Part shown: positions 1-64,000 of the stretch, piece after piece
How the letters are laid out: every line of letters starts with the position of its first letter
Position numbering within the stretch: the first letter of the stretch is position 1
NCBI GenBank assembly: GCA_944363785.1
Contig: CALVVF010000002.1
Location: 65,681 to 129,680, forward strand
Length of the DNA stretch: 64,000 bases
Direction of reading: 5' to 3'
Source of the DNA: an uncultured Bacilli bacterium
GTDB taxonomy: Bacteria > Bacillota_I > Bacilli_A > RF39 > UBA660
Notes under the pieces: generated by a model
Told to the model about the DNA's origin: nothing
Database searches by the model: none
The model's input: the letters and a program-made list of their open reading frames with translations, nothing else
Made by a program: the position numbers and the translations under genes

Positions 1-1197
1 GAACACCCCGAAATTATTGATGTTGAGGTTATGGCAGGCTTACTCATCGATGTAGCCAAAGTAGAAAATAAGAATGTAGAGTTAAATGTTAGACTAAATC
101 AATTGTGGGGAAAATTTTTCTCAAGTCTATCTGAAAATAATTTAGAAGAAACTACATTAGCGGATACTTTAACGCATTTATTTAAAGGTGCCCGTTCAAA
201 GAAACCAGTTGTTGCTTCAACTCAAGAAAAGGAATGTTTAACAGATTTACTCGCAACCAATTTAAAGATCCAAGAACAGGCTAAAGAACGTGAAGAAGAG
301 CAACAATTACACTTATATAATAATGAAGAAGAGTTCAATGAATTACAAGCAAAATATCAAAAAACTAACTTTTCTACCCCTAATACTCAAACACTAGCCG
401 ATCGCTTATTCAAAGAAATCGAAGTCGCTTACACTAAAGATTTAAGTGAAAGCGTAATTGATGGTGAAAAAGAACCAGAACGAGAAAAAACTGATCAGCC
501 GAACAAAGTTAATCAAGAAGAAATTAACTCATTAATTGGTCGCTTCAATGGTGTCACTAACTTTTTAAATGATCATCCTGAAGAAAACATCAATGCAGTT
601 GAATTAGCAGAATTATTCATGGAAACAGCAAAGATAAACAAGGAAGAACCAGATCAAAACTTACAGAACGCAACTGAACAACTATGGAAGATTGCTTATC
701 CACGTCTAGAAAAGAAAGAAATGGATCAAACAATCGTTGCCGATGTACTCACGACACTTGCCAAAGATGCCATCAATCCTGAAACAAAACTAACTAAAGA
801 AGAAGAGGATTGCCTAAAACGGTTAATCGGAGTAAACTTTTTCATTCAAGGACAAATCAAAAAACGAGAAAATGGCGAAGATTTACGATTATATGATAAT
901 GAAGCTGAGTTCAATGAATTAACCACACTTTATGAAAATACTAGCTTCAGTGATCCTAATGCGGCAATTTATGCAACGAAAATGTTTGAGGAAATCCATA
1001 GTGCCTATGAAGACGGACTTAATCAAAAATTATCACAAGAAGTAGAAACTGAAACCAAAGAACTCACACCAGAACAACAAAGAATAATTGACTATATTGT
1101 TAATCTAATGATTACTGAAGCTGCTCAAGAGATCTATGAAGAAGAACAACAACAAGAAGAAGAACAACAACAAAAACAACAAAAAACATTAAAATAA
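1..1197 (+). CDS. Duplicated-domain acidic protein, 5' end cut by window
   Basis: The reading frame is open from base 1, so the gene begins upstream of the window; the first ATG (31) is internal by context. The protein contains two copies of a domain with a period of about 190 residues: copy one runs from base 1 to about 450 and copy two from about 571 to 1020. Both share a Cys-Leu-x-x-Leu segment, a charged stretch, and LYxNExEFNEL followed by a TxFSxPN-like motif. The C-terminus (from about base 1130) is a Glu/Gln-rich low-complexity tail. There is no signal peptide or membrane segment in the visible part. I do not recognise the family. It is highly charged and probably helical and cytosolic. 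A hairpin terminator follows directly. Confidence 0.75.
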   Translation, partial: EHPEIIDVEVMAGLLIDVAKVENKNVELNVRLNQLWGKFFSSLSENNLEETTLADTLTHLFKGARSKKPVVASTQEKECLTDLLATNLKIQEQAKEREEEQQLHLYNNEEEFNELQAKYQKTNFSTPNTQTLADRLFKEIEVAYTKDLSESVIDGEKEPEREKTDQPNKVNQEEINSLIGRFNGVTNFLNDHPEENINAVELAELFMETAKINKEEPDQNLQNATEQLWKIAYPRLEKKEMDQTIVADVLTTLAKDAINPETKLTKEEEDCLKRLIGVNFFIQGQIKKRENGEDLRLYDNEAEFNELTTLYENTSFSDPNAAIYATKMFEEIHSAYEDGLNQKLSQEVETETKELTPEQQRIIDYIVNLMITEAAQEIYEEEQQQEEEQQQKQQKTLK

Positions 1198-1203
1198 AAG
1201 TAA

Positions 1204-1243
1204 GAAAAAATACGATAGATAAAAGAAAAATCGTATTTTTTTT
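1204..1243 (+). terminator. Rho-independent terminator after the duplicated-domain gene
   Basis: The inverted repeat AAAAATACGA / TCGTATTTTT (about 1206-1215 and 1231-1240) is followed by a T run. Confidence 0.75.
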
Positions 1244-1284
1244 CTTGTACGTGAATACAAGTGTACACGTTTAAGTGAAAAAAA

Positions 1285-1313
1285 TTGACATAGTAACCAA
1301 AAAACACTATAAT
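1285..1313 (+). promoter_or_regulatory. Consensus sigma-A promoter
   Basis: A perfect -35 TTGACA (1285-1290) and a perfect -10 TATAAT (1308-1313) are separated by 17 bp. It drives the amber-interrupted gene at 1349, whose SD (AAAGGGGG, about 1333-1339) lies just downstream. Confidence 0.85.
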
Positions 1314-1348
1314 ATGGGCCATATTCATTTAAAAGGGGGAAAAATAAA

Positions 1349-1981
1349 ATGAATAATGAAAAAATATTAGCTAGTTATATGGAAAATCTAGACAAATTGA
1401 GAATGTTTGGATTTTCAATTGCTTATTGTGGAGAGTAGGAACCATTTATTGTCATGTTGAACGAAGAAAAGGCTACATTGTGTTCAGCACAAATTATAAA
1501 AGGACTTGATCAATGCAACATTAAATATACATTAGTAAGTCCATATTGTGAAGATACAAAGATTTTTTATGACAATGTAAATGAAGTAATTGCGACAGTA
1601 AAAGGTATGCCATTATCACCTGTTAAAGATCTTTCTATAAAAGATTTACCAATTATATCAGATGATGAAGCTTCAAAAATAAAACCAGGTAAAAGCATTT
1701 ATCAATATTTCAGAATGGACAATCAAGAAAGTACTAAATTTGAAGGACAGCGAAAAATCTATTATGGAACTTCAGGACTAGAAACGGAGTTTGATATAGG
1801 TAGTATGGAAGCAGAATATAGAGCTTATCAAATGAGTGATTTAGCCCAAAAGATTTACAGTAAAAAAGTAGAGAGATTAAGCGAAATGCCTAAAGAAGTA
1901 AAAATGCTTGTCTTTGATGAATATGAACAAGGAACTTTAGAAAGCAGAATGGAACAATATAAGAAATTCATGAATAGATAA
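1349..1981 (+). pseudogene. Hypothetical protein gene interrupted by an in-frame TAG codon
   Basis: The ATG at 1349 has a consensus promoter and a strong Shine-Dalgarno (SD). Its frame reads 29 codons to TAG at 1436-1438, and the same frame then continues without another stop to 1981 (175 codons from the ATG at 1454). There is no SD before ATG 1454, so the downstream part looks like the body of one ~210-codon gene split by a nonsense codon. The joined protein would start with a short helix, then a Phe-Ser-Ile-Ala-Tyr strand meeting the amber codon, and a second strand after it. No family is recognised. TAG is an ordinary stop elsewhere in the window, so genome-wide recoding is unlikely. Alternatives are a 29-residue leader peptide plus a reinitiating gene, or a sequencing error. 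Confidence 0.6.
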
Positions 1982-2040
1982 TATCTATTATGATAAAAAA
2001 CATTAAATTTCATGGTATTTTTATATTTCGAATAACATCA

Positions 2041-2077
2041 AAAAAAAGAGAAATTTGACAAAAATTCTCTTTTTTGC
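2041..2077 (+). terminator. Rho-independent terminator overlapping the next promoter
   Basis: AAAAAGAGAA / TTCTCTTTTT form a stem with a T run. The loop contains TTGACA, the -35 box of the following promoter. Confidence 0.7.
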
Positions 2078-2083
2078 TAGAAT
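2055..2083 (+). promoter_or_regulatory. Sigma-A promoter nested in the upstream terminator
   Basis: TTGACA (2055-2060), a 17-bp spacer and TAGAAT (2078-2083). It feeds the ankyrin-type gene. Confidence 0.75.
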
Positions 2084-2116
2084 AGTAAACTGTCCCGTGT
2101 ATAAGAGGTGTTTTAT

Positions 2117-2812
2117 ATGTTTTATGATGTCGATAAGGCAATGAGGGCAGTTGAAGAAGAACCGTCCCTGATTTTTGAACTTATCAAAGAAGGTCACATC
2201 GATCTTGTAGATAGGTTGCTAAAGAGAAAGAAAGTAGACATAAACACTTGCGATGATGCAGGTAACAGTGTTTTAGTAAGATTACTAAGACATGGAGACT
2301 ATGATGTAGTACTTAACCATATGGGAAATAAAGACTGGGATGTAAACCATCAAAACTTAGATGGAAATACATTCGCCCATTACTTAGTTTCCATTAATTA
2401 TGTCAATGTCATAGAAATAATCAAAAAATTAAAGAAAAATAAAGAATTTATGCCTAATATTAAAAATAATAAAGGGCAAACAATTTTAGATAAGTCAATC
2501 AATGATAATTATATCTATACAACAGTTAAAATTCTAGAAGACGATAGATTTGATAACATTGATATCGTATCGTTTAAACATTTATATGATACGTATATTA
2601 AAAGTAATAAATACGGGAAATATTCAAAAATTAATAATCTAGAAGTCATCTTAGATAGTTTAACTGAAAAGAATTTATTGCCTAGGATGGAAAAAGTAGT
2701 AAGCTTTATTCAAAATAATTTGGATAAAATTAAAGAAGAAGTGTTAACTAGTCAAAAATCCGTTTGTATGGATAATATGATTAATCATGTATTGAAAGAA
2801 GATAATGCGTAA
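2117..2812 (+). CDS. Ankyrin-repeat-like protein
   Basis: This 231-residue protein has ankyrin-like features: a repeated helix-turn-helix pattern with VNHQNLDGNTFAHYLV and NIKNNKGQTILDKSI, each with the Asp/Lys-x-x-Gly-x-T core, preceded by a first unit with INTCDDAGNSVL. The C-terminal third is helical and charged. There is no signal peptide, so it is probably a cytosolic protein-binding scaffold. The start is ATG 2117 because AGAGGTG (2104-2110) lies six bases before it. The in-frame GTG at 2108 lies inside that SD and is unlikely. Its own promoter and a terminator overlapping its stop make it monocistronic. The partner is unknown. Confidence 0.75.
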   Translation: MFYDVDKAMRAVEEEPSLIFELIKEGHIDLVDRLLKRKKVDINTCDDAGNSVLVRLLRHGDYDVVLNHMGNKDWDVNHQNLDGNTFAHYLVSINYVNVIEIIKKLKKNKEFMPNIKNNKGQTILDKSINDNYIYTTVKILEDDRFDNIDIVSFKHLYDTYIKSNKYGKYSKINNLEVILDSLTEKNLLPRMEKVVSFIQNNLDKIKEEVLTSQKSVCMDNMINHVLKEDNA

Positions 2813-2828
2813 TTGCATTATCTTTTTT
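2801..2828 (+). terminator. Rho-independent terminator overlapping the stop codon
   Basis: A perfect 8-bp stem GATAATGC / GCATTATC (2801-2808 and 2815-2822), a 6-base loop and a T run. The left arm is the end of the coding sequence. Confidence 0.85.
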
Positions 2829-2855
2829 CTAGAAAAGAAAATAAATCATTCTATT

Positions 2856-2883
2856 TAGACAGTAGATGTGGTATGATTATTAC
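2856..2883 (+). promoter_or_regulatory. Possible promoter of miaB-ymcA
   Basis: TAGACA (2856-2861), a 16-bp spacer and TATTAC (2878-2883). The match is moderate. Confidence 0.4.
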
Positions 2884-2923
2884 CAGTAAGTAAACAAGTA
2901 TTAATGAAAAGAGGGGAGTAAAT

Positions 2924-4339
2924 ATGCAATTACCAAATTATAAAGAAGCAAGTAAGAGAAGTAGAGAAAAAGTAGAAAAAGAACAATATCATTTACCTGT
3001 AGAAGATAAAAATATAGGGAATAATAAGACGTATTATTTAAAAACTTATGGTTGCCAAATGAACGAACACGATAGTGAAAATATAAAAGCTATTTTAGAA
3101 GAGATGGGATTTCAGGAAATCGATAACTACGAGCATGCGGATTTAGTTTTATTAAATACTTGTTCTATTCGTGAAAATGCTCATAATAAAGCATTTGGTA
3201 TGTTAGGTAGATTAAAACACTTAAAACAAGAAAGACCAGATATAGTCATTGGACTATGTGGATGCATGGCTCAAGAAGAGGGCGTAGTTGCAGAAATCTT
3301 AGAACGTTATCCTCAAGTTAATTTTGTTTTTGGTACCCATAATCTTCATCGTTTACCGATCATTTTGAAAAAATATCTCGATACGCATAAACAAGAGATT
3401 GAAGTCTTTAGTAAAGAAGGAAATTTGATAGAGGGAATGCCAGTTAAACGAATGAGTGCGTATAAAGCCTATGTGAATATCATCTATGGTTGTGATAAAT
3501 TCTGTACGTACTGTATTGTTCCCTACACCCGTGGTAAGCAACGTAGTAGAAGAAAAGAAGATATTATTAAAGAAGTAGAAACATTAGTAAAAGAAGGGTA
3601 TCAAGAAGTAACTTTACTAGGACAAAATGTAAATGCCTATGGAAAAGATTTAGAAGAAGAATATGGAATGGAAAATCTTCTTGAAGATATCGCTAAAACC
3701 AATATTCCACGTATTCGTTTCATGACTAGTCATCCTTGGGACTTTACTGACAAAATGATCGAAGTGATTGCCAAATATCCTAATATTATGAAAGCCATTC
3801 ATTTACCTGTTCAATCTGGAAGTAGTCGTATCTTAAGAAAAATGGGACGAAGATATACTAAAGAAAGTTATTTAGAACTATTTGATAAGATAAAAAGGAC
3901 AATTCCTGATGTCAGTATTTCTACAGATATTATCGTTGGTTTTCCTGGAGAAACAGAAGAAGATTTTATGGATACCTTAGATCTAGTTAAACATTGTCGT
4001 TTTGATAATGCCTTTACCTTTATTTATTCCCCTCGTGAAAATACTCCAGCTAGCCGTTTAGTAGATAATACTTCACTTGAAGAAAAAGAAGATCGTCTCC
4101 AACGACTAAATCAAATAGTAAATCAATATTTCTTAGAAAATAATCAAAAGAAAGTTGGAACAGTAGAACGAGTATTAGTAGAAGACCATAATGAAAATGG
4201 AAAAACAGATCTATTTGGTTATACAGAAAGCAATAAATTAATCAATTTTAATGGTTCAGCAGATTATATTGGAAAAATTATTCCAGTTAAAGTAACTGAA
4301 ACTAAAACCTGGAGCTTGGATGACGAAATCTATAAATAA
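2924..4339 (+). CDS. miaB: tRNA-2-methylthio-N6-dimethylallyladenosine synthase
   Basis: MiaB is a radical-SAM methylthiotransferase that converts i6A37 to ms2i6A37 in tRNAs reading UNN codons. The 471 residues are normal for the family. An N-terminal UPF0004 domain has the three auxiliary-cluster cysteines (in TYGCQMNEHDSE, NTCSIRENA and GLCGCMAQE). The radical-SAM CxxxCxxC is in YGCDKFCTYCIVPYTRG, and a C-terminal TRAM-like domain follows. The SD is GAGGGGAG before ATG 2924. It overlaps ymcA by 20 bases, so the two are translationally coupled. The miaB-ymcA-cotE order matches Bacillus subtilis (ymcB-ymcA-cotE). Confidence 0.95.
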   Translation: MQLPNYKEASKRSREKVEKEQYHLPVEDKNIGNNKTYYLKTYGCQMNEHDSENIKAILEEMGFQEIDNYEHADLVLLNTCSIRENAHNKAFGMLGRLKHLKQERPDIVIGLCGCMAQEEGVVAEILERYPQVNFVFGTHNLHRLPIILKKYLDTHKQEIEVFSKEGNLIEGMPVKRMSAYKAYVNIIYGCDKFCTYCIVPYTRGKQRSRRKEDIIKEVETLVKEGYQEVTLLGQNVNAYGKDLEEEYGMENLLEDIAKTNIPRIRFMTSHPWDFTDKMIEVIAKYPNIMKAIHLPVQSGSSRILRKMGRRYTKESYLELFDKIKRTIPDVSISTDIIVGFPGETEEDFMDTLDLVKHCRFDNAFTFIYSPRENTPASRLVDNTSLEEKEDRLQRLNQIVNQYFLENNQKKVGTVERVLVEDHNENGKTDLFGYTESNKLINFNGSADYIGKIIPVKVTETKTWSLDDEIYK

Positions 4340-4664
4340 AGAAATATTAAAAAAAATAGATGAATTAATAGAAGAGATAAAAAATAGTACTGAATTTCAA
4401 GACTATAGACAATTAACTCAAAAAATAGAGAAAAATCAAAAAATTAAAGATAAAATAAAACGACTCAAACAAATTCAAAAAGAATTAGTAAAAAGAGAGT
4501 CAGAGCATAAAGAAACAAAAGAATATTTAAATGAATGGAATCAAATAAGACAAGAATTAAATGAAATTCCCCTATATCATGATTGGAAAGAAATACAAGA
4601 AAAACTGAATGATGATTGTGAAATGATTAAAAAAAGATTACAAGCTTGTCTGGATCAAAATTAA
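4320..4664 (+). CDS. ymcA: YlbF/YmcA family regulator
   Basis: A 114-residue all-helical protein of the com_ylbF (YlbF/YmcA) type, with an extended charged helix (QKIEKNQKIKDKIKRLKQ) and a short C-terminal helix. In B. subtilis YmcA forms the Y-complex with YlbF and YaaT, which directs RNase Y to certain transcripts and influences sporulation, competence and biofilm. The assignment rests on size, helical pattern and its position right after miaB, where ymcA sits in Bacillus. Its start lies inside the miaB end, with GGAG about nine bases upstream. The last residues contain a Cys but no clear cluster motif. It could be the YlbF paralogue instead. Confidence 0.75.
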   Translation: MTKSINKEILKKIDELIEEIKNSTEFQDYRQLTQKIEKNQKIKDKIKRLKQIQKELVKRESEHKETKEYLNEWNQIRQELNEIPLYHDWKEIQEKLNDDCEMIKKRLQACLDQN

Positions 4665-4670
4665 TAGAAT

Positions 4671-4704
4671 AAAAAAGAATCTTATCATACAAGATTCTTT
4701 TTCT
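4671..4704. terminator. Bidirectional terminator between ymcA and cotE
   Basis: AAGAATCTT / AAGATTCTT with A-rich left and T-rich right flanks. It can serve both convergent genes. Confidence 0.8.
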
Positions 4705-4713
4705 GTTTAAGAA

Positions 4714-5256
4714 TTAATCTAAATATTCTTCTTTTACTTGTTCATCGATATCTTTCTCAGCTTTTTTTACTTCTTCTTCGGTATTGTCATCGTCGATAAT
4801 ATCCCATGGATCTTCTTCTTCATCATAAGCGATTTTTACTTTAGTATCGCCAACAACTTCAATGCCAAGCTCTTTTTCTACCGTATATTCAATTCTATTA
4901 TCGACAATTTCTGCTCTTGTACAGGTAGGCTGTTTTAAACTTCTAATGATGACCTCTTCATTGGTAATATCTCCCTCAGATCGTTTCGGAACTACTACAC
5001 TTTCTAAATAAGTAGTACTTTTTTTGACTACTTCAGTTTTTGTATCGTTCATACAGGAATACCAAATATTGATATCGTAGTTTCCTTCTATATTGATCTT
5101 ATCCCCATTTTTATATCCTTTAAAATTGTGATTAATCACCCAACAGCCAAGAATAGTAGTAGGAACTATTTCTGGAGTAATTGCTTCTGTCGTCGTAAAA
5201 GTTTTCTTTCCTTTGCCTAGAATAGCTTTTGTTACTATTTCTTTGTAATTAGCCAT
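4714..5256 (-). CDS. cotE: Outer spore coat morphogenetic protein CotE
   Basis: 180 residues, the usual CotE length. CotE is made in the mother cell and directs outer-coat assembly around the forespore. Features seen: N-terminal YKEIVTKAILGKGKK, then ILGCWVINHNFKGY, IEGNYDINIWYSC, TKTEVVKKSTTY, LKQPTC, then ELGIEVVGDTKVKI and an acidic C-terminal tail rich in Asp/Glu. All of these match the Bacillus CotE layout in order. The SD AGAGGAGG lies just before ATG (5256). It is convergent with ymcA, whereas in B. subtilis it is co-directional. An AATGTATG (5276-5283, read on the minus strand as CATACATT) resembles a sigma-E -10 box, but it sits too close to the SD to be a confident promoter. Confidence 0.92.
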   Translation of the reverse strand: MANYKEIVTKAILGKGKKTFTTTEAITPEIVPTTILGCWVINHNFKGYKNGDKINIEGNYDINIWYSCMNDTKTEVVKKSTTYLESVVVPKRSEGDITNEEVIIRSLKQPTCTRAEIVDNRIEYTVEKELGIEVVGDTKVKIAYDEEEDPWDIIDDDNTEEEVKKAEKDIDEQVKEEYLD

Positions 5257-5501
5257 AATATTCCTCCTCTAGTTTAATGTATGCGAGAAATAGATATTTG
5301 TTGATAGAAAAGGAAAAGACTAAGTTCAAAGAAATAAAAGAAGATGACTTTTAAGATAATCGTTAATTTCTTAGATAAAATTACTAATTATTGATATATA
5401 TTAATAGGATAAAAATGATGAGATTGATTGAAGAAAACTCACTACTAACTAGTTTAAACCCACTAATTATTCTAAAAAAAGTAACTGTTAACAAAAAAAG
5501 G
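5257..5501. other. Intergenic AT-rich region between cotE and the rpsP promoter
   Basis: No open frame with an SD is seen. It must hold the cotE control region on the minus strand; apart from the sigma-E-like -10 mentioned under cotE nothing is recognised. Confidence 0.5.
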
Positions 5502-5530
5502 TTGACACCATTTAAAAATAGGGTTATAAT
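5502..5530 (+). promoter_or_regulatory. Consensus promoter of rpsP-khpA
   Basis: TTGACA (5502-5507), a 17-bp spacer and TATAAT (5525-5530): a perfect match with perfect spacing. Confidence 0.9.
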
Positions 5531-5561
5531 GAACTTGTAAATGGAAATGGAGGGAAACATT

Positions 5562-5828
5562 ATGGCAGTAAAATTAAGACTTACAAGAATGGGTGCTAAG
5601 AAAAGACCTACTTACCGTATCGTAGCTAGTGATTCTAGAGTAAAACGCGATGGTCAATACCTTGAACTAATTGGAACCTATAATCCTATCGCTAAAGAAA
5701 CAAAAATAAATGAAGAAGTAGCTTTAAAATGGTTAAGAACTGGTGCACAACCTTCTGACACAGTAAGAAATTTATTATCAAAAGCAGGAGTCATGAAGAA
5801 ATTTGCCGAAGAAAAACAAGGGAAATAG
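5562..5828 (+). CDS. rpsP: 30S ribosomal protein bS16
   Basis: 88 residues. bS16 is an assembly protein of the 30S subunit body. Family features: N-terminal [23 protein letters not shown], then [14 protein letters not shown] and [21 protein letters not shown]. The ATG at 5562 is chosen because GGAGGG (5549-5554) is seven bases before it; the earlier in-frame ATG at 5541 lies upstream of the SD. khpA follows after 3 bases, as in Bacillus, where this operon goes on to rimM and trmD. Those two genes are not next here. Confidence 0.96.
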
Positions 5829-5831
5829 AAC

Positions 5832-6080
5832 ATGAATGTAGTAGAATTAACCGAATTTATAGTAAAGTCATTAGTAAAGAATACTGAAAATGTCTCAGTA
5901 AAAGAATTTGAAAGTGACGATGAAAATACTATTTTAATTCAAGTTTTAATTGATCAAGAAGATATGGGAAGAGTAATTGGTAAAGGCGGTAAGATTGCCA
6001 ATAGTCTAAGAACCCTAGTACAAGCTAGTAGTTATCTTCAAGAAAATAAGAAAATAAGAATCGATATTGACAATTTCTAA
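5832..6080 (+). CDS. khpA: KH-domain RNA-binding protein KhpA
   Basis: An 82-residue single KH-domain protein with the RNA-binding GxxG loop in RVIGKGGKIANSLRTLV. KhpA binds RNA, usually as a partner of KhpB, and affects cell division and elongation in related Firmicutes. It follows rpsP directly, as in most Bacillota. The end of the gene forms the left arm of a terminator. Confidence 0.92.
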   Translation: MNVVELTEFIVKSLVKNTENVSVKEFESDDENTILIQVLIDQEDMGRVIGKGGKIANSLRTLVQASSYLQENKKIRIDIDNF

Positions 6081-6096
6081 ATCGATTCTTTTTTTA
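6056..6096 (+). terminator. Terminator of rpsP-khpA
   Basis: AAGAATCGAT (6056-6065) and ATCGATTCTT (6081-6090), a 15-base loop containing the stop codon, then a T run. Confidence 0.8.
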
Positions 6097-6206
6097 TGCC
6101 CTAGGAGTCCTTTTTAGTAAAAAATCTACAACCGTGCTTTTTCCTAAATTAAGTTCCTAGGAGAATAAGCCGATCTTATCTTTGGACACAACCACTAACA
6201 ATAGTT

Positions 6207-6701
6207 TTATGAAATGATCCGATAATTAATCGTTAAAAGGATATCAAGAATAAATAAACCTAGTAGAATATAGATAATAAAATTCGGAATTTTTTTTATA
6301 ACCAACTCAGTAATTGGCTTTAAAAGATAAATAATAACAATACTAGCAATTCCCCAAACAAGAGCCATATCCAAAGAAGTATAAAGCCCAATAGGAAAAT
6401 GATGATCTTGATAATTCCAAAATACACGGTGGAAAATAAGTTGAATCAAATAACCACCAATAAACTCGATACTAGCTAAGATAATCGCACTAGTAAAAAA
6501 TAATAAAATAGGCATCAAATACTTATTGGGATGAAACCACTTTTTTAAAGAAGAATAAATAAAAATAATTAAACATACACCTACACCATAGATAGGTGTC
6601 CAATAACCATATAAAATTCCACTTTCATATTCAACTGCGATAAATGATTCGATAAAATGCCCTAAAATAGAATACAAAAAGAAAATCTTCAAATAATACA
6701 T
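6207..6701 (-). CDS. Putative ABC-transporter permease of the CmpB family (PF06541-type)
   Basis: 164 residues with about five hydrophobic segments and no cleavable signal. Family-like motifs: GHFIESF near the N-terminus, YGYWTPIYGVG, ILASIEFIGGYLIQLIFHRVFWNY and SLDMALVWGI. These match the integral-membrane family once annotated as ABC transporter type IV / CmpB; a transport role has not been shown for most members. It is divergent from cdsA and no ATPase gene is nearby. The SD is GGTGAG before ATG 6701. Confidence 0.75.
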   Translation of the reverse strand: MYYLKIFFLYSILGHFIESFIAVEYESGILYGYWTPIYGVGVCLIIFIYSSLKKWFHPNKYLMPILLFFTSAIILASIEFIGGYLIQLIFHRVFWNYQDHHFPIGLYTSLDMALVWGIASIVIIYLLKPITELVIKKIPNFIIYILLGLFILDILLTINYRIIS

Positions 6702-6755
6702 AGTTAACTCACCGTTATTAGTATGGAAAAAAATTTTTTAATTATGATAAATTTG

Positions 6756-6784
6756 TTGTAGTTAAATACTAGTTGTATTATAAT
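6756..6784 (+). promoter_or_regulatory. Promoter of cdsA-rseP
   Basis: TTGTAG (6756-6761), a 17-bp spacer and TATAAT (6779-6784). Confidence 0.6.
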
Positions 6785-6869
6785 AATAAAGTATAGGATG
6801 GAAAGTATTGAAACAATATTTACATGAATAAAAATATAGGACAATGAAGTAAAAGTTGGAGGTATGATC

Positions 6870-7676
6870 ATGAAAAAAAGAATATTAGGGGCAATTATTA
6901 TTTTGGCAGTTGTTTTGCCTATATTAATCAAGGGTGGAATCTTTTTCGCGCTATTATCATTGATTTTAGGTCTACTGGCATTCAAAGAGCTATATGATAT
7001 TAAATATAAAGATGGGGAGAAGAAAATTCCTTTTCTATTACAGTTATTATCGTATCTATGTGTAGCCTTTTTAATCATGAATAATTATGATTCTAAAGAA
7101 ATGTTGATTACATTGGATTATCGTGTACTCAGTTTATTCCTGATTACCTATATCTTGCCTGTTGTCATAATGGATAATCAAAAAAAATATAATATAGAAG
7201 ATGCCATGTATTTATTAGCTAGTAGTATTTTTATTGGTTTAGCATTTAATCTTTTGATTCTGATAAGAAATTACTCGCTACTACACATTCTTTATCTCTT
7301 TATTATTACTGTCATGACAGACACTTTTGCCTTATTTACTGGCATGTTAGTTGGAAAACATCCATTAGCTAAAAAAATATCACCAAAGAAGACAATAGAA
7401 GGATTGGTTGGTGGTACGATAATGGGCGTATTTACCGCTTGTACTTTTTATCTAACCGTAATTAATCCCGATATAAATATTGCTTATTTAATCATCATAA
7501 CATTGACATTATCCCTCATGGGACAATTGGGAGACTTAGTATTTTCATCAATTAAAAGACATTATGGTAAAAAGGATTTTTCTAATCTAATACCAGGTCA
7601 TGGAGGAATATTAGATCGTTTTGATAGTATCATCTTTGTCGTTATTACAACGATATTATTTATAGCAGTTATATAA
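6870..7676 (+). CDS. cdsA: Phosphatidate cytidylyltransferase
   Basis: CdsA makes CDP-diacylglycerol from phosphatidic acid and CTP in the membrane, the branch point to phosphatidylglycerol and cardiolipin. The 268 residues contain about seven to eight membrane segments and the signature near the C-terminus: SPKKTIEGLVGG, then GQLGDLVFSSIKRHYGKKDFS and PGHGGILDRFDS with the conserved Asp residues. ATG 6870 is used because GGAGG (6858-6862) is seven bases upstream; ATG 6864 would be too close. rseP follows after nine bases, as in Bacillus. Confidence 0.95.
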   Translation: MKKRILGAIIILAVVLPILIKGGIFFALLSLILGLLAFKELYDIKYKDGEKKIPFLLQLLSYLCVAFLIMNNYDSKEMLITLDYRVLSLFLITYILPVVIMDNQKKYNIEDAMYLLASSIFIGLAFNLLILIRNYSLLHILYLFIITVMTDTFALFTGMLVGKHPLAKKISPKKTIEGLVGGTIMGVFTACTFYLTVINPDINIAYLIIITLTLSLMGQLGDLVFSSIKRHYGKKDFSNLIPGHGGILDRFDSIIFVVITTILFIAVI

Positions 7677-7685
7677 GGAGGCCTC

Positions 7686-8726
7686 ATGTTAACTATAATC
7701 TATTTTATTATTATCTTAGGAGTTATTGTATTAATTCATGAATCTGGACATTTTATATTTGCTAAACTGTGTGGCATATATGTCTATGAGTTTTCCATTG
7801 GAATGGGTCCTAAGTTATTTAGTAAAAAAAGTAAAAATGGAGAAACCGTTTACTCGATTAGAGCTATTCCTATAGGAGGATATTGTTCTCTAGCTGGAGA
7901 AGGAACAGAAGAAGACGAAAAAATACCAAAAGATAGATTACTACAATCAAAAAGTGTTTGGCAAAGATTTCTAGTTATGTTCTTTGGAGCAGGGTTCAAT
8001 TTTATATCGGCGGTTTTACTTCTTTTCTTGTTGGGATTAATTTGGGGAGCTAGAACGACAGAACCAGTTATTTCATCCGTAATAGCAGGAAATCCGGCTG
8101 ATGAAGCAGGGCTACGTGCTGGAGATAAAGTACTAGAAATTAATAATCATAAAGTAAAAACTTCTGATGATATTTCTATCTATCTTCAAGTAGAGGATAA
8201 ATCAAAGCCAATTACCTTTACGATCGAACGAGATGGTGAGAAATTCGATGTTGAAGTAAAACCAGAAGAAGTAGAAATAAATGGAAGTAAAGTCTATCAA
8301 ATTGGTGTAACTTCAGTAGGAAAAGTAGAACATGGTTTTATCCCCGCCGTTAAATATGCCGCTGTAAAAACCGACTCTTTGTTCCGTCAAATGGTCATTA
8401 CATTAAAAGGATTATTTACCGGTAACCTATCGGTTAATCAACTATCTGGACCGGTTGGAATTTATAGTGTAGTAGGAGAACAAGCAAAAGCAGGAATTGA
8501 AAATATTGTTTATTTAATAGCTTTATTAAGTATCAATGTTGGTTTCATTAACTTACTACCGTTCCCAGCTTTTGATGGCGGTAGAATCTTATTCTTGATT
8601 ATCGAAAAAATCAAAGGTAAACCAGTCAAAGCAGAAACAGAAAACCTAATTCATACTATCGGGTTCTTCGTCTTAATGGCATTTATGCTTTACATTACCT
8701 TTAATGATATATTAAAATTATTTTAA
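7686..8726 (+). CDS. rseP: Site-2 zinc metalloprotease RseP/RasP
   Basis: An intramembrane protease that cleaves anti-sigma factors, signal-peptide remnants and division proteins in the membrane. The 346 residues show the HExxH zinc motif in LIHESGHFIFA near residue 18, a central PDZ domain (about residues 125-205, AGLRAGDKVLEINNH), and the second zinc motif in NLLPFPAFDGGRILF. It has four membrane segments. SD AAGGAGG. It lies in an operon with cdsA; dxr and proS, which flank it in Bacillus, are absent. Confidence 0.94.
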   Translation: MLTIIYFIIILGVIVLIHESGHFIFAKLCGIYVYEFSIGMGPKLFSKKSKNGETVYSIRAIPIGGYCSLAGEGTEEDEKIPKDRLLQSKSVWQRFLVMFFGAGFNFISAVLLLFLLGLIWGARTTEPVISSVIAGNPADEAGLRAGDKVLEINNHKVKTSDDISIYLQVEDKSKPITFTIERDGEKFDVEVKPEEVEINGSKVYQIGVTSVGKVEHGFIPAVKYAAVKTDSLFRQMVITLKGLFTGNLSVNQLSGPVGIYSVVGEQAKAGIENIVYLIALLSINVGFINLLPFPAFDGGRILFLIIEKIKGKPVKAETENLIHTIGFFVLMAFMLYITFNDILKLF

Positions 8727-8734
8727 AAACGTGG

Positions 8735-8771
8735 AAATTCTATCTCATTATCCTAAAGGGTAGAATTTTTT
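8735..8771 (+). terminator. Terminator after rseP
   Basis: AAATTCTA (8735-8742) and TAGAATTT (8761-8768), followed by Ts. A second small inverted repeat, CGTCTT / AAGACG, follows at about 8772-8785. Confidence 0.65.
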
Positions 8772-8801
8772 CGTCTTTCAAGACGGAAGAAAGGAGTAAT
8801 C

Positions 8802-10982
8802 ATGATCGCAGAAGTATTAGTAGAATTAGGAGCTAGAAATATAGATAGAACATTTGATTATTTAGTACCACCTCTTCTTAAAGATGAGATAAAAGTCGGG
8901 ATTCGGGTACTTGTTCCTTTTGCTCATCAAGAAGTAGAGGGCTTTGTCCTAGCCTTAAAAGATGAGACTATTCACGAAGAATTAAAAGAAATTATTCGTT
9001 TAGTTGATCAGGAAGTAATCATCAATAAAGAACTACAACAGTTAGGCAAATATATCAGTGAAACCACTTTATCCACATTAATTTCTTCTTATCAAGTGAT
9101 GTTACCTAAGGCAGTTAAAGCAAGTAAAAAAACAACAATTAATAAAAAGGAAACCACTTATTTTTCCTTGGCTAAATCATTAGAACTTGATCAAGAAAAG
9201 ATAACTCCTTCCCAAGAAAAAATCTTAACTTATTTGAAAACTCATCCCAAAGCCGAAAAAAAAGAGTTAGTCTCTATCTCAGCAAGTAGTGTAAAAACTT
9301 TACTAAAAAATGGCTTAATTATCGAAAATAAAGAAGAAAAATATCGCTTGGCTTCTACTTATTCCCTTGAAGAGAAGAAACCTCTTACTAAACGTCAACA
9401 AGAAGTAGTAGAAGAAATTCTTTCCTTCCGTAACCAAAATGAAGTCTTCTTACTCCATGGGGTAACAGGAAGTGGGAAAACTGAAGTCTACATGGAATTG
9501 ATTGAGAAGATGAAAGAAGAGGGAAAAAGTAGTATTGTCTTAGTTCCTGAAATATCACTAACAGAACAGATTGTTTCTCGTTTTCGTAGTCGCTTTGGGG
9601 AAGATATTGCGATTTTACACAGTCGTTTAAGTGATGGCGAAAAATACGATGAGTGGCGAAAGATTAATCGACAAGAAGTAAGTATCGTGATTGGAGCGAG
9701 AAGTGCGATCTTTGCTCCCTTAAAAAATATTGGGATTATCATCATTGATGAAGAACATACTACGACTTATAAACAAGAAAATACCCCCAAATATCATGCT
9801 TTAGATATTGCCAAATGGCGTAGTATCTACCACAAATGTCCGGTTGTCTTAGGTAGTGCGACCCCAAGTTTAGAAAGTTATGCTAGGGCATTAAAAGGAC
9901 TCTATCATCTAATCGAGATGAAGGAAAGAGTTAATCAAAAACCCTTACCCCAAGTTAAGATTATTGACTTAAACGTCGAAAAGAAAAAGAAAACAGAAAA
10001 CAGTTACTTTTCTAATGAATTGTGGAGTGAGATGACCAAACGAATCGAAAATAAGGAACAGATTATGCTACTACTAAATCGAAGAGGATATTCATCGATT
10101 GTCTCTTGTCAAAACTGTGGTTATGTGGAAAAATGTCCCCATTGCGATATCAGTTTGACCTATCATAAAACGAGTGGTATGTTACGTTGCCACTATTGTG
10201 GTTATGCTAAGCGCTTAGAAGCAATCTGCCCTGAATGTAAGGAAGAAGCCATGAAGAACTTAGGTGTTGGAACTGAACGTATTGAAGAAGAAATCAAAAA
10301 ATATCTTCCTACAGCTCGAGTCATTAGAATGGACATGGACACGACTTCTAGAAAAGGTGCCCACGAAAAAATTATCACGGCTTTTCAAAATCACGAATAC
10401 GATATTTTATTAGGAACCCAAATGATTGCGAAAGGATTAGACTTTAAAGAAGTTACCTTAGTTGGTGTGATCAATGCGGATACTAGTCTAAATATTCCAG
10501 ATTTTAGAAGTAGTGAATATACTTTTCAATTACTAAGTCAAACTTCTGGTAGAAGTGGTAGAGGAGATAAAGAAGGAAAAGTTTATATTCAGACCTTTAA
10601 TCCCGATCATTATGCTATTTCTTGTAGTAAAAATCATGATTACTTATCCTTCTATCACCAAGAGATGAAAATTCGTCATACTTTAGGATATCCCCCATAT
10701 TATTATTTAGTATTAATAAAAATAATCAGTAACGATTATACTAAAGGTCAAAAAGAAAGTGCTAAAATAGGAGATTACTTAAAAAGAAATCTATCAGAAT
10801 TAACCATCCTAGGACCAAGTATGGCTAATATTTTTAGAGTGAATAACCAATATCGTTTTCAAATAGTATTAAAATATAAAAAATGCGAAAAACTCTATCC
10901 CGTATTAAAAGAGCTACTCACGCATTATCAAAACGATCGTCAATTAAAAGTCGATATTGATTTTAATCCTGTTCATTTTTAA
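8802..10982 (+). CDS. priA: Primosomal protein N', replication restart helicase
   Basis: PriA recognises stalled forks and reloads the replicative helicase. The 726 residues have an N-terminal DNA-binding domain (IDRTFDYLVPP), a Walker A motif GVTGSGKTEVY (about residue 220), a DEEH Walker B, and helicase motifs (LGSATPSLES, LNRRGYSS). The zinc-binding cysteine pairs (CQNCGYVEKCPHCD, LRCHYCGY, CPECK) are intact. The C-terminal motifs are GTQMIAKGLDF and QTSGRSGRGDKEG. The SD is AAAGGAG. In Bacillus priA is followed by def-fmt-rsmB; here def and rsmB are missing and other genes separate priA from fmt. Confidence 0.96.
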   Translation: MIAEVLVELGARNIDRTFDYLVPPLLKDEIKVGIRVLVPFAHQEVEGFVLALKDETIHEELKEIIRLVDQEVIINKELQQLGKYISETTLSTLISSYQVMLPKAVKASKKTTINKKETTYFSLAKSLELDQEKITPSQEKILTYLKTHPKAEKKELVSISASSVKTLLKNGLIIENKEEKYRLASTYSLEEKKPLTKRQQEVVEEILSFRNQNEVFLLHGVTGSGKTEVYMELIEKMKEEGKSSIVLVPEISLTEQIVSRFRSRFGEDIAILHSRLSDGEKYDEWRKINRQEVSIVIGARSAIFAPLKNIGIIIIDEEHTTTYKQENTPKYHALDIAKWRSIYHKCPVVLGSATPSLESYARALKGLYHLIEMKERVNQKPLPQVKIIDLNVEKKKKTENSYFSNELWSEMTKRIENKEQIMLLLNRRGYSSIVSCQNCGYVEKCPHCDISLTYHKTSGMLRCHYCGYAKRLEAICPECKEEAMKNLGVGTERIEEEIKKYLPTARVIRMDMDTTSRKGAHEKIITAFQNHEYDILLGTQMIAKGLDFKEVTLVGVINADTSLNIPDFRSSEYTFQLLSQTSGRSGRGDKEGKVYIQTFNPDHYAISCSKNHDYLSFYHQEMKIRHTLGYPPYYYLVLIKIISNDYTKGQKESAKIGDYLKRNLSELTILGPSMANIFRVNNQYRFQIVLKYKKCEKLYPVLKELLTHYQNDRQLKVDIDFNPVHF

Positions 10983-11031
10983 ACCTCTTATATTTTCTTA
11001 AAAAAAGGAAATACTATAACTGGTGATAAAA

Positions 11032-12312
11032 GTGATAACAGGATACGAAATAAAAAAAGATAACTCTGAAGAAGTACTCATTTTACATATTAATTATGAT
11101 GAAGAATTCTCATTGGAATTTTTCCGAGGAAAGAGGAGAAAGAATACGAAAGAATGGGTAACGGAGTACATAAAAGATGAAAAAATTAATTGGAATGGAA
11201 ATAAAATTGTTTTAATGATCGGTGGGGTTGCCTTAGGAACTTTAGTGATGTTAGGAACACCAAGTCATCCCGATCAACCTAATTATACGTATGTTAGTGA
11301 TATTGCCATTCCTTTAGTAGAAGAAAAAGCAGTACCTGAAAAAGAGAATACGGAAATAGAAAAGGTAAATAAAGAAGAGTCATCCTTTTCTAATCACAAA
11401 GTAGAAAAAAATGTTGTAAATGAAAAAGATTCCAAACATCAAGCCTACAGTCAAGAAACGAATAATTTATCTTCTACTATAGAAGAGACTAATTCCCAAA
11501 ATACTTCTTTACCAACCGAAAAAGAAGTTACCCTACACCGCAAGGATGGAAGTATTTTAACATTAGCGATGAATGATTATTTAATTGGTGTTGTCGCTAG
11601 TGAAATGCCAGCTTCCTTTCCCTTAGAAGCACTAAAAGCACAGAGTGTTGTCGCTAGAACTTATGCCCTAAAAAGAATCGAAAATGGACAACAACTAACA
11701 GATACCGTCTCTACTCAAGTCTATAAAGATAATAATCAATTAAGAGAAGAGTGGCAGGAAAACTTTGATATCTACTACAACAAAATAAAGTTAGCCGTCA
11801 CTTCTACTGATCATATCACAATAAAATATCAAGGAGATTATATTGATGCTGTATACCACTCAACCAGTAATGGAAAAACCGAAGATGCCGTTCATGTTTG
11901 GGGAAACAGTATTCCTTATTTAAAGAGTGTAGAAAGTAATTGGGACAAAAATTCTTCTTCCTATTTAAGAACCGAAGAGAAAGAACTGAATATAATATTA
12001 GATCTACTAGGAATTGATCTACAAAATGAAAATAATATAGAAATCCTCTCTAGAAATGAGAGTGGAAGAGTCTTAGCCGTCAAAATAGGAAATCAAAATT
12101 ATAGTGGTGTTGAACTTAGAAACTTACTTGGTCTTCGTTCAACTGATTTTGATATAGAAGTCCAAGATAATAAAGTTATTTTCACTACCAGAGGATATGG
12201 ACATGGAGTTGGGATGAGTCAATATGGAGCAAAAGGAATGGCTGAAAATGGCTACAATTACCAACAGATTTTAAGACATTATTATCAAGGAATTAGTATT
12301 TCAACAGAATAA
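11032..12312 (+). CDS. Membrane-anchored SpoIID/LytB-domain protein
   Basis: 426 residues: a charged cytosolic N-terminus of about 60 residues, one membrane segment (IVLMIGGVALGTLVMLG), a long Glu/Ser/Asn-rich linker, and a SpoIID domain. Domain motifs: MNDYLIGVVASEMPASFPLEALKAQ with the catalytic-type Glu, QSVVARTYAL, YHSTSNGKTEDA and the C-terminal GYGHGVGMSQYGAKGMA. SpoIID is a lytic transglycosylase that thins septal peptidoglycan during engulfment; other LytB-domain proteins act in vegetative walls. The long cytosolic head is unusual, so I do not call it spoIID outright. Start: GTG 11032 fits GGTGAT (11022-11027) best; GTG 11023 is an alternative. Confidence 0.85.
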   Translation: MITGYEIKKDNSEEVLILHINYDEEFSLEFFRGKRRKNTKEWVTEYIKDEKINWNGNKIVLMIGGVALGTLVMLGTPSHPDQPNYTYVSDIAIPLVEEKAVPEKENTEIEKVNKEESSFSNHKVEKNVVNEKDSKHQAYSQETNNLSSTIEETNSQNTSLPTEKEVTLHRKDGSILTLAMNDYLIGVVASEMPASFPLEALKAQSVVARTYALKRIENGQQLTDTVSTQVYKDNNQLREEWQENFDIYYNKIKLAVTSTDHITIKYQGDYIDAVYHSTSNGKTEDAVHVWGNSIPYLKSVESNWDKNSSSYLRTEEKELNIILDLLGIDLQNENNIEILSRNESGRVLAVKIGNQNYSGVELRNLLGLRSTDFDIEVQDNKVIFTTRGYGHGVGMSQYGAKGMAENGYNYQQILRHYYQGISISTE

Positions 12313-12325
12313 AAGATAAGTAAGA

Positions 12326-12366
12326 AAGTATTCTATTACTAGAAAAATATAGAGTACTTTTTTTTC
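12326..12366 (+). terminator. Terminator after the SpoIID-domain gene
   Basis: AAGTATTCTAT (12326-12336) and ATAGAGTACTT (12349-12359) with one T-G pair, then a run of nine Ts. Confidence 0.8.
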
Positions 12367-12387
12367 ACCCAGAAAAATTTAATTAAA

Positions 12388-12416
12388 TTGTTTAGCAAAA
12401 AATTTCTAGCTATAAT
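12388..12416 (+). promoter_or_regulatory. Promoter of the TasA-like surface protein gene
   Basis: TTGTTT (12388-12393), a 17-bp spacer and TATAAT (12411-12416). Confidence 0.65.
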
Positions 12417-12471
12417 TTTAAATAAGTTGTATACTATATATAGATAAAAATAGAGGAGAGGAGGAACTACG

Positions 12472-13614
12472 ATTAATAAACCAACACTAATCGTCAGTTT
12501 ATTAATCGTGGCGGGTACTTTAATATTAATGGGGGCAAGTTATGCCTATTTTACCGCAATAGCGAATTCAGAAGAACAGGTGGTACAAAGTGGTGTGTTA
12601 GAACTAACGTATTTAACAGGACAAGATATTACATTAGAAGGTATTTTCCCATCAGAGGAGACAGAAGCAGTACTCGATAATATTCAGAGTATTTATGTAA
12701 CTAGTCCTACAGGAATTGATTTCTCACAGATTTCAAGTGATACGAATGGTAAAGGATTATACACTTTACATGGAACAGAAAGTAACACTAATCCAATTAT
12801 GTATTATCGAGGAGCAGTAGAGAATAATAATGTTAAATTTGCGAACTTTTGTTGGAAGATCGTTAGAACAACGGAAACAGGTGGAGTAAAACTAATCTAT
12901 AATGGAGAGCCAAACGCAAGTGGACAATGTATAGCTAAAGGAAGATCAACAGTGTTATCAGATAGTGCTTTTAATGAAAGTCGGAATGATAATGCCTTTG
13001 TAGGATATATGTATGGAGAAACAGGTTCATCCACTTATGAAGAAACGCATAGAAATACAAACGATTCAACGATTAAAACAGTAATCGATACTTGGTATGA
13101 AGAAAATATGACAGAGTATACAGATCAGCTAGAAGATACGGTATGGTGTAATGACCGAAGTATAGTACAAGATGGTAGTTATCCAGGAACAGGAGTAGGA
13201 AAAGAAACAACAATGTATGGACCTAAGAATAGATTGGATGTAAATAAGACACCAAGTTTAGCCTGTGTAAATGAAAACGATCGCTTTACCGTAAGTGAAG
13301 AAAATGGAAATGGGGCATTAACGTATCCAGTAGCTTTATTAACAGCAGATGAGATCGCGTATGCGGGGGCAGTAGAGGATTATAATCAAAGCAACAGAAG
13401 TTATTATTTATATAATAATTATTCCTGGTGGTCTTTGTCGCCTTTCGACTTCTATGTCAGTACCGCTTATACGCTCTACGTGAGCTCGGAGGGTTACCTG
13501 TACGGCAACTACGCCGCCACTAACGGTGTGCGTCCTTCGGTTTCACTAAAACCTGGAGTAAAGGTACAAAGTGGAACGGACGGGACTAAAGAAAATCCGT
13601 ATGTGGTGGTATAG
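12472..13614 (+). CDS. Secreted TasA/camelysin-like N-terminus with variable C-terminal domain
   Basis: 380 residues if started at ATT 12472. The N-terminus reads NKPTLIVSLLIVAGTLILMGASYAYFTA, the signal-peptide style of TasA/CalY-type proteins. A long extracellular region follows with paired Cys residues (FCWKIVRT, GQCIAKG, VWCND, LACVNE). The C-terminus is WWSLSPF ... GVRPSVSLKPG, as in DUF6273-like domains of gut Bacillota. A very strong SD (AGGAGGAA, 12459-12466) points to ATT 12472; the first standard start, GTG 12508, has no SD and would cut off half the signal. Bases about 13428-13542 are over 50% GC while the rest is AT-rich. It is probably a surface or fibre protein; its ligand is unknown. 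Confidence 0.75.
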   Translation: MNKPTLIVSLLIVAGTLILMGASYAYFTAIANSEEQVVQSGVLELTYLTGQDITLEGIFPSEETEAVLDNIQSIYVTSPTGIDFSQISSDTNGKGLYTLHGTESNTNPIMYYRGAVENNNVKFANFCWKIVRTTETGGVKLIYNGEPNASGQCIAKGRSTVLSDSAFNESRNDNAFVGYMYGETGSSTYEETHRNTNDSTIKTVIDTWYEENMTEYTDQLEDTVWCNDRSIVQDGSYPGTGVGKETTMYGPKNRLDVNKTPSLACVNENDRFTVSEENGNGALTYPVALLTADEIAYAGAVEDYNQSNRSYYLYNNYSWWSLSPFDFYVSTAYTLYVSSEGYLYGNYAATNGVRPSVSLKPGVKVQSGTDGTKENPYVVV

Positions 13615-13928
13615 GTAGGTACTTAAGACTCCATATTCATGACTTTGTCCTCCCCAAGAAAACCCTTTCGTGAGGGATAGAAAATTAAGAAAAAATCGGC
13701 GCCATGTTTAAGTGGTGTCGATTTTGTGATTTATTAAATATTTATTTAGCGAAAGGTGGAACTCCTATAATACTATTTACAGCTAACTTTCCCAATTACT
13801 TCACAACTTTTATTGATTTTGAAGAAAGATTGTCATGAATAGTATTTTATATCAAAATAATTAAATCTTTTTTCTTTACTCTGTTACAGTATAATGAAAG
13901 GATAAGTCTTTTCCATAATAAAAATTCA
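13615..13928. other. Intergenic region after the TasA-like gene
   Basis: It contains a small CCCT/AGGG hairpin (about 13662-13676) and the large hairpin listed separately. No coding frame with an SD is seen. Confidence 0.5.
13692..13725 (+). terminator. Large hairpin, probable terminator
   Basis: A 13-bp stem AAAATCGGCGCCA / TGGTGTCGATTTT with two G-T pairs (13692-13704 and 13713-13725). Only a short T stretch ends the right arm. Confidence 0.65.
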
Positions 13929-13937
13929 TGATATACT
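13929..13937 (+). promoter_or_regulatory. Extended -10 promoter
   Basis: TG-A-TATACT (13929-13937), 24 bases before the thioredoxin-like gene; no clear -35. Confidence 0.5.
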
Positions 13938-13961
13938 ATTGATGAAAAATGGGTGTAGTAA

Positions 13962-14549
13962 ATGAAGAAAAAATGGATTTTAATAACAATACTGATTATC
14001 GTATTACTTTTGATGATCAGCATAGTAATCATATTCACTAGTGATGAGGTTCGTTTCAAATTTGAATATGGTATTTACAATTTTGTTCCTTATGAAAATG
14101 GTGAAAAAATAGAGATTGATATTCCACTGAATAATGGAATAAAATATTTAAGTGGCAAAGAAGTTATCGATACATTTACCCAAGAAACAGGAATTGTTTA
14201 TCTTGGATATAGTAGTTGTCCTTGGTGTCGTAATATCATTGAACCTCTATTTGAAGTGGCTAAGGAAAACAAAATAGAAACAATTTACTATGTCAATGTT
14301 CATGATCCTAAGTTAGACGAAGTAAATGATGAATTAAAAGAGATATTAGGTGACTATTTACGAGTTGATCCTGAGACAAACAAAAAAGTAATAGCTACCC
14401 CAGATGTCTATTTTATTAAAGATGGTGAAATAAAAGCTCATCATATTAGTACTGTAGAAAGCTATCATAATCCTTATCGGGGAATGAACGATGAACAAAA
14501 GAAAGAGTTAAAAGCAATCTATCAAAAAGGAATCGAGGAGATCAAATAA
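13962..14549 (+). CDS. Membrane-anchored thioredoxin-like protein
   Basis: 195 residues: an N-terminal membrane anchor (about residues 4-26), then a thioredoxin-fold domain with the redox motif CPWC in YLGYSSCPWCRNIIEPLF and the cis-Pro strand in IATPDVYFIKDGEI. It probably acts outside the membrane on disulfides, resembling the bacteriocin-transport accessory / thioredoxin-like families. Its stop overlaps the fmt start by one base (TAATG), so the two are coupled. This is not a usual fmt neighbour. Confidence 0.85.
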   Translation: MKKKWILITILIIVLLLMISIVIIFTSDEVRFKFEYGIYNFVPYENGEKIEIDIPLNNGIKYLSGKEVIDTFTQETGIVYLGYSSCPWCRNIIEPLFEVAKENKIETIYYVNVHDPKLDEVNDELKEILGDYLRVDPETNKKVIATPDVYFIKDGEIKAHHISTVESYHNPYRGMNDEQKKELKAIYQKGIEEIK

Positions 14550-15493
14550 TGGATAAAATCAAAGTTATTTTTATGGGAACCCCTGAATTTAGTGTTAATG
14601 TGTTAAAGGCATTAATCGAAAATTATCAAGTAGTGGGAGTAGTGACCCAACCGGATAAAGAAGTTGGTCGTCATCATGAAATAAAACCGACACCGGTAAA
14701 AGAAGTAGCCCAAGAGAACAATATTCTTGTTTTACAACCAGAAAATATCAGAAAAGATTATCAAGATATTCTAGCCTTAGATCCTGATTTAATTGTAACT
14801 TGTGCCTATGGACAATTTATTCCTAAAGAAGTTTTAGAGTATCCAAAATATGGTTGTATCAATGTACATGCCTCACTATTACCTAAATTACGTGGTGGTG
14901 CCCCAATTCATCGAGCAATTATCAATAATGAAGTAAGAACGGGAGTTACTATTATGTACATGGTAGAAAAGATGGATGCTGGAGATATTATCAGTCAAGC
15001 AGAAACTCCAATTTATAAAGAAGACAATGTGGGAATTCTTCATGACCGTCTAAGTAAAATGGGCGCTAAATTATTGATAGAGACTCTTCCTGATTTATTA
15101 AAGGGTAAAATTACACCAATCCCCCAAAAGGAAGAAGAAGTAACTTATGCTTACAATATCAAAAGAGAAGAAGAACTTATCGATTTTAACAAACGAACAA
15201 TCGACATTTATAACCAAATTAGAGGACTTAATCCTTGGCCAGGAGGATATGCCTTGTTAGATGGAAAAATCATGAAGATCTATGAAGCTAGAATTAGTGA
15301 TAGTTTCTTTACTACGAAAAAGAATGGGGAAATTGGTAAAGTTTATGATGATGGTATCGGAGTAAGTACTATGGATGGAGAAATTATCATCACCAAACTA
15401 CAGCCCTCTGGTAAACGTAAAATGACAGTAAAGGAATATCTAAATGGTACACCTAAAGAATCATTACTAGGAAAAATATTTAATGAGGAGTAA
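14549..15493 (+). CDS. fmt: Methionyl-tRNA formyltransferase
   Basis: Fmt formylates initiator Met-tRNA using 10-formyl-tetrahydrofolate. The 314 residues match the family. An N-terminal formyltransferase domain has FMGTPEFSVNVLKAL, the catalytic region NVHASLLPKLRGGAPIHRAI, and D-x-G in EKMDAGDIISQ; a C-terminal OB-like domain includes GLNPWPGGYA. It overlaps the preceding gene by one base. def, its usual partner, is not in the window. Confidence 0.96.
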   Translation: MDKIKVIFMGTPEFSVNVLKALIENYQVVGVVTQPDKEVGRHHEIKPTPVKEVAQENNILVLQPENIRKDYQDILALDPDLIVTCAYGQFIPKEVLEYPKYGCINVHASLLPKLRGGAPIHRAIINNEVRTGVTIMYMVEKMDAGDIISQAETPIYKEDNVGILHDRLSKMGAKLLIETLPDLLKGKITPIPQKEEEVTYAYNIKREEELIDFNKRTIDIYNQIRGLNPWPGGYALLDGKIMKIYEARISDSFFTTKKNGEIGKVYDDGIGVSTMDGEIIITKLQPSGKRKMTVKEYLNGTPKESLLGKIFNEE

Positions 15494-15498
15494 ACGTA

Positions 15499-16275
15499 AT
15501 GAATAAAGTGGATTGGAAAGCCTTATTAAAAAAATGTTTCGGTAAAGAAAAAGATGAGCGACTTCATGCGATTGCGATGCTTATTCTATGGGGAATTTTT
15601 ATTGCGATTATCGTGATCATGATTAGATTAAGTCCAAGTACCCCACCAGAAGATACTAAACAGGGAAATAATAATCAAAATAACAATCAAATCCAAGGAG
15701 AAAATCCCCCATTAGAAAATAATACCGAAGAGAATAATGAAGACACTAGTGAAATATATGAAATTAACTATAGTTATATCTATACCGTAACCAATAATGG
15801 AGAAGAAGAAGTAATTACTGGAAAAAAACTAGATGAAAAAGAAATATTTACCATCATTACTAAAGAGGGAAGTGAAAGCTATGCCAAACTAAGTGATAAC
15901 TACCTCCAAAAAGAAAATGGTGAATATCATATCGTTGAAAGTCCTAGTTCAAATTTGATTTATTGCGATGTTGAAGATATCTCTTATTTAACGGAAATGG
16001 GAAAACTAACAAGAAATGGGGATATCTATACCTATCAAATTCCTACTTATCAAATAATTAAATTATACAATCCTACTTTTGATACGACAAATATAGATAA
16101 AAATATGATGGATACTATTACCTTAACACTAGAAAATGGTACTTTGAAAAAAATTAATGCCAATTATAACCAATACCTAACAACAGTAAGTGGTAGACTA
16201 TCGACATTAACGATAGCAATGGAATTTACCCAAGTAGGAACAACCGAAGATTTTGAAATAACATTAGGGGAATAA
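15499..16275 (+). CDS. Single-pass membrane protein of unknown function
   Basis: 258 residues: a short cytosolic head, a membrane segment (about residues 24-44, AIAMLILWGIFIAIIVIMI), an Asn/Gln/Glu-rich low-complexity linker, and an extracytoplasmic beta-rich domain (about residues 85-258). No catalytic motif or lipobox is seen. It occupies the position of rsmB in the Bacillus fmt-rsmB-rlmN order. A terminator follows, so it closes the fmt operon. Confidence 0.7.
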   Translation: MNKVDWKALLKKCFGKEKDERLHAIAMLILWGIFIAIIVIMIRLSPSTPPEDTKQGNNNQNNNQIQGENPPLENNTEENNEDTSEIYEINYSYIYTVTNNGEEEVITGKKLDEKEIFTIITKEGSESYAKLSDNYLQKENGEYHIVESPSSNLIYCDVEDISYLTEMGKLTRNGDIYTYQIPTYQIIKLYNPTFDTTNIDKNMMDTITLTLENGTLKKINANYNQYLTTVSGRLSTLTIAMEFTQVGTTEDFEITLGE

Positions 16276-16304
16276 CGATTATCTTTACATTTTACTGACA
16301 ATTA

Positions 16305-16336
16305 AAAAAGATTATCTTTAAAGGTAGTCTTTTTCT
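16305..16336 (+). terminator. Terminator closing the fmt operon
   Basis: A 12-bp stem AAAAAGATTATC / GGTAGTCTTTTT (16305-16316 and 16323-16334) with two G-T pairs. Confidence 0.75.
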
Positions 16337-16337
16337 A

Positions 16338-16346
16338 TGCTATAAT
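16338..16346 (+). promoter_or_regulatory. Extended -10 promoter of rlmN-prpC-prkC-rsgA-rpe
   Basis: TGC-TATAAT at 16338-16346. Any -35 would lie in the loop of the upstream terminator. The leader is only about 15 bases. Confidence 0.65.
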
Positions 16347-16367
16347 GTATAGTGTGGAAGTGGATAT

Positions 16368-17387
16368 ATGGAAAGTATTTATAACAAAACATTAAATGAA
16401 CTAGAAACTTACTTTTTAGAAAAAAAAGATAAAAAATATCGTGCAACTCAAGTATTTGAATGGCTTTATCAAAAAAAAGTATCATCATTTACACAAATGT
16501 CCAATTTAAAGAAAGAAGTAATTGAAGAGTTGAATCAAGATTTTTGTATCGAAACGATGACAGTAGAAAAAGTAGAAAAAGATATCGATGTAAGCAAATA
16601 TCTTTTTCGACTAAAAGACAACGAAAAAATTGAAGCGGTATTGATGAATCATCATTATGGAAACAGTCTATGTATATCTACCCAAGTTGGTTGTAACATG
16701 GGATGTAAATTCTGTGAGAGTGGTCGCCTGAAGAAAGTACGTAACTTGGAAACATCGGAATTAGTTGAACAGATCCTACAAATTGAACACTTATGTCAAA
16801 CAAGAATCAGTCATGTAGTGGTGATGGGTATAGGAGAACCGTTTGATAACTATGATCATTTAGTTAAATTTATTGAGATTATTAATCATCCTAAAGGGTT
16901 AGCCTTAGGTAGTAGACATATTACCGTATCTACTTGTGGAATAATTCCTAAGATCAAAGAATTTATGACTCTTCCTTATCAAGTTAACCTTGCGATTAGT
17001 CTACACGCACCAAATAATGAAATTCGAAATAGTATTATGCCCATCAATAAGGTATATAATATAAATGAATTAATCAAAACATTAAAAGAATATGTCGATA
17101 AGACCAATCGTCGTGTTACTTTCGAATACATATTATTAAAAGGAATTAATGATAGAGAACAAGATGCGATCGAATTAGCGAATTTAGTACGAGATTTAAC
17201 TTGTTATATTAATCTAATTCCTTATAATGAAACCAATAATTTACAATTTAAACGAAGTGATTATGAGTCGATTACTAAGTTTTATGATATACTAAAAAAG
17301 AATAAGATAAATGCTACGATCAGAAGAGAGTTTGGTTCTAAAATCAGCGCAGCTTGTGGTCAGCTAAGGAGTAAAAAGGAGGACTAA
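16368..17387 (+). CDS. rlmN: Dual-specificity 23S rRNA/tRNA adenine C2-methyltransferase
   Basis: A radical-SAM enzyme that methylates A2503 of 23S rRNA and A37 of some tRNAs. The 339 residues include the N-terminal helical domain (RATQVFEWLYQKKV), the cluster motif CNMGCKFC, GIGEPFDNYDHLVK, and the resolving cysteine in the C-terminal SAACGQLR. It is the first gene of a tight operon, one base from prpC. Confidence 0.96.
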   Translation: MESIYNKTLNELETYFLEKKDKKYRATQVFEWLYQKKVSSFTQMSNLKKEVIEELNQDFCIETMTVEKVEKDIDVSKYLFRLKDNEKIEAVLMNHHYGNSLCISTQVGCNMGCKFCESGRLKKVRNLETSELVEQILQIEHLCQTRISHVVVMGIGEPFDNYDHLVKFIEIINHPKGLALGSRHITVSTCGIIPKIKEFMTLPYQVNLAISLHAPNNEIRNSIMPINKVYNINELIKTLKEYVDKTNRRVTFEYILLKGINDREQDAIELANLVRDLTCYINLIPYNETNNLQFKRSDYESITKFYDILKKNKINATIRREFGSKISAACGQLRSKKED

Positions 17388-17388
17388 T

Positions 17389-18138
17389 ATGAAATCATTT
17401 TGTCTAACAGATACTGGGAAAGTAAGGGATCACAATGAAGATAGTGTGATCATCGTCAGGAATAAAAATAATGATTATCTATTAGCAGTATCAGATGGGA
17501 TGGGAGGACACTCAGCAGGAGAAGTTGCCTCGTCGATTGCGATTAGTTATTTAGGTAAACATTTTCAAGAAACATTTTTAAATATGAATAAAGAACAAGC
17601 AATCGAATGGTTAAGAACGAGTGCAACGGAGATTAACCACTTAATTTTTAGCTATGCTGATGATCATCCAGAAAGTAAAGGAATGGGCGCAACTTTAGTC
17701 GTTGCGATCAATACAAAAGACTACATTTTATATGGTAATATTGGAGACTCCAGTGGGTTTGTAATGAAAGATGGAAAACTTCATAAGATTACTTATGATC
17801 ATACCCTAGTAAATTTATTAGTAACTGCTGGTGAATTAACGAAAGAAGAAGCTAAAGATCATCCTAAGAAAAATGTCTTAATGAAAGCATTAGGGGCCAC
17901 CAAGAATATCGATATCGATATATTCGATTGTGATACTTCTATTAGTGGGTTATTTCTATGTAGTGATGGCTTAACCAATATGTTAGAAGAAGAACAAATC
18001 GAAAGAGTATTACTAAGTGATTTAACGATCGAAGATAAATTAATTAAACTCGTACACAAAGCGAATAATCGAGGAGGGACAGACAATATATCAATCGCAT
18101 ATCTAATTAGAGAAGATAATGAGGAAGGTGAAGTATAA
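17389..18138 (+). CDS. prpC: PP2C-type Ser/Thr protein phosphatase
   Basis: 249 residues. It dephosphorylates PrkC and its substrates. PP2C motifs: DTGKVRDHNEDS, VSDGMGGHSAGEVAS, GMGATLVVA, YGNIGDSSGFV, LCSDGLTNML and GGTDNISIA, which supply the metal-binding Asp residues. Its stop overlaps the prkC start (TAATG), the classic coupling of this pair. Confidence 0.95.
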   Translation: MKSFCLTDTGKVRDHNEDSVIIVRNKNNDYLLAVSDGMGGHSAGEVASSIAISYLGKHFQETFLNMNKEQAIEWLRTSATEINHLIFSYADDHPESKGMGATLVVAINTKDYILYGNIGDSSGFVMKDGKLHKITYDHTLVNLLVTAGELTKEEAKDHPKKNVLMKALGATKNIDIDIFDCDTSISGLFLCSDGLTNMLEEEQIERVLLSDLTIEDKLIKLVHKANNRGGTDNISIAYLIREDNEEGEV

Positions 18139-19970
18139 TGATAGAAAAGGGGCAAAAAATTAATGATCGTTATGAGATCATTAAAAGTATTGGTGAAGGT
18201 GGTATGGCTAATGTTTATTTAGCCTATGATACAATTTTAGATAGAAGAGTAGCGATAAAGGTCTTACGAGGTGACTTATCAGGAGATGAAAAGTTTGTCA
18301 GACGTTTTCAAAGAGAAGCTTTATCCGCATCATCTTTATCTCATCCTAATATTGTGGAAATGTATGATGTAGGTGAAGACGATGGGTTATATTACATAGT
18401 AATGGAATATATCGAAGGAAAGACACTTAAACAATTAATCAAAAAACGTGGAAGTTTAACTTTAAGTGAAGCAATTGATATTATGCTTCAACTTACCGAT
18501 GGAATTTCTCATGCCCATGATAGCTATATCATTCACCGTGATTTAAAACCTCAAAATATTATGATCCGTGAAGATGGATCAATAAAAATTACTGATTTTG
18601 GAATTGCTATGGCATTGAATTCTACTCAGTTAACACAGACAAATTCTGTAATGGGATCGGTTCATTATCTTCCTCCGGAACAAGCAAGTGGTAAAGGGTC
18701 AACTATTCGTAGTGATATCTATTCGATGGGAATTTTATTCTATGAATTATTAACGGGACAATTACCATTTAAAGGAGATAATGCTGTAGAGATTGCTTTA
18801 AAACAGATGCGAGATGATATACCTAGTATTAGAAAAAAGAATCCCGCAATTCCTCAGAGTGTAGAAAATGTTATCTTAAAAGCTACAGCTAAAAATCCTA
18901 AAAATCGTTATGCAGATGCCAAAGAGATGCATGCAGATCTTTTAACGGTATTAAATGATGAACGAATGGATGAAGAAAAAATTGTCTTCAAATATCCTGA
19001 ACATGAAATTGAAGAGAATACGAAAACTATCACAGTAGTAAAAAAGAAAACTGAAGAGAAAATCCAAGAAGTAAAAGAAGAACAAGAAGTACCACCAGAA
19101 GAAGAGAAGGAAGAAGAAGTAGAGGAAGATAAAACACTAAAGCGAACCAATCGGATTGTTTGGATTTTAGCCTCTTTATTTACACTAATTGTTATTGGAG
19201 TAGTAACGGTATTTCTAATTATTCCTTATTTTTCTAGAACACCGGATATTGAAATACCAGATGTATCTAACATGAGTGTAGTAGAAGCAGAACGTAAATT
19301 AAAAGAAGAAGGTTTTGAAGTGGCAGTAGAAACCAAAAAAGAAGAAAATGCCACAATCGAATCAGGAAAAGTCATTAAAACTTCTCCTGCTGCTGGAAGA
19401 ACCGTTAAAGAAGGAACGGTAATTACTATTTACGAATCCCTTGGTCAAGAAAAATATGAAGTAGCAGATTTAACGGGAGAGAATGCTGAGGCGCAAAAAG
19501 AAATTCTAGAAACGATGTATGGATTAAAAGTAACGATTGAAAAACGAGCTGTCGATAATCCTGATGATTATGACGAAGGAGAAATTATTGATCAGAGTGT
19601 ACAACCAGGTAATACGTTAGTAAAAGGGGATTCTATTATCCTTTATGTAGCGGATATTGAAGATGTTTATCCTAACATGGTAGAAGATGGCTGGACAGTT
19701 GATGATGTTAAGGCATTCTGTGAAAAATATAATATTAAGTTAACGATTGATTATCAGGCAACTTCTCAATATACAGAAGGAACTTTAATTAGCCAATCTC
19801 GTTCACCAAAAACACCAATCGTCTCTGGTTCGACATTAAAGATCGTAGTAGCAGAAGCTCCAAATGAAAATTCAAGTGGAGAACCAACTGATCCTGATGC
19901 AGAACCTTCACCAACACCAACACCGACACCATCATCTTCGCCAACACCATCACCTACACCAGAACAATAA
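18138..19970 (+). CDS. prkC: PASTA-domain Ser/Thr protein kinase
   Basis: 610 residues. The cytosolic kinase domain has IGEGGMANVYLAYD, the VAIK lysine, HRDLKPQNIM, DFGIA and the PEQASG activation region. An acidic juxtamembrane linker is followed by a membrane segment (about residues 335-357) and three extracellular PASTA domains that in relatives sense muropeptides. The end is an unusual Pro/Thr/Ser-rich tail (PTPTPTPSSSPTPSP), perhaps wall-spanning. In Bacillus PrkC triggers germination in response to peptidoglycan fragments, which would suit a spore former. Confidence 0.95.
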   Translation: MIEKGQKINDRYEIIKSIGEGGMANVYLAYDTILDRRVAIKVLRGDLSGDEKFVRRFQREALSASSLSHPNIVEMYDVGEDDGLYYIVMEYIEGKTLKQLIKKRGSLTLSEAIDIMLQLTDGISHAHDSYIIHRDLKPQNIMIREDGSIKITDFGIAMALNSTQLTQTNSVMGSVHYLPPEQASGKGSTIRSDIYSMGILFYELLTGQLPFKGDNAVEIALKQMRDDIPSIRKKNPAIPQSVENVILKATAKNPKNRYADAKEMHADLLTVLNDERMDEEKIVFKYPEHEIEENTKTITVVKKKTEEKIQEVKEEQEVPPEEEKEEEVEEDKTLKRTNRIVWILASLFTLIVIGVVTVFLIIPYFSRTPDIEIPDVSNMSVVEAERKLKEEGFEVAVETKKEENATIESGKVIKTSPAAGRTVKEGTVITIYESLGQEKYEVADLTGENAEAQKEILETMYGLKVTIEKRAVDNPDDYDEGEIIDQSVQPGNTLVKGDSIILYVADIEDVYPNMVEDGWTVDDVKAFCEKYNIKLTIDYQATSQYTEGTLISQSRSPKTPIVSGSTLKIVVAEAPNENSSGEPTDPDAEPSPTPTPTPSSSPTPSPTPEQ

Positions 19971-19982
19971 CAGGGGGAATAA

Positions 19983-20816
19983 ATGAAAGGTCAAATTGTA
20001 AAAATAGTAAGTAATTTATGCACTGTCGAGTGTGAAGATGGAATATACGAGTGTACACCTCGTGGTAAATTTCGTAATCAAAAGATCAGCCCAGTCGTTG
20101 GCGATTATGTAGAATTTGATGAAAAAAATAACTACCTATTAGAAATTTTGCCACGAAAAAATCATCTCGAAAGACCACTTGTTAGTAATATCGATCAAGG
20201 ACTTTTAGTAACTAGTGTTAAAAGTCCTGATTTTTCGACGAATCTATTAGATAAGTTATTAGCTGTGATGGAATATCATCATATCACACCGATTATTTGT
20301 ATCACAAAATGGGACTTATTAAATAGAAAAGAAAAAAAAGAAATAAAAAAGATACTAAAATACTATCAAAAAATAGGATACAAAGTAGTCTATAACCATA
20401 AATTATGGCAGGTTAGAAAAATATTTAAAAATAAAACAACAGTTTTGACTGGTCAAACAGGTGCTGGGAAATCGACATTAATTAACAAACTAGATAGTAA
20501 GTTTCAGTTGGAAACCAATGAAATTTCAAAAGCTTTAGGAAGAGGAAAACATACGACTAGACACGTAGAACTTCTCCATTTATTAAAAGGTAAAGTTTTA
20601 GATACCCCAGGTTTTTCTCAACTTGATTTTCAAGAAGTCCCTGATCACGAATTAAGAGATGCTTTTATTGAATTTCAGAAATATCCTTGTCCATATAAAG
20701 ACTGCATGCATTTATCAGAAAAAGAATGCCAGGTTAAAGCGAATGTCGAAAAGAAAAATATCTTAGCTAGTCGTTATGAAAATTATCAAAAGCTGATGAA
20801 GAAGAGTAGGTGGTAA
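19983..20816 (+). CDS. rsgA: Ribosome small-subunit-dependent GTPase A
   Basis: A circularly permuted GTPase that helps late 30S assembly. The 277 residues show an N-terminal OB fold, the G4 motif TKWD before G1 (GQTGAGKSTLINKL), DTPG, and a C-terminal zinc motif CPYKDCMHLSEKEC. It keeps the prkC-rsgA-rpe order of Bacillus and is one base from rpe. Confidence 0.96.
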   Translation: MKGQIVKIVSNLCTVECEDGIYECTPRGKFRNQKISPVVGDYVEFDEKNNYLLEILPRKNHLERPLVSNIDQGLLVTSVKSPDFSTNLLDKLLAVMEYHHITPIICITKWDLLNRKEKKEIKKILKYYQKIGYKVVYNHKLWQVRKIFKNKTTVLTGQTGAGKSTLINKLDSKFQLETNEISKALGRGKHTTRHVELLHLLKGKVLDTPGFSQLDFQEVPDHELRDAFIEFQKYPCPYKDCMHLSEKECQVKANVEKKNILASRYENYQKLMKKSRW

Positions 20817-20817
20817 A

Positions 20818-21489
20818 ATGAAAATATCTGCTTCTTTTCTTTCTTGTCGGAAAATAGAAAAAGCGATAGAAAAATTATCGCTTACCGATGTCGACTATAT
20901 TCATGTGGATTTTGTCGATAATACATTCTGTCAAGGAAAGAAAATTCCAATGAGAAAGCTAAAAAAAATATATCGTTATACAGCTAAGCGGTTAGACGTG
21001 CATCTTATGGTAAAAAAACCAAAAAAATATATTAAACAGTTTGTCAAACTAAATACTGAAATGATTACCTTCCCGATCGAGATTGAAAAAGACATCGAGA
21101 AGAACTTAAATTTGATAAAAAAATACGGTCTAAAATGTGGATTATCCATTAACCCTGATACCAATCTACATCTATTAGAAAAATGGTTAGATAAAATTGA
21201 TATGATCCTTATCATGGGAGTAAATCCAGGATATGGTGGTCAAGAATTTATCCCCGAAGTAAAAAATAGAGTGGAGATCGTAAGAAAAATGATCACTGAA
21301 CATCAGGCTAAGACCCTTTTAAGTATAGATGGTGGTATCGACCAAGAAATAGCGAAAGAAGTTACCCCATTTGTCGATATTATAGTAAGTGGTTCCTATA
21401 TCACCAACAGTGATGATTATCAATTAACGATCGATCGTCTACGAGGAAAAATAGGACCAGAAAAAGAGGCAGATACACCTAATATCTAG
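20818..21489 (+). CDS. rpe: Ribulose-phosphate 3-epimerase
   Basis: A TIM-barrel enzyme interconverting ribulose-5-P and xylulose-5-P. The 223 residues keep the metal and acid-base residues: His and Asp in IHVDFVDN, His in VHLMVKKP, Asp in SIDGGI. The phosphate loop GVNPGYGGQEFIPE is present. The usual MDGHFVPN motif is changed to VDNTFCQG, so it is divergent but probably active. It is the last gene of the operon, with a terminator over its end. Confidence 0.9.
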   Translation: MKISASFLSCRKIEKAIEKLSLTDVDYIHVDFVDNTFCQGKKIPMRKLKKIYRYTAKRLDVHLMVKKPKKYIKQFVKLNTEMITFPIEIEKDIEKNLNLIKKYGLKCGLSINPDTNLHLLEKWLDKIDMILIMGVNPGYGGQEFIPEVKNRVEIVRKMITEHQAKTLLSIDGGIDQEIAKEVTPFVDIIVSGSYITNSDDYQLTIDRLRGKIGPEKEADTPNI

Positions 21490-21498
21490 CCTTTTTTT
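21467..21498 (+). terminator. Terminator of the rlmN-rpe operon
   Basis: AGGCAGATA (21467-21475) and TATCTAGCCT (21483-21492) with one bulged base, then seven Ts. Confidence 0.75.
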
Positions 21499-21501
21499 CA
21501 C

Positions 21502-21525
21502 AAAAAAATAAGTGATTACTCACTT
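21502..21525 (-). terminator. Terminator of rpmB
   Basis: On the minus strand AAGTGA-GTAA-TCACTT followed by a T run; it overlaps the rpmB stop. Confidence 0.7.
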
Positions 21526-21707
21526 ACTTCTTCGATCTTTTCATTTTTTCTAGAAGTTTTAATTTCTCTTGCACTAAGTCTTACTCTAGTACCATCTTCT
21601 AATCTAACTGTTTGAAGATTAACTCCTTGTTTTTTTCTACTAGCATTTAATGCATGAGAACGTTTATTTCCAAATAAAGGCTTTTTATTCGTAACTTTAA
21701 CTGCCAT
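21516..21707 (-). CDS. rpmB: 50S ribosomal protein bL28
   Basis: 63 residues with the L28 core NKKPLFGNKRSHALNASRKK and RVRLSAREIKT. The cysteines of zinc-type L28 are absent, so this is the zinc-independent form. It is convergent with rpe; the Bacillus order is also rpe...rpmB with rpmB on the opposite strand. The SD AAGGAGG is well placed. spoVM, which lies here in Bacillus, is not found in the 26 bases between the genes. Confidence 0.95.
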   Translation of the reverse strand: MAVKVTNKKPLFGNKRSHALNASRKKQGVNLQTVRLEDGTRVRLSAREIKTSRKNEKIEEVSE

Positions 21708-21750
21708 AGTTCTCTTCCTCCTTTAATACTTGATTTAACTTGCGCTTATA

Positions 21751-21779
21751 ACTTTATCATAGATTTATCCATAAGTCAA
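21751..21779 (-). promoter_or_regulatory. Promoter of rpmB
   Basis: On the minus strand TTGACT, a 17-bp spacer and TAAAGT. Confidence 0.5.
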
Positions 21780-21828
21780 ATAAAACAAGCGAAAAAATTA
21801 TGCCTTTACGTTCTTTTTTCTAATTTTA

Positions 21829-21856
21829 TTGCTTTTTTTCAAAAAAAATATATAAT
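21829..21856 (+). promoter_or_regulatory. Promoter of the 21887 gene
   Basis: TTGCTT (21829-21834), a 16-bp spacer and TATAAT (21851-21856). Confidence 0.6.
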
Positions 21857-21886
21857 AAGGACAATATAAAGTTAAGGAGGGGTTTT

Positions 21887-22801
21887 ATGTGGCCAGAAAT
21901 TCAACGTAAAAATCATGTAGGAGTGAATTTTAAACCAAATTTTTGGAAGATATGGGGACCAACTTATATGGTTTACTTTCATCCTGATTTATTTTCTAAG
22001 GACAAAAAGATAAACAGTATTTATTGCTTTTGGCAACCGTTTACTACTGTTGAGTTCAACAAAGAAGATATCGCTATGGTACTTGAATATGGTTGTGGAG
22101 ACTTTGGTAACCATTGTATCTTTTTTTCGTACAAAGATGTTCCTGATATCGAGCATTCAAGATATGTAAATTATTATGTTTTACCTACTTTTGAAACCTT
22201 AGAAGAAGATGTACTCAATATATATAATGGAATATTAATGAAAAAGAATAATGAAGAGTTATATGTTACTTATCTAGAAGATCATCTTTTTACTCTTCAA
22301 GCTTTATCTTCTGGTCAAAGAAAACAATTACAAGATAAGTTAGGATTTCAATTAGAAGAGTACCGAGATTACTTAGAAAAAGCCATCGCTCTTGTTTCAC
22401 AAATTCCTATGGAGAGTCGAACCCCCATAATAAAAAAACTATATGATTTTTCTAACTTACCTACAGTTATTTCATGTCTAGAAACTGAGTATCCTGAAAC
22501 GGAAAAAAAGTCATTAAGAGATCAATTTGAAAAAAATTATGAAAGCTACCATAGTCCTTTCATGAATTATCCAAATGATCTAAATTCCATCTTTCAGCAC
22601 GCTAGAGATCAGCATTTAGATTGCGTTATGCTGTATATAGAGAAAGAAGTACCAGAAATTACTTATGATCCGATTACTAACAAATTAGTTCAAACAGAAA
22701 AAACGACTACCGTTTTTGAAACTATCTATGGATCAGTTAGTTTAGAAAATGATGTTGCCACTTTTAAAGAGAAAAAAAGGGACTATTCCAAGTTAAAATA
22801 A
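21887..22801 (+). CDS. Hypothetical protein, 304 residues
   Basis: I do not recognise the family. The N-terminal third is rich in aromatic residues (FWKIWGPTYMVYFHPDLF, CFWQPFTTVEF, YGCGDFGNHCIFFSY), suggesting a compact beta-rich domain with two nearby cysteines. The middle is helical and charged, and the end is a short beta-rich tail. There is no signal peptide or membrane segment. A strong SD (AAGGAGGGG) precedes ATG 21887. It has its own promoter and is not in an operon. Confidence 0.65.
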   Translation: MWPEIQRKNHVGVNFKPNFWKIWGPTYMVYFHPDLFSKDKKINSIYCFWQPFTTVEFNKEDIAMVLEYGCGDFGNHCIFFSYKDVPDIEHSRYVNYYVLPTFETLEEDVLNIYNGILMKKNNEELYVTYLEDHLFTLQALSSGQRKQLQDKLGFQLEEYRDYLEKAIALVSQIPMESRTPIIKKLYDFSNLPTVISCLETEYPETEKKSLRDQFEKNYESYHSPFMNYPNDLNSIFQHARDQHLDCVMLYIEKEVPEITYDPITNKLVQTEKTTTVFETIYGSVSLENDVATFKEKKRDYSKLK

Positions 22802-22820
22802 CCTAGTAGAAAAGTCTATA

Positions 22821-22858
22821 ACAAAGCAGTTGAACCCTAAAAAAGTTAACTGTTTTAT
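22821..22858 (+). terminator. Probable terminator after the 21887 gene
   Basis: AAGCAGTT and AACTGTTTT form a stem with one G-T pair, then an A/T-rich end. Confidence 0.5.
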
Positions 22859-22958
22859 TTCGGTTAGAGAATTAAAGAGAAAAGGAGCAGATAAATTGGC
22901 GAAAAGTAGAACAGCCAATACTTTTATGGTAAAATAAGAATAGATTGGGGGAGATACT

Positions 22959-25919
22959 ATGTACGTACCATTATATATAAAAACAAATTATTCTTTATTA
23001 TCGAGTGTAATTAAAATAGATCAATTATTAGAGTGTGCGAAAAAGCATCATATTTCTTCCCTAGCTATAACCGATAATAATATGTTCGCTACTATGGAGT
23101 TCTACCACAAATGTAGACAAGCAGAAATTAATCCAATAATCGGTTTAGAAGTAGAATTAGAAAACGATATTTTATTATTATATGCTAAAAATTATCGTGG
23201 CTATCAAACTTTAATTAAACTATCGACAATACAGAGTGAGAGAAAAATTAGCCAATTAGATATAGAAAATAATCATGAAGAAGTAATCGCTATCGTTCCT
23301 TTTTCTAGTAGACATATATTAACAACTATTCAGAATATAATTCCTGATTGTTATTTAGGATACCAAAATAAACAAGAAGAAATAGAAGCCAAAAAAATAA
23401 GTCAGAATATCGTCTATGTCAATCAAACCCTATACTTAGATGCCTCAGAAAGTGAATACTTAAAATATCTATATATGATACGTGATGGTAAGACAATAGC
23501 GGATACTACTTTCTATGATCTAAATGATCACGAACTACGGTTAGAAAATATCTATGAATATTCAACCAATACAGGTTTATGGACAACCGAAGTAATTGCT
23601 AATCAATGTAGAGTGGAGTTTCCAGAGACACAGTTGTTGTTACCCATCTTTGAAACAGGAAAAAATGTAACTTCTGATCAATATCTAGAAAATCTTGCTA
23701 AAGCAGGACTTGCGAGAAGATTAAATAATCAAGTACCAGCATCTTATGCTAACCGTTTAAATTATGAACTTAGTATCATCGAAAAAATGGGTTTTTCCAA
23801 TTACTTTTTAGTTGTGTATGACTTTATTAAATATGCAAAGAAAAATAAAATCCTAGTAGGTCCTGGACGTGGTAGTGGTGCCGGTTCTTTAGTTTGTTAT
23901 TCTATCGGGATAACCGATATCGATCCGATTCAATATGATTTATTATTTGAACGTTTTTTAAATCCGGAAAGAATCAGTATGCCTGATATTGATACTGATT
24001 TTCCAGATATTTATCGTGATCAAGTAATTCAATATGTCATCCAAAAATATGGTCAAAAAAGAGTAAGTGGTATCGTAACCTTTGGAACCTTAGCTGCCAA
24101 ACAAGCACTACGAGATGTAGCTAGAGTACTAAATGTTCCTAGCTATCAAATTGATTTGATCACTAAACGAATTCCTAACGTAACAAAACAGAAATTACCA
24201 GATTTCTATCATACAGATAAAGAATTAAAAAATATCATCGATAGTGAAAAGAAACTTCAATTAATGTTTAAAATTGCCTGTCATATCGAGGGCTTTCCTA
24301 GACATACTTCTTCCCATGCTGCCGGAATCGTCATGTGTAAAAAAGATTTAGATGAAGTAATTCCGTTAACGAAAAGTGATACCATGTATTTAAGTGGATT
24401 TTCTATGGAATACTTAGAACCATTAGGACTATTAAAAATGGATTTCCTAGGATTAAGAACTCTAACGACGATTATGCATATTATGGAAGAAATTACAAAA
24501 AAAGAAAATATAACTATCGATTTTAATCGTATTCCTCTTGATGACAAAAAAGTATTAGCTTTATTTCAAAAAGCCGATACAACCGGTATTTTTCAATTTG
24601 AATCAGAAGGAATGAAAAACTTTTTAAGAAACCTAGAACCAAACAGTTTTGAAGATATCTTTGCTGCCATTGCTTTGTTCAGACCGGGTCCAGCTAGTAA
24701 CATTGATTCTTATATTAGAAGAAAAAAAGGACAAGAAGAAATTACTTACCTAGATCCATGCCTAGAACCAATCTTAAAGAGTACAAAAGGAATTATCATC
24801 TATCAAGAACAAATTATGCAGATTGCTAATCAATTAGCTGGATATTCTTTAGGAGAAGCAGATATTTTAAGAAAAGCAATGAGTAAAAAGAAAAGTGATG
24901 TCTTAAAAAATGAAGAAGAAAAATTTATAAGACAGAGTGTAGAAAGAGGACATACTCAAGAAATAGCTAAGCAGATTTTTGACTTGATTTTGAATTTTGC
25001 AAATTTTGGATTCAATCGTTCACATTCAGTAGCTTACTCATTGATTGCGTATAAGATGGCTTATTTAAAAGTGTATTTTCCCAAATACTTTTATAGTAGT
25101 TTATTAAGTTCAGTAATTGGAAGTGATTCTAAAACCAAAGAATATACCAATGAAATTAAGGCTAAGAAAATAAAAATAAAAAAACCATGTATCAATCAAA
25201 GTGGCAAAGAATATATCGTAGAACCAGATGGAATCAGATATCCATTAACAGGAATAAAAAATGTAGGATTAGTCTCAGTAGAAGCAATTCTTGCTAATCG
25301 TCAAGAACCATATACAGATATCTTTGATTTTGTTCGTAAAAATGCCGATCGCGGAATAAATAGTAAAGTATTTGAATCTTTAATTGATGCCGGATGTTTT
25401 GATCTCTTTGGCTATAACCATCATACTCTTCATCATAATTTAGACAGTATCTTGAATTATGCTGAACTAGTAAAAGACTTAGATAGCGAATATGTATTAA
25501 AACCAGAGATTGAAGTAGTAGAAGAATATAGTAAAGAATATCTAATAAATAAAGAAAAAGAATTATTTGGTATCTATTTAAGTAATCATCCAGTTACTTT
25601 CTATAAAGCCAAATATTCTGATATTGTTTCTTTAGATCAGATAAAAGATAATTATAATCGCAAAGTAAAAGTAATTGTATTAATTGACAAAGTACGAACG
25701 ATAAAAACTAAAAACGGTGATGATATGATGTTTTTATGGGGAAGTGATGAATATCAAGCAATGGATTTTACACTCTTTCCTAAGACATATCAACGTTATT
25801 TAAATATGTCACTCCAAAGTAATATGATTGTAAAAATAGAAGGAAAAGTAGAAAGAAGATATGATAAGTTTCAAGTGATAGTCGATCAAATTGAATGGCT
25901 AAATCAGAAAGAAAATTAA
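22959..25919 (+). CDS. dnaE: DNA polymerase III alpha subunit DnaE
   Basis: 986 residues, shorter than B. subtilis DnaE. An N-terminal PHP domain (YSLLSSVIKIDQLL, AITDNNMFATMEFY) is followed by the C-family polymerase core: GPGRGSGAGSLVCYSIGIT, the catalytic Asp pair in MPDIDTDFPD (about residue 342) and the third Asp in LLKMDFLGLRTL (about 493). A helix-hairpin-helix region and a C-terminal OB fold come next. In PolC-containing Bacillota, DnaE extends RNA primers on the lagging strand. The repeat-protein pseudogene starts 17 bases downstream and may share its transcript. Confidence 0.95.
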   Translation: MYVPLYIKTNYSLLSSVIKIDQLLECAKKHHISSLAITDNNMFATMEFYHKCRQAEINPIIGLEVELENDILLLYAKNYRGYQTLIKLSTIQSERKISQLDIENNHEEVIAIVPFSSRHILTTIQNIIPDCYLGYQNKQEEIEAKKISQNIVYVNQTLYLDASESEYLKYLYMIRDGKTIADTTFYDLNDHELRLENIYEYSTNTGLWTTEVIANQCRVEFPETQLLLPIFETGKNVTSDQYLENLAKAGLARRLNNQVPASYANRLNYELSIIEKMGFSNYFLVVYDFIKYAKKNKILVGPGRGSGAGSLVCYSIGITDIDPIQYDLLFERFLNPERISMPDIDTDFPDIYRDQVIQYVIQKYGQKRVSGIVTFGTLAAKQALRDVARVLNVPSYQIDLITKRIPNVTKQKLPDFYHTDKELKNIIDSEKKLQLMFKIACHIEGFPRHTSSHAAGIVMCKKDLDEVIPLTKSDTMYLSGFSMEYLEPLGLLKMDFLGLRTLTTIMHIMEEITKKENITIDFNRIPLDDKKVLALFQKADTTGIFQFESEGMKNFLRNLEPNSFEDIFAAIALFRPGPASNIDSYIRRKKGQEEITYLDPCLEPILKSTKGIIIYQEQIMQIANQLAGYSLGEADILRKAMSKKKSDVLKNEEEKFIRQSVERGHTQEIAKQIFDLILNFANFGFNRSHSVAYSLIAYKMAYLKVYFPKYFYSSLLSSVIGSDSKTKEYTNEIKAKKIKIKKPCINQSGKEYIVEPDGIRYPLTGIKNVGLVSVEAILANRQEPYTDIFDFVRKNADRGINSKVFESLIDAGCFDLFGYNHHTLHHNLDSILNYAELVKDLDSEYVLKPEIEVVEEYSKEYLINKEKELFGIYLSNHPVTFYKAKYSDIVSLDQIKDNYNRKVKVIVLIDKVRTIKTKNGDDMMFLWGSDEYQAMDFTLFPKTYQRYLNMSLQSNMIVKIEGKVERRYDKFQVIVDQIEWLNQKEN

Positions 25920-25936
25920 AGAAAGAGGGGGATTAA

Positions 25937-28273
25937 ATGATTAGAACAACAGAAGAAGAGTACCGTTTAGCTTTAGAGAAATGGAAAAAAGAAAATCCGG
26001 ATAAAGCATACAGGGATATACCAAGTAAAGCAGTTGTTGAAGTAAATGGAAAAACCATTAATATCGGAGAAAGAATAGGTAGAATAAAAGGTGGAAAAGT
26101 CAAACTAAAATCTGAAGATCGAAAATATTGGGAAGAAAGAGGAGTACTAACTTCCAAGCGAATCACCGAGGAAGAATACCATTTAGCTTTAGAGAAATGG
26201 AAAAGGGAAAATCCGGATAAAGAGTATAAGGATATTCTAACTAAAACAGTAGTCGAAATAAATGGTAAGCAAGTAAATATAGGGATAAGAATAAATAATA
26301 TAAAAAGTGGTCGTGTCAAACTAAAACCTGAAGATCGAAAATATTGGGAAGAAAAAGGTATTCTGAAAAGAAAAAAGGAAAGACCAAGTGAAGAAGAATA
26401 TCAAAAAGCTTTAGAAATATGGGAAGAAAATAATCCCGATAAAGAATGTAGGAATATAACTAGGAATACTGTTGTAGAAGTAAATGGAAAAATGATCAAT
26501 TTAGGACTAAGAATAAACAGTATAAAAAGTGGTCATGTTAAATTAAGCATGGAAGATAGAAATTTTTGGCAACAAAAAGGTATATTAGATAGTAAACAAA
26601 TAACGGAAGAAGAATACCGTTTAGCTTTAGAAAAATGGAAAATAGAAAATCCCGATAAAGAATATAGGGATATTCCAAGTAAAATCATAATTGAAGTAAA
26701 TGGAAAAACAATTAACTTAGGTGGACGAATAACTAGAATGAAAAAGAACCCTGATATATTGACAGAAGAAGAAAAAAAATATTGGAAAGAAAGGGGAGTA
26801 TTAGAAGCAAAATACTTAAAAGATAAAGACTATCAGCGAGCCTTAGAAAAATGGAAAGAAGAACATCCCGATCAAGAATATAAAGATATTCCCAGTAATG
26901 CTACAGTTGAATTAGATGGAAGAATAGTTCGTCTAGGAGCTAAAATAAGTAACATGAAAAACATGCTGCTTCTTTGCCAGAGGAAATAAGAAAATATTGG
27001 GAAGAAAAGGGTGTATTAGAGAGTAAGCAGATAACGATGAAAGAATACCAACTAGCTTTAGAAAAATGGAAAAGCGAAAACCCTGATAAAGAGTATAAGG
27101 ATATTTCACAAAGAACAGTAGTCGAAATAAATGGAAAAAGAATCAATCTAGGAGATAAGATAAACCTCATAAGAAATAACCAAGTCAAACTAACTCTTGA
27201 AGATCAAAAATACTGGGAAAAAAAGGAATATTAGAACCAAAACGAATAACAGAAGAAGAATATCGCTTAGCTTTAGAAAAGTGGAAAGAGGAAAACCCAG
27301 ATAAAGAGTATAGTGATATTTCAAAAAAAACAACAGTCGAAATAAATGGCAAGAAAATCCACCTAGGTACAAGAATATCCAATATAAGAAATGGACGTAT
27401 CAAATTAACTCCTGAAAATAGAAAGTATTGGCAAGAAAAAGGTATATTGGATGTAAAGATATGTGAAAATTCAACTTCACAAGAATTTTCCTCTACTTTG
27501 GGAAAATATGCTCTTCTTTTTCATGGTGATTTAGAAAAAACTAGTCGAGTAGCTTATTGTTTGACTGATCTAAGAGAAAAACGAAAGAAAATCAAAAAGA
27601 AAAAAACATCTGTATGGAACTATGAAAAAGATGCCTATTTACTAAACTATATATTACTAGAATTACAATTAGATAGTAATCAAATCTTACAGGATATGAG
27701 TAACCAAAGAATTACTATAGAAGAAGCAATCCGCCATCAGATATTTTTACAAACAAGTGAAAAAAGAGAAAATGGCTGGCTGGAAGAGTTATATAATTAT
27801 TTAATTGATGAGATAAATATCAAAAAGAATGAACAACAGGCAGTAGAAGATATTATTGGACAATATGAGTCAATGATGGTAAAATATCATCTTACTTTAG
27901 AAGAACAACAAATCATTAATAAAGCTTTCTCTAAATATTTAAAAGTAATGAAAGAATATCAAATCTTAGATGTCGGACTAGAAACCGATGAAGAGAAAAA
28001 ACTAGAAAAAATCAAAAACTATAACTTAGATCAAGAAGACATCGAAGAGAGCTATTTCGTTCCACTAGAATTTGATCAAGGAACACTTTTAGAAAGAAAA
28101 AGTAAACTTTATCAAAGAAGACAACTACTACGTCAATATATTATGATTGGGACTATTATTCAGAGCAAGAAAAACAAGAAACAGTCATGAATAATCATTT
28201 CACACTAGATGAAATCAATTACATAAACATTACTAGAGAACAAATAAATAAAATGCTAAAGAAAAGTAGATAA
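25937..28273 (+). pseudogene. Seven-repeat paralogue of the 28287 gene, broken by three -1 shifts
   Basis: A good SD (AAAGAGGGGG) and ATG 25937 start a frame with tandem ~73-residue repeats (consensus EEYRLALEKWKxENPDKEY). The frame shifts by -1 near 26960-26965 (in repeat 5), again at the A7 run 27218-27224 (end of repeat 6), and again near 28142-28146 in the C-terminal domain. Following all three gives one continuous protein of about 775 residues ending at TAA 28273, aligned throughout with the intact neighbour, including its last segment (DWDYYS, then NKML). It is therefore a decayed copy or a gene needing recoding. The second shift lies on A-AAA-AAG in the correct phase for -1 slippage; the other two sites are poor. 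Confidence 0.8.
25950..27440 (+). repeat. Seven tandem ~220-bp direct repeats
   Basis: Diverged direct repeats, one per protein unit, each with GAATACC-x-TTAGC, AATCCCGATAAAGA and GTCGAAATAAATGG-like anchors. Confidence 0.85.
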
Positions 28274-28286
28274 GTAGGTGATAACA

Positions 28287-30749
28287 ATGAAAATAGTAAC
28301 AGAAGAAGAATATCGCTTAGCTTTAGAAAAGTGGAAAGAGGAAAACCCCGATAAAGAATACAGCGATGTTCCAGTAAAAACAGTAATTGAAATAAATGGA
28401 AAAACAATTAATTTAGGTACAAGAATAAGCTATATGAGACAGTATCCATACAAGCTTTCTGAAGAAATAAGGAATTATTGGAAAAAAAAAGGGATTCTAA
28501 ATAGAAAAATAGAAAGACCAACCGAAGAAGAATATCGTTTGGCTTTAGAAAAATGGAAAGAAGAACATCCCGATAAAAAATATACAGATATTCCTCAAAG
28601 TGCTGTAATAGAAATAAATGGTAAACAAATTAGTATAGGAAATAGAATCCGAAATATCAAACATGAGAAAGTGCAATTAAGCAATAAAGATATAGCATAT
28701 TATTGTGAAAAGGGAATACTTGCCTCAAACCATATAAAAGAAGAAGAATATCACTTAGCCTTGGAAAAATGGAAAAGTGAAAACCCTGATAAAGAATACC
28801 AAGATATTCCTTTCACTACAATAGTAGAAATAAATGGCAAACAGATCTCTATAGGGGAAAGAATATTAAAATTAAAAACAGGTAGTATCGCTTTAAACCC
28901 AAAACAAAAGAGTTATTGGCAAGAAAAAGGGATATTAGAAAAAGCAAATTTAACTATAGCAGAAGAAGAATATTGTCAAGCCTTAGAAAAATGGAAACAA
29001 GAAAATCACGATAAAGAATACCAAGATATTCCATCAACTACAGTAGTAGAGTTAAATGGTAAAACTATTCATTTAGGTATGAGAATTACTAAAATGAGAT
29101 GTGGTGACTATCAATTAACGGAAGAGATGAAAAAATATTGGGGAGAAAAAGGACTATTGACAAGAAAAAATAAATGTCCATCAAAAGAAGAATACCGCTT
29201 AGCTTTAGAAAAATGGAAACAAGAAAATCCCGATAAAGAATATAGTGATATCCCGGTAAAAGCAGTAGTCGAAATAAATGGAAAAACAATTAGTATAGGT
29301 AGAAGAATATCTAGTATGAGAAATGGATGTATCCAATTAACAGAAGAAGAGAAAAAATACTGGGGAGAAAAAGGTTTACTGACGAGAAAAAATGAACATC
29401 AACCGGAAGAACTATACCGTTTAGCCTTAGAAAAATGGAAAGCTGAAAATCCCGATAAAAAATATCAGAATATCACTCAAAATACGGTAGTCGAAATAAA
29501 TGGAAAAACAATTCGCATAGGTAAAAGAATATCTGCTATAAGAAATGGGTTTATCAAATTAAATGAAGAACAAAGAAACTATTGGCAGAAAAAAGGAATA
29601 GTTATTCAAAAGAACAGTAGACCAACCGAAGAAGAATACCGCTTAGCTTTAGAAAAATGGAAAAGTGAAAATCCCGATAAAGAATATCAAGATCTTCCAT
29701 CAACTGTGATTGTCGAATTAAATGGTAAACAAATTCATCTAGGAGCAAGAATATCCGCTGTAAAAGGGGGAAATATTCATTTAACGCAGGACCAAAAAAA
29801 ATATTGGGAAGATAAAGGTGTCTTAAAAAGAAAAAAGGAAAGGCCAACCGAGGAAGAATACCGTTTAGCTTTAGAAAAATGGAAAAAAGAACATCCCAAT
29901 AAAAAATATACGGATATTCCTCAAAGTACTGTAGTTGAAATAAATGGAAAATCTATTTATATAGGTAGAAGAGTTGATAAAATAAAAAAAGGAAAAATTA
30001 AGTTGCCACAAGACCAAAAAAAATACTGGGAAGAAAAATGTTTATTTGGAATGACAGATCAAGGAGAAAAAAATAATTCCTCATGGAGCGAAGAAAAATA
30101 TGTAAAACAAATGGAAGTCATTCTTGAACAATTAGGCTTAGATAGTAAAGAAATCTTAAAAGAGATGGATAAAGACATAATTTCATTAGAAGAAGCAATT
30201 GCTAATCAAACATTTTCTCAGATAGATGAAAAGAAACAGCCTGAATGGATAAAAGAATTATATATTGGTCTAATTAAAAGAATAAAAGTAGAATGTAGTG
30301 AGGAACAATTTATCACTGAAGTGGCTAATATGTGTATCGATCTAAAAAAAGAATTTTTACTTAGTGAATTAGAAATACAATTCATTAAAGAAAAGGCAAT
30401 AAGATATTTCAAGTTGATGAAGCAATATCAAATTTTAGAAGTAGGGTTAGAAATAAACGAAAGAGAAAAGCGAAGTAAGATTAGAAGATATAATCTAGAC
30501 GCAGAAGAAATTGAAGAAAGTTATTTGATCCCTTTAGAATTTGAAAATGGTATACCATTAGAGACAAAGAGTAAAATGTATCTAAGAGGACAACTATTAC
30601 GTCAATATATCATCGATTGGGATTATTATTCTGATCAAGAAAAGAAAACAGCAATCGAGAAATGGACTTTTACAGACGAAGAAGTTAATTGTATTAATGC
30701 CACTAGAAATAAAATTAATGGTATGATGAAAAAACTAAATATAAGATAA
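28287..30749 (+). CDS. Eight-repeat protein with conserved C-terminal domain
   Basis: 820 residues. Eight tandem units of 73-74 residues fit the pattern EEYRLALEKWKxENPDKEYxDIP, then VVEINGKxIxLGxRI, then two variable residues, (I/M)(R/K), three to four variable residues, LTEExKKYWxEKGIL. The LGxRI...R...L...YW..KG(I/L)L part resembles helicase-associated (HA, PF03457-like) domains, which bind nucleic acid; this is inference. A C-terminal domain of about 220 residues, shared with the broken upstream copy, has YQILEVGLE, YNLDAEEIEESYLIPLEF and LLRQYIIDWDYYS. There is no signal or membrane segment. ATG 28287 follows GGTGAT (28277-28282); GTG 28278 lies in the SD. It sits between dnaE and polC. 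Function unknown. Confidence 0.8.
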   Translation: MKIVTEEEYRLALEKWKEENPDKEYSDVPVKTVIEINGKTINLGTRISYMRQYPYKLSEEIRNYWKKKGILNRKIERPTEEEYRLALEKWKEEHPDKKYTDIPQSAVIEINGKQISIGNRIRNIKHEKVQLSNKDIAYYCEKGILASNHIKEEEYHLALEKWKSENPDKEYQDIPFTTIVEINGKQISIGERILKLKTGSIALNPKQKSYWQEKGILEKANLTIAEEEYCQALEKWKQENHDKEYQDIPSTTVVELNGKTIHLGMRITKMRCGDYQLTEEMKKYWGEKGLLTRKNKCPSKEEYRLALEKWKQENPDKEYSDIPVKAVVEINGKTISIGRRISSMRNGCIQLTEEEKKYWGEKGLLTRKNEHQPEELYRLALEKWKAENPDKKYQNITQNTVVEINGKTIRIGKRISAIRNGFIKLNEEQRNYWQKKGIVIQKNSRPTEEEYRLALEKWKSENPDKEYQDLPSTVIVELNGKQIHLGARISAVKGGNIHLTQDQKKYWEDKGVLKRKKERPTEEEYRLALEKWKKEHPNKKYTDIPQSTVVEINGKSIYIGRRVDKIKKGKIKLPQDQKKYWEEKCLFGMTDQGEKNNSSWSEEKYVKQMEVILEQLGLDSKEILKEMDKDIISLEEAIANQTFSQIDEKKQPEWIKELYIGLIKRIKVECSEEQFITEVANMCIDLKKEFLLSELEIQFIKEKAIRYFKLMKQYQILEVGLEINEREKRSKIRRYNLDAEEIEESYLIPLEFENGIPLETKSKMYLRGQLLRQYIIDWDYYSDQEKKTAIEKWTFTDEEVNCINATRNKINGMMKKLNIR
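28296..30030 (+). repeat. Eight tandem ~220-bp direct repeats
   Basis: In-frame direct repeats encoding the eight protein units, homologous to those in the upstream pseudogene. They are good substrates for recombination between and within the two copies. Confidence 0.85.
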
Positions 30750-30867
30750 ATGAATGGATCAAAATATAGGATAAAATAATATAGAAAAAAGAGTAAAAAA
30801 GAATAGAAGATAACTTTCCAAAAAAAAGATAGTATGTTATATTTATATATGATGAGGATGTGGGTAT

Positions 30868-31701
30868 ATGAAATTAACATTTGAAACGAACGACTATCTG
30901 CTAACTTGGAATCTGTTATATGGAGCTTCTATTTCACCAAAGATTCATGCTTCGAAGCAAAAATTATGGGCAACTTACAAAAAACAATACAATGCTGGTA
31001 TGAAAGATAAAGATGAAATGCTCCAAGATATCAAAAACTATATTCCTGATGATGATACTTTATATAATTTAATATTTGAAACGGAAATGTTTGAGGACTT
31101 AAAAAAAAGTGCAGAGAAGTATCGGTTAGCACTAATGAAATTTTGGGATGAAAAGAAAAAAGAAATTAATCAATATATAAAAGAAATTATTCGCTTTCCT
31201 TTAGCTGAAAACTATCATGTACTTGTACTTTGTCCGGCTATGGATACCGCTTTAGTCTCTAAAACGACAAAAACAAGTATTGGCTGGGGATTTAAAAAAG
31301 ATTTAGAGGATATGTGTATGGCAATTTCTAATATTTTATATGCCCTAATTAAAAATGAAATGGGTGATTTTGAAAAAGAGTATAAAGAAATTGTCCAAGC
31401 GATTCTAGAATTAGCTATTCATAATGAACTATATACAAGACTTTCTCAAAAATCAAATTACTTAGAAGGAGATCATACTTTGACATTTTTAAAACGTCAG
31501 ATCTATCCATATTGGTTGATGTATCTAGGTTGTGATCGAGAAGATATGACTCACTATATGATGCGGGATAAAATTGCTTTTGATATTGATAACTATACTA
31601 TGGAAACAGCATTAAAGAAAGTAGATCTATATGAATTTATTCGTTTTTGTATAAAAAATCAAAAACATATTATTCGTATTAATAATTTAGAAATAATATA
31701 G
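30868..31701 (+). CDS. Hypothetical protein, 277 residues
   Basis: Not recognised. It appears mostly helical, with aromatic-rich stretches: NDYLLTWNLLYGASISPKIH at the N-terminus, a long charged helix (KYRLALMKFWDEKKKEIN), FPLAENYHVLVLCPAMDT and IYPYWLMYLGCDREDMTHY. No signal peptide, membrane segment or known catalytic motif. It has a GATGAGGATG-type weak SD region and sits alone between the repeat protein and polC; a terminator overlaps its end. Confidence 0.6.
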   Translation: MKLTFETNDYLLTWNLLYGASISPKIHASKQKLWATYKKQYNAGMKDKDEMLQDIKNYIPDDDTLYNLIFETEMFEDLKKSAEKYRLALMKFWDEKKKEINQYIKEIIRFPLAENYHVLVLCPAMDTALVSKTTKTSIGWGFKKDLEDMCMAISNILYALIKNEMGDFEKEYKEIVQAILELAIHNELYTRLSQKSNYLEGDHTLTFLKRQIYPYWLMYLGCDREDMTHYMMRDKIAFDIDNYTMETALKKVDLYEFIRFCIKNQKHIIRINNLEII

Positions 31702-31729
31702 ATTTCATTCATAGTGAAATCTATTTTAA
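31698..31729 (+). terminator. Terminator just before polC
   Basis: A perfect 10-bp stem ATAGATTTCA / TGAAATCTAT (31698-31707 and 31715-31724) followed by TTTAAT. It lies 13-40 bases before the polC start, so the polC promoter is unclear and read-through may matter. Confidence 0.65.
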
Positions 31730-31741
31730 TAGGGGGAAAAT

Positions 31742-34700
31742 ATGACAGAGGATAAAATAACAATTCTATTTGAACAACTTCAATTAACAGAAGAAGAGAA
31801 AAGCAACTTACCAGGATTATCACTAGAAAAAGTAATGGTAAATCCTAAAACTAACTGTTGGACTTTCCTCCTTCATAGTAAAAGTATTCTACCTTTAAAA
31901 GATTATCAACTTTTAAGAGAAAAAGGAGAGAAAGCTTTTCGCCAAATTAAACAGGTCTTTTTTAAGATTAATCCGGAAGAACAAAGCTTTGAATACTTAC
32001 CTGATTATTATAAACAAGGATTAAAAGAAGTGAGAGATATTTTAATTTTCTCTTCTATTTTTGATGAAAATCTAGTTTTACAAGATGGAGAATATAAAAT
32101 AGAAGTAACTAGTTTAGAAGAAGAAAAACAAGTAAAAACTTTCTTACCCAAATTAAATTATTTTTTAAAGATGGCAGGTTTTTCTTTAGAGCTTACTACT
32201 TATATTAATGAAGAGAAAAAAGAGTTAGTTCGTCAAGAGATTAAAGAAGAATTAAAAGAAGCAATGACTACTGTACCACCCATTGTAGAAGAAAATAAAC
32301 CTATGGTTGAAAAGAAAACGTATAGTGATAACGGAGAAAAGAAAGCTTATCGTCGTCCAGCTAAGAAAGAGGATGATCCTAATGTAATATTGGGTCGTAA
32401 AATTGGGGATAAACCAATATCGATGAAAAGTATTGTTGGAGAAAGCGATAATATTACCGTAGAAGGATATGTTTTTGGGGTTGATTATTTTGAGTCAAGT
32501 AAAACTGATTTTAAAATTATCACATTAAAATTAACGGATTATAGCGATAGTATTTATGCTAAAGTGTTTATTCGTGGTGATGAAGAATATGCTCGACTTT
32601 CCAAAGAGTTAAAGACTGGTAAATGGTTTGCTTTACGTGGCTATACAAAAAATGATCAATTCTCTAAAGAACTAGTTTTAAATGTACGTGATATTTGTGT
32701 TTTAGAACGCCAAGTAGAAGAAGTAAAAGATACTTATCCAGAAAAAAGAGTAGAGTTACATGCCCATACGATGATGAGTCAAATGGATGGTGTAGACGAT
32801 GAAATTAAGTTAGTAAAACAAGCAATGAAGTGGGGACATCGAGGGATTGCGATTACGGATCATAATGGCTGTCAGGCTTTTCCTCATGTCTATAATACAG
32901 TAACCGATTATAATAAAGGAAAAGAAGAACAAGATAAATTTAAAGCGATCTATGGAACGGAACTTACCTTAATTGATGATAGTGTCGATATCGTTATTCG
33001 TGGAGATGACCGAGATCTACTCACAACTACTTACGTTGTTTTCGACTTTGAAACGACTGGATTTAATGCCGGTGGAGAAGATACGATTATCGAAATTGGT
33101 GCGGTAAAGATAAAAAATGGTGAGATTATCGAACGTTTTGATGAACTCGTTAATCCTAGTAAACCATTAAGTGCCAAAATTACCGAAGTTACCAATATTA
33201 CGGATCAAATGTTAATTGGTAAAGATAACGAAGAAAATGCTGTTCGTCGTTTTATTGAATGGTACGGGGACTTACCTATGGTTGCGCATAATGCGAAGTT
33301 TGATACTTCTTTCCTAGAAATGGCGATTAAAAAATATGGATTTAAAAAATTGACCAATCCTATCATCGATACTCTTGAACTCTCTAGAACATTAGATACC
33401 AATTATGCCCGTCATAGTTTGAGTGCCTTGGTTAAACGATACGATGTACCATGGGACGAAGATGCCCATCACCGTGCGGATTACGATGCTGAAGGAACTG
33501 CCTTAGTTTTTCACAAAATGTTAAAGAAGTTAAGCGACAGAAACTTTGAAACTATCGCCGAGTTAAATAATCTAGTATCTAAAGAAGAAATCCATAAATA
33601 TGGACGTAGTTATCATGTAAATCTACTAGCGAAAAATAAAACGGGACTAAAAAACTTGTTTAAAATTATCAGTCTAGCCAATACAAAATATCTCTATAAA
33701 ACGCCAAGAATCTTACGTAGTGAAATCGAAAATCATCGCGAAGGACTACTAGTAGGAAGTGGCTGTTATGAAAGTGAAGTATTTAGAGAAGCAAGAAGTA
33801 AAGCTGATGAAGAGTTAACCAACATTATCAATTTTTACGATTATGTCGAAGTTCAACCACCAGAGTGTTATGATCATCTAATACAAATGCATGATTTTGA
33901 TAATGAGGAACAATTATTAGAAAATATAAAGAAAGTAATTCGAGTAACTAAAGATAGTGGTAAGTTAATCGTCGCAACAGGGGATGTTCACCACTTAAAA
34001 CGAGAAGACAAAATATATCGTGAAATTATCGTCAATCAAAAAGTACCAGGTGGAGGTAGACATCCACTAGCGAAAAGTGATATTACTGAAATTCCAAGTA
34101 ATCATTTCCGAACGACCGATGAAATGATGGAAGATTTTGCTTTTCTAGATGAAGAAGTAAGAAAAGAGATTATAATTACGAATCCAAATAAAATCTTGGA
34201 TATGGTAGAAGAAATCGAAGTAATTATCGATACTGGTGGTATTCCTTTTTCTCCTGCTATTGATCGAAGTGTAGAAACAGTAACAGAACTAGTATATACA
34301 AAGGCTTCTTCTTGGTATGGCGATCCATTACCATTCAATATCGAAGAGCGAATTGCGAAAGAATTGTATGGTGATCTATTAATTGATGTCATCAAAAAAG
34401 AAGTAGCGAAGAAAGACCTCAGTGAAGAAGAAGCAGAAAAAGAATTGTATCGCCGTCTACATGAAGTAATTCTAACTGGATTCGATCAAGTAAAAGATCT
34501 TGTTTGGAAAGATTTAAAAGAAAATGATCCAGAATTAACCGATGCCGATCGGGAAAAAACATTAAAAAAGAAATTAGGTGGTGTCATCGGTGGAGGTTTC
34601 GATGTTATCTATCTGATTGCCCAAAAATTAGTTAAACATTCCAATGATGATGGTTATCTTGTTGGTTCACGTGGTTCGGTAGGATCAAGCTTCGTAGCTA

Positions 34701-36379
34701 CAATGATGGGAATTACTGAAGTTAACCCGCTTCCTGCCCATTATTTATGCCGTAACGAAGAATGTAAATATTCTGAATTTATCAACGAAGAGGGAGAAGC
34801 TTATGGTAAAGAATATTCAAGTGGATACGACTTACCAGATAAAATTTGTCCTAAATGTGGTAAACCACTAGGAAAAGAAGGACAAGACATGCCATTTGCG
34901 ACCTTCCTTGGGTTCAATGCCGATAAAGTTCCCGATATTGACTTAAACTTCTCTGGGGAATATCAATGGAAAGCACATGAGTATACGAAAGTATTATTTG
35001 GTGTCGATAATGTATATCGAGCAGGAACAATTGGTACTGTTGCCGAAAAAACAGCCTTTGGTTATGTAAAAGGATATCTCGAAGAACATGGAATTACTAA
35101 TATGCGTACCGCAGAAATCGAGCGCTTAGCCTTAGGTTGTACAGGAGTAAAAAGAACGACCGGCCAACATCCAGGTGGTATTGTCGTTATTCCAGGATAT
35201 ATGGATGTCTTTGATTTTACTCCATTCCAGTATCCGGCCGATGATCCGACAAGTTTATGGCGGACGACGCACTTCGATTACCATGCCATCGATCAAGATG
35301 TCTTAAAACTAGATATACTCGGACACGATGATCCGACCGTATTAAGAATGCTTCAAGACTTATCAGGAATCGATGTGACCACGCTACCAATCAGTGATGA
35401 AAAAGTACTAAGCCTACTTCGTAGTCCTGAAGCATTAGGCGTAACCGAAGAACAAATTATGTGTCCGACTGGAACATTAGGTCTACCAGAAATGGGAACA
35501 AAATTCGTTATTAACATGTTAGTAGAGACCAAACCAAAAACCTTCTCTGAATTAGTGAAAATATCCGGTCTATCACACGGAACTGATGTTTGGGCAGGAA
35601 ATGCTAGCGAACTAATTGAAAATAATGTTGTCCCATTTAAGGACGTTATCGGTTGTCGTGACGATATCATGGTCAACTTAATGAACTGGGGAATGGAACC
35701 AAAACGAGCTTTTAAAATCATGGAATTTGTTCGTAAAGGAAAAGCCAGTAAAGATCCTGAGACATGGAAGGGAATGGCTGAAGACATGAAAAAAGCTAAT
35801 GTTCCCGATTGGTATATTGAGTCATGTCGTAAAATCAAATACATGTTCCCGAAAGCCCATGCTTGTGCTTATGTTATGTCAGCCTTACGAATCGCTTGGT
35901 TCAAAGTCTATCAACCTAACCGCTATTATGCCGCTTATTTTTCAGTAAGAGAAAGTGACTTTGACATCGAATGCATGATGAAAGGGTATAACTCAATTAG
36001 AAAGAGAATTGAAGATTTGACAGAAAAAGGATTCGAAGCCTCTAATAAAGAAACCAATATTTTGGAATGCTTAAAGAATGCCTTAGAGGCAAGTGCTCGA
36101 GGAATAAAATTTGGTTCTATCGATATTTATAAAAGCGATGCCGAACGATTTAAAATCGATGAAGAAGATGAAATGACCTTGATCCCACCATTTCGGTGTA
36201 TTGATGGATTAGGAGGAGCAGTAGCTAGTAGTATCGTAAAAGAAAGAGAAGAAAAAGCCTTCTTGAGTATCGAAGACTTACAAAAACGCGCCAAAGTATC
36301 CGCAACATTGATCGACAAAATGAAAATGATGGGAATATTAAATGATTTACCAGAATCTAGTCAGATGACATTATTTTAA
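31742..36379 (+). CDS. polC: DNA polymerase III PolC-type, alpha subunit with proofreading
   Basis: 1545 residues, the leading-strand replicase of low-GC Bacillota. In order: an N-terminal domain, an OB fold (NITVEGYVFGVDYFES), a PHP domain split by the exonuclease (VELHAHTMMSQMDGVD), a DEDD proofreading exonuclease (VVFDFETTGFNAGGEDTIIE, about residue 430, with VAHNAKFDTSF and HRADYDAEGT), a zinc site (CRNEECK and CPKCGKP), the catalytic palm in VPDIDLNFSGEYQW (about residue 1063) and HFDYHAIDQDVLKLDILGHDDP. The SD is AGGGGG. A murI gene follows after about 40 bases. Confidence 0.97.
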   Translation: MTEDKITILFEQLQLTEEEKSNLPGLSLEKVMVNPKTNCWTFLLHSKSILPLKDYQLLREKGEKAFRQIKQVFFKINPEEQSFEYLPDYYKQGLKEVRDILIFSSIFDENLVLQDGEYKIEVTSLEEEKQVKTFLPKLNYFLKMAGFSLELTTYINEEKKELVRQEIKEELKEAMTTVPPIVEENKPMVEKKTYSDNGEKKAYRRPAKKEDDPNVILGRKIGDKPISMKSIVGESDNITVEGYVFGVDYFESSKTDFKIITLKLTDYSDSIYAKVFIRGDEEYARLSKELKTGKWFALRGYTKNDQFSKELVLNVRDICVLERQVEEVKDTYPEKRVELHAHTMMSQMDGVDDEIKLVKQAMKWGHRGIAITDHNGCQAFPHVYNTVTDYNKGKEEQDKFKAIYGTELTLIDDSVDIVIRGDDRDLLTTTYVVFDFETTGFNAGGEDTIIEIGAVKIKNGEIIERFDELVNPSKPLSAKITEVTNITDQMLIGKDNEENAVRRFIEWYGDLPMVAHNAKFDTSFLEMAIKKYGFKKLTNPIIDTLELSRTLDTNYARHSLSALVKRYDVPWDEDAHHRADYDAEGTALVFHKMLKKLSDRNFETIAELNNLVSKEEIHKYGRSYHVNLLAKNKTGLKNLFKIISLANTKYLYKTPRILRSEIENHREGLLVGSGCYESEVFREARSKADEELTNIINFYDYVEVQPPECYDHLIQMHDFDNEEQLLENIKKVIRVTKDSGKLIVATGDVHHLKREDKIYREIIVNQKVPGGGRHPLAKSDITEIPSNHFRTTDEMMEDFAFLDEEVRKEIIITNPNKILDMVEEIEVIIDTGGIPFSPAIDRSVETVTELVYTKASSWYGDPLPFNIEERIAKELYGDLLIDVIKKEVAKKDLSEEEAEKELYRRLHEVILTGFDQVKDLVWKDLKENDPELTDADREKTLKKKLGGVIGGGFDVIYLIAQKLVKHSNDDGYLVGSRGSVGSSFVATMMGITEVNPLPAHYLCRNEECKYSEFINEEGEAYGKEYSSGYDLPDKICPKCGKPLGKEGQDMPFATFLGFNADKVPDIDLNFSGEYQWKAHEYTKVLFGVDNVYRAGTIGTVAEKTAFGYVKGYLEEHGITNMRTAEIERLALGCTGVKRTTGQHPGGIVVIPGYMDVFDFTPFQYPADDPTSLWRTTHFDYHAIDQDVLKLDILGHDDPTVLRMLQDLSGIDVTTLPISDEKVLSLLRSPEALGVTEEQIMCPTGTLGLPEMGTKFVINMLVETKPKTFSELVKISGLSHGTDVWAGNASELIENNVVPFKDVIGCRDDIMVNLMNWGMEPKRAFKIMEFVRKGKASKDPETWKGMAEDMKKANVPDWYIESCRKIKYMFPKAHACAYVMSALRIAWFKVYQPNRYYAAYFSVRESDFDIECMMKGYNSIRKRIEDLTEKGFEASNKETNILECLKNALEASARGIKFGSIDIYKSDAERFKIDEEDEMTLIPPFRCIDGLGGAVASSIVKEREEKAFLSIEDLQKRAKVSATLIDKMKMMGILNDLPESSQMTLF

Positions 36380-36420
36380 AAGCAACATACAATAAATCAA
36401 AATCAAAGTAGGTGAAGAAT

Positions 36421-37185
36421 ATGGATAATCGCCCAATTGGTATTTTCGACTCTGGAATTGGTGGAGTAACAATACTTCAACATCTTATCGCTAAGTTACC
36501 AAATGAAGAGTATATTTATTATAGTGACTCTAAACATAATCCTTATGGTGAAAAAACCAAAGAAGAAGTCATCCATTTTGTCGATGGGATCATACATTAT
36601 TTTATCGCTAAAGATTGTAAGGCAATCGTTTTTGCCTGCAATACCGCAACCGCATTAGCAATCGATGAAATGCGAAAAAAATATCCCAATTTACTCTTGA
36701 TTGGCACAGAACCTGCTTATAAGATGATCCATGATTATGCCCCTAATAGTAAAACCATAGTCATGGCAACGCCTGCTACAATCGAAAGTGAACGGTTTCA
36801 AAAACTATACCACCATTATGATAATCAAAAATCTTATCTACTAGCTTGCCCTAATTTAGCTCATTTAATCGAAGAGGGGGAGGAAGAAAAACTAACTAGT
36901 TATCTTCAAAACCTATTAGGACCATTTCAAAAAGAAAATATCGAGTCAGTCGTATTAGGATGTACACATTATCCATTAATCTCTAAAAAAATAGAAACTG
37001 TCCTAAGAAAAGTAAAATTCTATGATGGTGGAGAAGGAATTGCCAATCATTTATTTCATCTTTTAGAAACGAATCATCAATTAAATTTAAACAAAGCCAA
37101 AAAGGAAGTTTATTTCGAAGATTCTAGCTATAATAAACAAAAAAAAGAACGTTTCTTTACACTTCTAACCGAATTACAAAAATAG
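36421..37185 (+). CDS. murI: Glutamate racemase
   Basis: Makes D-glutamate for peptidoglycan. The 255 residues carry IGIFDSGIGGVTILQHL, the first catalytic Cys in FACNTATALAID, and the second in LGCTHYPLIS. ATG 36421 is chosen because AGTAGGTGA (36407-36415) is its SD; the earlier GTG 36412 lies inside the SD. Confidence 0.94.
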   Translation: MDNRPIGIFDSGIGGVTILQHLIAKLPNEEYIYYSDSKHNPYGEKTKEEVIHFVDGIIHYFIAKDCKAIVFACNTATALAIDEMRKKYPNLLLIGTEPAYKMIHDYAPNSKTIVMATPATIESERFQKLYHHYDNQKSYLLACPNLAHLIEEGEEEKLTSYLQNLLGPFQKENIESVVLGCTHYPLISKKIETVLRKVKFYDGGEGIANHLFHLLETNHQLNLNKAKKEVYFEDSSYNKQKKERFFTLLTELQK

Positions 37186-37263
37186 AAAATTTTGCATAAA
37201 GTTAACGAATAGTTGACTCATAAAAAGTACGTGTGGTAACCTTTATTTAAAGGATAGCATACA

Positions 37264-37647
37264 ATGAAAAAAGTAGAAGTAGAGTGGAAACAATTAATCA
37301 GTTGTTATAAAGAATTATTTTCTTTAGAAGCACCGAACATTTATTATGATACAAACCGAAACATCTTTACCAAGACCAAAGATGTTTCTTCTTTATGCCT
37401 AGATTTTCCCCTTCGTGTCAAAAAGAAAATTATTTATAACTATAGTAAGATTTTACCGAGCAAAAAAGATAAAAAAATAATTAAACAGATTTTAGATAAT
37501 TCCAAACACCCGATGGAAGACAGTTTTCATTATCTCAACAAAACAAATTTAAATTGGTTTTTCTATCTCGAACCATTTTTAGAAGTGGAAATAGAATACC
37601 TTGCGTTAAAATGGTGTATTAGACATAAAATAACTATAAAAAAATAA
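37264..37647 (+). CDS. Hypothetical protein, 127 residues
   Basis: Not recognised. A basic, Lys-rich (15-20%) small protein with several Tyr/Phe/Trp, predicted helical, no signal peptide. The SD AAAGG (37251-37255) is partly complementary to the upstream CCTTT (about 37241), so a small hairpin could mask it. A terminator overlaps its 3' end, and it is probably monocistronic. Confidence 0.6.
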   Translation: MKKVEVEWKQLISCYKELFSLEAPNIYYDTNRNIFTKTKDVSSLCLDFPLRVKKKIIYNYSKILPSKKDKKIIKQILDNSKHPMEDSFHYLNKTNLNWFFYLEPFLEVEIEYLALKWCIRHKITIKK

Positions 37648-37682
37648 AAATTATAGGAAGTAGTTTATCCTGTAATTTTTTT
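37647..37682 (+). terminator. Terminator after the 37264 gene
   Basis: A 12-bp stem AAAATTATAGGA / TCCTGTAATTTT (37647-37658 and 37668-37679) followed by Ts. Confidence 0.75.
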
Positions 37683-37931
37683 ATATAAATATTTTATTAT
37701 GAAAAAACTAATACTATTTTAAAATCTTCTTAATCACTTACCATTTATTTTAATATCTCTCCTATATCAAAATACAACTAGCAATATTTCGATCATCTAC
37801 TTTATTCTTAATCTTTTTTCATTATAATCGACTATTTCATTTATAAACTACACTTATATTTTATTTCCATTTACCAGTCGCTATGAAACGATAATCATTT
37901 AAAAAAACTACTATTATAAGTACTAAAAAAA
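37683..37931. other. AT-rich intergenic region
   Basis: No open frame with an SD, no RNA gene and no repeat recognised on either strand. Confidence 0.5.
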
Positions 37932-37940
37932 TGCTATAAT
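37932..37940 (+). promoter_or_regulatory. Extended -10 promoter of the hydrolase-murF-ddl operon
   Basis: TGC-TATAAT; the predicted leader is only about 10 bases, with GGTGG as SD. Confidence 0.6.
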
Positions 37941-37955
37941 AAAAATGGTGGTATA

Positions 37956-38687
37956 ATGACAATAAATATTAGAGATTTAAATATCAATTACATACAATAT
38001 GGTAGTGGTAAGGATATCGTATTATTGCACGGTTGGGGTCAAAATATTGCAATGATGCAACCACTTGCCAAAGAGTTTCCAAACCATCGGATTACCATTA
38101 TCGATTTTCCTGGATTTGGACAAAGTGACGATTTAAAAGTTGCTTGGTCAGTCGAAGAATACGAAGAATGCATAGCTGAATTTCTAGAACGTGTGAATGT
38201 AAAAAAACCAATTCTAATTGGTCATTCATTCGGAGGAAGAGTGGCTATCATCTATGCCAGTAGGCACGAAGTAGAAAAATTAGTATTATTTGGTAGTCCT
38301 TGTGTTCGTGAACAAAAAACATCCCAAAAAGAAAAATTATTAAAAGCAATAAAGAAATTGCCAGGTATGAACAAAATAGGAGAACTTGCCAAAAATTATA
38401 TTGGCTCAGAAGATTATAAAAAAGCATCTCCCATTCTTAGAGATTCATTTGTGAAAATCGTTAATCAAGATCTAAGTGAATACGCGAAAAAAATTACTTG
38501 TCCCACTTTATTAATTTGGGGAACTAATGATGAAGCAGCCCCATTAGAAGATGCTAGAAAGTTAGAAAAATTACTGAAAGATGGAGCTTTAATCGAATTA
38601 GAAGGGTATACTCACTATGCGTATTTAGAAGCATTACCACGTGTTGTAAGTATATTAAATGAATTTTTTAAAGAGGTGAAATCATGA
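37956..38687 (+). CDS. Alpha/beta hydrolase
   Basis: 243 residues with a full catalytic triad pattern: oxyanion HGWGQN, nucleophile Ser in GHSFGGRVAI (about residue 91), Asp in WGTNDEAAP, and His in EGYTHYAYLE near the C-terminus. It is a soluble cytosolic hydrolase of the BioH/MhpC-like type; the substrate is unknown. Its end overlaps the murF-like start by four bases (ATGA), so it is coupled to cell-wall genes. Confidence 0.88.
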   Translation: MTINIRDLNINYIQYGSGKDIVLLHGWGQNIAMMQPLAKEFPNHRITIIDFPGFGQSDDLKVAWSVEEYEECIAEFLERVNVKKPILIGHSFGGRVAIIYASRHEVEKLVLFGSPCVREQKTSQKEKLLKAIKKLPGMNKIGELAKNYIGSEDYKKASPILRDSFVKIVNQDLSEYAKKITCPTLLIWGTNDEAAPLEDARKLEKLLKDGALIELEGYTHYAYLEALPRVVSILNEFFKEVKS

Positions 38688-40279
38688 ATATTTATACAAT
38701 AACTTTTATCGTCATCCTTGTTTTTAACATCATAAAAAATAAAAAATCACTTCATATGTTACAACAAAATCTGTATAATGAAAATAATCGTTATCTAAAA
38801 TGGTTAAAACGAAATAGTAAACAAGTCTTTCTTTCTTTAGATCTTTTATCTTTACTATTGATTATTATTGCTTATTATTTGAATAATGATAGCTCAGTGA
38901 TTTTTGCTGTTTTAGCTATTTTCGCCTATATTGGAGAATCCCTTCGTTTACTTTCTTTATATAAATCAGAAAAAACAAAGAAGCCACTTGTTATTACCAA
39001 AAGGGTGAAAAGATTAATAGTGACATTGACGATTTTATTTTTCATCCCGCTTATTTTCTATTTAGTGGATTATCGAAACGGTTACTTGATGTTACTACTA
39101 TCAGCTATTCTTGCTTATTTTAGTTATCTTGTTGTTTTCTTAGCTAAAATCATCAATACCCCAATTGAAAAGTTTGTCTATAAATATTATGAAACTAAAG
39201 CAAAGAAAAAATTACGTAGCATGAATCACTTAAAAGTCATTGGGATTACAGGAAGTTATGGAAAAACAAGTAGTAAGAATATATTGAATGATATCTTAAA
39301 TATCAAATATATTACAAGACCAACCCCAAAGAACTTAAATACTGAATATGGTTTAATGATTACAATTAACAATTACTTAGATAAATTTGATGAAATATTT
39401 ATTGCCGAAATGGGTGCTTATAAAAGAGGAGAAATAAAAAAATTATGTGATATGGTTCATCCTAAATATGGAATTTTAACTCGTATTGGACTTGCTCACT
39501 TAGAAACATTTGGTAGTGCCGAAAATATTATGAAGACGAAATTTGAACTTATCGACAGTCTACCAGATGATGGAGTTGCGGTATTAAATGGCGATGATCC
39601 CAAGCAATTATCTTATCCCGTTCAAAGTAAATGTAAAAAAATATGGATTGGAATCGATAATAAAGATGTCGATATCTATGCGGAAAATATAAAATGTAAT
39701 TATAAAGGTAGTAAGTTTGAAGTTGTTTTCAAAAAAGAAGGGAAGCGCCATACTTTTGAAACTAAACTCTTAGGTAATCATAATATCTATAATATCTTGG
39801 CAGGAATTGCCTTAGGTAAAGAGTTTGGAATGTCAATTAGTGAACTGGAAAAGGGAGTAAAAAAAGTTAAACCGATTGAAAGCCGATTAGAACTTAGAAA
39901 TTATGGTTACATGTATCAAATAAATGATGCCTATAATTCTAATCCGATAGGAGCTAAAGTTGCCTTAGATGTTTTAGCGATGATGCCAGGACAAAAAGTA
40001 GTCGTAACCCCAGGTATGACCGAATTAGGAGAAAAAGAAGAAGAACTAAATCAAATCTTTGGTAATCAAATTGCTAAGGTTGCTGATTATGTCATTTTAG
40101 TTGGAGAAAAAAGAACGAAACCAATTTTCAAAGGTATTACTGAAGGAAAATTTGATAAAGAAAAAATATATGTCGTAAATAGTGTCTATGATGCTTATAC
40201 CTTATTACAGACAATGAGTACAGATAAGGCTCTTTATGCTTTATTTGAAAATGATCTACCAGATCTTTATAATGAATAG
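38684..40279 (+). CDS. murF: MurF-type Mur ligase with N-terminal membrane domain
   Basis: 531 residues. MurF adds D-Ala-D-Ala to UDP-MurNAc-tripeptide. The first ~165 residues contain four to five hydrophobic segments (LDLLSLLLIIIAYYL, TILFFIPLIFYLV and others), then a Mur ligase: IGITGSYGKTSSKN (ATP loop), NTEYGLMIT, AEMGAYKRGEI, TRIGLAHLETFGS, VLNGDDP, LLGNHNIYNILAGI, NDAYNSNPIGAK. Classical MurF is soluble. The direct coupling to ddl, which makes its dipeptide substrate, supports the call. Confidence 0.85.
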   Translation: MNIYTITFIVILVFNIIKNKKSLHMLQQNLYNENNRYLKWLKRNSKQVFLSLDLLSLLLIIIAYYLNNDSSVIFAVLAIFAYIGESLRLLSLYKSEKTKKPLVITKRVKRLIVTLTILFFIPLIFYLVDYRNGYLMLLLSAILAYFSYLVVFLAKIINTPIEKFVYKYYETKAKKKLRSMNHLKVIGITGSYGKTSSKNILNDILNIKYITRPTPKNLNTEYGLMITINNYLDKFDEIFIAEMGAYKRGEIKKLCDMVHPKYGILTRIGLAHLETFGSAENIMKTKFELIDSLPDDGVAVLNGDDPKQLSYPVQSKCKKIWIGIDNKDVDIYAENIKCNYKGSKFEVVFKKEGKRHTFETKLLGNHNIYNILAGIALGKEFGMSISELEKGVKKVKPIESRLELRNYGYMYQINDAYNSNPIGAKVALDVLAMMPGQKVVVTPGMTELGEKEEELNQIFGNQIAKVADYVILVGEKRTKPIFKGITEGKFDKEKIYVVNSVYDAYTLLQTMSTDKALYALFENDLPDLYNE

Positions 40280-40290
40280 GAGTGAAGAAA

Positions 40291-41508
40291 ATGAAAATTA
40301 AGTTAGGCGTTATATTTGGCGGAGAAAGTGTAGAACATGAAGTAAGTATTATCTCTGCTATTCAAGCAATGAATAAAATGGATAGTGAAAAGTATGAAAT
40401 TATTCCTATCTATATAGCCAAAAATCGTGAATGGTATACTGGGGAAATTCTCAAGGATATTGATACTTTTCAAGACTTAGATCTTTTAAAAAGATATTGT
40501 AAAAACGTAGTTTTATATGCCAAAAATGGACGTTTTATTCTCCAAAACAAAAAAGGACTTTTTAAAAGAATAGTTAAAGAAGTAGATATTGTGTTCCCAA
40601 TTGTCCATGGAACCAATGTCGAAGATGGTACTCTACAAGGGTATTTACAATCAATTGGTGTTCCTTATGTTGGTGGAGATGTTTATGCTTCTGTAGTTGG
40701 TCAAGATAAGATTTATATGAAACAAATTTTTACTGCTGAAAATCTACCAGTTGCTGATTATATATGGTTCTATGATTCTGAATATCAAGATGATAGTGAA
40801 GAAGTAATCAAGAAAATAGAACACTTAAAATATCCAGTAATTGTTAAACCTTGTTTATTAGGAAGTAGTGTTGGTATCAGTGTAGCTAAAGATAGAGAAG
40901 AATTAAAAGAAGCAATCGATACTGCCATTAGCTATGATAATCGTATTGTCGTAGAAAAAGTAGTAGAAAACTTAATGGAAGTAAATATCAGTGTATTAGG
41001 TAATTATGAAAATTATCAATTAAGTGCGATCGAACAAGTAATTCCAAAAAGTGCTTTCTTAACCTATGAAGATAAATATATCGGTGGTGGAAAAACTAAA
41101 GGTAAAAATGGAGTTAAATACAAAAGCTCTAAAGGAATGGTTTCAACAGATCGAATTATTCCAGCCCCATTAGAAGATAACTTAAAAGAAAAAGTAGAAG
41201 AGATTGCCATTAATGCTTGTAAAGCACTAAAAACATCAGGTGTAGTTAGAATCGATTTCCTAGTTGATACCAAAACGAATAAACCATATATTAATGAGAT
41301 TAATAATATACCAGGATCGTTATCTTTCTATTTATGGGAACCTACTGGTAAAGAATATTCAGAACTACTTGATGATTTAGTAAATATTGGTATTAGAGAT
41401 TATAAACATAGAATTGCTAAAACACACTCTTTCGATACGAATATTTTAAAAGGATTTAGTGAGTTCGGTAGTAAGGGAAGTAAAGGCGTAAAATCACTTC
41501 GTAAATAG
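40291..41508 (+). CDS. ddl: D-alanine--D-alanine ligase
   Basis: 405 residues; makes the D-Ala-D-Ala dipeptide. ATP-grasp features: LGVIFGGESVEHEVSIISA, the P-loop-like PCLLGSSVGIS, VVEKVVENLMEVNISVLG, a serine/lysine omega-loop region, RIDFLVDTKTNKPYINEINNIPGSLSFYLW. ATG 40291 is eight bases after GGAG (40279-40282); GTG 40282 overlaps the SD. The C-terminal extension (FGSKGSKGVKSLRK) is basic and unusual. Confidence 0.95.
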   Translation: MKIKLGVIFGGESVEHEVSIISAIQAMNKMDSEKYEIIPIYIAKNREWYTGEILKDIDTFQDLDLLKRYCKNVVLYAKNGRFILQNKKGLFKRIVKEVDIVFPIVHGTNVEDGTLQGYLQSIGVPYVGGDVYASVVGQDKIYMKQIFTAENLPVADYIWFYDSEYQDDSEEVIKKIEHLKYPVIVKPCLLGSSVGISVAKDREELKEAIDTAISYDNRIVVEKVVENLMEVNISVLGNYENYQLSAIEQVIPKSAFLTYEDKYIGGGKTKGKNGVKYKSSKGMVSTDRIIPAPLEDNLKEKVEEIAINACKALKTSGVVRIDFLVDTKTNKPYINEINNIPGSLSFYLWEPTGKEYSELLDDLVNIGIRDYKHRIAKTHSFDTNILKGFSEFGSKGSKGVKSLRK

Positions 41509-41517
41509 TTTACCAAG

Positions 41518-41547
41518 AAAAGGTATCCAAAAAGATATCTTTTTTCT
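41518..41547 (+). terminator. Terminator of the murF-ddl operon
   Basis: AAAAGGTATC / GATATCTTTT with one G-T pair and a T run. Confidence 0.8.
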
Positions 41548-41576
41548 TGCCTTTAAAAATAGGCTTGTGCTAAGAT
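41547..41576 (+). promoter_or_regulatory. Promoter of the 41596 gene
   Basis: TTGCCT, an 18-bp spacer, TGC-TAAGAT (extended -10). The -35 begins at the end of the upstream terminator. Confidence 0.65.
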
Positions 41577-41595
41577 ATATCATTAGGTGAGAGAG

Positions 41596-42129
41596 ATGAA
41601 AGAAAAGAAAATAATTGGTATAATCGAAGGAAAAATTTTAGGCAAGAATCAGCTTAGTTTAGTAATGCCTGTTTATTATGATGGTGAGGGCTATTATTTA
41701 AAACATATGTCTAAAGATTTTGGTGAGCTATTAAAACTATTAGTTGGTTTATCAGAAAAAGAACAAGAAGAAGAAATTGATGCGTATATCAATAGAGAAA
41801 ACAGCTTATACAAGGAGAAGTTGTTCCGCTATAACTGTGAATCTAATTTTTATTATAAACGGTATGACGAAAGATTATTAGAGAATTTAGATTTCTATTC
41901 TATTTCGGAATTTGTCCAAGTAAAAAAACAAGAAGTGATGGAAAACTATCAAGATTATACTTATGGAATTATGGACGGAAGAAATAGATTAATTGTGGGA
42001 AATATGGACTTCGTAGAAAAGAATCTCTCCAATAACGAGAAAAAACAATTTATAAATTTAAAAATAATCGATGAGCTAATTCGTAAGATCAACAATCGAG
42101 CAACTAAATTAAAACAAAGCTTAGCTTAG
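41596..42129 (+). CDS. Hypothetical protein, 177 residues
   Basis: Not recognised. The N-terminal half is beta-rich (IIGIIEGKILGKNQLSLVMP, YYDGEGYYLK), the C-terminal half helical and Lys/Asn-rich with YGIMDGRNRLIVGN. No signal or membrane segment. ATG 41596 follows AGGTGAGAG; the in-frame GTG 41587 is within the SD. It has its own promoter and terminator. Confidence 0.65.
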   Translation: MKEKKIIGIIEGKILGKNQLSLVMPVYYDGEGYYLKHMSKDFGELLKLLVGLSEKEQEEEIDAYINRENSLYKEKLFRYNCESNFYYKRYDERLLENLDFYSISEFVQVKKQEVMENYQDYTYGIMDGRNRLIVGNMDFVEKNLSNNEKKQFINLKIIDELIRKINNRATKLKQSLA

Positions 42130-42133
42130 TATA

Positions 42134-42169
42134 AAAAAACTCCTCTCTAAATAAAGAGAAGAGTTTTTT
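42134..42169. terminator. Bidirectional terminator
   Basis: AAAAAACTCCTCTCT / AGAGAAGAGTTTTTT with one mismatch, between convergent genes. Confidence 0.8.
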
Positions 42170-42200
42170 CTATATTCAAATTTTTAATTATCCAGATAAA

Positions 42201-42644
42201 TTATTTACAAGTATATCCTTGATCTTCGAAAGTTTCTTTCAAAGCATCATAAGAATTTTCATCAGGGTCAGAGAAGCCATTATCTTCTTTTTCTTCGTCA
42301 CTCATTTTACTGACATAGTATTCTGTTACTTGTGATAAAGTGTTTCCGTTTCTTTTATAAGACATTTTTAAATTTTCTTCCTTATTTTCTTCGACGGTTT
42401 CTTTAACCATTTCTTCATATTCGTCCATTTGATCAGCATAATCATCTTCTGCCTCAATAGTTGAAGTGACTTTTACATGAGAGATAGTTTCTTCCTTATT
42501 AAAAGAAACGACTACCTCTTGAGAAAGTTTAGCGCCTTCTTCATTTGCCTCATTTGTACACGTTAACTTTTTACCATCATCACATCCTGTAGCACTAATC
42601 AAGATGGCTCCCATAACAACCCCTAAAATTATTTTGTTTTTCAT
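42201..42644 (-). CDS. Small acidic lipoprotein
   Basis: 147 residues with a lipoprotein signal: basic MKNK, a hydrophobic run, lipobox ATG-C at about residue 21. The mature part is very acidic (many Glu/Asp) and has a second Cys pair (TCT near 29 and YTCK at the end) that could form a disulfide. It loosely resembles DUF1307-type lipoproteins with a KKLTCT start, but the match is weak. The SD GGAGGT is clear. Function unknown. Confidence 0.75.
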   Translation of the reverse strand: MKNKIILGVVMGAILISATGCDDGKKLTCTNEANEEGAKLSQEVVVSFNKEETISHVKVTSTIEAEDDYADQMDEYEEMVKETVEENKEENLKMSYKRNGNTLSQVTEYYVSKMSDEEKEDNGFSDPDENSYDALKETFEDQGYTCK

Positions 42645-42827
42645 TTTATTTTACCTCCATCGTTTTTTAAGTGTTTAATATATAAAAGAATTCTTTTTTT
42701 GATCAAACCTCCCTAATATAGATTTGATATAAAACTTCTAGTGCTATTGATACTTGTGCTGAAATCCATGAAATATATCATAACTAAATTATATCAGTAA
42801 TTATGCAGAAAGAAAATAAGTAAATAT

Positions 42828-42860
42828 AAACAAAAATAAAAAGACCATTAATCGGTCTTT
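42828..42860 (-). terminator. Terminator of tRNA-Lys
   Basis: On the minus strand AAAGACC / GGTCTTT with a T-rich tail, directly after the tRNA. Confidence 0.7.
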
Positions 42861-42872
42861 AAAAACAAATTA

Positions 42873-42948
42873 TGGTGGGCTGTTAGGGATTCGAACCCTA
42901 GACCCACTGATTAAGAGTCAGTTGCTCTACCAACTGAGCTAACAGCCC
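42873..42948 (-). tRNA. tRNA-Lys(CTT)
   Basis: 76 bases with encoded CCA. Acceptor GGGCTGT / ACAGCCC, D-stem GCTC, anticodon loop CTCTTAA (anticodon CTT), T-loop GGTTCGAATCC. Confidence 0.95.
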
Positions 42949-42968
42949 ATAAATTTGATTACTCATAT

Positions 42969-42977
42969 ACTATAGCA
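42969..42977 (-). promoter_or_regulatory. Extended -10 promoter of tRNA-Lys
   Basis: On the minus strand TGC-TATAGT, about 20 bases upstream of the tRNA. Confidence 0.6.
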
Positions 42978-43234
42978 CATAACGAGAAAAAAGAAAAGTA
43001 TTTTTTTTATGAAAGAATAAATTTTATCACCAAATTTCAGTGTACAAAAGTAAAAGTAGAAAAATACAATTAGGCTAAAGAAATACCAGATTAATTGAAT
43101 TATAGGAATTTCTACATATTTTAAATATTGATATTAGCTCTTGTATTTTCTATGGAAATAGTAAATAAAGAATTTCTTCATTCTGCAAACTATGATAAAA
43201 TGAATATAAGATAAGAAAGTAGTAGGGTGGGAGT

Positions 43235-43577
43235 ATGCAGCTTATTAAAGAAATGATACGTGATTTCCGAGTGGTTCCAGCAAAAAGAAATTGCTAACTT
43301 TAGCCAGGTTTTTAAGCTGTATATTGGGTTATATTATCAAAGTTTATTGCTTAATATGAGTATTTATGATAGTTTAAGTTTAGTAGCTAGGAACACTTCT
43401 CATCAACAAGAGGTATGTCAAAGCCTTGGAATTGAAGAAGAAATTCTAGCTTTACCACAAGGGTATCAGACAATTATTGAAGAAGCGGATGGGACAGTAG
43501 AAAGTCTCCAAAATGATCCGTATTATCTGGATTTAAAAAATAGTAAAAGCATAGAGCTAGAAAGGAAAAGAAAATGA
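43235..43577 (+). pseudogene. Fragment of an ABC-transporter ATPase domain
   Basis: The frame from about 43257 to 43577 (GTG 43260) encodes about 105 residues that read like the stretch of an exporter NBD between Q-loop and signature: YIGLYYQSLLLNMSIYDSLS, then LGIEEEILALPQGYQTIIEE and ADGTVESL where LSGGQ would be expected. Walker A, the signature and Walker B are missing. An ATG with an SD (GGTGGGAG) at 43235 opens a different frame that stops after 20 codons, so a frameshift likely separates start and body. It overlaps the PHP gene by four bases (ATGA), so translation here might still couple to it. Alternatively it is a short repurposed protein. Confidence 0.5.
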
Positions 43578-44467
43578 AATCAAGAATAGATTTACACATA
43601 CATACTACCTGTTCAGATGGAAGTTTGTCACCACGGGAAGTAATCGATGAAGCTGTTCGCTTAGAGGTTAATTGTATTGCGATAGCGGATCATGATACAG
43701 TAGAAGCTTATCAAGAAAAATTAATTCAATATGCTCATGAAAAAGGCATAACGTTAATTCCGGCAGTAGAAATATCTACCAAGATAAAAAAGTGTGGTAT
43801 TCATGTTTTAGGATACAATGTGGATGTCAAAAATCCTACTTTCTTAAACGAATTAAGTACACTAAGAAATGCTAGACAAATTTATTTAAAACAGGTAACA
43901 AAAAAACTAGAAGCATTAGGCTATCAAGTAGATATCGATAAATTAAGCAAGTTAGAAACAGTAACCAAAGCGCATATTGCGAAGGATATAATTACTAAAG
44001 AACAAAACAGAAATCAACTAGAACACTATTTTGGCCATCTTCCTAATCAGGGAGAATTTATCGAAACAATAATGAACGAAGGTTGTCCTGCTTATGTCGA
44101 AAAAAAGACAGTTACACCTAAGGAAGCCGCCAAGATGATTAGAAAAGCCGGAGGAAAAGTAGTATTAGCGCATCCAGTAAGTTATCGTTATGAGGATAAT
44201 CTTAGTTCCCAAGAAATTCTTGAAATTATTCAAGAAATAGAAGCAGATGGAATAGAAAGTAATTATGTCTATATCGATAGACATCAACAAAAAATAAATG
44301 AAAGTGATTTTTGGAATCAGTTTGCCCAAACATATCACCTAAAAACAACAATCGGTTCTGACTTCCACTGTAAGGATAATCTACATCCTGAAATTGGATT
44401 AATCAAAGAAAATATTCATTTGTCAGAAGCAGAAATCAAAAATATGTTAGAATTTTTAGAAAAATAA
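43574..44467 (+). CDS. PHP-domain phosphoesterase
   Basis: 297 residues with all PHP metal motifs: DLHIHTTCSDGSLSP, AIADHDTVEAY, LIPAVEIST, VVLAHPVSY, and GSDFHCKDNLHPEIG. This matches the YciV/RnaAM-like group of nucleoside 3',5'-bisphosphate or 5'-RNA phosphatases; the exact substrate cannot be told. An inserted helical domain (about residues 95-190) is typical. Its start is coupled to the ABC-like fragment. Confidence 0.85.
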   Translation: MKSRIDLHIHTTCSDGSLSPREVIDEAVRLEVNCIAIADHDTVEAYQEKLIQYAHEKGITLIPAVEISTKIKKCGIHVLGYNVDVKNPTFLNELSTLRNARQIYLKQVTKKLEALGYQVDIDKLSKLETVTKAHIAKDIITKEQNRNQLEHYFGHLPNQGEFIETIMNEGCPAYVEKKTVTPKEAAKMIRKAGGKVVLAHPVSYRYEDNLSSQEILEIIQEIEADGIESNYVYIDRHQQKINESDFWNQFAQTYHLKTTIGSDFHCKDNLHPEIGLIKENIHLSEAEIKNMLEFLEK

Positions 44468-44529
44468 TGTGTACTTATTTCTGGTTTGATATTAAAATAT
44501 AAGTAGGTAGGCAGGAAAGAGGAAAACAT

Positions 44530-45090
44530 ATGCAAGAAGAACAATACGAATGGATATCTTTACAGTACTATGATGAGGAAAGTGATCTCGATCAAGAAGA
44601 TATGAGCGATATTTTTTGTGATCAAGTGTTAAGTGAAATGCAACAGGAGTTTCCTTATGGAAAGCTAGCATATTTTATTAAAAAAAATTATGAAAAAAAA
44701 GAAAATGGTAAAACAATTTACTTCCGGGATAAAAAAATTGGCTTTATTCTCCTCCTACAAATGAAAAAAGGACCATTAGAACTCAGATGGGGCCTTGTAG
44801 AAGAAGCTAGAAATCACAAATATATACTTCAGGCATTAAATCAATTAAGAGAAATAATTATCGGTAATGAAAAAGTATTGGACTATAGAGAAAAATTTCG
44901 TACAGTTGAAAAGAAATTACCAAATTACTATATTTTTACAAAAGCACATATTGCAGATGAGCAAATTAACCATATTGCGGAAAAAACAGGAAAATATGAT
45001 TATCGAGATGGGGAGTATAATATCTATGGATTTAATCCCAATAAATCTGCCGAAGAAGCAATAAAGATCTTAGGTCGAGGAAATTTCTAG
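44530..45090 (+). CDS. Hypothetical protein, 186 residues
   Basis: Not recognised. Acidic N-terminus (DEESDLDQEDMSDIFCD), then alternating strands and helices (TIYFRDKKIGFILLLQM, PLELRWGLVEEARNHKYI) and a C-terminal GEYNIYGFNPNKSAEEAIKI. No signal or membrane segment. The SD AAAGAGG is placed before ATG 44530. It stands alone before tRNA-Thr. Confidence 0.65.
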   Translation: MQEEQYEWISLQYYDEESDLDQEDMSDIFCDQVLSEMQQEFPYGKLAYFIKKNYEKKENGKTIYFRDKKIGFILLLQMKKGPLELRWGLVEEARNHKYILQALNQLREIIIGNEKVLDYREKFRTVEKKLPNYYIFTKAHIADEQINHIAEKTGKYDYRDGEYNIYGFNPNKSAEEAIKILGRGNF

Positions 45091-45153
45091 AAAAGACCCA
45101 GCATGTAGTTTATTTATTCCAATTGAACAATAAGTAAGATTTACAAAAGTATA

Positions 45154-45183
45154 TTGACTAAGTCGCAATATTTCATGTATAAT
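45154..45183 (+). promoter_or_regulatory. Promoter of tRNA-Thr
   Basis: TTGACT (45154-45159), an 18-bp spacer and TATAAT (45178-45183). Confidence 0.75.
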
Positions 45184-45199
45184 AACAATTGTTATCAAT

Positions 45200-45275
45200 G
45201 CCGACTTAGCTCAGCTGGTAGAGCAACGCACTCGTAACGCGTAGGTCGTAGGTTCGATCCCTATAGTCGGCACCA
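45200..45275 (+). tRNA. tRNA-Thr(CGT)
   Basis: 76 bases with encoded CCA. Acceptor GCCGACT / AGTCGGC, anticodon loop CTCGTAA (anticodon CGT), T-loop GGTTCGATCC. Its 3' end starts the direct repeat described below. Confidence 0.95.
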
Positions 45276-45314
45276 CGTTGTAAATCTGTTCGAATTTTTT
45301 CGAATTTTAAATAT
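45270..45314 (+). repeat. Direct repeat at tRNA-Thr 3' end (att-like, copy 1)
   Basis: GCACCACGTTGTAAATCTG followed by TTC and, after eight extra bases, TTCGAATTTTAAATAT. Copy 2 is at 46665-46699. The first 22 positions match at 20. Confidence 0.6.
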
Positions 45315-45317
45315 AAT

Positions 45318-45343
45318 TCAGTCTGAAATATGACTGATTTTTC
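45318..45343 (+). terminator. Terminator of tRNA-Thr
   Basis: TCAGTC / GACTGA (45318-45323 and 45332-45337) followed by TTTTTC. Confidence 0.6.
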
Positions 45344-45461
45344 TATTGTATAAATCTCTATAAATAATCATGATACTTATACCAAGACCCTTAGGTGATT
45401 AAATATTTTGCTGCAACAAAATACAATTATGGATTATAAATAAAAATATGATATTATGTGT

Positions 45462-45467
45462 TATAAT
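45462..45467 (+). promoter_or_regulatory. Likely -10 of the cassette gene
   Basis: TG-T-TATAAT (extended -10), about 24 bases before ATG 45491; no clear -35. Confidence 0.5.
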
Positions 45468-45490
45468 ATTTGAAACAAGAGATGATTTTG

Positions 45491-46558
45491 ATGAGAAAAG
45501 AACCTACTGATAATTATATTAATTTTGCATTATTAGGAAACAATATTTATGACATAAATTTTATGAAATATTTATTTTTATCACAAAATGTTAATTCATA
45601 TTATTGCGATAAATATCAAATAGAAGATGAAGAAAAAGAAATCATATTAAGAAACATTGCATATTTTTTTGGTACAAAAGGTCCTATATTAATTGATGAT
45701 ATAGAATTAAGAAGAATATTTGATGATAATGGAATACCCAAAAAATCTATTTTACCTAATTTATCTTCAGAAGATATAATTAATCAGATAGATAACTGTT
45801 TAAAAAGTGATGCGGTTTATGTTTGTAATTCGAATGGTAATTTAGATAAATATACAATGTTTATATTAGGTTATTTAATGGCAATCGAGCAAGAAATTTT
45901 CTTCTGGAACGATATTGATGAATCAGAGTGGTTAATGTCATGTATTTCTAAAAAGAATAGTAATGGTTATAAAGAAGTTGTACAATTTCCTTTAGAAATA
46001 ATTAGAAATTTTGCATATCCGTATTTATTTAAAAAGGAAAAATTAAAAATGCAACCAGGAAAATATGGTGAAATAATAGTTGATGATAAAGGAAATATAG
46101 GTATTGAGAGAAATATAGAATTTAATTTGCAAGTAGAAAATCAAGAAAGCAAAAAAAATACAATTTCATTGTTAGGAAGTTTGAGGAAACAAATAGAATC
46201 TATTAAAGAAAAAACATTACAATTAGAAGAAAGTGGGTATGAAATTTTGGTACCTAAATTATCCAATGTAAAAACAGATGAAAATGGTTTTATAATCTTT
46301 GAAGATGATGTAAGTGATAATCCTATTATAATAGAATCAGATTTTATTGAAAATTGTTTAAAATCAGAAAGTGTTGTTGTTTGTGATAAAGATGGATATG
46401 TTGGAAATACTGTTATGTTTGAAATAGGGTATTTATTAGCAAAAAAGAAAAATATTAAATTTATTCAAAAACCAAGTGAAATTTGGTTAACAGATGTAGT
46501 AGATTATTTTTCAAAGTTAAACGATATAAAAATATTATCAAAATATAAAAAATGTTAG
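45491..46558 (+). CDS. Nucleoside 2-deoxyribosyltransferase-like protein with duplicated domain
   Basis: 355 residues. The C-terminal half holds YEILVPKLSNV, a segment with IENCLKSESVVVCDKDGYVG, and MFEIGYLLAKKKNIKFI, which resembles the nucleoside 2-deoxyribosyltransferase fold with its catalytic-type Glu (FEIGY). The N-terminal half repeats the pattern (IDNCLKSDAVYVCNSNG, then MFILGYLMAIEQEIFFW) but has Leu in place of that Glu, so it looks like an inactive copy. Such domains occur in nucleotide metabolism and as predicted effectors in phage defence. ATG 45491 is used because earlier starts lie at or before the predicted transcript start. The gene is AT-rich and lies between two tRNA-end repeats, suggesting transfer. 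Confidence 0.6.
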   Translation: MRKEPTDNYINFALLGNNIYDINFMKYLFLSQNVNSYYCDKYQIEDEEKEIILRNIAYFFGTKGPILIDDIELRRIFDDNGIPKKSILPNLSSEDIINQIDNCLKSDAVYVCNSNGNLDKYTMFILGYLMAIEQEIFFWNDIDESEWLMSCISKKNSNGYKEVVQFPLEIIRNFAYPYLFKKEKLKMQPGKYGEIIVDDKGNIGIERNIEFNLQVENQESKKNTISLLGSLRKQIESIKEKTLQLEESGYEILVPKLSNVKTDENGFIIFEDDVSDNPIIIESDFIENCLKSESVVVCDKDGYVGNTVMFEIGYLLAKKKNIKFIQKPSEIWLTDVVDYFSKLNDIKILSKYKKC

Positions 46559-46664
46559 TTGAAAATAATAAAATATTATCTCTTTCTTTGATTGTTAAGA
46601 TAATTATAGTTATTGATTCATATATCAATTATTTTATGAAAAGTTGTAGATAACTTTCTCCACC

Positions 46665-46699
46665 GCACCACTTTGTAAATCTATTCAAATTTTAAATAT
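46665..46699 (+). repeat. Direct repeat (att-like, copy 2)
   Basis: GCACCACTTTGTAAATCTA followed by TTCAAATTTTAAATAT: matches the tRNA-Thr 3' end and its flank at 45270-45314, but no tRNA body precedes it. Confidence 0.6.
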
Positions 46700-46755
46700 T
46701 ATGTTATGATAATATATAAAAATATATGTTTAATTTTATTAAAGGAGATGGTTAC

Positions 46756-47400
46756 ATGAAACTATCTGAAATAACTAAAGAAACACTAACTGATGACGAT
46801 ATTCAAAAAATAGTATATGAAAATATTAATGACAATGGCAAAAGAACTATCTATGGCTTAGTTTTTGGTAATAGCATGTTAATAAATGAAAGAGTCAGAA
46901 CCGCTGTTGACGCATATAGAAACAATAGAATTAAAAAAATTATATTTAGCGGTGGTAGTAACGGAATTAGCAATCAAGATAATGACACGATTCCAGAAGC
47001 AGTAAAAATGAAAAATTTAGCTATTGAATTAGGGGTAAATGAAGAAGATATTTTGATTGATGATACATCTAATAATAGCTTTGAAAATGTAGAAAATTCA
47101 TTTAACTTAATTGGTAATGAAAATATTTCTTCGATTGCAATTATTACAAGTGAATTTCATCTAAAAAGGTGTATGGCAATCATAAAAAAGCAATTTCCTA
47201 ATTTAGAAATTATATTAATTCCGTCTAAAGATGGATTTTCAGATAGTAATAATTGGTTTTTATCTGACAATAGCTGGAATTCAGGAAGAAGTTTAGCGAC
47301 ATATGAAGCTAATCTTTTAATCCGATATGCTAAAGAAAATAAAATTGCGGATATAGATATTTTAGATTTTGAGAATGAAACACAAAAATTAAAAAAATAA
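46756..47400 (+). CDS. DUF218 (YdcF/SanA-like) protein
   Basis: 214 residues. DUF218 features: LVFGNSMLINERVRTAVDAY, KKIIFSGGSNGISN, EAVKMKNLAIELGV, ILIDDTSNNSFENVENSF, AIITSEFHLKRCMAIIKK and a C-terminal YEANLLIRYA. Unlike SanA/ElyC it has no N-terminal membrane segment, resembling cytosolic YdcF. Its biochemical role is not settled. ATG 46756 has AAAGGAG eight bases upstream. It lies just outside the att-like repeat. Confidence 0.85.
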   Translation: MKLSEITKETLTDDDIQKIVYENINDNGKRTIYGLVFGNSMLINERVRTAVDAYRNNRIKKIIFSGGSNGISNQDNDTIPEAVKMKNLAIELGVNEEDILIDDTSNNSFENVENSFNLIGNENISSIAIITSEFHLKRCMAIIKKQFPNLEIILIPSKDGFSDSNNWFLSDNSWNSGRSLATYEANLLIRYAKENKIADIDILDFENETQKLKK

Positions 47401-47475
47401 CGTGAACAAAAGTTACACCATCTATGTTATCCGCCCATAGAAAAATTAGTCGAACTAGTCGGATTAAAAAAAGAT

Positions 47476-47501
47476 AAGGTTAATTTCAGTTAACCTTTTT
47501 A
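47476..47501 (+). terminator. Terminator after the DUF218 gene
   Basis: AAGGTTAA / TTAACCTT (47476-47483 and 47490-47497), a perfect 8-bp stem, then Ts. Confidence 0.8.
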
Positions 47502-47640
47502 TATGTTTAAAAAGAATATGGTAGTTATCAGACGATAAGTAAAAAATTAAATGTTAATAAGTGGTAAAAAACGAATTAAAACCTGCATCGAATGGATAAA
47601 AACTAATTTATAAAGATTAGTATTAAAAGAAGTAAAACAG

Positions 47641-47649
47641 TGCTATAAT
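47641..47649 (+). promoter_or_regulatory. Extended -10 promoter
   Basis: TGC-TATAAT at 47641-47649, upstream of the kinase-like gene. Confidence 0.55.
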
Positions 47650-47706
47650 AATCATCAATATGAAAATTAAAATGACTAATATGAATCATATCCGGAGGAA
47701 AAATTT

Positions 47707-48414
47707 ATGGATTATTATAATTCTAAAGGCGAATTAATAAATTATAATTTAACTGTGCCCAAGCATCAAGGAAAAAGTTCGAGAATTTTTCAATTAGAAG
47801 ATAGCTATTACTTAAAACAATACTTTTCATATTCCACTAGCCCTGTAAGAATGGATTTAGAATTATTTAATATTTTAAAAAAACTCAATCATCCTAATAC
47901 AAATAAAGTATTAGAACTTTATTATGAGAAGAACAAAATAAAAAGTGTAGAATATTTAATTAGTCATATTCAAGATATAGAAGTCGATGCCTATAGATAT
48001 TTGTATATAGAGGATAGTTATAGGAATATAATTAAAGAACCAACGGAATATTTATTATATAATTTACAAGAATTAGAAAAATTAGCTCATATTTTTACAG
48101 AGTTAGGAATATGGATGAAAGATTTAAAAAGAGAAAATACCGTTTATTCTAAAGATAGAATTATTTTAATCGACTTAGATTGTTGTAAATTAGCAAAGAA
48201 AAGTAGTCATTATGACATTCATAGAAACAATATGTGTTGCTTACAAAATTTATTCATAGATCTGTTTGAAAAATGTAAAAGTTATTCTTATAGATATGAA
48301 GATGAAGTTGATGAGTTATTTTTCTTGGACGAAGATAATTTCCTAACTTCCAGTGTCTCTAAAAAATTAAGTAAGTGTAAAACACCATTAGATTATATTA
48401 AAAAGCAGTGCTGA
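47707..48414 (+). CDS. Protein-kinase-like protein
   Basis: 235 residues with kinase-fold landmarks: a YYLKQYF lysine strand near residue 38, the catalytic-loop-like MKDLKRENTVY (Asp-x-Lys-x-x-Asn), and ILIDLDCCK in the DFG position as DLD. A Gly-rich loop is not obvious (PKHQGKSSRIFQL may take its place). It resembles small aminoglycoside- or lipopolysaccharide-kinase-like proteins; the substrate is unknown. SD CGGAGGAA is seven bases before ATG 47707. Four Cys cluster in the second half (DCCK, MCCL). Confidence 0.6.
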   Translation: MDYYNSKGELINYNLTVPKHQGKSSRIFQLEDSYYLKQYFSYSTSPVRMDLELFNILKKLNHPNTNKVLELYYEKNKIKSVEYLISHIQDIEVDAYRYLYIEDSYRNIIKEPTEYLLYNLQELEKLAHIFTELGIWMKDLKRENTVYSKDRIILIDLDCCKLAKKSSHYDIHRNNMCCLQNLFIDLFEKCKSYSYRYEDEVDELFFLDEDNFLTSSVSKKLSKCKTPLDYIKKQC

Positions 48415-48477
48415 ACATAAAAGATCTTTAATAAAGAAATATGAACGATAAATAATAGAAAAAAAGAAGGTATTTGA

Positions 48478-49659
48478 ATGAATAAAAATATACTTATTGA
48501 AAAGGAAAATAAAAAAGTAATTCCTCATCCAAACCAAACTAAAGAAAATAGAGTAGAAATATATATATGTACTTATCTTTCGCCGTTAGGAAAGATAATC
48601 TTAGAAAGTGATGGTACTCATCTTCTTAGTCTACAACTAGAAAACAGTCGTTACTATGTTCCGAAAAAAGCAATTCTGAAAGAAGAACTACCCATTTTTC
48701 AAAAAGCAAAAGAATGGCTAGATGCATATTTTAAGCAGAAAAATCCTAGCTACGAACAACTAAATTTGCTTCCTCAAGGAACCACTTTTCAAAAACAAGT
48801 ATGGGAAACTTTACTTACAATTCCCTATGGTACAACCGTTAGTTATCGTGATATAGCCAAAGTAATGGCGAAGAAATGTCATAAAAATTCTATGTCTAGT
48901 CAAGCAGTCGGTAATGCCATTAGTCATAATCCACTAATGATCATTATCCCCTGTCACCGAGTAGTAGGTACAACTGGTAATTTAACCGGTTATGCGGGTG
49001 GTTTAGAAGCAAAAATAAAATTATTAGAGTTAGAAGGTGTCGATATGAACAAATTATATTTACCTAAAGAAAAAAATGAACCTAAGGCAATAAAAACGAT
49101 CAATCGCTGTAGATGGTGTAATTTAGACAATCATCTCTATGTTAAGTATCATGATGAAGAATGGGGTGTTCCTAACTTTGATGACCATTACTTATTTGAA
49201 ATGCTAATCCTAGAATCTTTTCAAGCCGGTCTATCTTGGGAATGTGTACTAAATAAAAGAGAAAATTTCCGTCAAGCTTTCGATCAATTCGATTTAGAAA
49301 AAATTTGCCATTATCCAGAAGAAAAAATAGAATCCCTAATGGCAAATTCAGGAATTATTCGTAATCGTAGAAAAATCACAGCCACCATCACCAATGCGCA
49401 AATATTTAAGAAAATCACTCAAGAGTTCGGTAGCTTTTATCAATATCTACTTACTTTTACTAAGGGAAAAACTTTCTATGAAACTGACAGGACTCACTCA
49501 GAACTATCCGACCAAATTTCTAAAGACTTAAATCAAAGGGGAATGAAATTTGTGGGAACAACCATTATTTATTCCTATCTCCAGGCAATTGGTATCATTA
49601 ATTCCCATGAAGAAAATTGTTTCTTATATTCCCATTTAAATACGAATAAAGGAAAATAA
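48478..49659 (+). CDS. Fusion of O6-alkylguanine-DNA alkyltransferase and 3-methyladenine DNA glycosylase I
   Basis: 393 residues. The first ~190 are an Ogt-type alkyltransferase: TTFQKQVWETLLTIPYGTTVSYRDIA, GNAISHNPLMIIIPCHRVVG with the acceptor Cys, and GYAGGLEAKIKLLELEG. The rest is a Tag-type glycosylase: RCRWCNLDNHLYVKYHDEEWGVP, ILESFQAGLSWECVL, and the zinc-snap His/Cys pair in SHEENCF near the end. Both active sites look intact, so one polypeptide would remove O6-alkylguanine and 3-methyladenine. The weak SD is AGAAGG. No adaptive-response regulator is adjacent. Confidence 0.92.
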   Translation: MNKNILIEKENKKVIPHPNQTKENRVEIYICTYLSPLGKIILESDGTHLLSLQLENSRYYVPKKAILKEELPIFQKAKEWLDAYFKQKNPSYEQLNLLPQGTTFQKQVWETLLTIPYGTTVSYRDIAKVMAKKCHKNSMSSQAVGNAISHNPLMIIIPCHRVVGTTGNLTGYAGGLEAKIKLLELEGVDMNKLYLPKEKNEPKAIKTINRCRWCNLDNHLYVKYHDEEWGVPNFDDHYLFEMLILESFQAGLSWECVLNKRENFRQAFDQFDLEKICHYPEEKIESLMANSGIIRNRRKITATITNAQIFKKITQEFGSFYQYLLTFTKGKTFYETDRTHSELSDQISKDLNQRGMKFVGTTIIYSYLQAIGIINSHEENCFLYSHLNTNKGK

Positions 49660-49760
49660 TATTCTTGAAAAGGGTACTAAAAAAGTGATCGTAATCTCTA
49701 AATAAGCAGAAATTCTGTTGAAATAATGTCTAGATATCCATTGAGAAAATAAAAAAACAC

Positions 49761-49790
49761 TTACTTTTTCGTATTAAAAAATGATATAAT
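49761..49790 (+). promoter_or_regulatory. Promoter of the small ORF and alpha-CTD-like gene
   Basis: TTACTT (49761-49766), an 18-bp spacer and TGA-TATAAT (49785-49790). Confidence 0.6.
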
Positions 49791-49847
49791 AGCCACATAA
49801 ACAAAGCACTTATCAAGAATATGCTAAGTTCAAAGGAGTTGGATAAA

Positions 49848-49943
49848 ATGATAAAAACAATACCCAAAGGAAACACCTTTCTTTTTTTTCTCAACCATAG
49901 CACTCTTCACAAGACAAAAAAACGATATTCCCACGTTCAATAA
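49848..49943 (+). CDS. Possible 31-residue small protein or leader peptide
   Basis: ATG 49848 follows a very good SD (AAAGGAG, about 49832-49838) and a promoter. The frame gives 31 residues, basic at both ends with a hydrophobic centre (TFLFFLNHS). Inside it lies AAAGG-AAACA-CCTTT followed by eight Ts (49866-49889), a weak terminator-like element, so it may be a leader that controls the gene starting 11 bases after its stop. It could also be a membrane-active small protein. Confidence 0.45.
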   Translation: MIKTIPKGNTFLFFLNHSTLHKTKKRYSHVQ

Positions 49944-49954
49944 CTAGGTAGCTT

Positions 49955-50170
49955 ATGGTAAAACTAAAAGATCAAATTGAAAGTTTAGGCCTAGAAAAAG
50001 AAACCGTTGCTGATCTTCATCGCTTAAATATTTATACAGTGAGAGAATTGTGGGAGTGCCAAAAGAAAACATTGAAGCAAAATGGTTTTTCGACTTCAAA
50101 AATTGCGCAAATAAAAATAAAATTGCAGTTAGAAAGTCTAGATTTAAATAAGAAAAAATATAAGCATTAA
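49955..50170 (+). CDS. Orphan RNA-polymerase alpha-CTD-like protein
   Basis: 71 residues resembling the C-terminal domain of RpoA: IESLGLEKETVADLHRLNI, then YTVRELWECQKKTLKQNGFS, then a final KIAQIKIKLQLESL helix, i.e. the helix-hairpin-helix layout of alpha-CTD. There is no N-terminal RpoA domain, so it cannot assemble into polymerase directly. It might bind DNA or mimic alpha-CTD contacts. The SD is weak (AGGT); translation may couple to the 31-residue frame upstream. Confidence 0.65.
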   Translation: MVKLKDQIESLGLEKETVADLHRLNIYTVRELWECQKKTLKQNGFSTSKIAQIKIKLQLESLDLNKKKYKH

Positions 50171-50183
50171 AACAGAGTTCTAG

Positions 50184-50208
50184 AAAAAGAAAACTGTTTT
50201 TCTTTTTG
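50184..50208 (+). terminator. Terminator after the alpha-CTD-like gene
   Basis: AAAAAGAAAA / TTTTCTTTTT hairpin with a short loop; an outer AAAACAG / CTGTTTT pairing is an alternative. Confidence 0.6.
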
Positions 50209-50232
50209 GAAAATAAAAATATATGGTATAAT
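50204..50232 (+). promoter_or_regulatory. Promoter of the 50264 gene
   Basis: TTTTGG (50204-50209), a 17-bp spacer, TGG-TATAAT (50227-50232, extended -10). Confidence 0.55.
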
Positions 50233-50263
50233 CATAATAGAATGATAAAGGGGAGCGATGATG

Positions 50264-50725
50264 ATGATTAGTTTTTATCGAGATTTCTTAGATGGAACAG
50301 TTTATTCAGTTGTAGCACTAATTTCAGTAATTTTTATCATTGCCATCATAGGGTTTATGATGGAAAAAATAAAAGCTTATAAAGAAGAACAAGCAAAAAT
50401 TGCCTATATAAAAACAAAAGAAGACGAACAACGAGGAGGAACAATTATCTTTGATTCTAAAACAGATATGGTCAAAACAAAAGTAACATCTCCTCAAGAA
50501 GAAAATACAGAATTAAAACCAAATACTCCACCAGAAGAAGAGATAGAGGATACTGTCAATCGACGAGATGAAGTAATGACAATAGATAGTTCTACCTTAG
50601 ATGTACCAGAAATCATCGAAGAGTCTACCGAAAATCAAGATATAAATCCAGAAGAGAAAGTAGAAGACTTGACTAAAGTCATTGATTTTGGCTCTACAGA
50701 TGATGTCAAAATTGACGAATTATAG
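50264..50725 (+). CDS. Single-pass membrane protein with acidic cytosolic tail
   Basis: 153 residues: a membrane segment near the N-terminus (SVVALISVIFIIAIIGFMM), a basic stop-transfer stretch (EKIKAYKEEQAK), then a long acidic, disordered Glu/Thr-rich tail. No known domain. Three ATGs follow each other (50258, 50261, 50264); the last is best spaced from GGGGAG (50250-50255). Function unknown; it precedes cdaA but a terminator separates them. Confidence 0.7.
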   Translation: MISFYRDFLDGTVYSVVALISVIFIIAIIGFMMEKIKAYKEEQAKIAYIKTKEDEQRGGTIIFDSKTDMVKTKVTSPQEENTELKPNTPPEEEIEDTVNRRDEVMTIDSSTLDVPEIIEESTENQDINPEEKVEDLTKVIDFGSTDDVKIDEL

Positions 50726-50732
50726 GCAACAG

Positions 50733-50765
50733 AAAGGTGTCAACTTTACCAAAGCTGACCTTTTT
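50733..50765 (+). terminator. Terminator overlapping the cdaA promoter
   Basis: AAAGGTgTCA / TGACCTTT with one bulged base, then Ts. The loop contains the cdaA -35 (TTTACC, 50745-50750). Confidence 0.65.
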
Positions 50766-50773
50766 GTTATAAT
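50745..50773 (+). promoter_or_regulatory. Promoter of cdaA-cdaR
   Basis: TTTACC (50745-50750), a 17-bp spacer, TGT-TATAAT (50768-50773). Confidence 0.65.
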
Positions 50774-50800
50774 AGAAAGTATAGGGAAGGAAGAAAAAAA

Positions 50801-51625
50801 ATGACATTAGATAGTATAATTGTAATTATAAAGAAAATAATAGATATCTCTTTAGTATGGTTTATCTTTTATTACATTTTGAAAAATATTCGAAATAATG
50901 TAAAATTAACCTTACTATTTAAGGGAGTAGCTATTTTATTAATTTTAAAAGTAGTTAGTGAGGTTTTAGAACTAACCACTATTGGTCTATTACTAGAATA
51001 TGTAATGATGTGGGGACCATTAGCCCTAATTATCATTTTTCAACCAGAAATTAGAAATGTCTTAGAACAATTGGGAAGAACCCAACTTTTAGGAAGGCAT
51101 AAAGTACTTACTGTCGACGAAAGAGAAAGATTAGTATATGAAATTGTCCAAGCTGTAGACTATTTAAGAAAAGCAAGAATTGGTGCTTTAATTGTGCTTG
51201 AACGAGATACAAGTTTAGCTAACTATATAGATAAAGCAAAAAAAATATATGCTGATTTATCTAGTGATTTATTGATTTCGATCTTTTTCCCAAATAATCC
51301 CCTTCATGATGGAGGAGTAATTATTCAAGGAGATAGAATCAGTTGTGCTGGCGCTGTTTTCCCAACAAGCAACAGTTCAAAAGTAAACAAAAAATTTGGA
51401 ACTAGACATCGTGCAGCTTTAGGAATAGTCGAAGAAAGCGATGCAATTAGTGTTGTAGTCAGTGAAGAAACAGGTAGATTATCGATCGCCGTAAAAGGAG
51501 AATTATTCTACAATCTATCATTAGATGATGTAAGAATGATGTTAATCGATGAACTACGTCCAAAACAAGAAGATGAGGCATTAGAAGAATTAGATGAGGA
51601 AGATTTATATGAAGAAAATATGTAA
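50801..51625 (+). CDS. cdaA: Diadenylate cyclase CdaA
   Basis: Makes c-di-AMP, the essential second messenger for potassium and wall homeostasis. The 274 residues have about three N-terminal membrane helices and a DAC domain with the DGG motif (LHDGGVIIQGDRI, DGA variant) and the RHR motif in GTRHRAALGIVE. It is followed by overlapping cdaR; glmM, the third gene in many relatives, is not adjacent. Confidence 0.96.
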   Translation: MTLDSIIVIIKKIIDISLVWFIFYYILKNIRNNVKLTLLFKGVAILLILKVVSEVLELTTIGLLLEYVMMWGPLALIIIFQPEIRNVLEQLGRTQLLGRHKVLTVDERERLVYEIVQAVDYLRKARIGALIVLERDTSLANYIDKAKKIYADLSSDLLISIFFPNNPLHDGGVIIQGDRISCAGAVFPTSNSSKVNKKFGTRHRAALGIVEESDAISVVVSEETGRLSIAVKGELFYNLSLDDVRMMLIDELRPKQEDEALEELDEEDLYEENM

Positions 51626-52952
51626 AATATTTAAGAAAATTTTATTATTCTTTGATAAATGGTTAATTACACCGATTACCAAAGGAATTTTGACGATTAC
51701 TGATTTTACCAAAAATAATGGTAAAGAACTAGAAAAATTTATCAATAAAAAACAAACATTGATAGTATTATCTTTAATCTTTGCTTTTATTTTCTTTTTC
51801 ATCATCGATCAAAATTCAAATACAATTATTAATAAACAAGCAGAAATATTATATAATAAACCGGTCATTGCCGAATATAATTCTGAAGCATACGTAATAG
51901 AAGGCTTACCAACAACTGCCGATATTACCTTAATCGGTCGTAAAGCGGATCTATACTTAGCTAAACAATATCCTGCAGATAGTGTTTCTGTCGATTTAAG
52001 AGGATTAAAACCAGGTAGTCATAAAGTCGATTTAAAATACAATCAACGACTATCATCGATCGATTATAAAATTGATCCTTCTAGTGCGACGATTGTTATT
52101 TATGAAAAAGTATCAGAAACCAGAGAATTAGATTACGATATTCTTCACCGTGATAATCTAGATAAAAAATTAATCATCGAGAACATTGATCTAAATCGAA
52201 ATGATGTCATTATCAAAGGTGCAGAATATAAATTAAAACAAGTAGCAACAGTAAAAGCCTTGATTGAAGTAGATAACATCACTGATAAATCGGTCGGAAC
52301 TACAGTTTTAAATGATATTCCTCTAATTGCTTATGATGAAAAAGGTCAACCAGTCGATGTAGAAATCGTACCAGAAAAAATTGATGCTTCGATTACAATT
52401 GCCTCACCAAGTAAAGAAGTAAGCTTAGAAATCATTCCAACAGGAGAACTTGCCTTCGGTAAAGCCATTAAAGAATTTACCTCTTCAATCGATAAAGTGA
52501 CAATTTATGGAGATGAAGAAGTATTAGATGGAATTGACTCTATTCCAGTAGAAATAGATGTTGAAGGTCTATCTGAGGATAAAGAATACAATATCAATCT
52601 AAAAAAACCGTCAGGAATTCGTGATATTAGTTCCAAAACGGTCAATGTTAAAGTAACAGTAGATGATAGTATTACAAGGGAAATCAGTAACATTCGAGTT
52701 AAACCAATCAACTTATCGTCAGATCTAAAAGTTAATGCCGCAGCCGAAGGTGACGATATTGTAACCGTTATTGTAAAAGGTAGTGCCTCAGTAATTGAAG
52801 CATTAGATCCATCGACTATTACAGCAACGATTGATTTAGCAAACTATACCCCAGGAGATTATGAGGTTGAAGTTTCGATTTCCGGTACAGATATGCGGTT
52901 AAGCTATGAAGCTAAAAACAAAAAAATAAATATAAAGATATTAGAAAAATAG
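51609..52952 (+). CDS. cdaR: CdaA regulator with YbbR domains
   Basis: 447 residues: a basic N-terminal cytosolic region, one membrane helix (TLIVLSLIFAFIFFFII), then four repeated extracytoplasmic YbbR-type beta domains with recurring V-x-V-x-L-x-G-L-x-x-G patterns (SVDLRGLKPGSHKVDL, EIDVEGLSEDKEYNI, TIDLANYTPGDYEVEV). CdaR binds CdaA and modulates its activity. ATG 51609 is preferred, with GAGGA (51596-51600) as SD; it overlaps the cdaA end by 17 bases. ATG 51594 is possible but lies before the SD. Confidence 0.92.
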   Translation: MKKICKIFKKILLFFDKWLITPITKGILTITDFTKNNGKELEKFINKKQTLIVLSLIFAFIFFFIIDQNSNTIINKQAEILYNKPVIAEYNSEAYVIEGLPTTADITLIGRKADLYLAKQYPADSVSVDLRGLKPGSHKVDLKYNQRLSSIDYKIDPSSATIVIYEKVSETRELDYDILHRDNLDKKLIIENIDLNRNDVIIKGAEYKLKQVATVKALIEVDNITDKSVGTTVLNDIPLIAYDEKGQPVDVEIVPEKIDASITIASPSKEVSLEIIPTGELAFGKAIKEFTSSIDKVTIYGDEEVLDGIDSIPVEIDVEGLSEDKEYNINLKKPSGIRDISSKTVNVKVTVDDSITREISNIRVKPINLSSDLKVNAAAEGDDIVTVIVKGSASVIEALDPSTITATIDLANYTPGDYEVEVSISGTDMRLSYEAKNKKINIKILEK

Positions 52953-52981
52953 AGAACTTCAAAGTAAGTTCTCTTTTATTT
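52951..52981. terminator. Terminator between cdaR and the DUF378 gene
   Basis: AGAGAACTT / AAGTTCTCT (52951-52959 and 52966-52974), then TTT; it lies between convergent genes. Confidence 0.8.
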
Positions 52982-53173
52982 GTCAAAATCTTCGAATAAC
53001 AATCCTATATTGACGATACCAGCAATGCCTACCAAAACATAAACGATTCTGGTAATTACATTATCAGTACCAAATAAGGTATCAACAAGATTGAAATCGA
53101 ACAATCCGATAAGTCCCCAGTTAATCGCGCCGATGATAACCAAAACTAAGCATACTTTTTGTAATGTTTTCAT
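52976..53173 (-). CDS. DUF378 membrane protein
   Basis: 65 residues with two membrane segments: VCLVLVIIGAINWGLIGLFDFNLVDTLFG is the DUF378 hallmark (INWGLIGLF), then RIVYVLVGIAGIVNI. The start ATG at 53173 has AAGGAGG upstream; a longer frame upstream contains that SD and is unlikely. Common in Bacillota; function unknown. Confidence 0.85.
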   Translation of the reverse strand: MKTLQKVCLVLVIIGAINWGLIGLFDFNLVDTLFGTDNVITRIVYVLVGIAGIVNIGLLFEDFDK

Positions 53174-53287
53174 CTTTTTCCTCCTTTTTAAATTTCTAAT
53201 ATTAGGATAGGCAGAAAAACTTAAATTATTCATGAATAAAGAAAAAACTTATCCATATAATTAATTGAAAGATAATTGAGGTGGAAA

Positions 53288-54382
53288 ATGAAAAAAAAGA
53301 TATTATTATTACTCTTCATGATGTGCTTTCTATTAACAGGATGTTTTGGCAAAGATAGTAAAGATATTGTCAAAGAACTAGATAAAAAATATAATAATTT
53401 AAAATCATACAAATTAACTGGAGATTTGGAAATTATAAATAATGATGATGTGTATAATTATGATGTAGAAGTAATTTATCAAAAAAAGGATAAATTCAAT
53501 GTGAATTTAAAAAATAAGGCCAATAATCATGAACAAATTATTTTAAAAAATGAAGAAGGTGTCTATGTACTAACACCAAGTTTAAATAAAAGTTTTAAAT
53601 TTCAAAGCGATTGGCCATATAATAATTCACAAGTATATCTCTTACAATCAATTATAGAAGATATGTTAGACGATGAAAAAAGAGAAATTGTAGAGAATGA
53701 AAATGGTTATGAAATTACATCGGAAGTAAATTATCCTAATAATCGTAAACTAGTAAAACAGGTTGTAAAAGTAGACAAAGATAAAAATTTAAAAGAAGTA
53801 AAAGTAGTAGATGAAAATAATGTTGAACAGATGAAAATGACTTTTAGGACAATTGAAACTAATCAAACGGTTGAGGCAGATAGTTTTAATTTAGATAAGA
53901 TCATGGAAAACACTGCAGGAAATAATCTGAATGAGAATGCTGAAAATAATCAGAATAATAACAATAATAACAACAATAACTCAACAGATCAGAATAATAA
54001 TCAAAACAACAGTAGTGCGACATCTGAAGAAGAAATGAATGTACTAGAAAATACAGTTTATCCATTATATATTCCAAATGGTACAGTATTAGCATCAGAA
54101 GAAAAAATTAAAAAGTCTGATGGTGAGAGAGTAATCATGACTTTTGAAGGAGAAAAACCATTTCTATTAGTAGAAGAAACCGCAAGCATTGAAGAAGAAT
54201 TTTCAATCATCCCAACATACGGTGAACCATATTTACTAATTGATACAGTTGGTGCTTTAACCGAAAATTCTGTTACTTGGAGTAGTAATGGAATTGATTA
54301 TTATATCGTATCCGATGTAATGAGCCAGGATGAATTAGTAGATATTGCTAGAAGTGTCAATGTTGTGCCAAATATGAAATAG
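53288..54382 (+). CDS. Lipoprotein with LolA-like domain and DUF4367-like C-terminus
   Basis: 364 residues: a lipoprotein signal (KKKILLLLFMM, lipobox LTG-C at about residue 18), a LolA-like beta domain (LKSYKLTGDLEI, VEVIYQKKDKFNVNLKN), an Asn-rich linker (about residues 215-245) and a C-terminal domain with YPLYIPNGTVLASEE and SWSSNGIDYYIVSD-like DUF4367 features. LolA-like lipoproteins of spore formers include sporulation and germination factors (YdcC, GerS), but that role is only a guess here. The start ATG 53288 follows GAGGTGG. Confidence 0.8.
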   Translation: MKKKILLLLFMMCFLLTGCFGKDSKDIVKELDKKYNNLKSYKLTGDLEIINNDDVYNYDVEVIYQKKDKFNVNLKNKANNHEQIILKNEEGVYVLTPSLNKSFKFQSDWPYNNSQVYLLQSIIEDMLDDEKREIVENENGYEITSEVNYPNNRKLVKQVVKVDKDKNLKEVKVVDENNVEQMKMTFRTIETNQTVEADSFNLDKIMENTAGNNLNENAENNQNNNNNNNNNSTDQNNNQNNSSATSEEEMNVLENTVYPLYIPNGTVLASEEKIKKSDGERVIMTFEGEKPFLLVEETASIEEEFSIIPTYGEPYLLIDTVGALTENSVTWSSNGIDYYIVSDVMSQDELVDIARSVNVVPNMK

Positions 54383-54411
54383 AGACTTACACTTAAGTTG
54401 TCTCTTTTTTA
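54381..54411 (+). terminator. Terminator after the LolA-like lipoprotein
   Basis: AGAGAC / GTCTCT stem followed by six Ts. Confidence 0.75.
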
Positions 54412-54447
54412 ATTTATCCATATTTTTAAGAAAATAACGGCTATCTT

Positions 54448-54477
54448 TTGACTTTTTAAAAGATAACGTGTTATAAT
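54448..54477 (+). promoter_or_regulatory. Promoter of the 54497 gene
   Basis: TTGACT (54448-54453), an 18-bp spacer and TATAAT (54472-54477). Confidence 0.75.
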
Positions 54478-54496
54478 CTGAATGTGGTGATAAAGC

Positions 54497-55039
54497 ATGA
54501 ACAAGAAGAAAAAACAAAGAAAAATAACAACTAGCAATTCTAGTTACAATAACGAGGCAGTTAAAACAATCATTATTTTGGTTTCTGTTGTACTTGTGAT
54601 GGTAGTTACTTATTTTATTGCTGGTTTGATGACTGGTGAGATCAAATTAGGTTCGCCAGAAGAAAAAGAAAAAGCGCCTGCAGAGATTCAATATGAAGAA
54701 ATTATTATGGGTGAAATATGGAATCAGCCTGGTGATGAATACTATGTAATGTTATTTGATTTTACTAGTAATTATGCATCTAGCTATATAACCTATAAAG
54801 ATGTATTTGAAAGTGATTCTGAAAATCCTAAAGTTTATCTAGTAGATATGGAAAAAGGATTTAATAAGGGATTCTTAGCTGCAGATGGGGAAGAATATGA
54901 ATTATATCCAGATAATTTGGACAATTTAAAAGTAAAAAATCCGTCATTATTAAAGATTTCTAACCATAAGGTAATCGAAAGAATCGAAGGTAAAGATGCA
55001 ATTGAAGAATTCTTCTCCCAAGAAGAGGAAGAAGAATAA
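54497..55039 (+). CDS. Membrane-anchored thioredoxin-like protein without redox cysteines
   Basis: 180 residues: a Lys-rich head, one membrane segment (TIIILVSVVLVMVVTYFIAGLM), then a domain with YYVMLFDFTSNYASSYITYKD, KVYLVDMEKGFN and NPSLLKISNHKVIERIEG that follows the thioredoxin-fold pattern. The position of CxxC is filled by SNYASS, so it has no redox activity. The end is poly-Glu. Own promoter and terminator. Role unknown; possibly a periplasm-side binding domain. Confidence 0.65.
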   Translation: MNKKKKQRKITTSNSSYNNEAVKTIIILVSVVLVMVVTYFIAGLMTGEIKLGSPEEKEKAPAEIQYEEIIMGEIWNQPGDEYYVMLFDFTSNYASSYITYKDVFESDSENPKVYLVDMEKGFNKGFLAADGEEYELYPDNLDNLKVKNPSLLKISNHKVIERIEGKDAIEEFFSQEEEEE

Positions 55040-55108
55040 ATTTGATCATAATTAAATGATAGCTAGATGAATATATCAAAAAAATTATATATAGCTATTT
55101 AACTATTG

Positions 55109-55140
55109 AAAAGCACTGTCCTAGGTGCTTTTTATTTTTT
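55109..55140 (+). terminator. Terminator after the thioredoxin-like gene
   Basis: AAAAGCAC / GTGCTTTT stem (55109-55116 and 55125-55132) followed by T-rich sequence. Confidence 0.75.
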
Positions 55141-55294
55141 TAATCGCTAGAAAATACTATTTTAACGTTAGGACTATAAAGACATAAATAATTAAAAATT
55201 TCATTTTTAAGTTGATGCTTTGAGTATTTTTATAAATAGGCTGCCTTTTTTGTGGGAAAGACTGCAAAAAATAAGAAAGATTAACGAAAAGATA
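55141..55294. other. AT-rich intergenic region
   Basis: No coding frame with an SD is seen on either strand, and no RNA family is recognised. Confidence 0.45.
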
Positions 55295-55323
55295 TTGACG
55301 AGGTAGTAAATTTATTATATAAT
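55295..55323 (+). promoter_or_regulatory. Strong promoter upstream of tRNA-Ile
   Basis: TTGACG (55295-55300), a 17-bp spacer and TATAAT (55318-55323). It lies about 100 bases before the tRNA. Confidence 0.7.
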
Positions 55324-55367
55324 GAAAACGTTCTTGTGAAATTTGATGAAAAAATAAGAAAAAAAGC

Positions 55368-55397
55368 TTGCACAAGAGTACAAAGTTATTGTAAAAT
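55368..55397 (+). promoter_or_regulatory. Proximal promoter of tRNA-Ile
   Basis: TTGCAC (55368-55373), an 18-bp spacer and TAAAAT (55392-55397). Confidence 0.6.
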
Positions 55398-55421
55398 AAT
55401 AACAGTTAACAATTTTTAAAT

Positions 55422-55498
<77 letters not shown>

Positions 55499-55618
55499 TT
55501 TAAAAATTCCCCTTGATTAAGGGTTCAATGATACCTAGGAATAGGTATTTTTATTTTTTTACAAACAGTAAAAAATTGACGGAAGAAAAACATTTCCGAT
55601 TCGTATAAAAAATATGAA

Positions 55619-55647
55619 TTGACATAGAATATAAAAAATGTTATATT
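55619..55647 (+). promoter_or_regulatory. Promoter of the T-box operon
   Basis: TTGACA (55619-55624), a 17-bp spacer and TATATT (55642-55647). Confidence 0.75.
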
Positions 55648-55659
55648 TCTTACAACGAC

Positions 55660-55925
55660 AGAGATGAAGAAAAGTAGTATTGTCCTTTTTATCAAGCGAG
55701 TTAGGTATGGTGGAAGCTAACATAAAAAACAATACGAAGAACCCTTCGGAGTCACTTATGCAAAATGAAAAAAGTAGTGTAAGTCGGTAGTAACCCGTTA
55801 TCTTGTTACTAGATTTAATAGAATCAAGAGAGATCATAATCAAATAAAATATTATGATAAATTGGGTGGCACCGCGGAAGACTAGTTTCGTCCCATAGTA
55901 CAGGGATACGAGACTAGTCTTTTAT
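55660..55925 (+). promoter_or_regulatory. T-box leader specific for tRNA-Asn
   Basis: The conserved T-box GGGTGGCACCGCGG lies at 55864-55877, followed by a terminator. Stem I includes GTTAGGTATGGTGGAAGCTAAC and, on its 3' side, CGAAGAACCCTTCGG, where the specifier reads AAC (55740-55742), an Asn codon. This matches the downstream asnS. Uncharged tRNA-Asn would pair with the specifier and the T-box bulge and prevent termination. Confidence 0.92.
55879..55925 (+). terminator. T-box regulated terminator
   Basis: AGACTAGTTTCGTCCC pairs with GGGATACGAGACTAGTCT, followed by TTTT. The alternative antiterminator uses the T-box just upstream. Confidence 0.85.
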
Positions 55926-55950
55926 TATTAAAGAAAGGGTGTAGAATTAG

Positions 55951-56175
55951 ATGCGAGAAATAAAAATAGATGGTTATTATCGACATTTCAAGGGAACAAT
56001 GCACAAAGTAATAGCGATTGCTAAACATAGTGAGACGTTGGAAGACTTGGTCATTTATACCCATGAGAACACAGATGAGATATGGGCTAGACCATATTCA
56101 TCATTTGTTTCGTTAGTCGATAAGGAAAAATATCCAGATGTAGAGCAGAAATATCGCTTTGAGGAGGTAGAGTAG
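55951..56175 (+). CDS. DUF1653 protein
   Basis: 74 residues with the DUF1653 core: YYRHFKGTMHKVIAIAKHSETLEDLVIY and IWARPYSSFV. A small soluble domain of unknown function, often next to metabolic or tRNA genes. It is first in the T-box-controlled operon and one base from asnS, so it responds to tRNA-Asn charging. SD AGAAAGGGTG. Confidence 0.9.
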   Translation: MREIKIDGYYRHFKGTMHKVIAIAKHSETLEDLVIYTHENTDEIWARPYSSFVSLVDKEKYPDVEQKYRFEEVE

Positions 56176-56176
56176 A

Positions 56177-57553
56177 ATGACATTAAAAGAATTATACGAT
56201 AGCATAGAACAATACTTAGATAAAGAAATAGAAATCAAAGGATGGATCAGAAGACATCGTAAACAGAAAGAATTTGGATTTATTGATTTTTCTGATGGTA
56301 CTTGCTTTTCTCATATTCAAATTGTATATGACCGGGAAAACAGTTGTAATTATGAACAGATAGAGGCATTAAAACATGGTAGTGCAATTCGTGTTGTCGG
56401 TAAATTAGTAAAATCAGAAGGCAAGGGTCAATTATATGAGATCAAAGCCAAAGAAATTACATTAGAAGGTGATTGTAGTGATGACTATCCACTACAACCA
56501 AAACAACATTCACGAGAATTTTTACGTGAAATCGGTTATCTTCGTCCTAGAGCTAATTTGTTTCAAGCCGTATTTAGAATTAGAAGTATAGCGGCGATGG
56601 CAATTCATACATACTTTCAACAAAAGGGTTTTGTTTATTTGCATGCACCATTAATTACTGCTAGTGATTGTGAAGGGGCAGGAGAAATGTTTCAAGTAAC
56701 AACCTTGGATTTAGAAAAAATTGCTAAAACAGGAAAAGTAGATTACAGCAAAGATTTTTTTGGAAAGCCAACTTCACTTACTGTTTCAGGACAATTACAA
56801 GGAGAATCATTTGCCCTTGCTTTTAGAAATATCTATACTTTTGGTCCAACTTTTAGAGCTGAAAATTCTAATACGAAAACACATGCTAGTGAATTTTGGA
56901 TGATCGAACCAGAAATGGCCTTTTGTGATCTTGAAGAGTTAATGGATGTTGAAGAAGATATGTTAAAGTTTATTGTAAAATATGTCCTAGATCATGCTAA
57001 AGAAGAAATAAAATTTTGTGATCAGTTTGTAGAAAAAGGATTATTAGATAAACTCACTAAGTTAATAAATAGTAAATTTACAAGAATACGTCATGAAGAT
57101 GTTATTACAATTCTAAAGCAAGCAAATGTTAAATGGGAATTTGCTCCTGAATATGGTGAAGACATTGCCAAAGAGCACGAAAAGTATATTACGGAATATT
57201 TTGATGGTCCTGTTTTTATAACAGATTGGCCTAAAGATATAAAAGCTTTCTACATGAAACAAAATCCAGACGGGAAAACAGTGGCTGCAGTTGACCTAGA
57301 AGTTCCAGGTGCTGGTGAACTAATGGGAGGAAGCCAAAGAGAAGAAAACTATGAGAAATTAGTTGCCCGAATGAAAGAGATGAATATCTCAACAGAAGGA
57401 ATGGAATGGTATTTAAATTTAAGAAGATTTGGTGGTTGTGTTCATTCAGGCTTCGGAATGGGATTTGAGCGTTTATTAATTTACTTAACTGGAGTAGAAA
57501 ACATTCGTGATGTAATTCCTTATCCAAGAACACCTGGAAATTGTGATTTTTAA
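56177..57553 (+). CDS. asnS: Asparaginyl-tRNA synthetase
   Basis: 458 residues. An N-terminal OB anticodon-binding domain (IEIKGWIRRHRKQKEFGFIDFSDG) is followed by the class II core: motif 2 in FGPTFRAENSNTKTHASEFWMIEPE and motif 3 in GFGMGFERLLIYLTGVENIRDVIPYPRTPG. The Asn-type features distinguish it from AspRS. The direct pathway for Asn-tRNA is therefore present. It is controlled by the Asn T-box and followed by two tRNA-Asn genes. Confidence 0.96.
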   Translation: MTLKELYDSIEQYLDKEIEIKGWIRRHRKQKEFGFIDFSDGTCFSHIQIVYDRENSCNYEQIEALKHGSAIRVVGKLVKSEGKGQLYEIKAKEITLEGDCSDDYPLQPKQHSREFLREIGYLRPRANLFQAVFRIRSIAAMAIHTYFQQKGFVYLHAPLITASDCEGAGEMFQVTTLDLEKIAKTGKVDYSKDFFGKPTSLTVSGQLQGESFALAFRNIYTFGPTFRAENSNTKTHASEFWMIEPEMAFCDLEELMDVEEDMLKFIVKYVLDHAKEEIKFCDQFVEKGLLDKLTKLINSKFTRIRHEDVITILKQANVKWEFAPEYGEDIAKEHEKYITEYFDGPVFITDWPKDIKAFYMKQNPDGKTVAAVDLEVPGAGELMGGSQREENYEKLVARMKEMNISTEGMEWYLNLRRFGGCVHSGFGMGFERLLIYLTGVENIRDVIPYPRTPGNCDF

Positions 57554-57561
57554 GAGATTAA

Positions 57562-57602
57562 AAAAGTAGAGAAAATTGGAGTAAGATTTCTCTATTTTTT
57601 TT
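57562..57602 (+). terminator. Terminator after asnS
   Basis: TAGAGAAA / TTTCTCTA stem (57567-57574 and 57587-57594) followed by eight Ts. Confidence 0.8.
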
Positions 57603-57705
57603 ATTATTTTAGAGATATTATTTTATGAATTGGAAGAAGAACTGGTAAAATTGCAATAAAAATAAAAAAATTTAATAAAAATATAAAAAAAATTTAAAAA
57701 AAGTA

Positions 57706-57734
57706 TTGCCAAAGTAAAAATTGTATTATATAAT
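57706..57734 (+). promoter_or_regulatory. Promoter of the tRNA-Asn-Asn-Glu cluster
   Basis: TTGCCA (57706-57711), a 17-bp spacer and TATAAT (57729-57734). Confidence 0.75.
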
Positions 57735-57761
57735 GAAATGGCTTTATGAAATTATTCATGT

Positions 57762-57837
57762 GCCTGATTAGCTCAGTTGGTAGAGCACTCGGCTGTTAAC
57801 CGATAGGTCGTAGGTCCGAGTCCTACATCAGGCGCCA
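57762..57837 (+). tRNA. tRNA-Asn(GTT), copy 1
   Basis: 76 bases with CCA; acceptor GCCTGAT / ATCAGGC, anticodon loop CTGTTAA (GTT). Confidence 0.95.
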
Positions 57838-57860
57838 TAATTTTGGTAGTAATGATTATT

Positions 57861-57936
57861 GCCTGATTAGCTCAGTTGGTAGAGCACTCGGCTGTTAACC
57901 GATAGGTCGTAGGTCCGAGTCCTACATCAGGCGCCA
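57861..57936 (+). tRNA. tRNA-Asn(GTT), copy 2
   Basis: Identical in sequence to copy 1 and 23 bases after it. Confidence 0.95.
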
Positions 57937-57942
57937 TCTTTT

Positions 57943-58019
57943 GGCCAGTTGGTGAAGTGGCTTAACACACCGCCCTTTCACGGCGGCATTCACGGGTCCG
58001 AATCCCGTACTGGTCACCA
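57943..58019 (+). tRNA. tRNA-Glu(TTC)
   Basis: 77 bases with CCA; acceptor GGCCAGT / ACTGGTC, anticodon stem CCGCC / GGCGG around CTTTCAC (TTC). Confidence 0.95.
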
Positions 58020-58029
58020 TATGTTATTT

Positions 58030-58059
58030 AACCCTTATTTGATAAGGGTTTTTATTTTT
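58030..58059 (+). terminator. Terminator of the tRNA cluster
   Basis: AACCCTTA / TAAGGGTT (58030-58037 and 58043-58050) followed by a T-rich stretch. Confidence 0.85.
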
Positions 58060-58353
58060 GGAAATTTTAACTAATAACTCAAAACATAATTATCTCTCTA
58101 TCTATAAATAGGCAATTTTTCAATCATCGTTAACGGATCAGTCGATAAAAAATAAATTATCTTACATTCTTACTTATAAACGTACGATGATATAATTTCA
58201 TTAAAAAAGTAAACCCAACGATTAAATATTAAGTTAATCACAAGGAAAAATACTCCCTTTATCAAGTGACAAATATTAGAAATGGTACGATAAATAAAAT
58301 TAAATGCACAAAAAACAAAAAATGATGAACTAAAACAGTAAAAGATGTGATAC
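58060..58353. other. AT-rich intergenic region
   Basis: No coding frame with an SD. A TGA-TATAAT (58188-58196) is a possible isolated promoter with no obvious gene. Confidence 0.4.
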
Positions 58354-58359
58354 TATAAT
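58354..58359 (+). promoter_or_regulatory. Likely -10 of the DUF5684-like gene
   Basis: TATAAT at 58354-58359; -35 unclear. Confidence 0.4.
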
Positions 58360-58395
58360 AATAAAGAATAAAAAATAGGAGTAGGAGTGGATAGA

Positions 58396-59679
58396 ATGTT
58401 GATATTAGATACTTTATATAATGATTTTCCCACAACTTATGAAACACAAATAAACGAATTTATCGTACCGATTACGATCGCTATGGGAATAGTAGCAATT
58501 TTATTTGTCGTTACTTTAATTGCCTTAATGAATATTTTTAAAAAGGCTAATCGTTCTGGCATAGCAGCTTATATTCCTTTTTACAATCTCTGGGTATTAT
58601 TAGAAATAGTAAATAAGCCGAAAATATATATTTTAGGTTTTCTTATTCCTATTATAAACCTAATCTGCTATTTTCAAATAATTATTGCCTTAGGGAAAGC
58701 ATTTCGCAAATCATCTCTTTTCACTATTGGCATGTTATTTTTACCATTAATTTTTATTCCAATACTTGGCTTTGGAAATAGTGACTATATTGGAATTAAT
58801 TCAGAAGCAATGACCGGTAAATCCATAGCTAAAGATCTCCCAATTATCGAAGATAAACCAGCTGATCCAATTAATAAACCTGCCCAACCTCTTCAGGAAA
58901 GAAGAAAAGTGGAAATGTCTATTGGAGGAGGCGTCTATCAAAAAGATTATCAAAAAACTTTGATTAACATTGAAGATAAGAAAAAGATTCAAAAACCTAA
59001 TTTAGCAGATTTTCGAGTCGATACGTCAAGTCAGCAAGTAGGATCCAACATTTCTTCAGCCGGGGGTAAAGATCTTTTTAGTGTAGATTTTATCGAGACG
59101 AATCCGCAAAACTCTTCCTCAGCTTCCGCTACACCAGCACCAGACGCTACAGTGGGTTCTGAATTACCAAAAGAAGATACAACGCCGGTTAGTACGAACG
59201 AATCCAATTTAAATACTTCATCTACTATTCCAGAAGTAGTCATGCCTAATAATCCGTCAGTCAATGCAGAAAGGGAAGAAACACAAGAATCACCAATGAC
59301 GATCAATATACCAGATATCAATATTCCAGTGATTAATCAAAATCAACCGATGGAAAACCAGACTAACGATACTACAGTATCTACTCCTGAAAAAGCAATG
59401 AATGAAAATTTAGAGACAATCATCCCAATTGAGCCAATTACCATTCAAGAAAATAAAATTCCAGAAGACAACCCTGTTACAATTGAAAATTCCAATTTAA
59501 CACCAACTACACCTGAATCTCAGGTAGCTGAATCTGTTCAACCAGAGAGTGAGCCTAAAACATCAACGGTAAACAGTGAACATCAACAAGAACAAACGGA
59601 ATATATCACATGTCCTCATTGTGGAGCCAAAATGAAAAATGGTGCCTCTAAATGTTTTATGTGTGGTAAACCGTTATAA
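58396..59679 (+). CDS. DUF5684-like membrane protein with C-terminal zinc ribbon
   Basis: 427 residues. The N-terminal ~130 hold three to four membrane segments with the DUF5684-like pattern IMNIFKKANRSG...YIPFYNLWVLLEIVNKP, then IPIINLICYFQIIIAL and FLPLIFIPILGFGNSDY. A long disordered Pro/Thr/Ser/Asn-rich region (about 150-400) follows, and the last ~25 residues form a zinc ribbon, CPHCGAKMKNGASKCFMCGKPL. ATG 58396 is eight bases after AGGAG. Function unknown. Confidence 0.75.
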   Translation: MLILDTLYNDFPTTYETQINEFIVPITIAMGIVAILFVVTLIALMNIFKKANRSGIAAYIPFYNLWVLLEIVNKPKIYILGFLIPIINLICYFQIIIALGKAFRKSSLFTIGMLFLPLIFIPILGFGNSDYIGINSEAMTGKSIAKDLPIIEDKPADPINKPAQPLQERRKVEMSIGGGVYQKDYQKTLINIEDKKKIQKPNLADFRVDTSSQQVGSNISSAGGKDLFSVDFIETNPQNSSSASATPAPDATVGSELPKEDTTPVSTNESNLNTSSTIPEVVMPNNPSVNAEREETQESPMTINIPDINIPVINQNQPMENQTNDTTVSTPEKAMNENLETIIPIEPITIQENKIPEDNPVTIENSNLTPTTPESQVAESVQPESEPKTSTVNSEHQQEQTEYITCPHCGAKMKNGASKCFMCGKPL

Positions 59680-59729
59680 AATAAATATTCCTCCCTACAG
59701 CAGGAATTGAAATAAGTAAAGAAAACCAG

Positions 59730-59758
59730 TTGACAATACGAACAGAATACGGTATCAT
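59730..59758 (+). promoter_or_regulatory. Promoter of tRNA-Ser
   Basis: TTGACA (59730-59735), a 17-bp spacer and TATCAT (59753-59758). Confidence 0.75.
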
Positions 59759-59792
59759 TATAACTACGGATGCAATGAACCGTTTCTTTAAT

Positions 59793-59883
59793 GGAGACAT
59801 ACTCAAGAGGCTGAAGAGGCGCCCCTGCTAAGGGTGTAGGTCGGGCAACTGGCGCGAGGGTTCAAATCCCTCTGTCTCCGCCA
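59793..59883 (+). tRNA. tRNA-Ser(GCT)
   Basis: 91 bases with CCA and a long variable arm (TAGGTCGGGCAACTGGCGCG); acceptor GGAGACA / TGTCTCC, anticodon loop CTGCTAA (GCT). Confidence 0.95.
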
Positions 59884-59910
59884 TAAAAGCAATTACCCCA
59901 TAGGGGGGTT

Positions 59911-59941
59911 AAAAAGTACTGTTTAACGCAGTACTTTTTCT
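59911..59941 (+). terminator. Terminator of tRNA-Ser
   Basis: A perfect 11-bp stem AAAAAGTACTG / CAGTACTTTTT (59911-59921 and 59929-59939). Confidence 0.85.
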
Positions 59942-59954
59942 TTTGCCTATATTC

Positions 59955-59983
59955 CAAGAAAAAAAGACATATCTCTATGCCTT
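59955..59983 (-). terminator. Terminator of the 25-codon microgene
   Basis: On the minus strand AAGGCATA-GAGA-TATGTCTT then a T run, just after the microgene stop. Confidence 0.65.
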
Positions 59984-59989
59984 TATCCA

Positions 59990-60067
59990 TTATCGAAAGC
60001 TTATTCTTCCTTTATTAATAATTTTATAAACCCCATAACTACCAAAATATTCATAAATTTCTTTCAT
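59990..60067 (-). CDS. 25-residue small protein
   Basis: On the minus strand ATG 60067 follows AAGGAG at good spacing and gives MKEIYEYFGSYGVYKIINKG plus RISFR, 25 residues. It is basic at the end and aromatic, possibly amphipathic. A promoter (60115-60144) upstream and a terminator downstream complete a small transcription unit. It is not SpoVM by sequence. Unknown; it was found by scanning for SDs in a 600-base gap. Confidence 0.5.
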   Translation of the reverse strand: MKEIYEYFGSYGVYKIINKGRISFR

Positions 60068-60114
60068 GATAATTTCTCCTTATTCTTTTTAAAAAAAATG
60101 CAACCCACGACTTC

Positions 60115-60144
60115 ACTATAATATAATTTAAATAATAAAGTCAA
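60115..60144 (-). promoter_or_regulatory. Promoter of the 25-codon microgene
   Basis: On the minus strand TTGACT, an 18-bp spacer and TATAGT. Confidence 0.55.
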
Positions 60145-60284
60145 TGAAAATTTACAAAAAAGAAATAATTATTTTCATCCAAAATTTAGAAAATAAGAAT
60201 AGTTATAATCATTACATGTAAATCAGTCAAATATAACTTTACCATTAAGAATACATTAGATTTTAATCCGACCCAAAAAGAAAC
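60145..60284. other. AT-rich intergenic region
   Basis: Nothing recognised between the microgene promoter and the repeat tract. Confidence 0.4.
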
Positions 60285-60410
60285 TCCATGAAAAAGAAAA
60301 AAGTATGAAAAAGAAAATCCACGAAAAAGAAAAAAGTATGAAAAAGAAAATCTACGAAAAGGAAAAAACATAAAAAGAAAACCCACGAAAAGAATAAAAA
60401 GCATAAAATA
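60285..60410. repeat. 33-bp tandem repeat tract, about four units
   Basis: Units start TCCATG, TCCACG, TCTACG, CCCACG at 60285, 60318, 60351 and 60382; the first two are 33 bp and nearly identical, the last two shorter and diverged. Purine-rich on the plus strand. No plus-strand frame with a start and SD covers it; the minus-strand frame is Phe-rich and lacks an SD. Confidence 0.8.
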
Positions 60411-60415
60411 AAAAT

Positions 60416-60443
60416 TTGCAAACTGTTGAAAATGTTATATAAT
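60416..60443 (+). promoter_or_regulatory. Promoter of the prepilin-like gene
   Basis: TTGCAA (60416-60421), a 16-bp spacer and TATAAT (60438-60443). Confidence 0.65.
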
Positions 60444-60479
60444 GAATATAAAGTAAGATAGGTTAAGATAGGTGATAAG

Positions 60480-61235
60480 ATGAAAAAATTAAATAATAGA
60501 GGATTTGCTGCTTCTGTTGTTTTATATGGAGCTTCGACAATCATTATTTTAATCATGATTCTAATTTTATCTATCCTATCAACAGGAGAAAACAATGTCA
60601 GTAGAATGGTAGATACAATCAAAAAAGAGGCAAGCGGGGTTACAGGTACTACTTACCAACTCCGTAATCTGGTTTCAAATGGTAGTTTTGAAAGAGGCGC
60701 ATCTTCTTGGCGGAGAGACATGATAACGACTGTTGATGGTTTAGAAAATGAAATTAGTTCTGACGACTATAAGTCAGGAAGTCAAAGTCTATATATCTAT
60801 CCTCGTGGTTGGCAATATCAACGGTTAAATGGTGCGATTTCCCCAGGAGATAAAATTTATATTGGGGCATCAGTAAATTTAAAATTAGTTGCCGAAGGAA
60901 CTTTAAACGCCGGGCTAAGCACTAATGGAAGTAAAGCAGAAGGAAAAACCAATGGAATAAAATTAGAAGAAGTAGAAGGCAGTTACAGTACTAGCACAGT
61001 AACCGATGGATTTGTTAAGCATGGAGCGATAGGACTAGTAAAAGATGATAGCGAAGTATTTGCTCAAGTAGGAGTAAGTGGTAGTTCCACAATAGAAGGC
61101 TATGTAGATAATATCGTTGCTGTCAATTTAACACAGGTATTTGGTGCTGGTAATGAGCCATCTCTTGCTTGGTGTAATGAAAATATCGATTATTTTGAAG
61201 GTACACTTTCAATTACCGTATATGAAGATGAATAG
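60480..61235 (+). CDS. Prepilin-like surface protein with CBM-like domain
   Basis: 251 residues. The N-terminus KKLNNRGFAASVVLYGAS, then a hydrophobic stretch, looks like a type IV prepilin-type signal (cleavage Gly-Phe). A jelly-roll, carbohydrate-binding-like domain follows: LVSNGSFERGASSWR, YKSGSQSLYIYPRG, DNIVAVNLTQVFGAGNEP, ending WCNENIDYFEGT. The FGAGNEP...WC motif is shared by many gut Bacillota surface and phage proteins. No pilus assembly genes are nearby, so the export route is unclear. SD GGTGAT. Confidence 0.75.
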   Translation: MKKLNNRGFAASVVLYGASTIIILIMILILSILSTGENNVSRMVDTIKKEASGVTGTTYQLRNLVSNGSFERGASSWRRDMITTVDGLENEISSDDYKSGSQSLYIYPRGWQYQRLNGAISPGDKIYIGASVNLKLVAEGTLNAGLSTNGSKAEGKTNGIKLEEVEGSYSTSTVTDGFVKHGAIGLVKDDSEVFAQVGVSGSSTIEGYVDNIVAVNLTQVFGAGNEPSLAWCNENIDYFEGTLSITVYEDE

Positions 61236-61280
61236 AAATCTCTCTTTCGTGTCAATATGAATACGAAAGGAGATTTTTTT
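61236..61280 (+). terminator. Terminator hairpin whose right arm contains the sigG SD
   Basis: AAATCTCTCTTTCGT (61236-61250) pairs with ACGAAAGGAGATTT (61263-61276), one bulge, followed by Ts. The SD AAAGGAG (61266-61272) lies in the stem. Confidence 0.8.
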
Positions 61281-61282
61281 AT

Positions 61283-62059
61283 ATGGCACGTCACAAAGTA
61301 GAAATAAGTGGCGTGAATACAGCGAATATGAAAGTATTAAGCAGTGAAGAGACAGAAGAACTTTTCCGAAGAATGAAGGAAAATGATCCTCTTGCTCGTG
61401 AGCAGTTAATCGAGGGTAACTTGAAATTAGTCCTGAGTCTTCTAAAACGATTTAATCATCGTAATGAGAATTTGGACGACTTATTTCAAGTAGGATGTAT
61501 CGGATTAGTGAAAGCAATAGATAATTTCGATATATCTCATGGTGTAAAACTATCCACCTATGCCGTACCTATGATACTAGGAGAAGTGAAAAGACACCTT
61601 CGAGACAACAATAGTGTTCGAGTAAGTCGCTCATTAAAAGACCTAGCTTATAATACATTGAAAGAAAAAGAACGACTAACTTTAGAACAAGGTCGAGAAG
61701 TCACCATAGAAGAAGTAGCACAATCGTTAGGGGTAAAAGACTATGAAGTAATTGCTGCCCTTGATTCAATGAAGAATCCGGTTAGTATTTTTGAACCAAT
61801 CTATAATGATGGGGGAGATACTATTTATCTCTGTGATCAAATCGAAGATAAAAAAGTAGCCAAAAATGATTTAGACATTAACTTAGCCATCGATAACGCC
61901 ATTCAAGACCTAGAAGAAAGAGAACGCTTTATTATCGATGAAAGATACGTCATGGGAAAGACACAGATGGAAATTGCTAATGAACTGGGAATTAGTCAAG
62001 CCCAAATTTCCCGATTAGAAAAAAATGCTATTAATACCCTAAAAAAAGTGTTAAAATAA
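61283..62059 (+). CDS. sigG: RNA polymerase sporulation sigma factor SigG
   Basis: 258 residues, late forespore sigma factor. The N-terminus KVEISGVNTANMKVLS matches SigG. Region 2 has LFQVGCIGLVKAIDNFDISHGVKLSTYAVPMI, then RDNNSVRVSRSLKDLAY, the SigG/F-type FEPIYNDGGDTIYLCDQI, and region 4.2 with GKTQMEIANELGISQAQISRLEK. These favour SigG over SigF. ATG 61283 is ten bases after AAAGGAG. sigE and spoIIGA, its usual neighbours in Bacillus, are not upstream here. Confidence 0.93.
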   Translation: MARHKVEISGVNTANMKVLSSEETEELFRRMKENDPLAREQLIEGNLKLVLSLLKRFNHRNENLDDLFQVGCIGLVKAIDNFDISHGVKLSTYAVPMILGEVKRHLRDNNSVRVSRSLKDLAYNTLKEKERLTLEQGREVTIEEVAQSLGVKDYEVIAALDSMKNPVSIFEPIYNDGGDTIYLCDQIEDKKVAKNDLDINLAIDNAIQDLEERERFIIDERYVMGKTQMEIANELGISQAQISRLEKNAINTLKKVLK

Positions 62060-62093
62060 TGAGTATTAGCATGTCAAAGTAGGTGAAGAGACA

Positions 62094-62663
62094 ATGAGTA
62101 AAGATTGGTTAGAGGAAATTAGACAAGAAATTAACCATATTCCTATTCGATCTGAACAACTATGCTTATTAAATCGTTATCATCAGTTTCTAAATGACTT
62201 AGATAAAGATAGTAAAAATGAAGAGATCGTTCATCAAAAAATAGAAGCATTTATGAAAGAAATTTACACTTCTATTGAACACTTTGAACTAGAAAATAGA
62301 TCTAACTATTCCTTTCCCAATCATTTAGTCAAATTCTATCCTGCTATAAGGGAAGAAAAATGTGCAAAAGAAATAACTTGTTGCTTTTCGAATGGTAGAA
62401 TAAGAAAAGGAGAGTTATATTGCTATTATCGCCCTTTCTTTTGGGATCTAACCACTCAAAAAAGCTATGTATTAAAAAGAACAATTAAGGCAGAAACCGC
62501 CTATATCGATTTTCTACCGGTCAGTATAAGTGAATTTGATATTTTTAGAGAAAAAGTAGAAAACTATTGGAATTACCCAGGAGAGATATTAGATTATGAA
62601 AGAATCAATTATAATCTAAAAGGGGATCTTGCCATCCAACTTCTAAAAACAAGAACCAGATAA
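62094..62663 (+). CDS. Hypothetical protein, 189 residues
   Basis: Not recognised. The N-terminal half is helical, the C-terminal half beta-rich with CAKEITCCFSNGRIRKGELYCYYRPFFWD, which has four cysteines and could bind a metal. No signal or membrane segment. SD GTAGGTGA before ATG 62094. It sits 34 bases after sigG and may be co-transcribed with it, so expression in the forespore is possible. Confidence 0.65.
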   Translation: MSKDWLEEIRQEINHIPIRSEQLCLLNRYHQFLNDLDKDSKNEEIVHQKIEAFMKEIYTSIEHFELENRSNYSFPNHLVKFYPAIREEKCAKEITCCFSNGRIRKGELYCYYRPFFWDLTTQKSYVLKRTIKAETAYIDFLPVSISEFDIFREKVENYWNYPGEILDYERINYNLKGDLAIQLLKTRTR

Positions 62664-62690
62664 AGAGACATGATTAGAGTCTCTTTTTCA
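62664..62690 (+). terminator. Terminator after the 62094 gene
   Basis: AGAGAC / GTCTCT (62664-62669 and 62679-62684) followed by five Ts. Confidence 0.75.
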
Positions 62691-62711
62691 TATACTTTGT
62701 TAGGTGGTAGT

Positions 62712-62954
62712 ATGAGATTATCCGACTTACAGAGTAAAGATATTGTGAATATTACAGATGGTAGAAATGTAGGAAATATAATCGATGTAAAAATAGATGA
62801 AGAAACAGGAAATATTGTTTCCTTTATCATTGAACCAAACAAAAATTTTTTCCATTTTTTTAACCGTGGTAATGCTAGTGATACAGAAATCAAGTGGCAT
62901 AGTATTACCAAGATAGGTGAAGATGTTATTTTAGTGAACATAGCTTCCCCATAA
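62712..62954 (+). CDS. ylmC: YlmC/YmxH-family PRC-barrel protein
   Basis: 80 residues: MRLSDLQSKDIVNITDGRNVGNI, then DVKIDEETGNIVSFIIEP and IKWHSITKIGEDVILV, the PRC-barrel of the YlmC/YmxH group. It occurs in spore formers, and in Bacillus ylmC lies close to sigG, as here. ATG 62712 follows AGGTGGT; an upstream in-frame start at 62670 has no SD. Molecular role unknown. Confidence 0.85.
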   Translation: MRLSDLQSKDIVNITDGRNVGNIIDVKIDEETGNIVSFIIEPNKNFFHFFNRGNASDTEIKWHSITKIGEDVILVNIASP

Positions 62955-63022
62955 AAATAACGATTGAAGAAGTGATAAATAACTCCGCCCTAAAGAAAGA
63001 AATATCTATTTTGTCCTATTCG

Positions 63023-63031
63023 TGTTATAAT
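63023..63031 (+). promoter_or_regulatory. Extended -10 promoter of the U32 peptidase gene
   Basis: TG-T-TATAAT at 63023-63031; no clear -35. Confidence 0.55.
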
Positions 63032-63090
63032 AAGCAAAGAAAAACTGTTGACGAAAGAAATACTAATGAAGAAAAGAAGGGTAGGATGTT

Positions 63091-64000
63091 ATGCAAAAGA
63101 AGGAATTGCTCTCTCCAGCAGGAGATTTTGAAACGTTAAAACAAGCTATACATAATGGTTGTGATGCCGTTTATTTAAGTGGAAAAAAATTTGGAGCTAG
63201 AAAGTTTGCCAAGAACTTTGATGAAGAAGAATTAAAAGAAGCGATTGCTTATAGTCATCTATATGGTGTAAAAGTTTATGTTACGGTAAATACATTGATT
63301 TACGAACGTGAAATAGAGGAAGTACTAAATTATATTGAATTTCTTCATCGAAATGGTGTCGATGCCGTAATCATGCAAGATTTAGGATTAATTAGTTGCG
63401 TCCATGATCGTTTTCCTAATCTAGAAATTCATGCTTCTACTCAGATGCACAATCACGATGCCAATGGCTTAAAACTATTAAAAGAATTAGGGGTAACTCG
63501 TGTTGTTTTAGCACGAGAACTATCTTTAGAAGAAATCAATAATTTAGCCCAAACAACAGACCTCGAACTAGAAGTTTTCATCCATGGCGCCCTATGTATT
63601 TGCTATTCTGGTCAATGCTTATTTAGTAGTTTGTTATTGGATCGAAGTGGAAATCGTGGTGAGTGTGCGGGAATTTGTCGTCTACCATTTTCTTTATATG
63701 AAGAAGAAAATAAAGTACCAACTTCCGGTAAATATCTATTAAGTCCTAAAGAATTAAATGAATTAACTAATATGGAGGCACTAATGCATTCTTCCATTAC
63801 AAGTTTTAAAATTGAGGGTAGAATGAAAAGTCCGACGACGATTGGCTATATCACTAGATTATATCGAAAGATGATAAATCAAATAGAAAATGGCGAAAAA
63901 CCAATATTGAGCGCCCAAGAAAATAAAAATTTACATACTCTATTTAATCGTGAATTTACATCAGGATACTTATTTCAAGAAAAAGACCAGCAACTAATCA
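63091..64000 (+). CDS. Peptidase U32 family protein (3' end cut by window)
   Basis: The frame runs from ATG 63091 (SD AAGGGTAGGA) off the window end, 303 codons seen. U32 features: KELLSPAGDFETLKQAI, CDAVYLSGKKFGARKFA, the signature EVFIHGALCICYSGQCLFSS, and RGECAGICRLPF, FKIEGRMKSPTTIGYITRLY. U32 proteins include collagenase-like peptidases and the tRNA 5-hydroxyuridine enzymes TrhP/RlhA; in Bacillota a pair is usually involved in tRNA wobble modification. Which one this is cannot be told without the C-terminus. Confidence 0.93.
   Translation, partial: MQKKELLSPAGDFETLKQAIHNGCDAVYLSGKKFGARKFAKNFDEEELKEAIAYSHLYGVKVYVTVNTLIYEREIEEVLNYIEFLHRNGVDAVIMQDLGLISCVHDRFPNLEIHASTQMHNHDANGLKLLKELGVTRVVLARELSLEEINNLAQTTDLELEVFIHGALCICYSGQCLFSSLLLDRSGNRGECAGICRLPFSLYEEENKVPTSGKYLLSPKELNELTNMEALMHSSITSFKIEGRMKSPTTIGYITRLYRKMINQIENGEKPILSAQENKNLHTLFNREFTSGYLFQEKDQQLI

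Follow-up and report, generated by a model that had tools for sequence, protein, structure and literature searches.

Eight HA-like repeats encoded between dnaE and polC in an uncultured gut Bacilli bacterium: a probable modular reader of DNA sequence

A gene of an uncultured Bacilli bacterium, here called g2, encodes eight tandem repeats that are kin to the HA domain (PF03457). The positions at which these repeats vary are conserved across HA arrays. We infer from this that the g2 product is probably a modular sequence reader, with DNA as a likelier target than RNA and with the C-terminal domain as the effector. In favor of a reader we count the HA kinship, the recurrent variable columns, the changes between young repeat copies, the helical periodicity, the charge of the variable helix, and the fusions of HA arrays to helicases and sigma-70 factors. 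Counted against it are the Pfam miss, an Arg in place of the hallmark Trp, the lack of a fold match in the PDB, the failure of the fold search to return 2KTA, a pN/pS near 1 at the variable columns, a pTM of 0.49, the lack of an enzyme fusion in the window family and of a recognized C-terminal fold, the broken state of the paralogue g1, and the shortened C-terminal domain of g2.

The window, that is, the whole stretch of DNA analyzed, comprises 64,000 nt (RF39; UBA660; assembly GCA_944363785.1, contig CALVVF010000002.1, positions 65,681-129,680, forward strand). The source assembly is 1.38 Mb in 36 contigs. The host is a gut bacterium, and a search with the C-terminal domain led to named relatives among uncultured Bacilli, for instance Candidatus Onthousia and Candidatus Scybalousia. 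Features of the region are listed in Table 1. The open frame of g2 runs from GTG 28278 to 30749. Within it ATG 28287, the start given by the first-pass annotation, is the likelier one, as an AGGTG ribosome site lies just 5' of it. That annotation also placed a pair of such genes between the two replicative polymerase genes. NCBIfam confirmed dnaE and polC as the flanks, but the pair consists of one intact gene and one frameshifted copy. The copy, g1, encodes about eight repeats and a C-terminal domain without the HTH-like part; it carries three single-base frameshifts, near 26957-26964, in the A-run 27218-27224, and near 28140-28146 (places read from the sequence). Repeats can collapse in metagenome assemblies, and the g1 frameshifts as well as a split array in another genome (G012) are possibly in part assembly errors.

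Table 1. Features of the dnaE-polC region in window positions. Columns 41/44/45/48 are the variable residues of each repeat.
Feature	Positions	Strand	Basis or remark
dnaE	22959..25919	+	upstream neighbor; NCBIfam DNA polymerase III alpha
g1, broken paralogue of g2	25937..28273	+	three-frame translation; repeat and C-terminal domain matches
g2, intact repeat gene, eight HA-like repeats and helical C-terminal domain	28287..30749	+	ORF, sequence
repeat 1	28299..28520	+	variable helix (columns 39-48) 28413-28442; 41/44/45/48 = T S Y Q
repeat 2 (72 residues)	28521..28736	+	variable helix 28635-28664; 41/44/45/48 = N R N H
repeat 3	28737..28958	+	variable helix 28851-28880; 41/44/45/48 = E L K T
repeat 4	28959..29180	+	variable helix 29073-29102; 41/44/45/48 = M T K C
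repeat 5	29181..29402	+	variable helix 29295-29324; 41/44/45/48 = R S S N; first repeat in AlphaFold model
repeat 6	29403..29624	+	variable helix 29517-29546; 41/44/45/48 = K S A N
repeat 7	29625..29846	+	variable helix 29739-29768; 41/44/45/48 = A S A G
repeat 8	29847..30065	+	variable helix 29961-29990; 41/44/45/48 = R D K K
C-terminal domain, all-helical, ~227 aa	30066..30746	+	shared with homologues; alignment A1
277-aa gene, unknown family	30868..31701	+	conserved, adjoins polC
polC	31742..36379	+	downstream neighbor; NCBIfam PolC above cut-off

The block of dnaE, the 277-aa gene, and polC is kept across the genus. Repeat genes lie inside it in four examined genomes (G000, G012, G006, and G005) and are missing there in most others. 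In almost every genus member inspected, the 277-aa gene adjoins polC whether repeat genes are there or not, and for that reason it was set aside as a partner of the repeat proteins. It has no NCBIfam or PHROG match and no Pfam match at E 0.001.

One rival reading is that g1 and g2 are decaying remnants without present function in the source genome. The three frameshifts of g1 and the lack of the cassette at the dnaE-polC site in most genus members are consistent with decay. So is the C-terminal domain of g2, which is without a central stretch of more than 100 residues, including the HTH-like part, that most homologues possess. However, the 2.5-kb frame of g2 is open throughout and has a ribosome site, and in the codon analysis of g1 and g2 pN is near 0 at the framework columns of the repeats while synonymous changes accumulate. 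We regard decay as quite unlikely and g2 as the gene of a probable sequence reader.

The g2 repeats are spaced 74, 72, 74, 74, 74, 74, and 74 residues apart, a period of 74 with one of 72. The strict frame quoted by the first-pass annotation for this eight-repeat modular protein (EEYRLALEKWK, NPDKEY, VVEINGK, LGxRI, YWxEKGIL) is invariant or nearly so. The suggestion that the modules are HA-like held in profile-profile alignment and predicted fold, but not in Pfam. In the Pfam search that had been proposed, the PF03457 model at its curated cut-off matches nothing in g1, g2, or elsewhere in the source genome. The hallmark Trp of LGxW (column 42) is Arg in all eight g2 repeats; in the homologue L113, two of the three repeats have LGxW. 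Other genomes of the same genus carry genuine tandem HA proteins with PF03457 matches. Aligned with hhalign to these same-genus arrays, the window-type repeats score 26.6, and the best of 100 column-shuffled controls scores 17.0. Within the same family, repeats of the L036/L118 type score 36.3 against genuine HA (shuffled best 18.5); those of the L034/L035 type score 26.0 (shuffled best 17.4). All three types align to HA in the register LGx[RW][IL]xx[MQ][KR]. A poorer repeat alignment gave only 18.6, with a shuffled maximum of 22.3 among 300 controls, and small curated alignments gave 22.5. Matches of g2 to T2SSB, alpha-amylase, and PtuB (Pfam, NCBIfam, PHROGs, PADLOC) were rejected as summed repeat artefacts, being weak or having no stretch that passes alone. 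The phage and viral collections hold no close relatives of the window repeats.

AlphaFold modeled repeats 5-7 with a mean pLDDT of 90.3 and, per repeat, a helix at 2-15, a hairpin at 30-37, and helices at 39-47 and 55-63. As the pTM is only 0.49, the arrangement of the repeats relative to each other is not settled by the model. The first-pass annotation named a fold unrelated to nucleic-acid-binding domains as an outcome that would speak against it. That did not occur: among viral models, the best Foldseek match of repeats 5-7 is a phage protein, A0A8S5NYW4 (named "Helicase associated domain", E 1.7e-4, probability 1.00), followed by an unnamed protein, A0A2K9R7U5 (E 2.5e-4), and, more weakly, by a pithovirus type III restriction-like helicase. 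The same model found no useful match in the PDB. 2KTA, a solved HA-like chain of a putative helicase, matches genuine HA repeats by sequence (E 0.0075) and was not returned by the fold search of the window repeats. Given the profile alignment and the fold matches among viral models, we call the g2 repeats HA-like, distant relatives of HA that lie beyond Pfam's boundary. In common with HA (PF03457) they have the order of conserved elements, the LGx[W/R]..[Q/M][R/K] helix in register, hypervariable columns within arrays, and a viral HA protein as best structural match. They differ in falling below Pfam detection, in the Arg at column 42, in a longer hairpin (VVEINGK), in having their own C-terminal domain, and in the absence of a helicase, no ResIII/DEAD (SF2 ATPase) domain being found in g2 or its homologues.

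We then compared the repeats column by column. The differences had been described as concentrated after LG, and variability is indeed strongest there, at columns 41, 44, 45, and 48, spaced i, i+3, i+4, and i+7. Over the eight g2 repeats, column entropy is highest at 41, 48, and 50 (2.75 bits), followed by 14 and 62 (2.25), 38 and 45 (2.16), and 44, 57, and 1 (2.0 bits). Over 13 repeats of g1 and g2, mean pN is 0.65 at columns 41/44/45/48 versus 0.22 elsewhere; only 2 of 20,000 random four-column sets reach that mean. The highest pN of all columns, 0.76, is at the residue after IP (column 26 in g2 numbering, column 25 in profile numbering), which the earlier description missed. As columns 14, 22, 36, 38, 54-57, and 62 of g2 also vary, the variability is focused at this stretch but not confined to it. 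No four-residue set is common to g1 and g2, so the two would read different targets.

The variability along helix 39-48 has a helical period with a best angle of 100-103 degrees; at 100 degrees, 356 and 155 of 20,000 permutations gave as much power in the window family and genuine HA or the reverse order of these two families. Its direction lies 187-200 degrees from L39, opposite L39/I43/M46 (I43 and M46 hydrophobic). Rather than being scattered, which the first-pass annotation would have taken as contrary evidence, the variable positions share a face opposite the buried side, as judged from helical position and not from atomic coordinates. The variable residues are thereby predicted to point away from the protein core on one face of one helix. 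The net charge of columns 39-50 is +2.4, and that of the remainder of the repeat is -0.9.

Columns 41/44/45/48 were chosen on the window repeats before genuine HA arrays were measured. Column 25, the residue after [IV]P in genuine HA arrays, was added after those arrays had been seen, and for this column the test is partly circular. Five same-genus HA arrays or array sets likewise stand out at the four columns and at the residue after VP. In 26 HA arrays from many genera of the bacterial family (at least five repeats each, 187 repeats), the most variable columns are 41, 25, 45, 44, 26, and 48. The corresponding columns in 10 window-family arrays (71 repeats) are 41, 48, 50, 25, 44, and 45. The alignment of homologues across related genomes that had been suggested as a check shows window-family and genuine HA arrays varying most at largely the same columns. 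In eight distant plasmid HA helicase arrays (from Ruminococcus, Streptomyces, Aneurinibacillus, Micromonospora, and Cupriavidus), columns 41, 44, 45, and 48 rank 3, 1, 9, and 10 of 63, a result reached by 5 of 20,000 permutations. Among young copies within HA arrays (at least 80% identical, 107 pairs), pN is 0.368 at the five columns versus 0.061 elsewhere, about sixfold, and pN/pS is about 1.2 versus 0.24.

A pN/pS near 1, not far above it, at the variable columns is also compatible with relaxed constraint. This leads to the main rival of a reader: the HA-like modules would bind nucleic acid non-specifically, basic helix residues contacting the backbone, and the variable face would be unconstrained surface. 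The net positive helix and the variation at other exposed columns would fit as well. On the other hand, in independent HA arrays the same five columns vary more than others presumed to be exposed, and all eight intact g2 repeats differ from one another in their four-residue sets. We consider non-specific binding unlikely and a sequence reader the better account.

Each module is predicted to fold into a helix, then a beta hairpin, then two further helices, the first of them short. This short helix (columns 39-48) presents the variable face 41/44/45/48 and has conserved basic flanks, and the residue after IP varies as well. Together the variable residues probably touch the target, for which the bases of double-stranded DNA are the likeliest candidate. 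Eight modules, each with a different four-residue set, would recognize a composite sequence, and the C-terminal domain would probably execute the effect by partner binding or regulation.

To see how the family is distributed, we surveyed related genomes. Among 385 genomes of the order, 17 match the C-terminal alignment (repeat-only matches included) and 83 match PF03457, versus 0 of 295 phylum-wide genomes. Another site of family members is between two heavy-metal ATPase genes (named by eye from sequence motifs). In Candidatus Onthousia, window-family genes (L113:8948-10681 and L114:8948-10681) are found in the thiI-ackA interval (gene names by eye), which in other members of the window's genus is the slot where genuine HA arrays sit. 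In the same bacterial family, tandem HA arrays occur standalone, helicase-fused, or sigma-70-fused. They have the variable columns and the thiI-ackA slot in common with the window family, but are genuine PF03457 matches with other C-terminal tails. Up to 17 HA modules were detected in one protein of this bacterial family; a 24,115-residue open frame with an HA match in G588 was discarded as an artefact of masked N. An eleven-repeat array is encoded in two overlapping frames (L116:7782-9140 and L116:9065-11302), apparently through one frameshift.

Helicases of the ResIII/DEAD (SF2) kind carry fused HA arrays in this bacterial family. Complete sigma-70 factors (regions 1.2 to 4) carry 3-12 HA repeats at L142:3528-6785, L141:3315-5492, L144:3585-6371, and L140:1100-5365, and the genomes with these fusions also carry separate RpoD-size sigma genes. 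For the window family no fusion to a DNA-acting enzyme was found. In a plasmid collection, 482 of 72,556 records match the tandem HA helicase region, mostly from Streptomyces and Pseudomonas.

Because HA arrays are fused to sigma factors, double-stranded DNA is the probable target. The array could instead read RNA, either transcripts or untranslated regions, as HA domains are attached to SF2 helicases and that superfamily includes RNA helicases. The fusions to complete sigma-70 factors and the frequency of HA helicases on large plasmids argue against RNA, to which we give only a small chance. Protein-recognition repeats also show fast-changing surface residues and arrays that expand and contract, and given this general likeness the array might be a protein- or peptide-binding surface, for example for variable phage or host proteins. 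With the HA kinship, the helicase and sigma factor fusions, and the basic variable helix all pointing away from it, protein binding is very unlikely.

The C-terminal domain, the putative effector of the DNA reader, has no recognized fold, as fold searches gave nothing useful; a model of the homologous region has a pLDDT of 85.8 and a pTM of 0.71. At L120:7907-10762 the same domain shares a protein with eight units of another repeat (FSNGxxINxFWxxNKxxI), for which hhalign did not support an HA-like assignment. The joining of this domain to a repeat not detectably HA suggests that it serves arrays of different kinds as a shared chassis.

Only a few modular scaffolds are known that recognize DNA through fixed reading positions. 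As in modular sequence-specific DNA-binding proteins, the hypervariable residues of the g2 repeats keep to fixed positions along one face of a helix. TALE/BAT/STAR and zinc-finger arrays are similar in working principle only, with near-identical repeats and a few hypervariable residues at fixed positions. A TALE repeat is a helix-loop-helix of about 33-35 residues in which two neighboring residues vary, whereas the g2 repeats have 74 residues, a beta hairpin with three helices, and variable residues spaced along a helix, and are not of the TALE type. Hu et al. 2024 (PMC11417379) describe DNA-binding tandem repeat families with hypervariable positions, with binding proven by experiment. Our claim is of the same kind, with DNA binding by g2 inferred. 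As far as they are described there, the MOON, NORD, and MIRAGE families are unlike HA, and in the main text "helicase" occurs once, in the keyword list.

Hundreds of plasmids and many genomes have HA domains in their annotation, and in the open-access literature we found no paper that treats these domains as readers, no published HA code, no paper joining a sigma factor and the helicase-associated domain, and no usable paper on HA arrays. It is quite possible, if short of probable, that HA modules are an unrecognized code-like scaffold for DNA recognition, with five positions per module setting specificity, and that arrays in gut Bacilli aim helicases, sigma-70 factors, and orphan C-terminal domains at chosen sequences. 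If the five columns do set specificity, HA arrays would offer a testable code and a reason for the presence of HA on helicases. Sigma factors would have a way to be aimed at particular promoters, and a large group of uncharacterized proteins in uncultured gut Bacilli would gain a function.

Other proteins were noted in passing. Three sigma-70 factors of very large size, each with a long C-terminal extension and without HA, are encoded at L180:1806-8933 (2376 aa), L181:2434-9594 (2387 aa), and L182:2593-8013 (1807 aa). In L182 the extension looks to be built of a further tandem repeat, about 75 residues long (...LTPEE..LF.KRNG...). The source genome encodes an additional sigma-70-like factor of 548 aa (L179:2651-4294, contig C1) that is extended at both termini and lacks a repeat array. 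Proteins with collagen-like GPTGPTG repeats are encoded in related genomes (L032:4694-5053, L032:19033-19686, L038:6687-7379, and L040:6418-7128).
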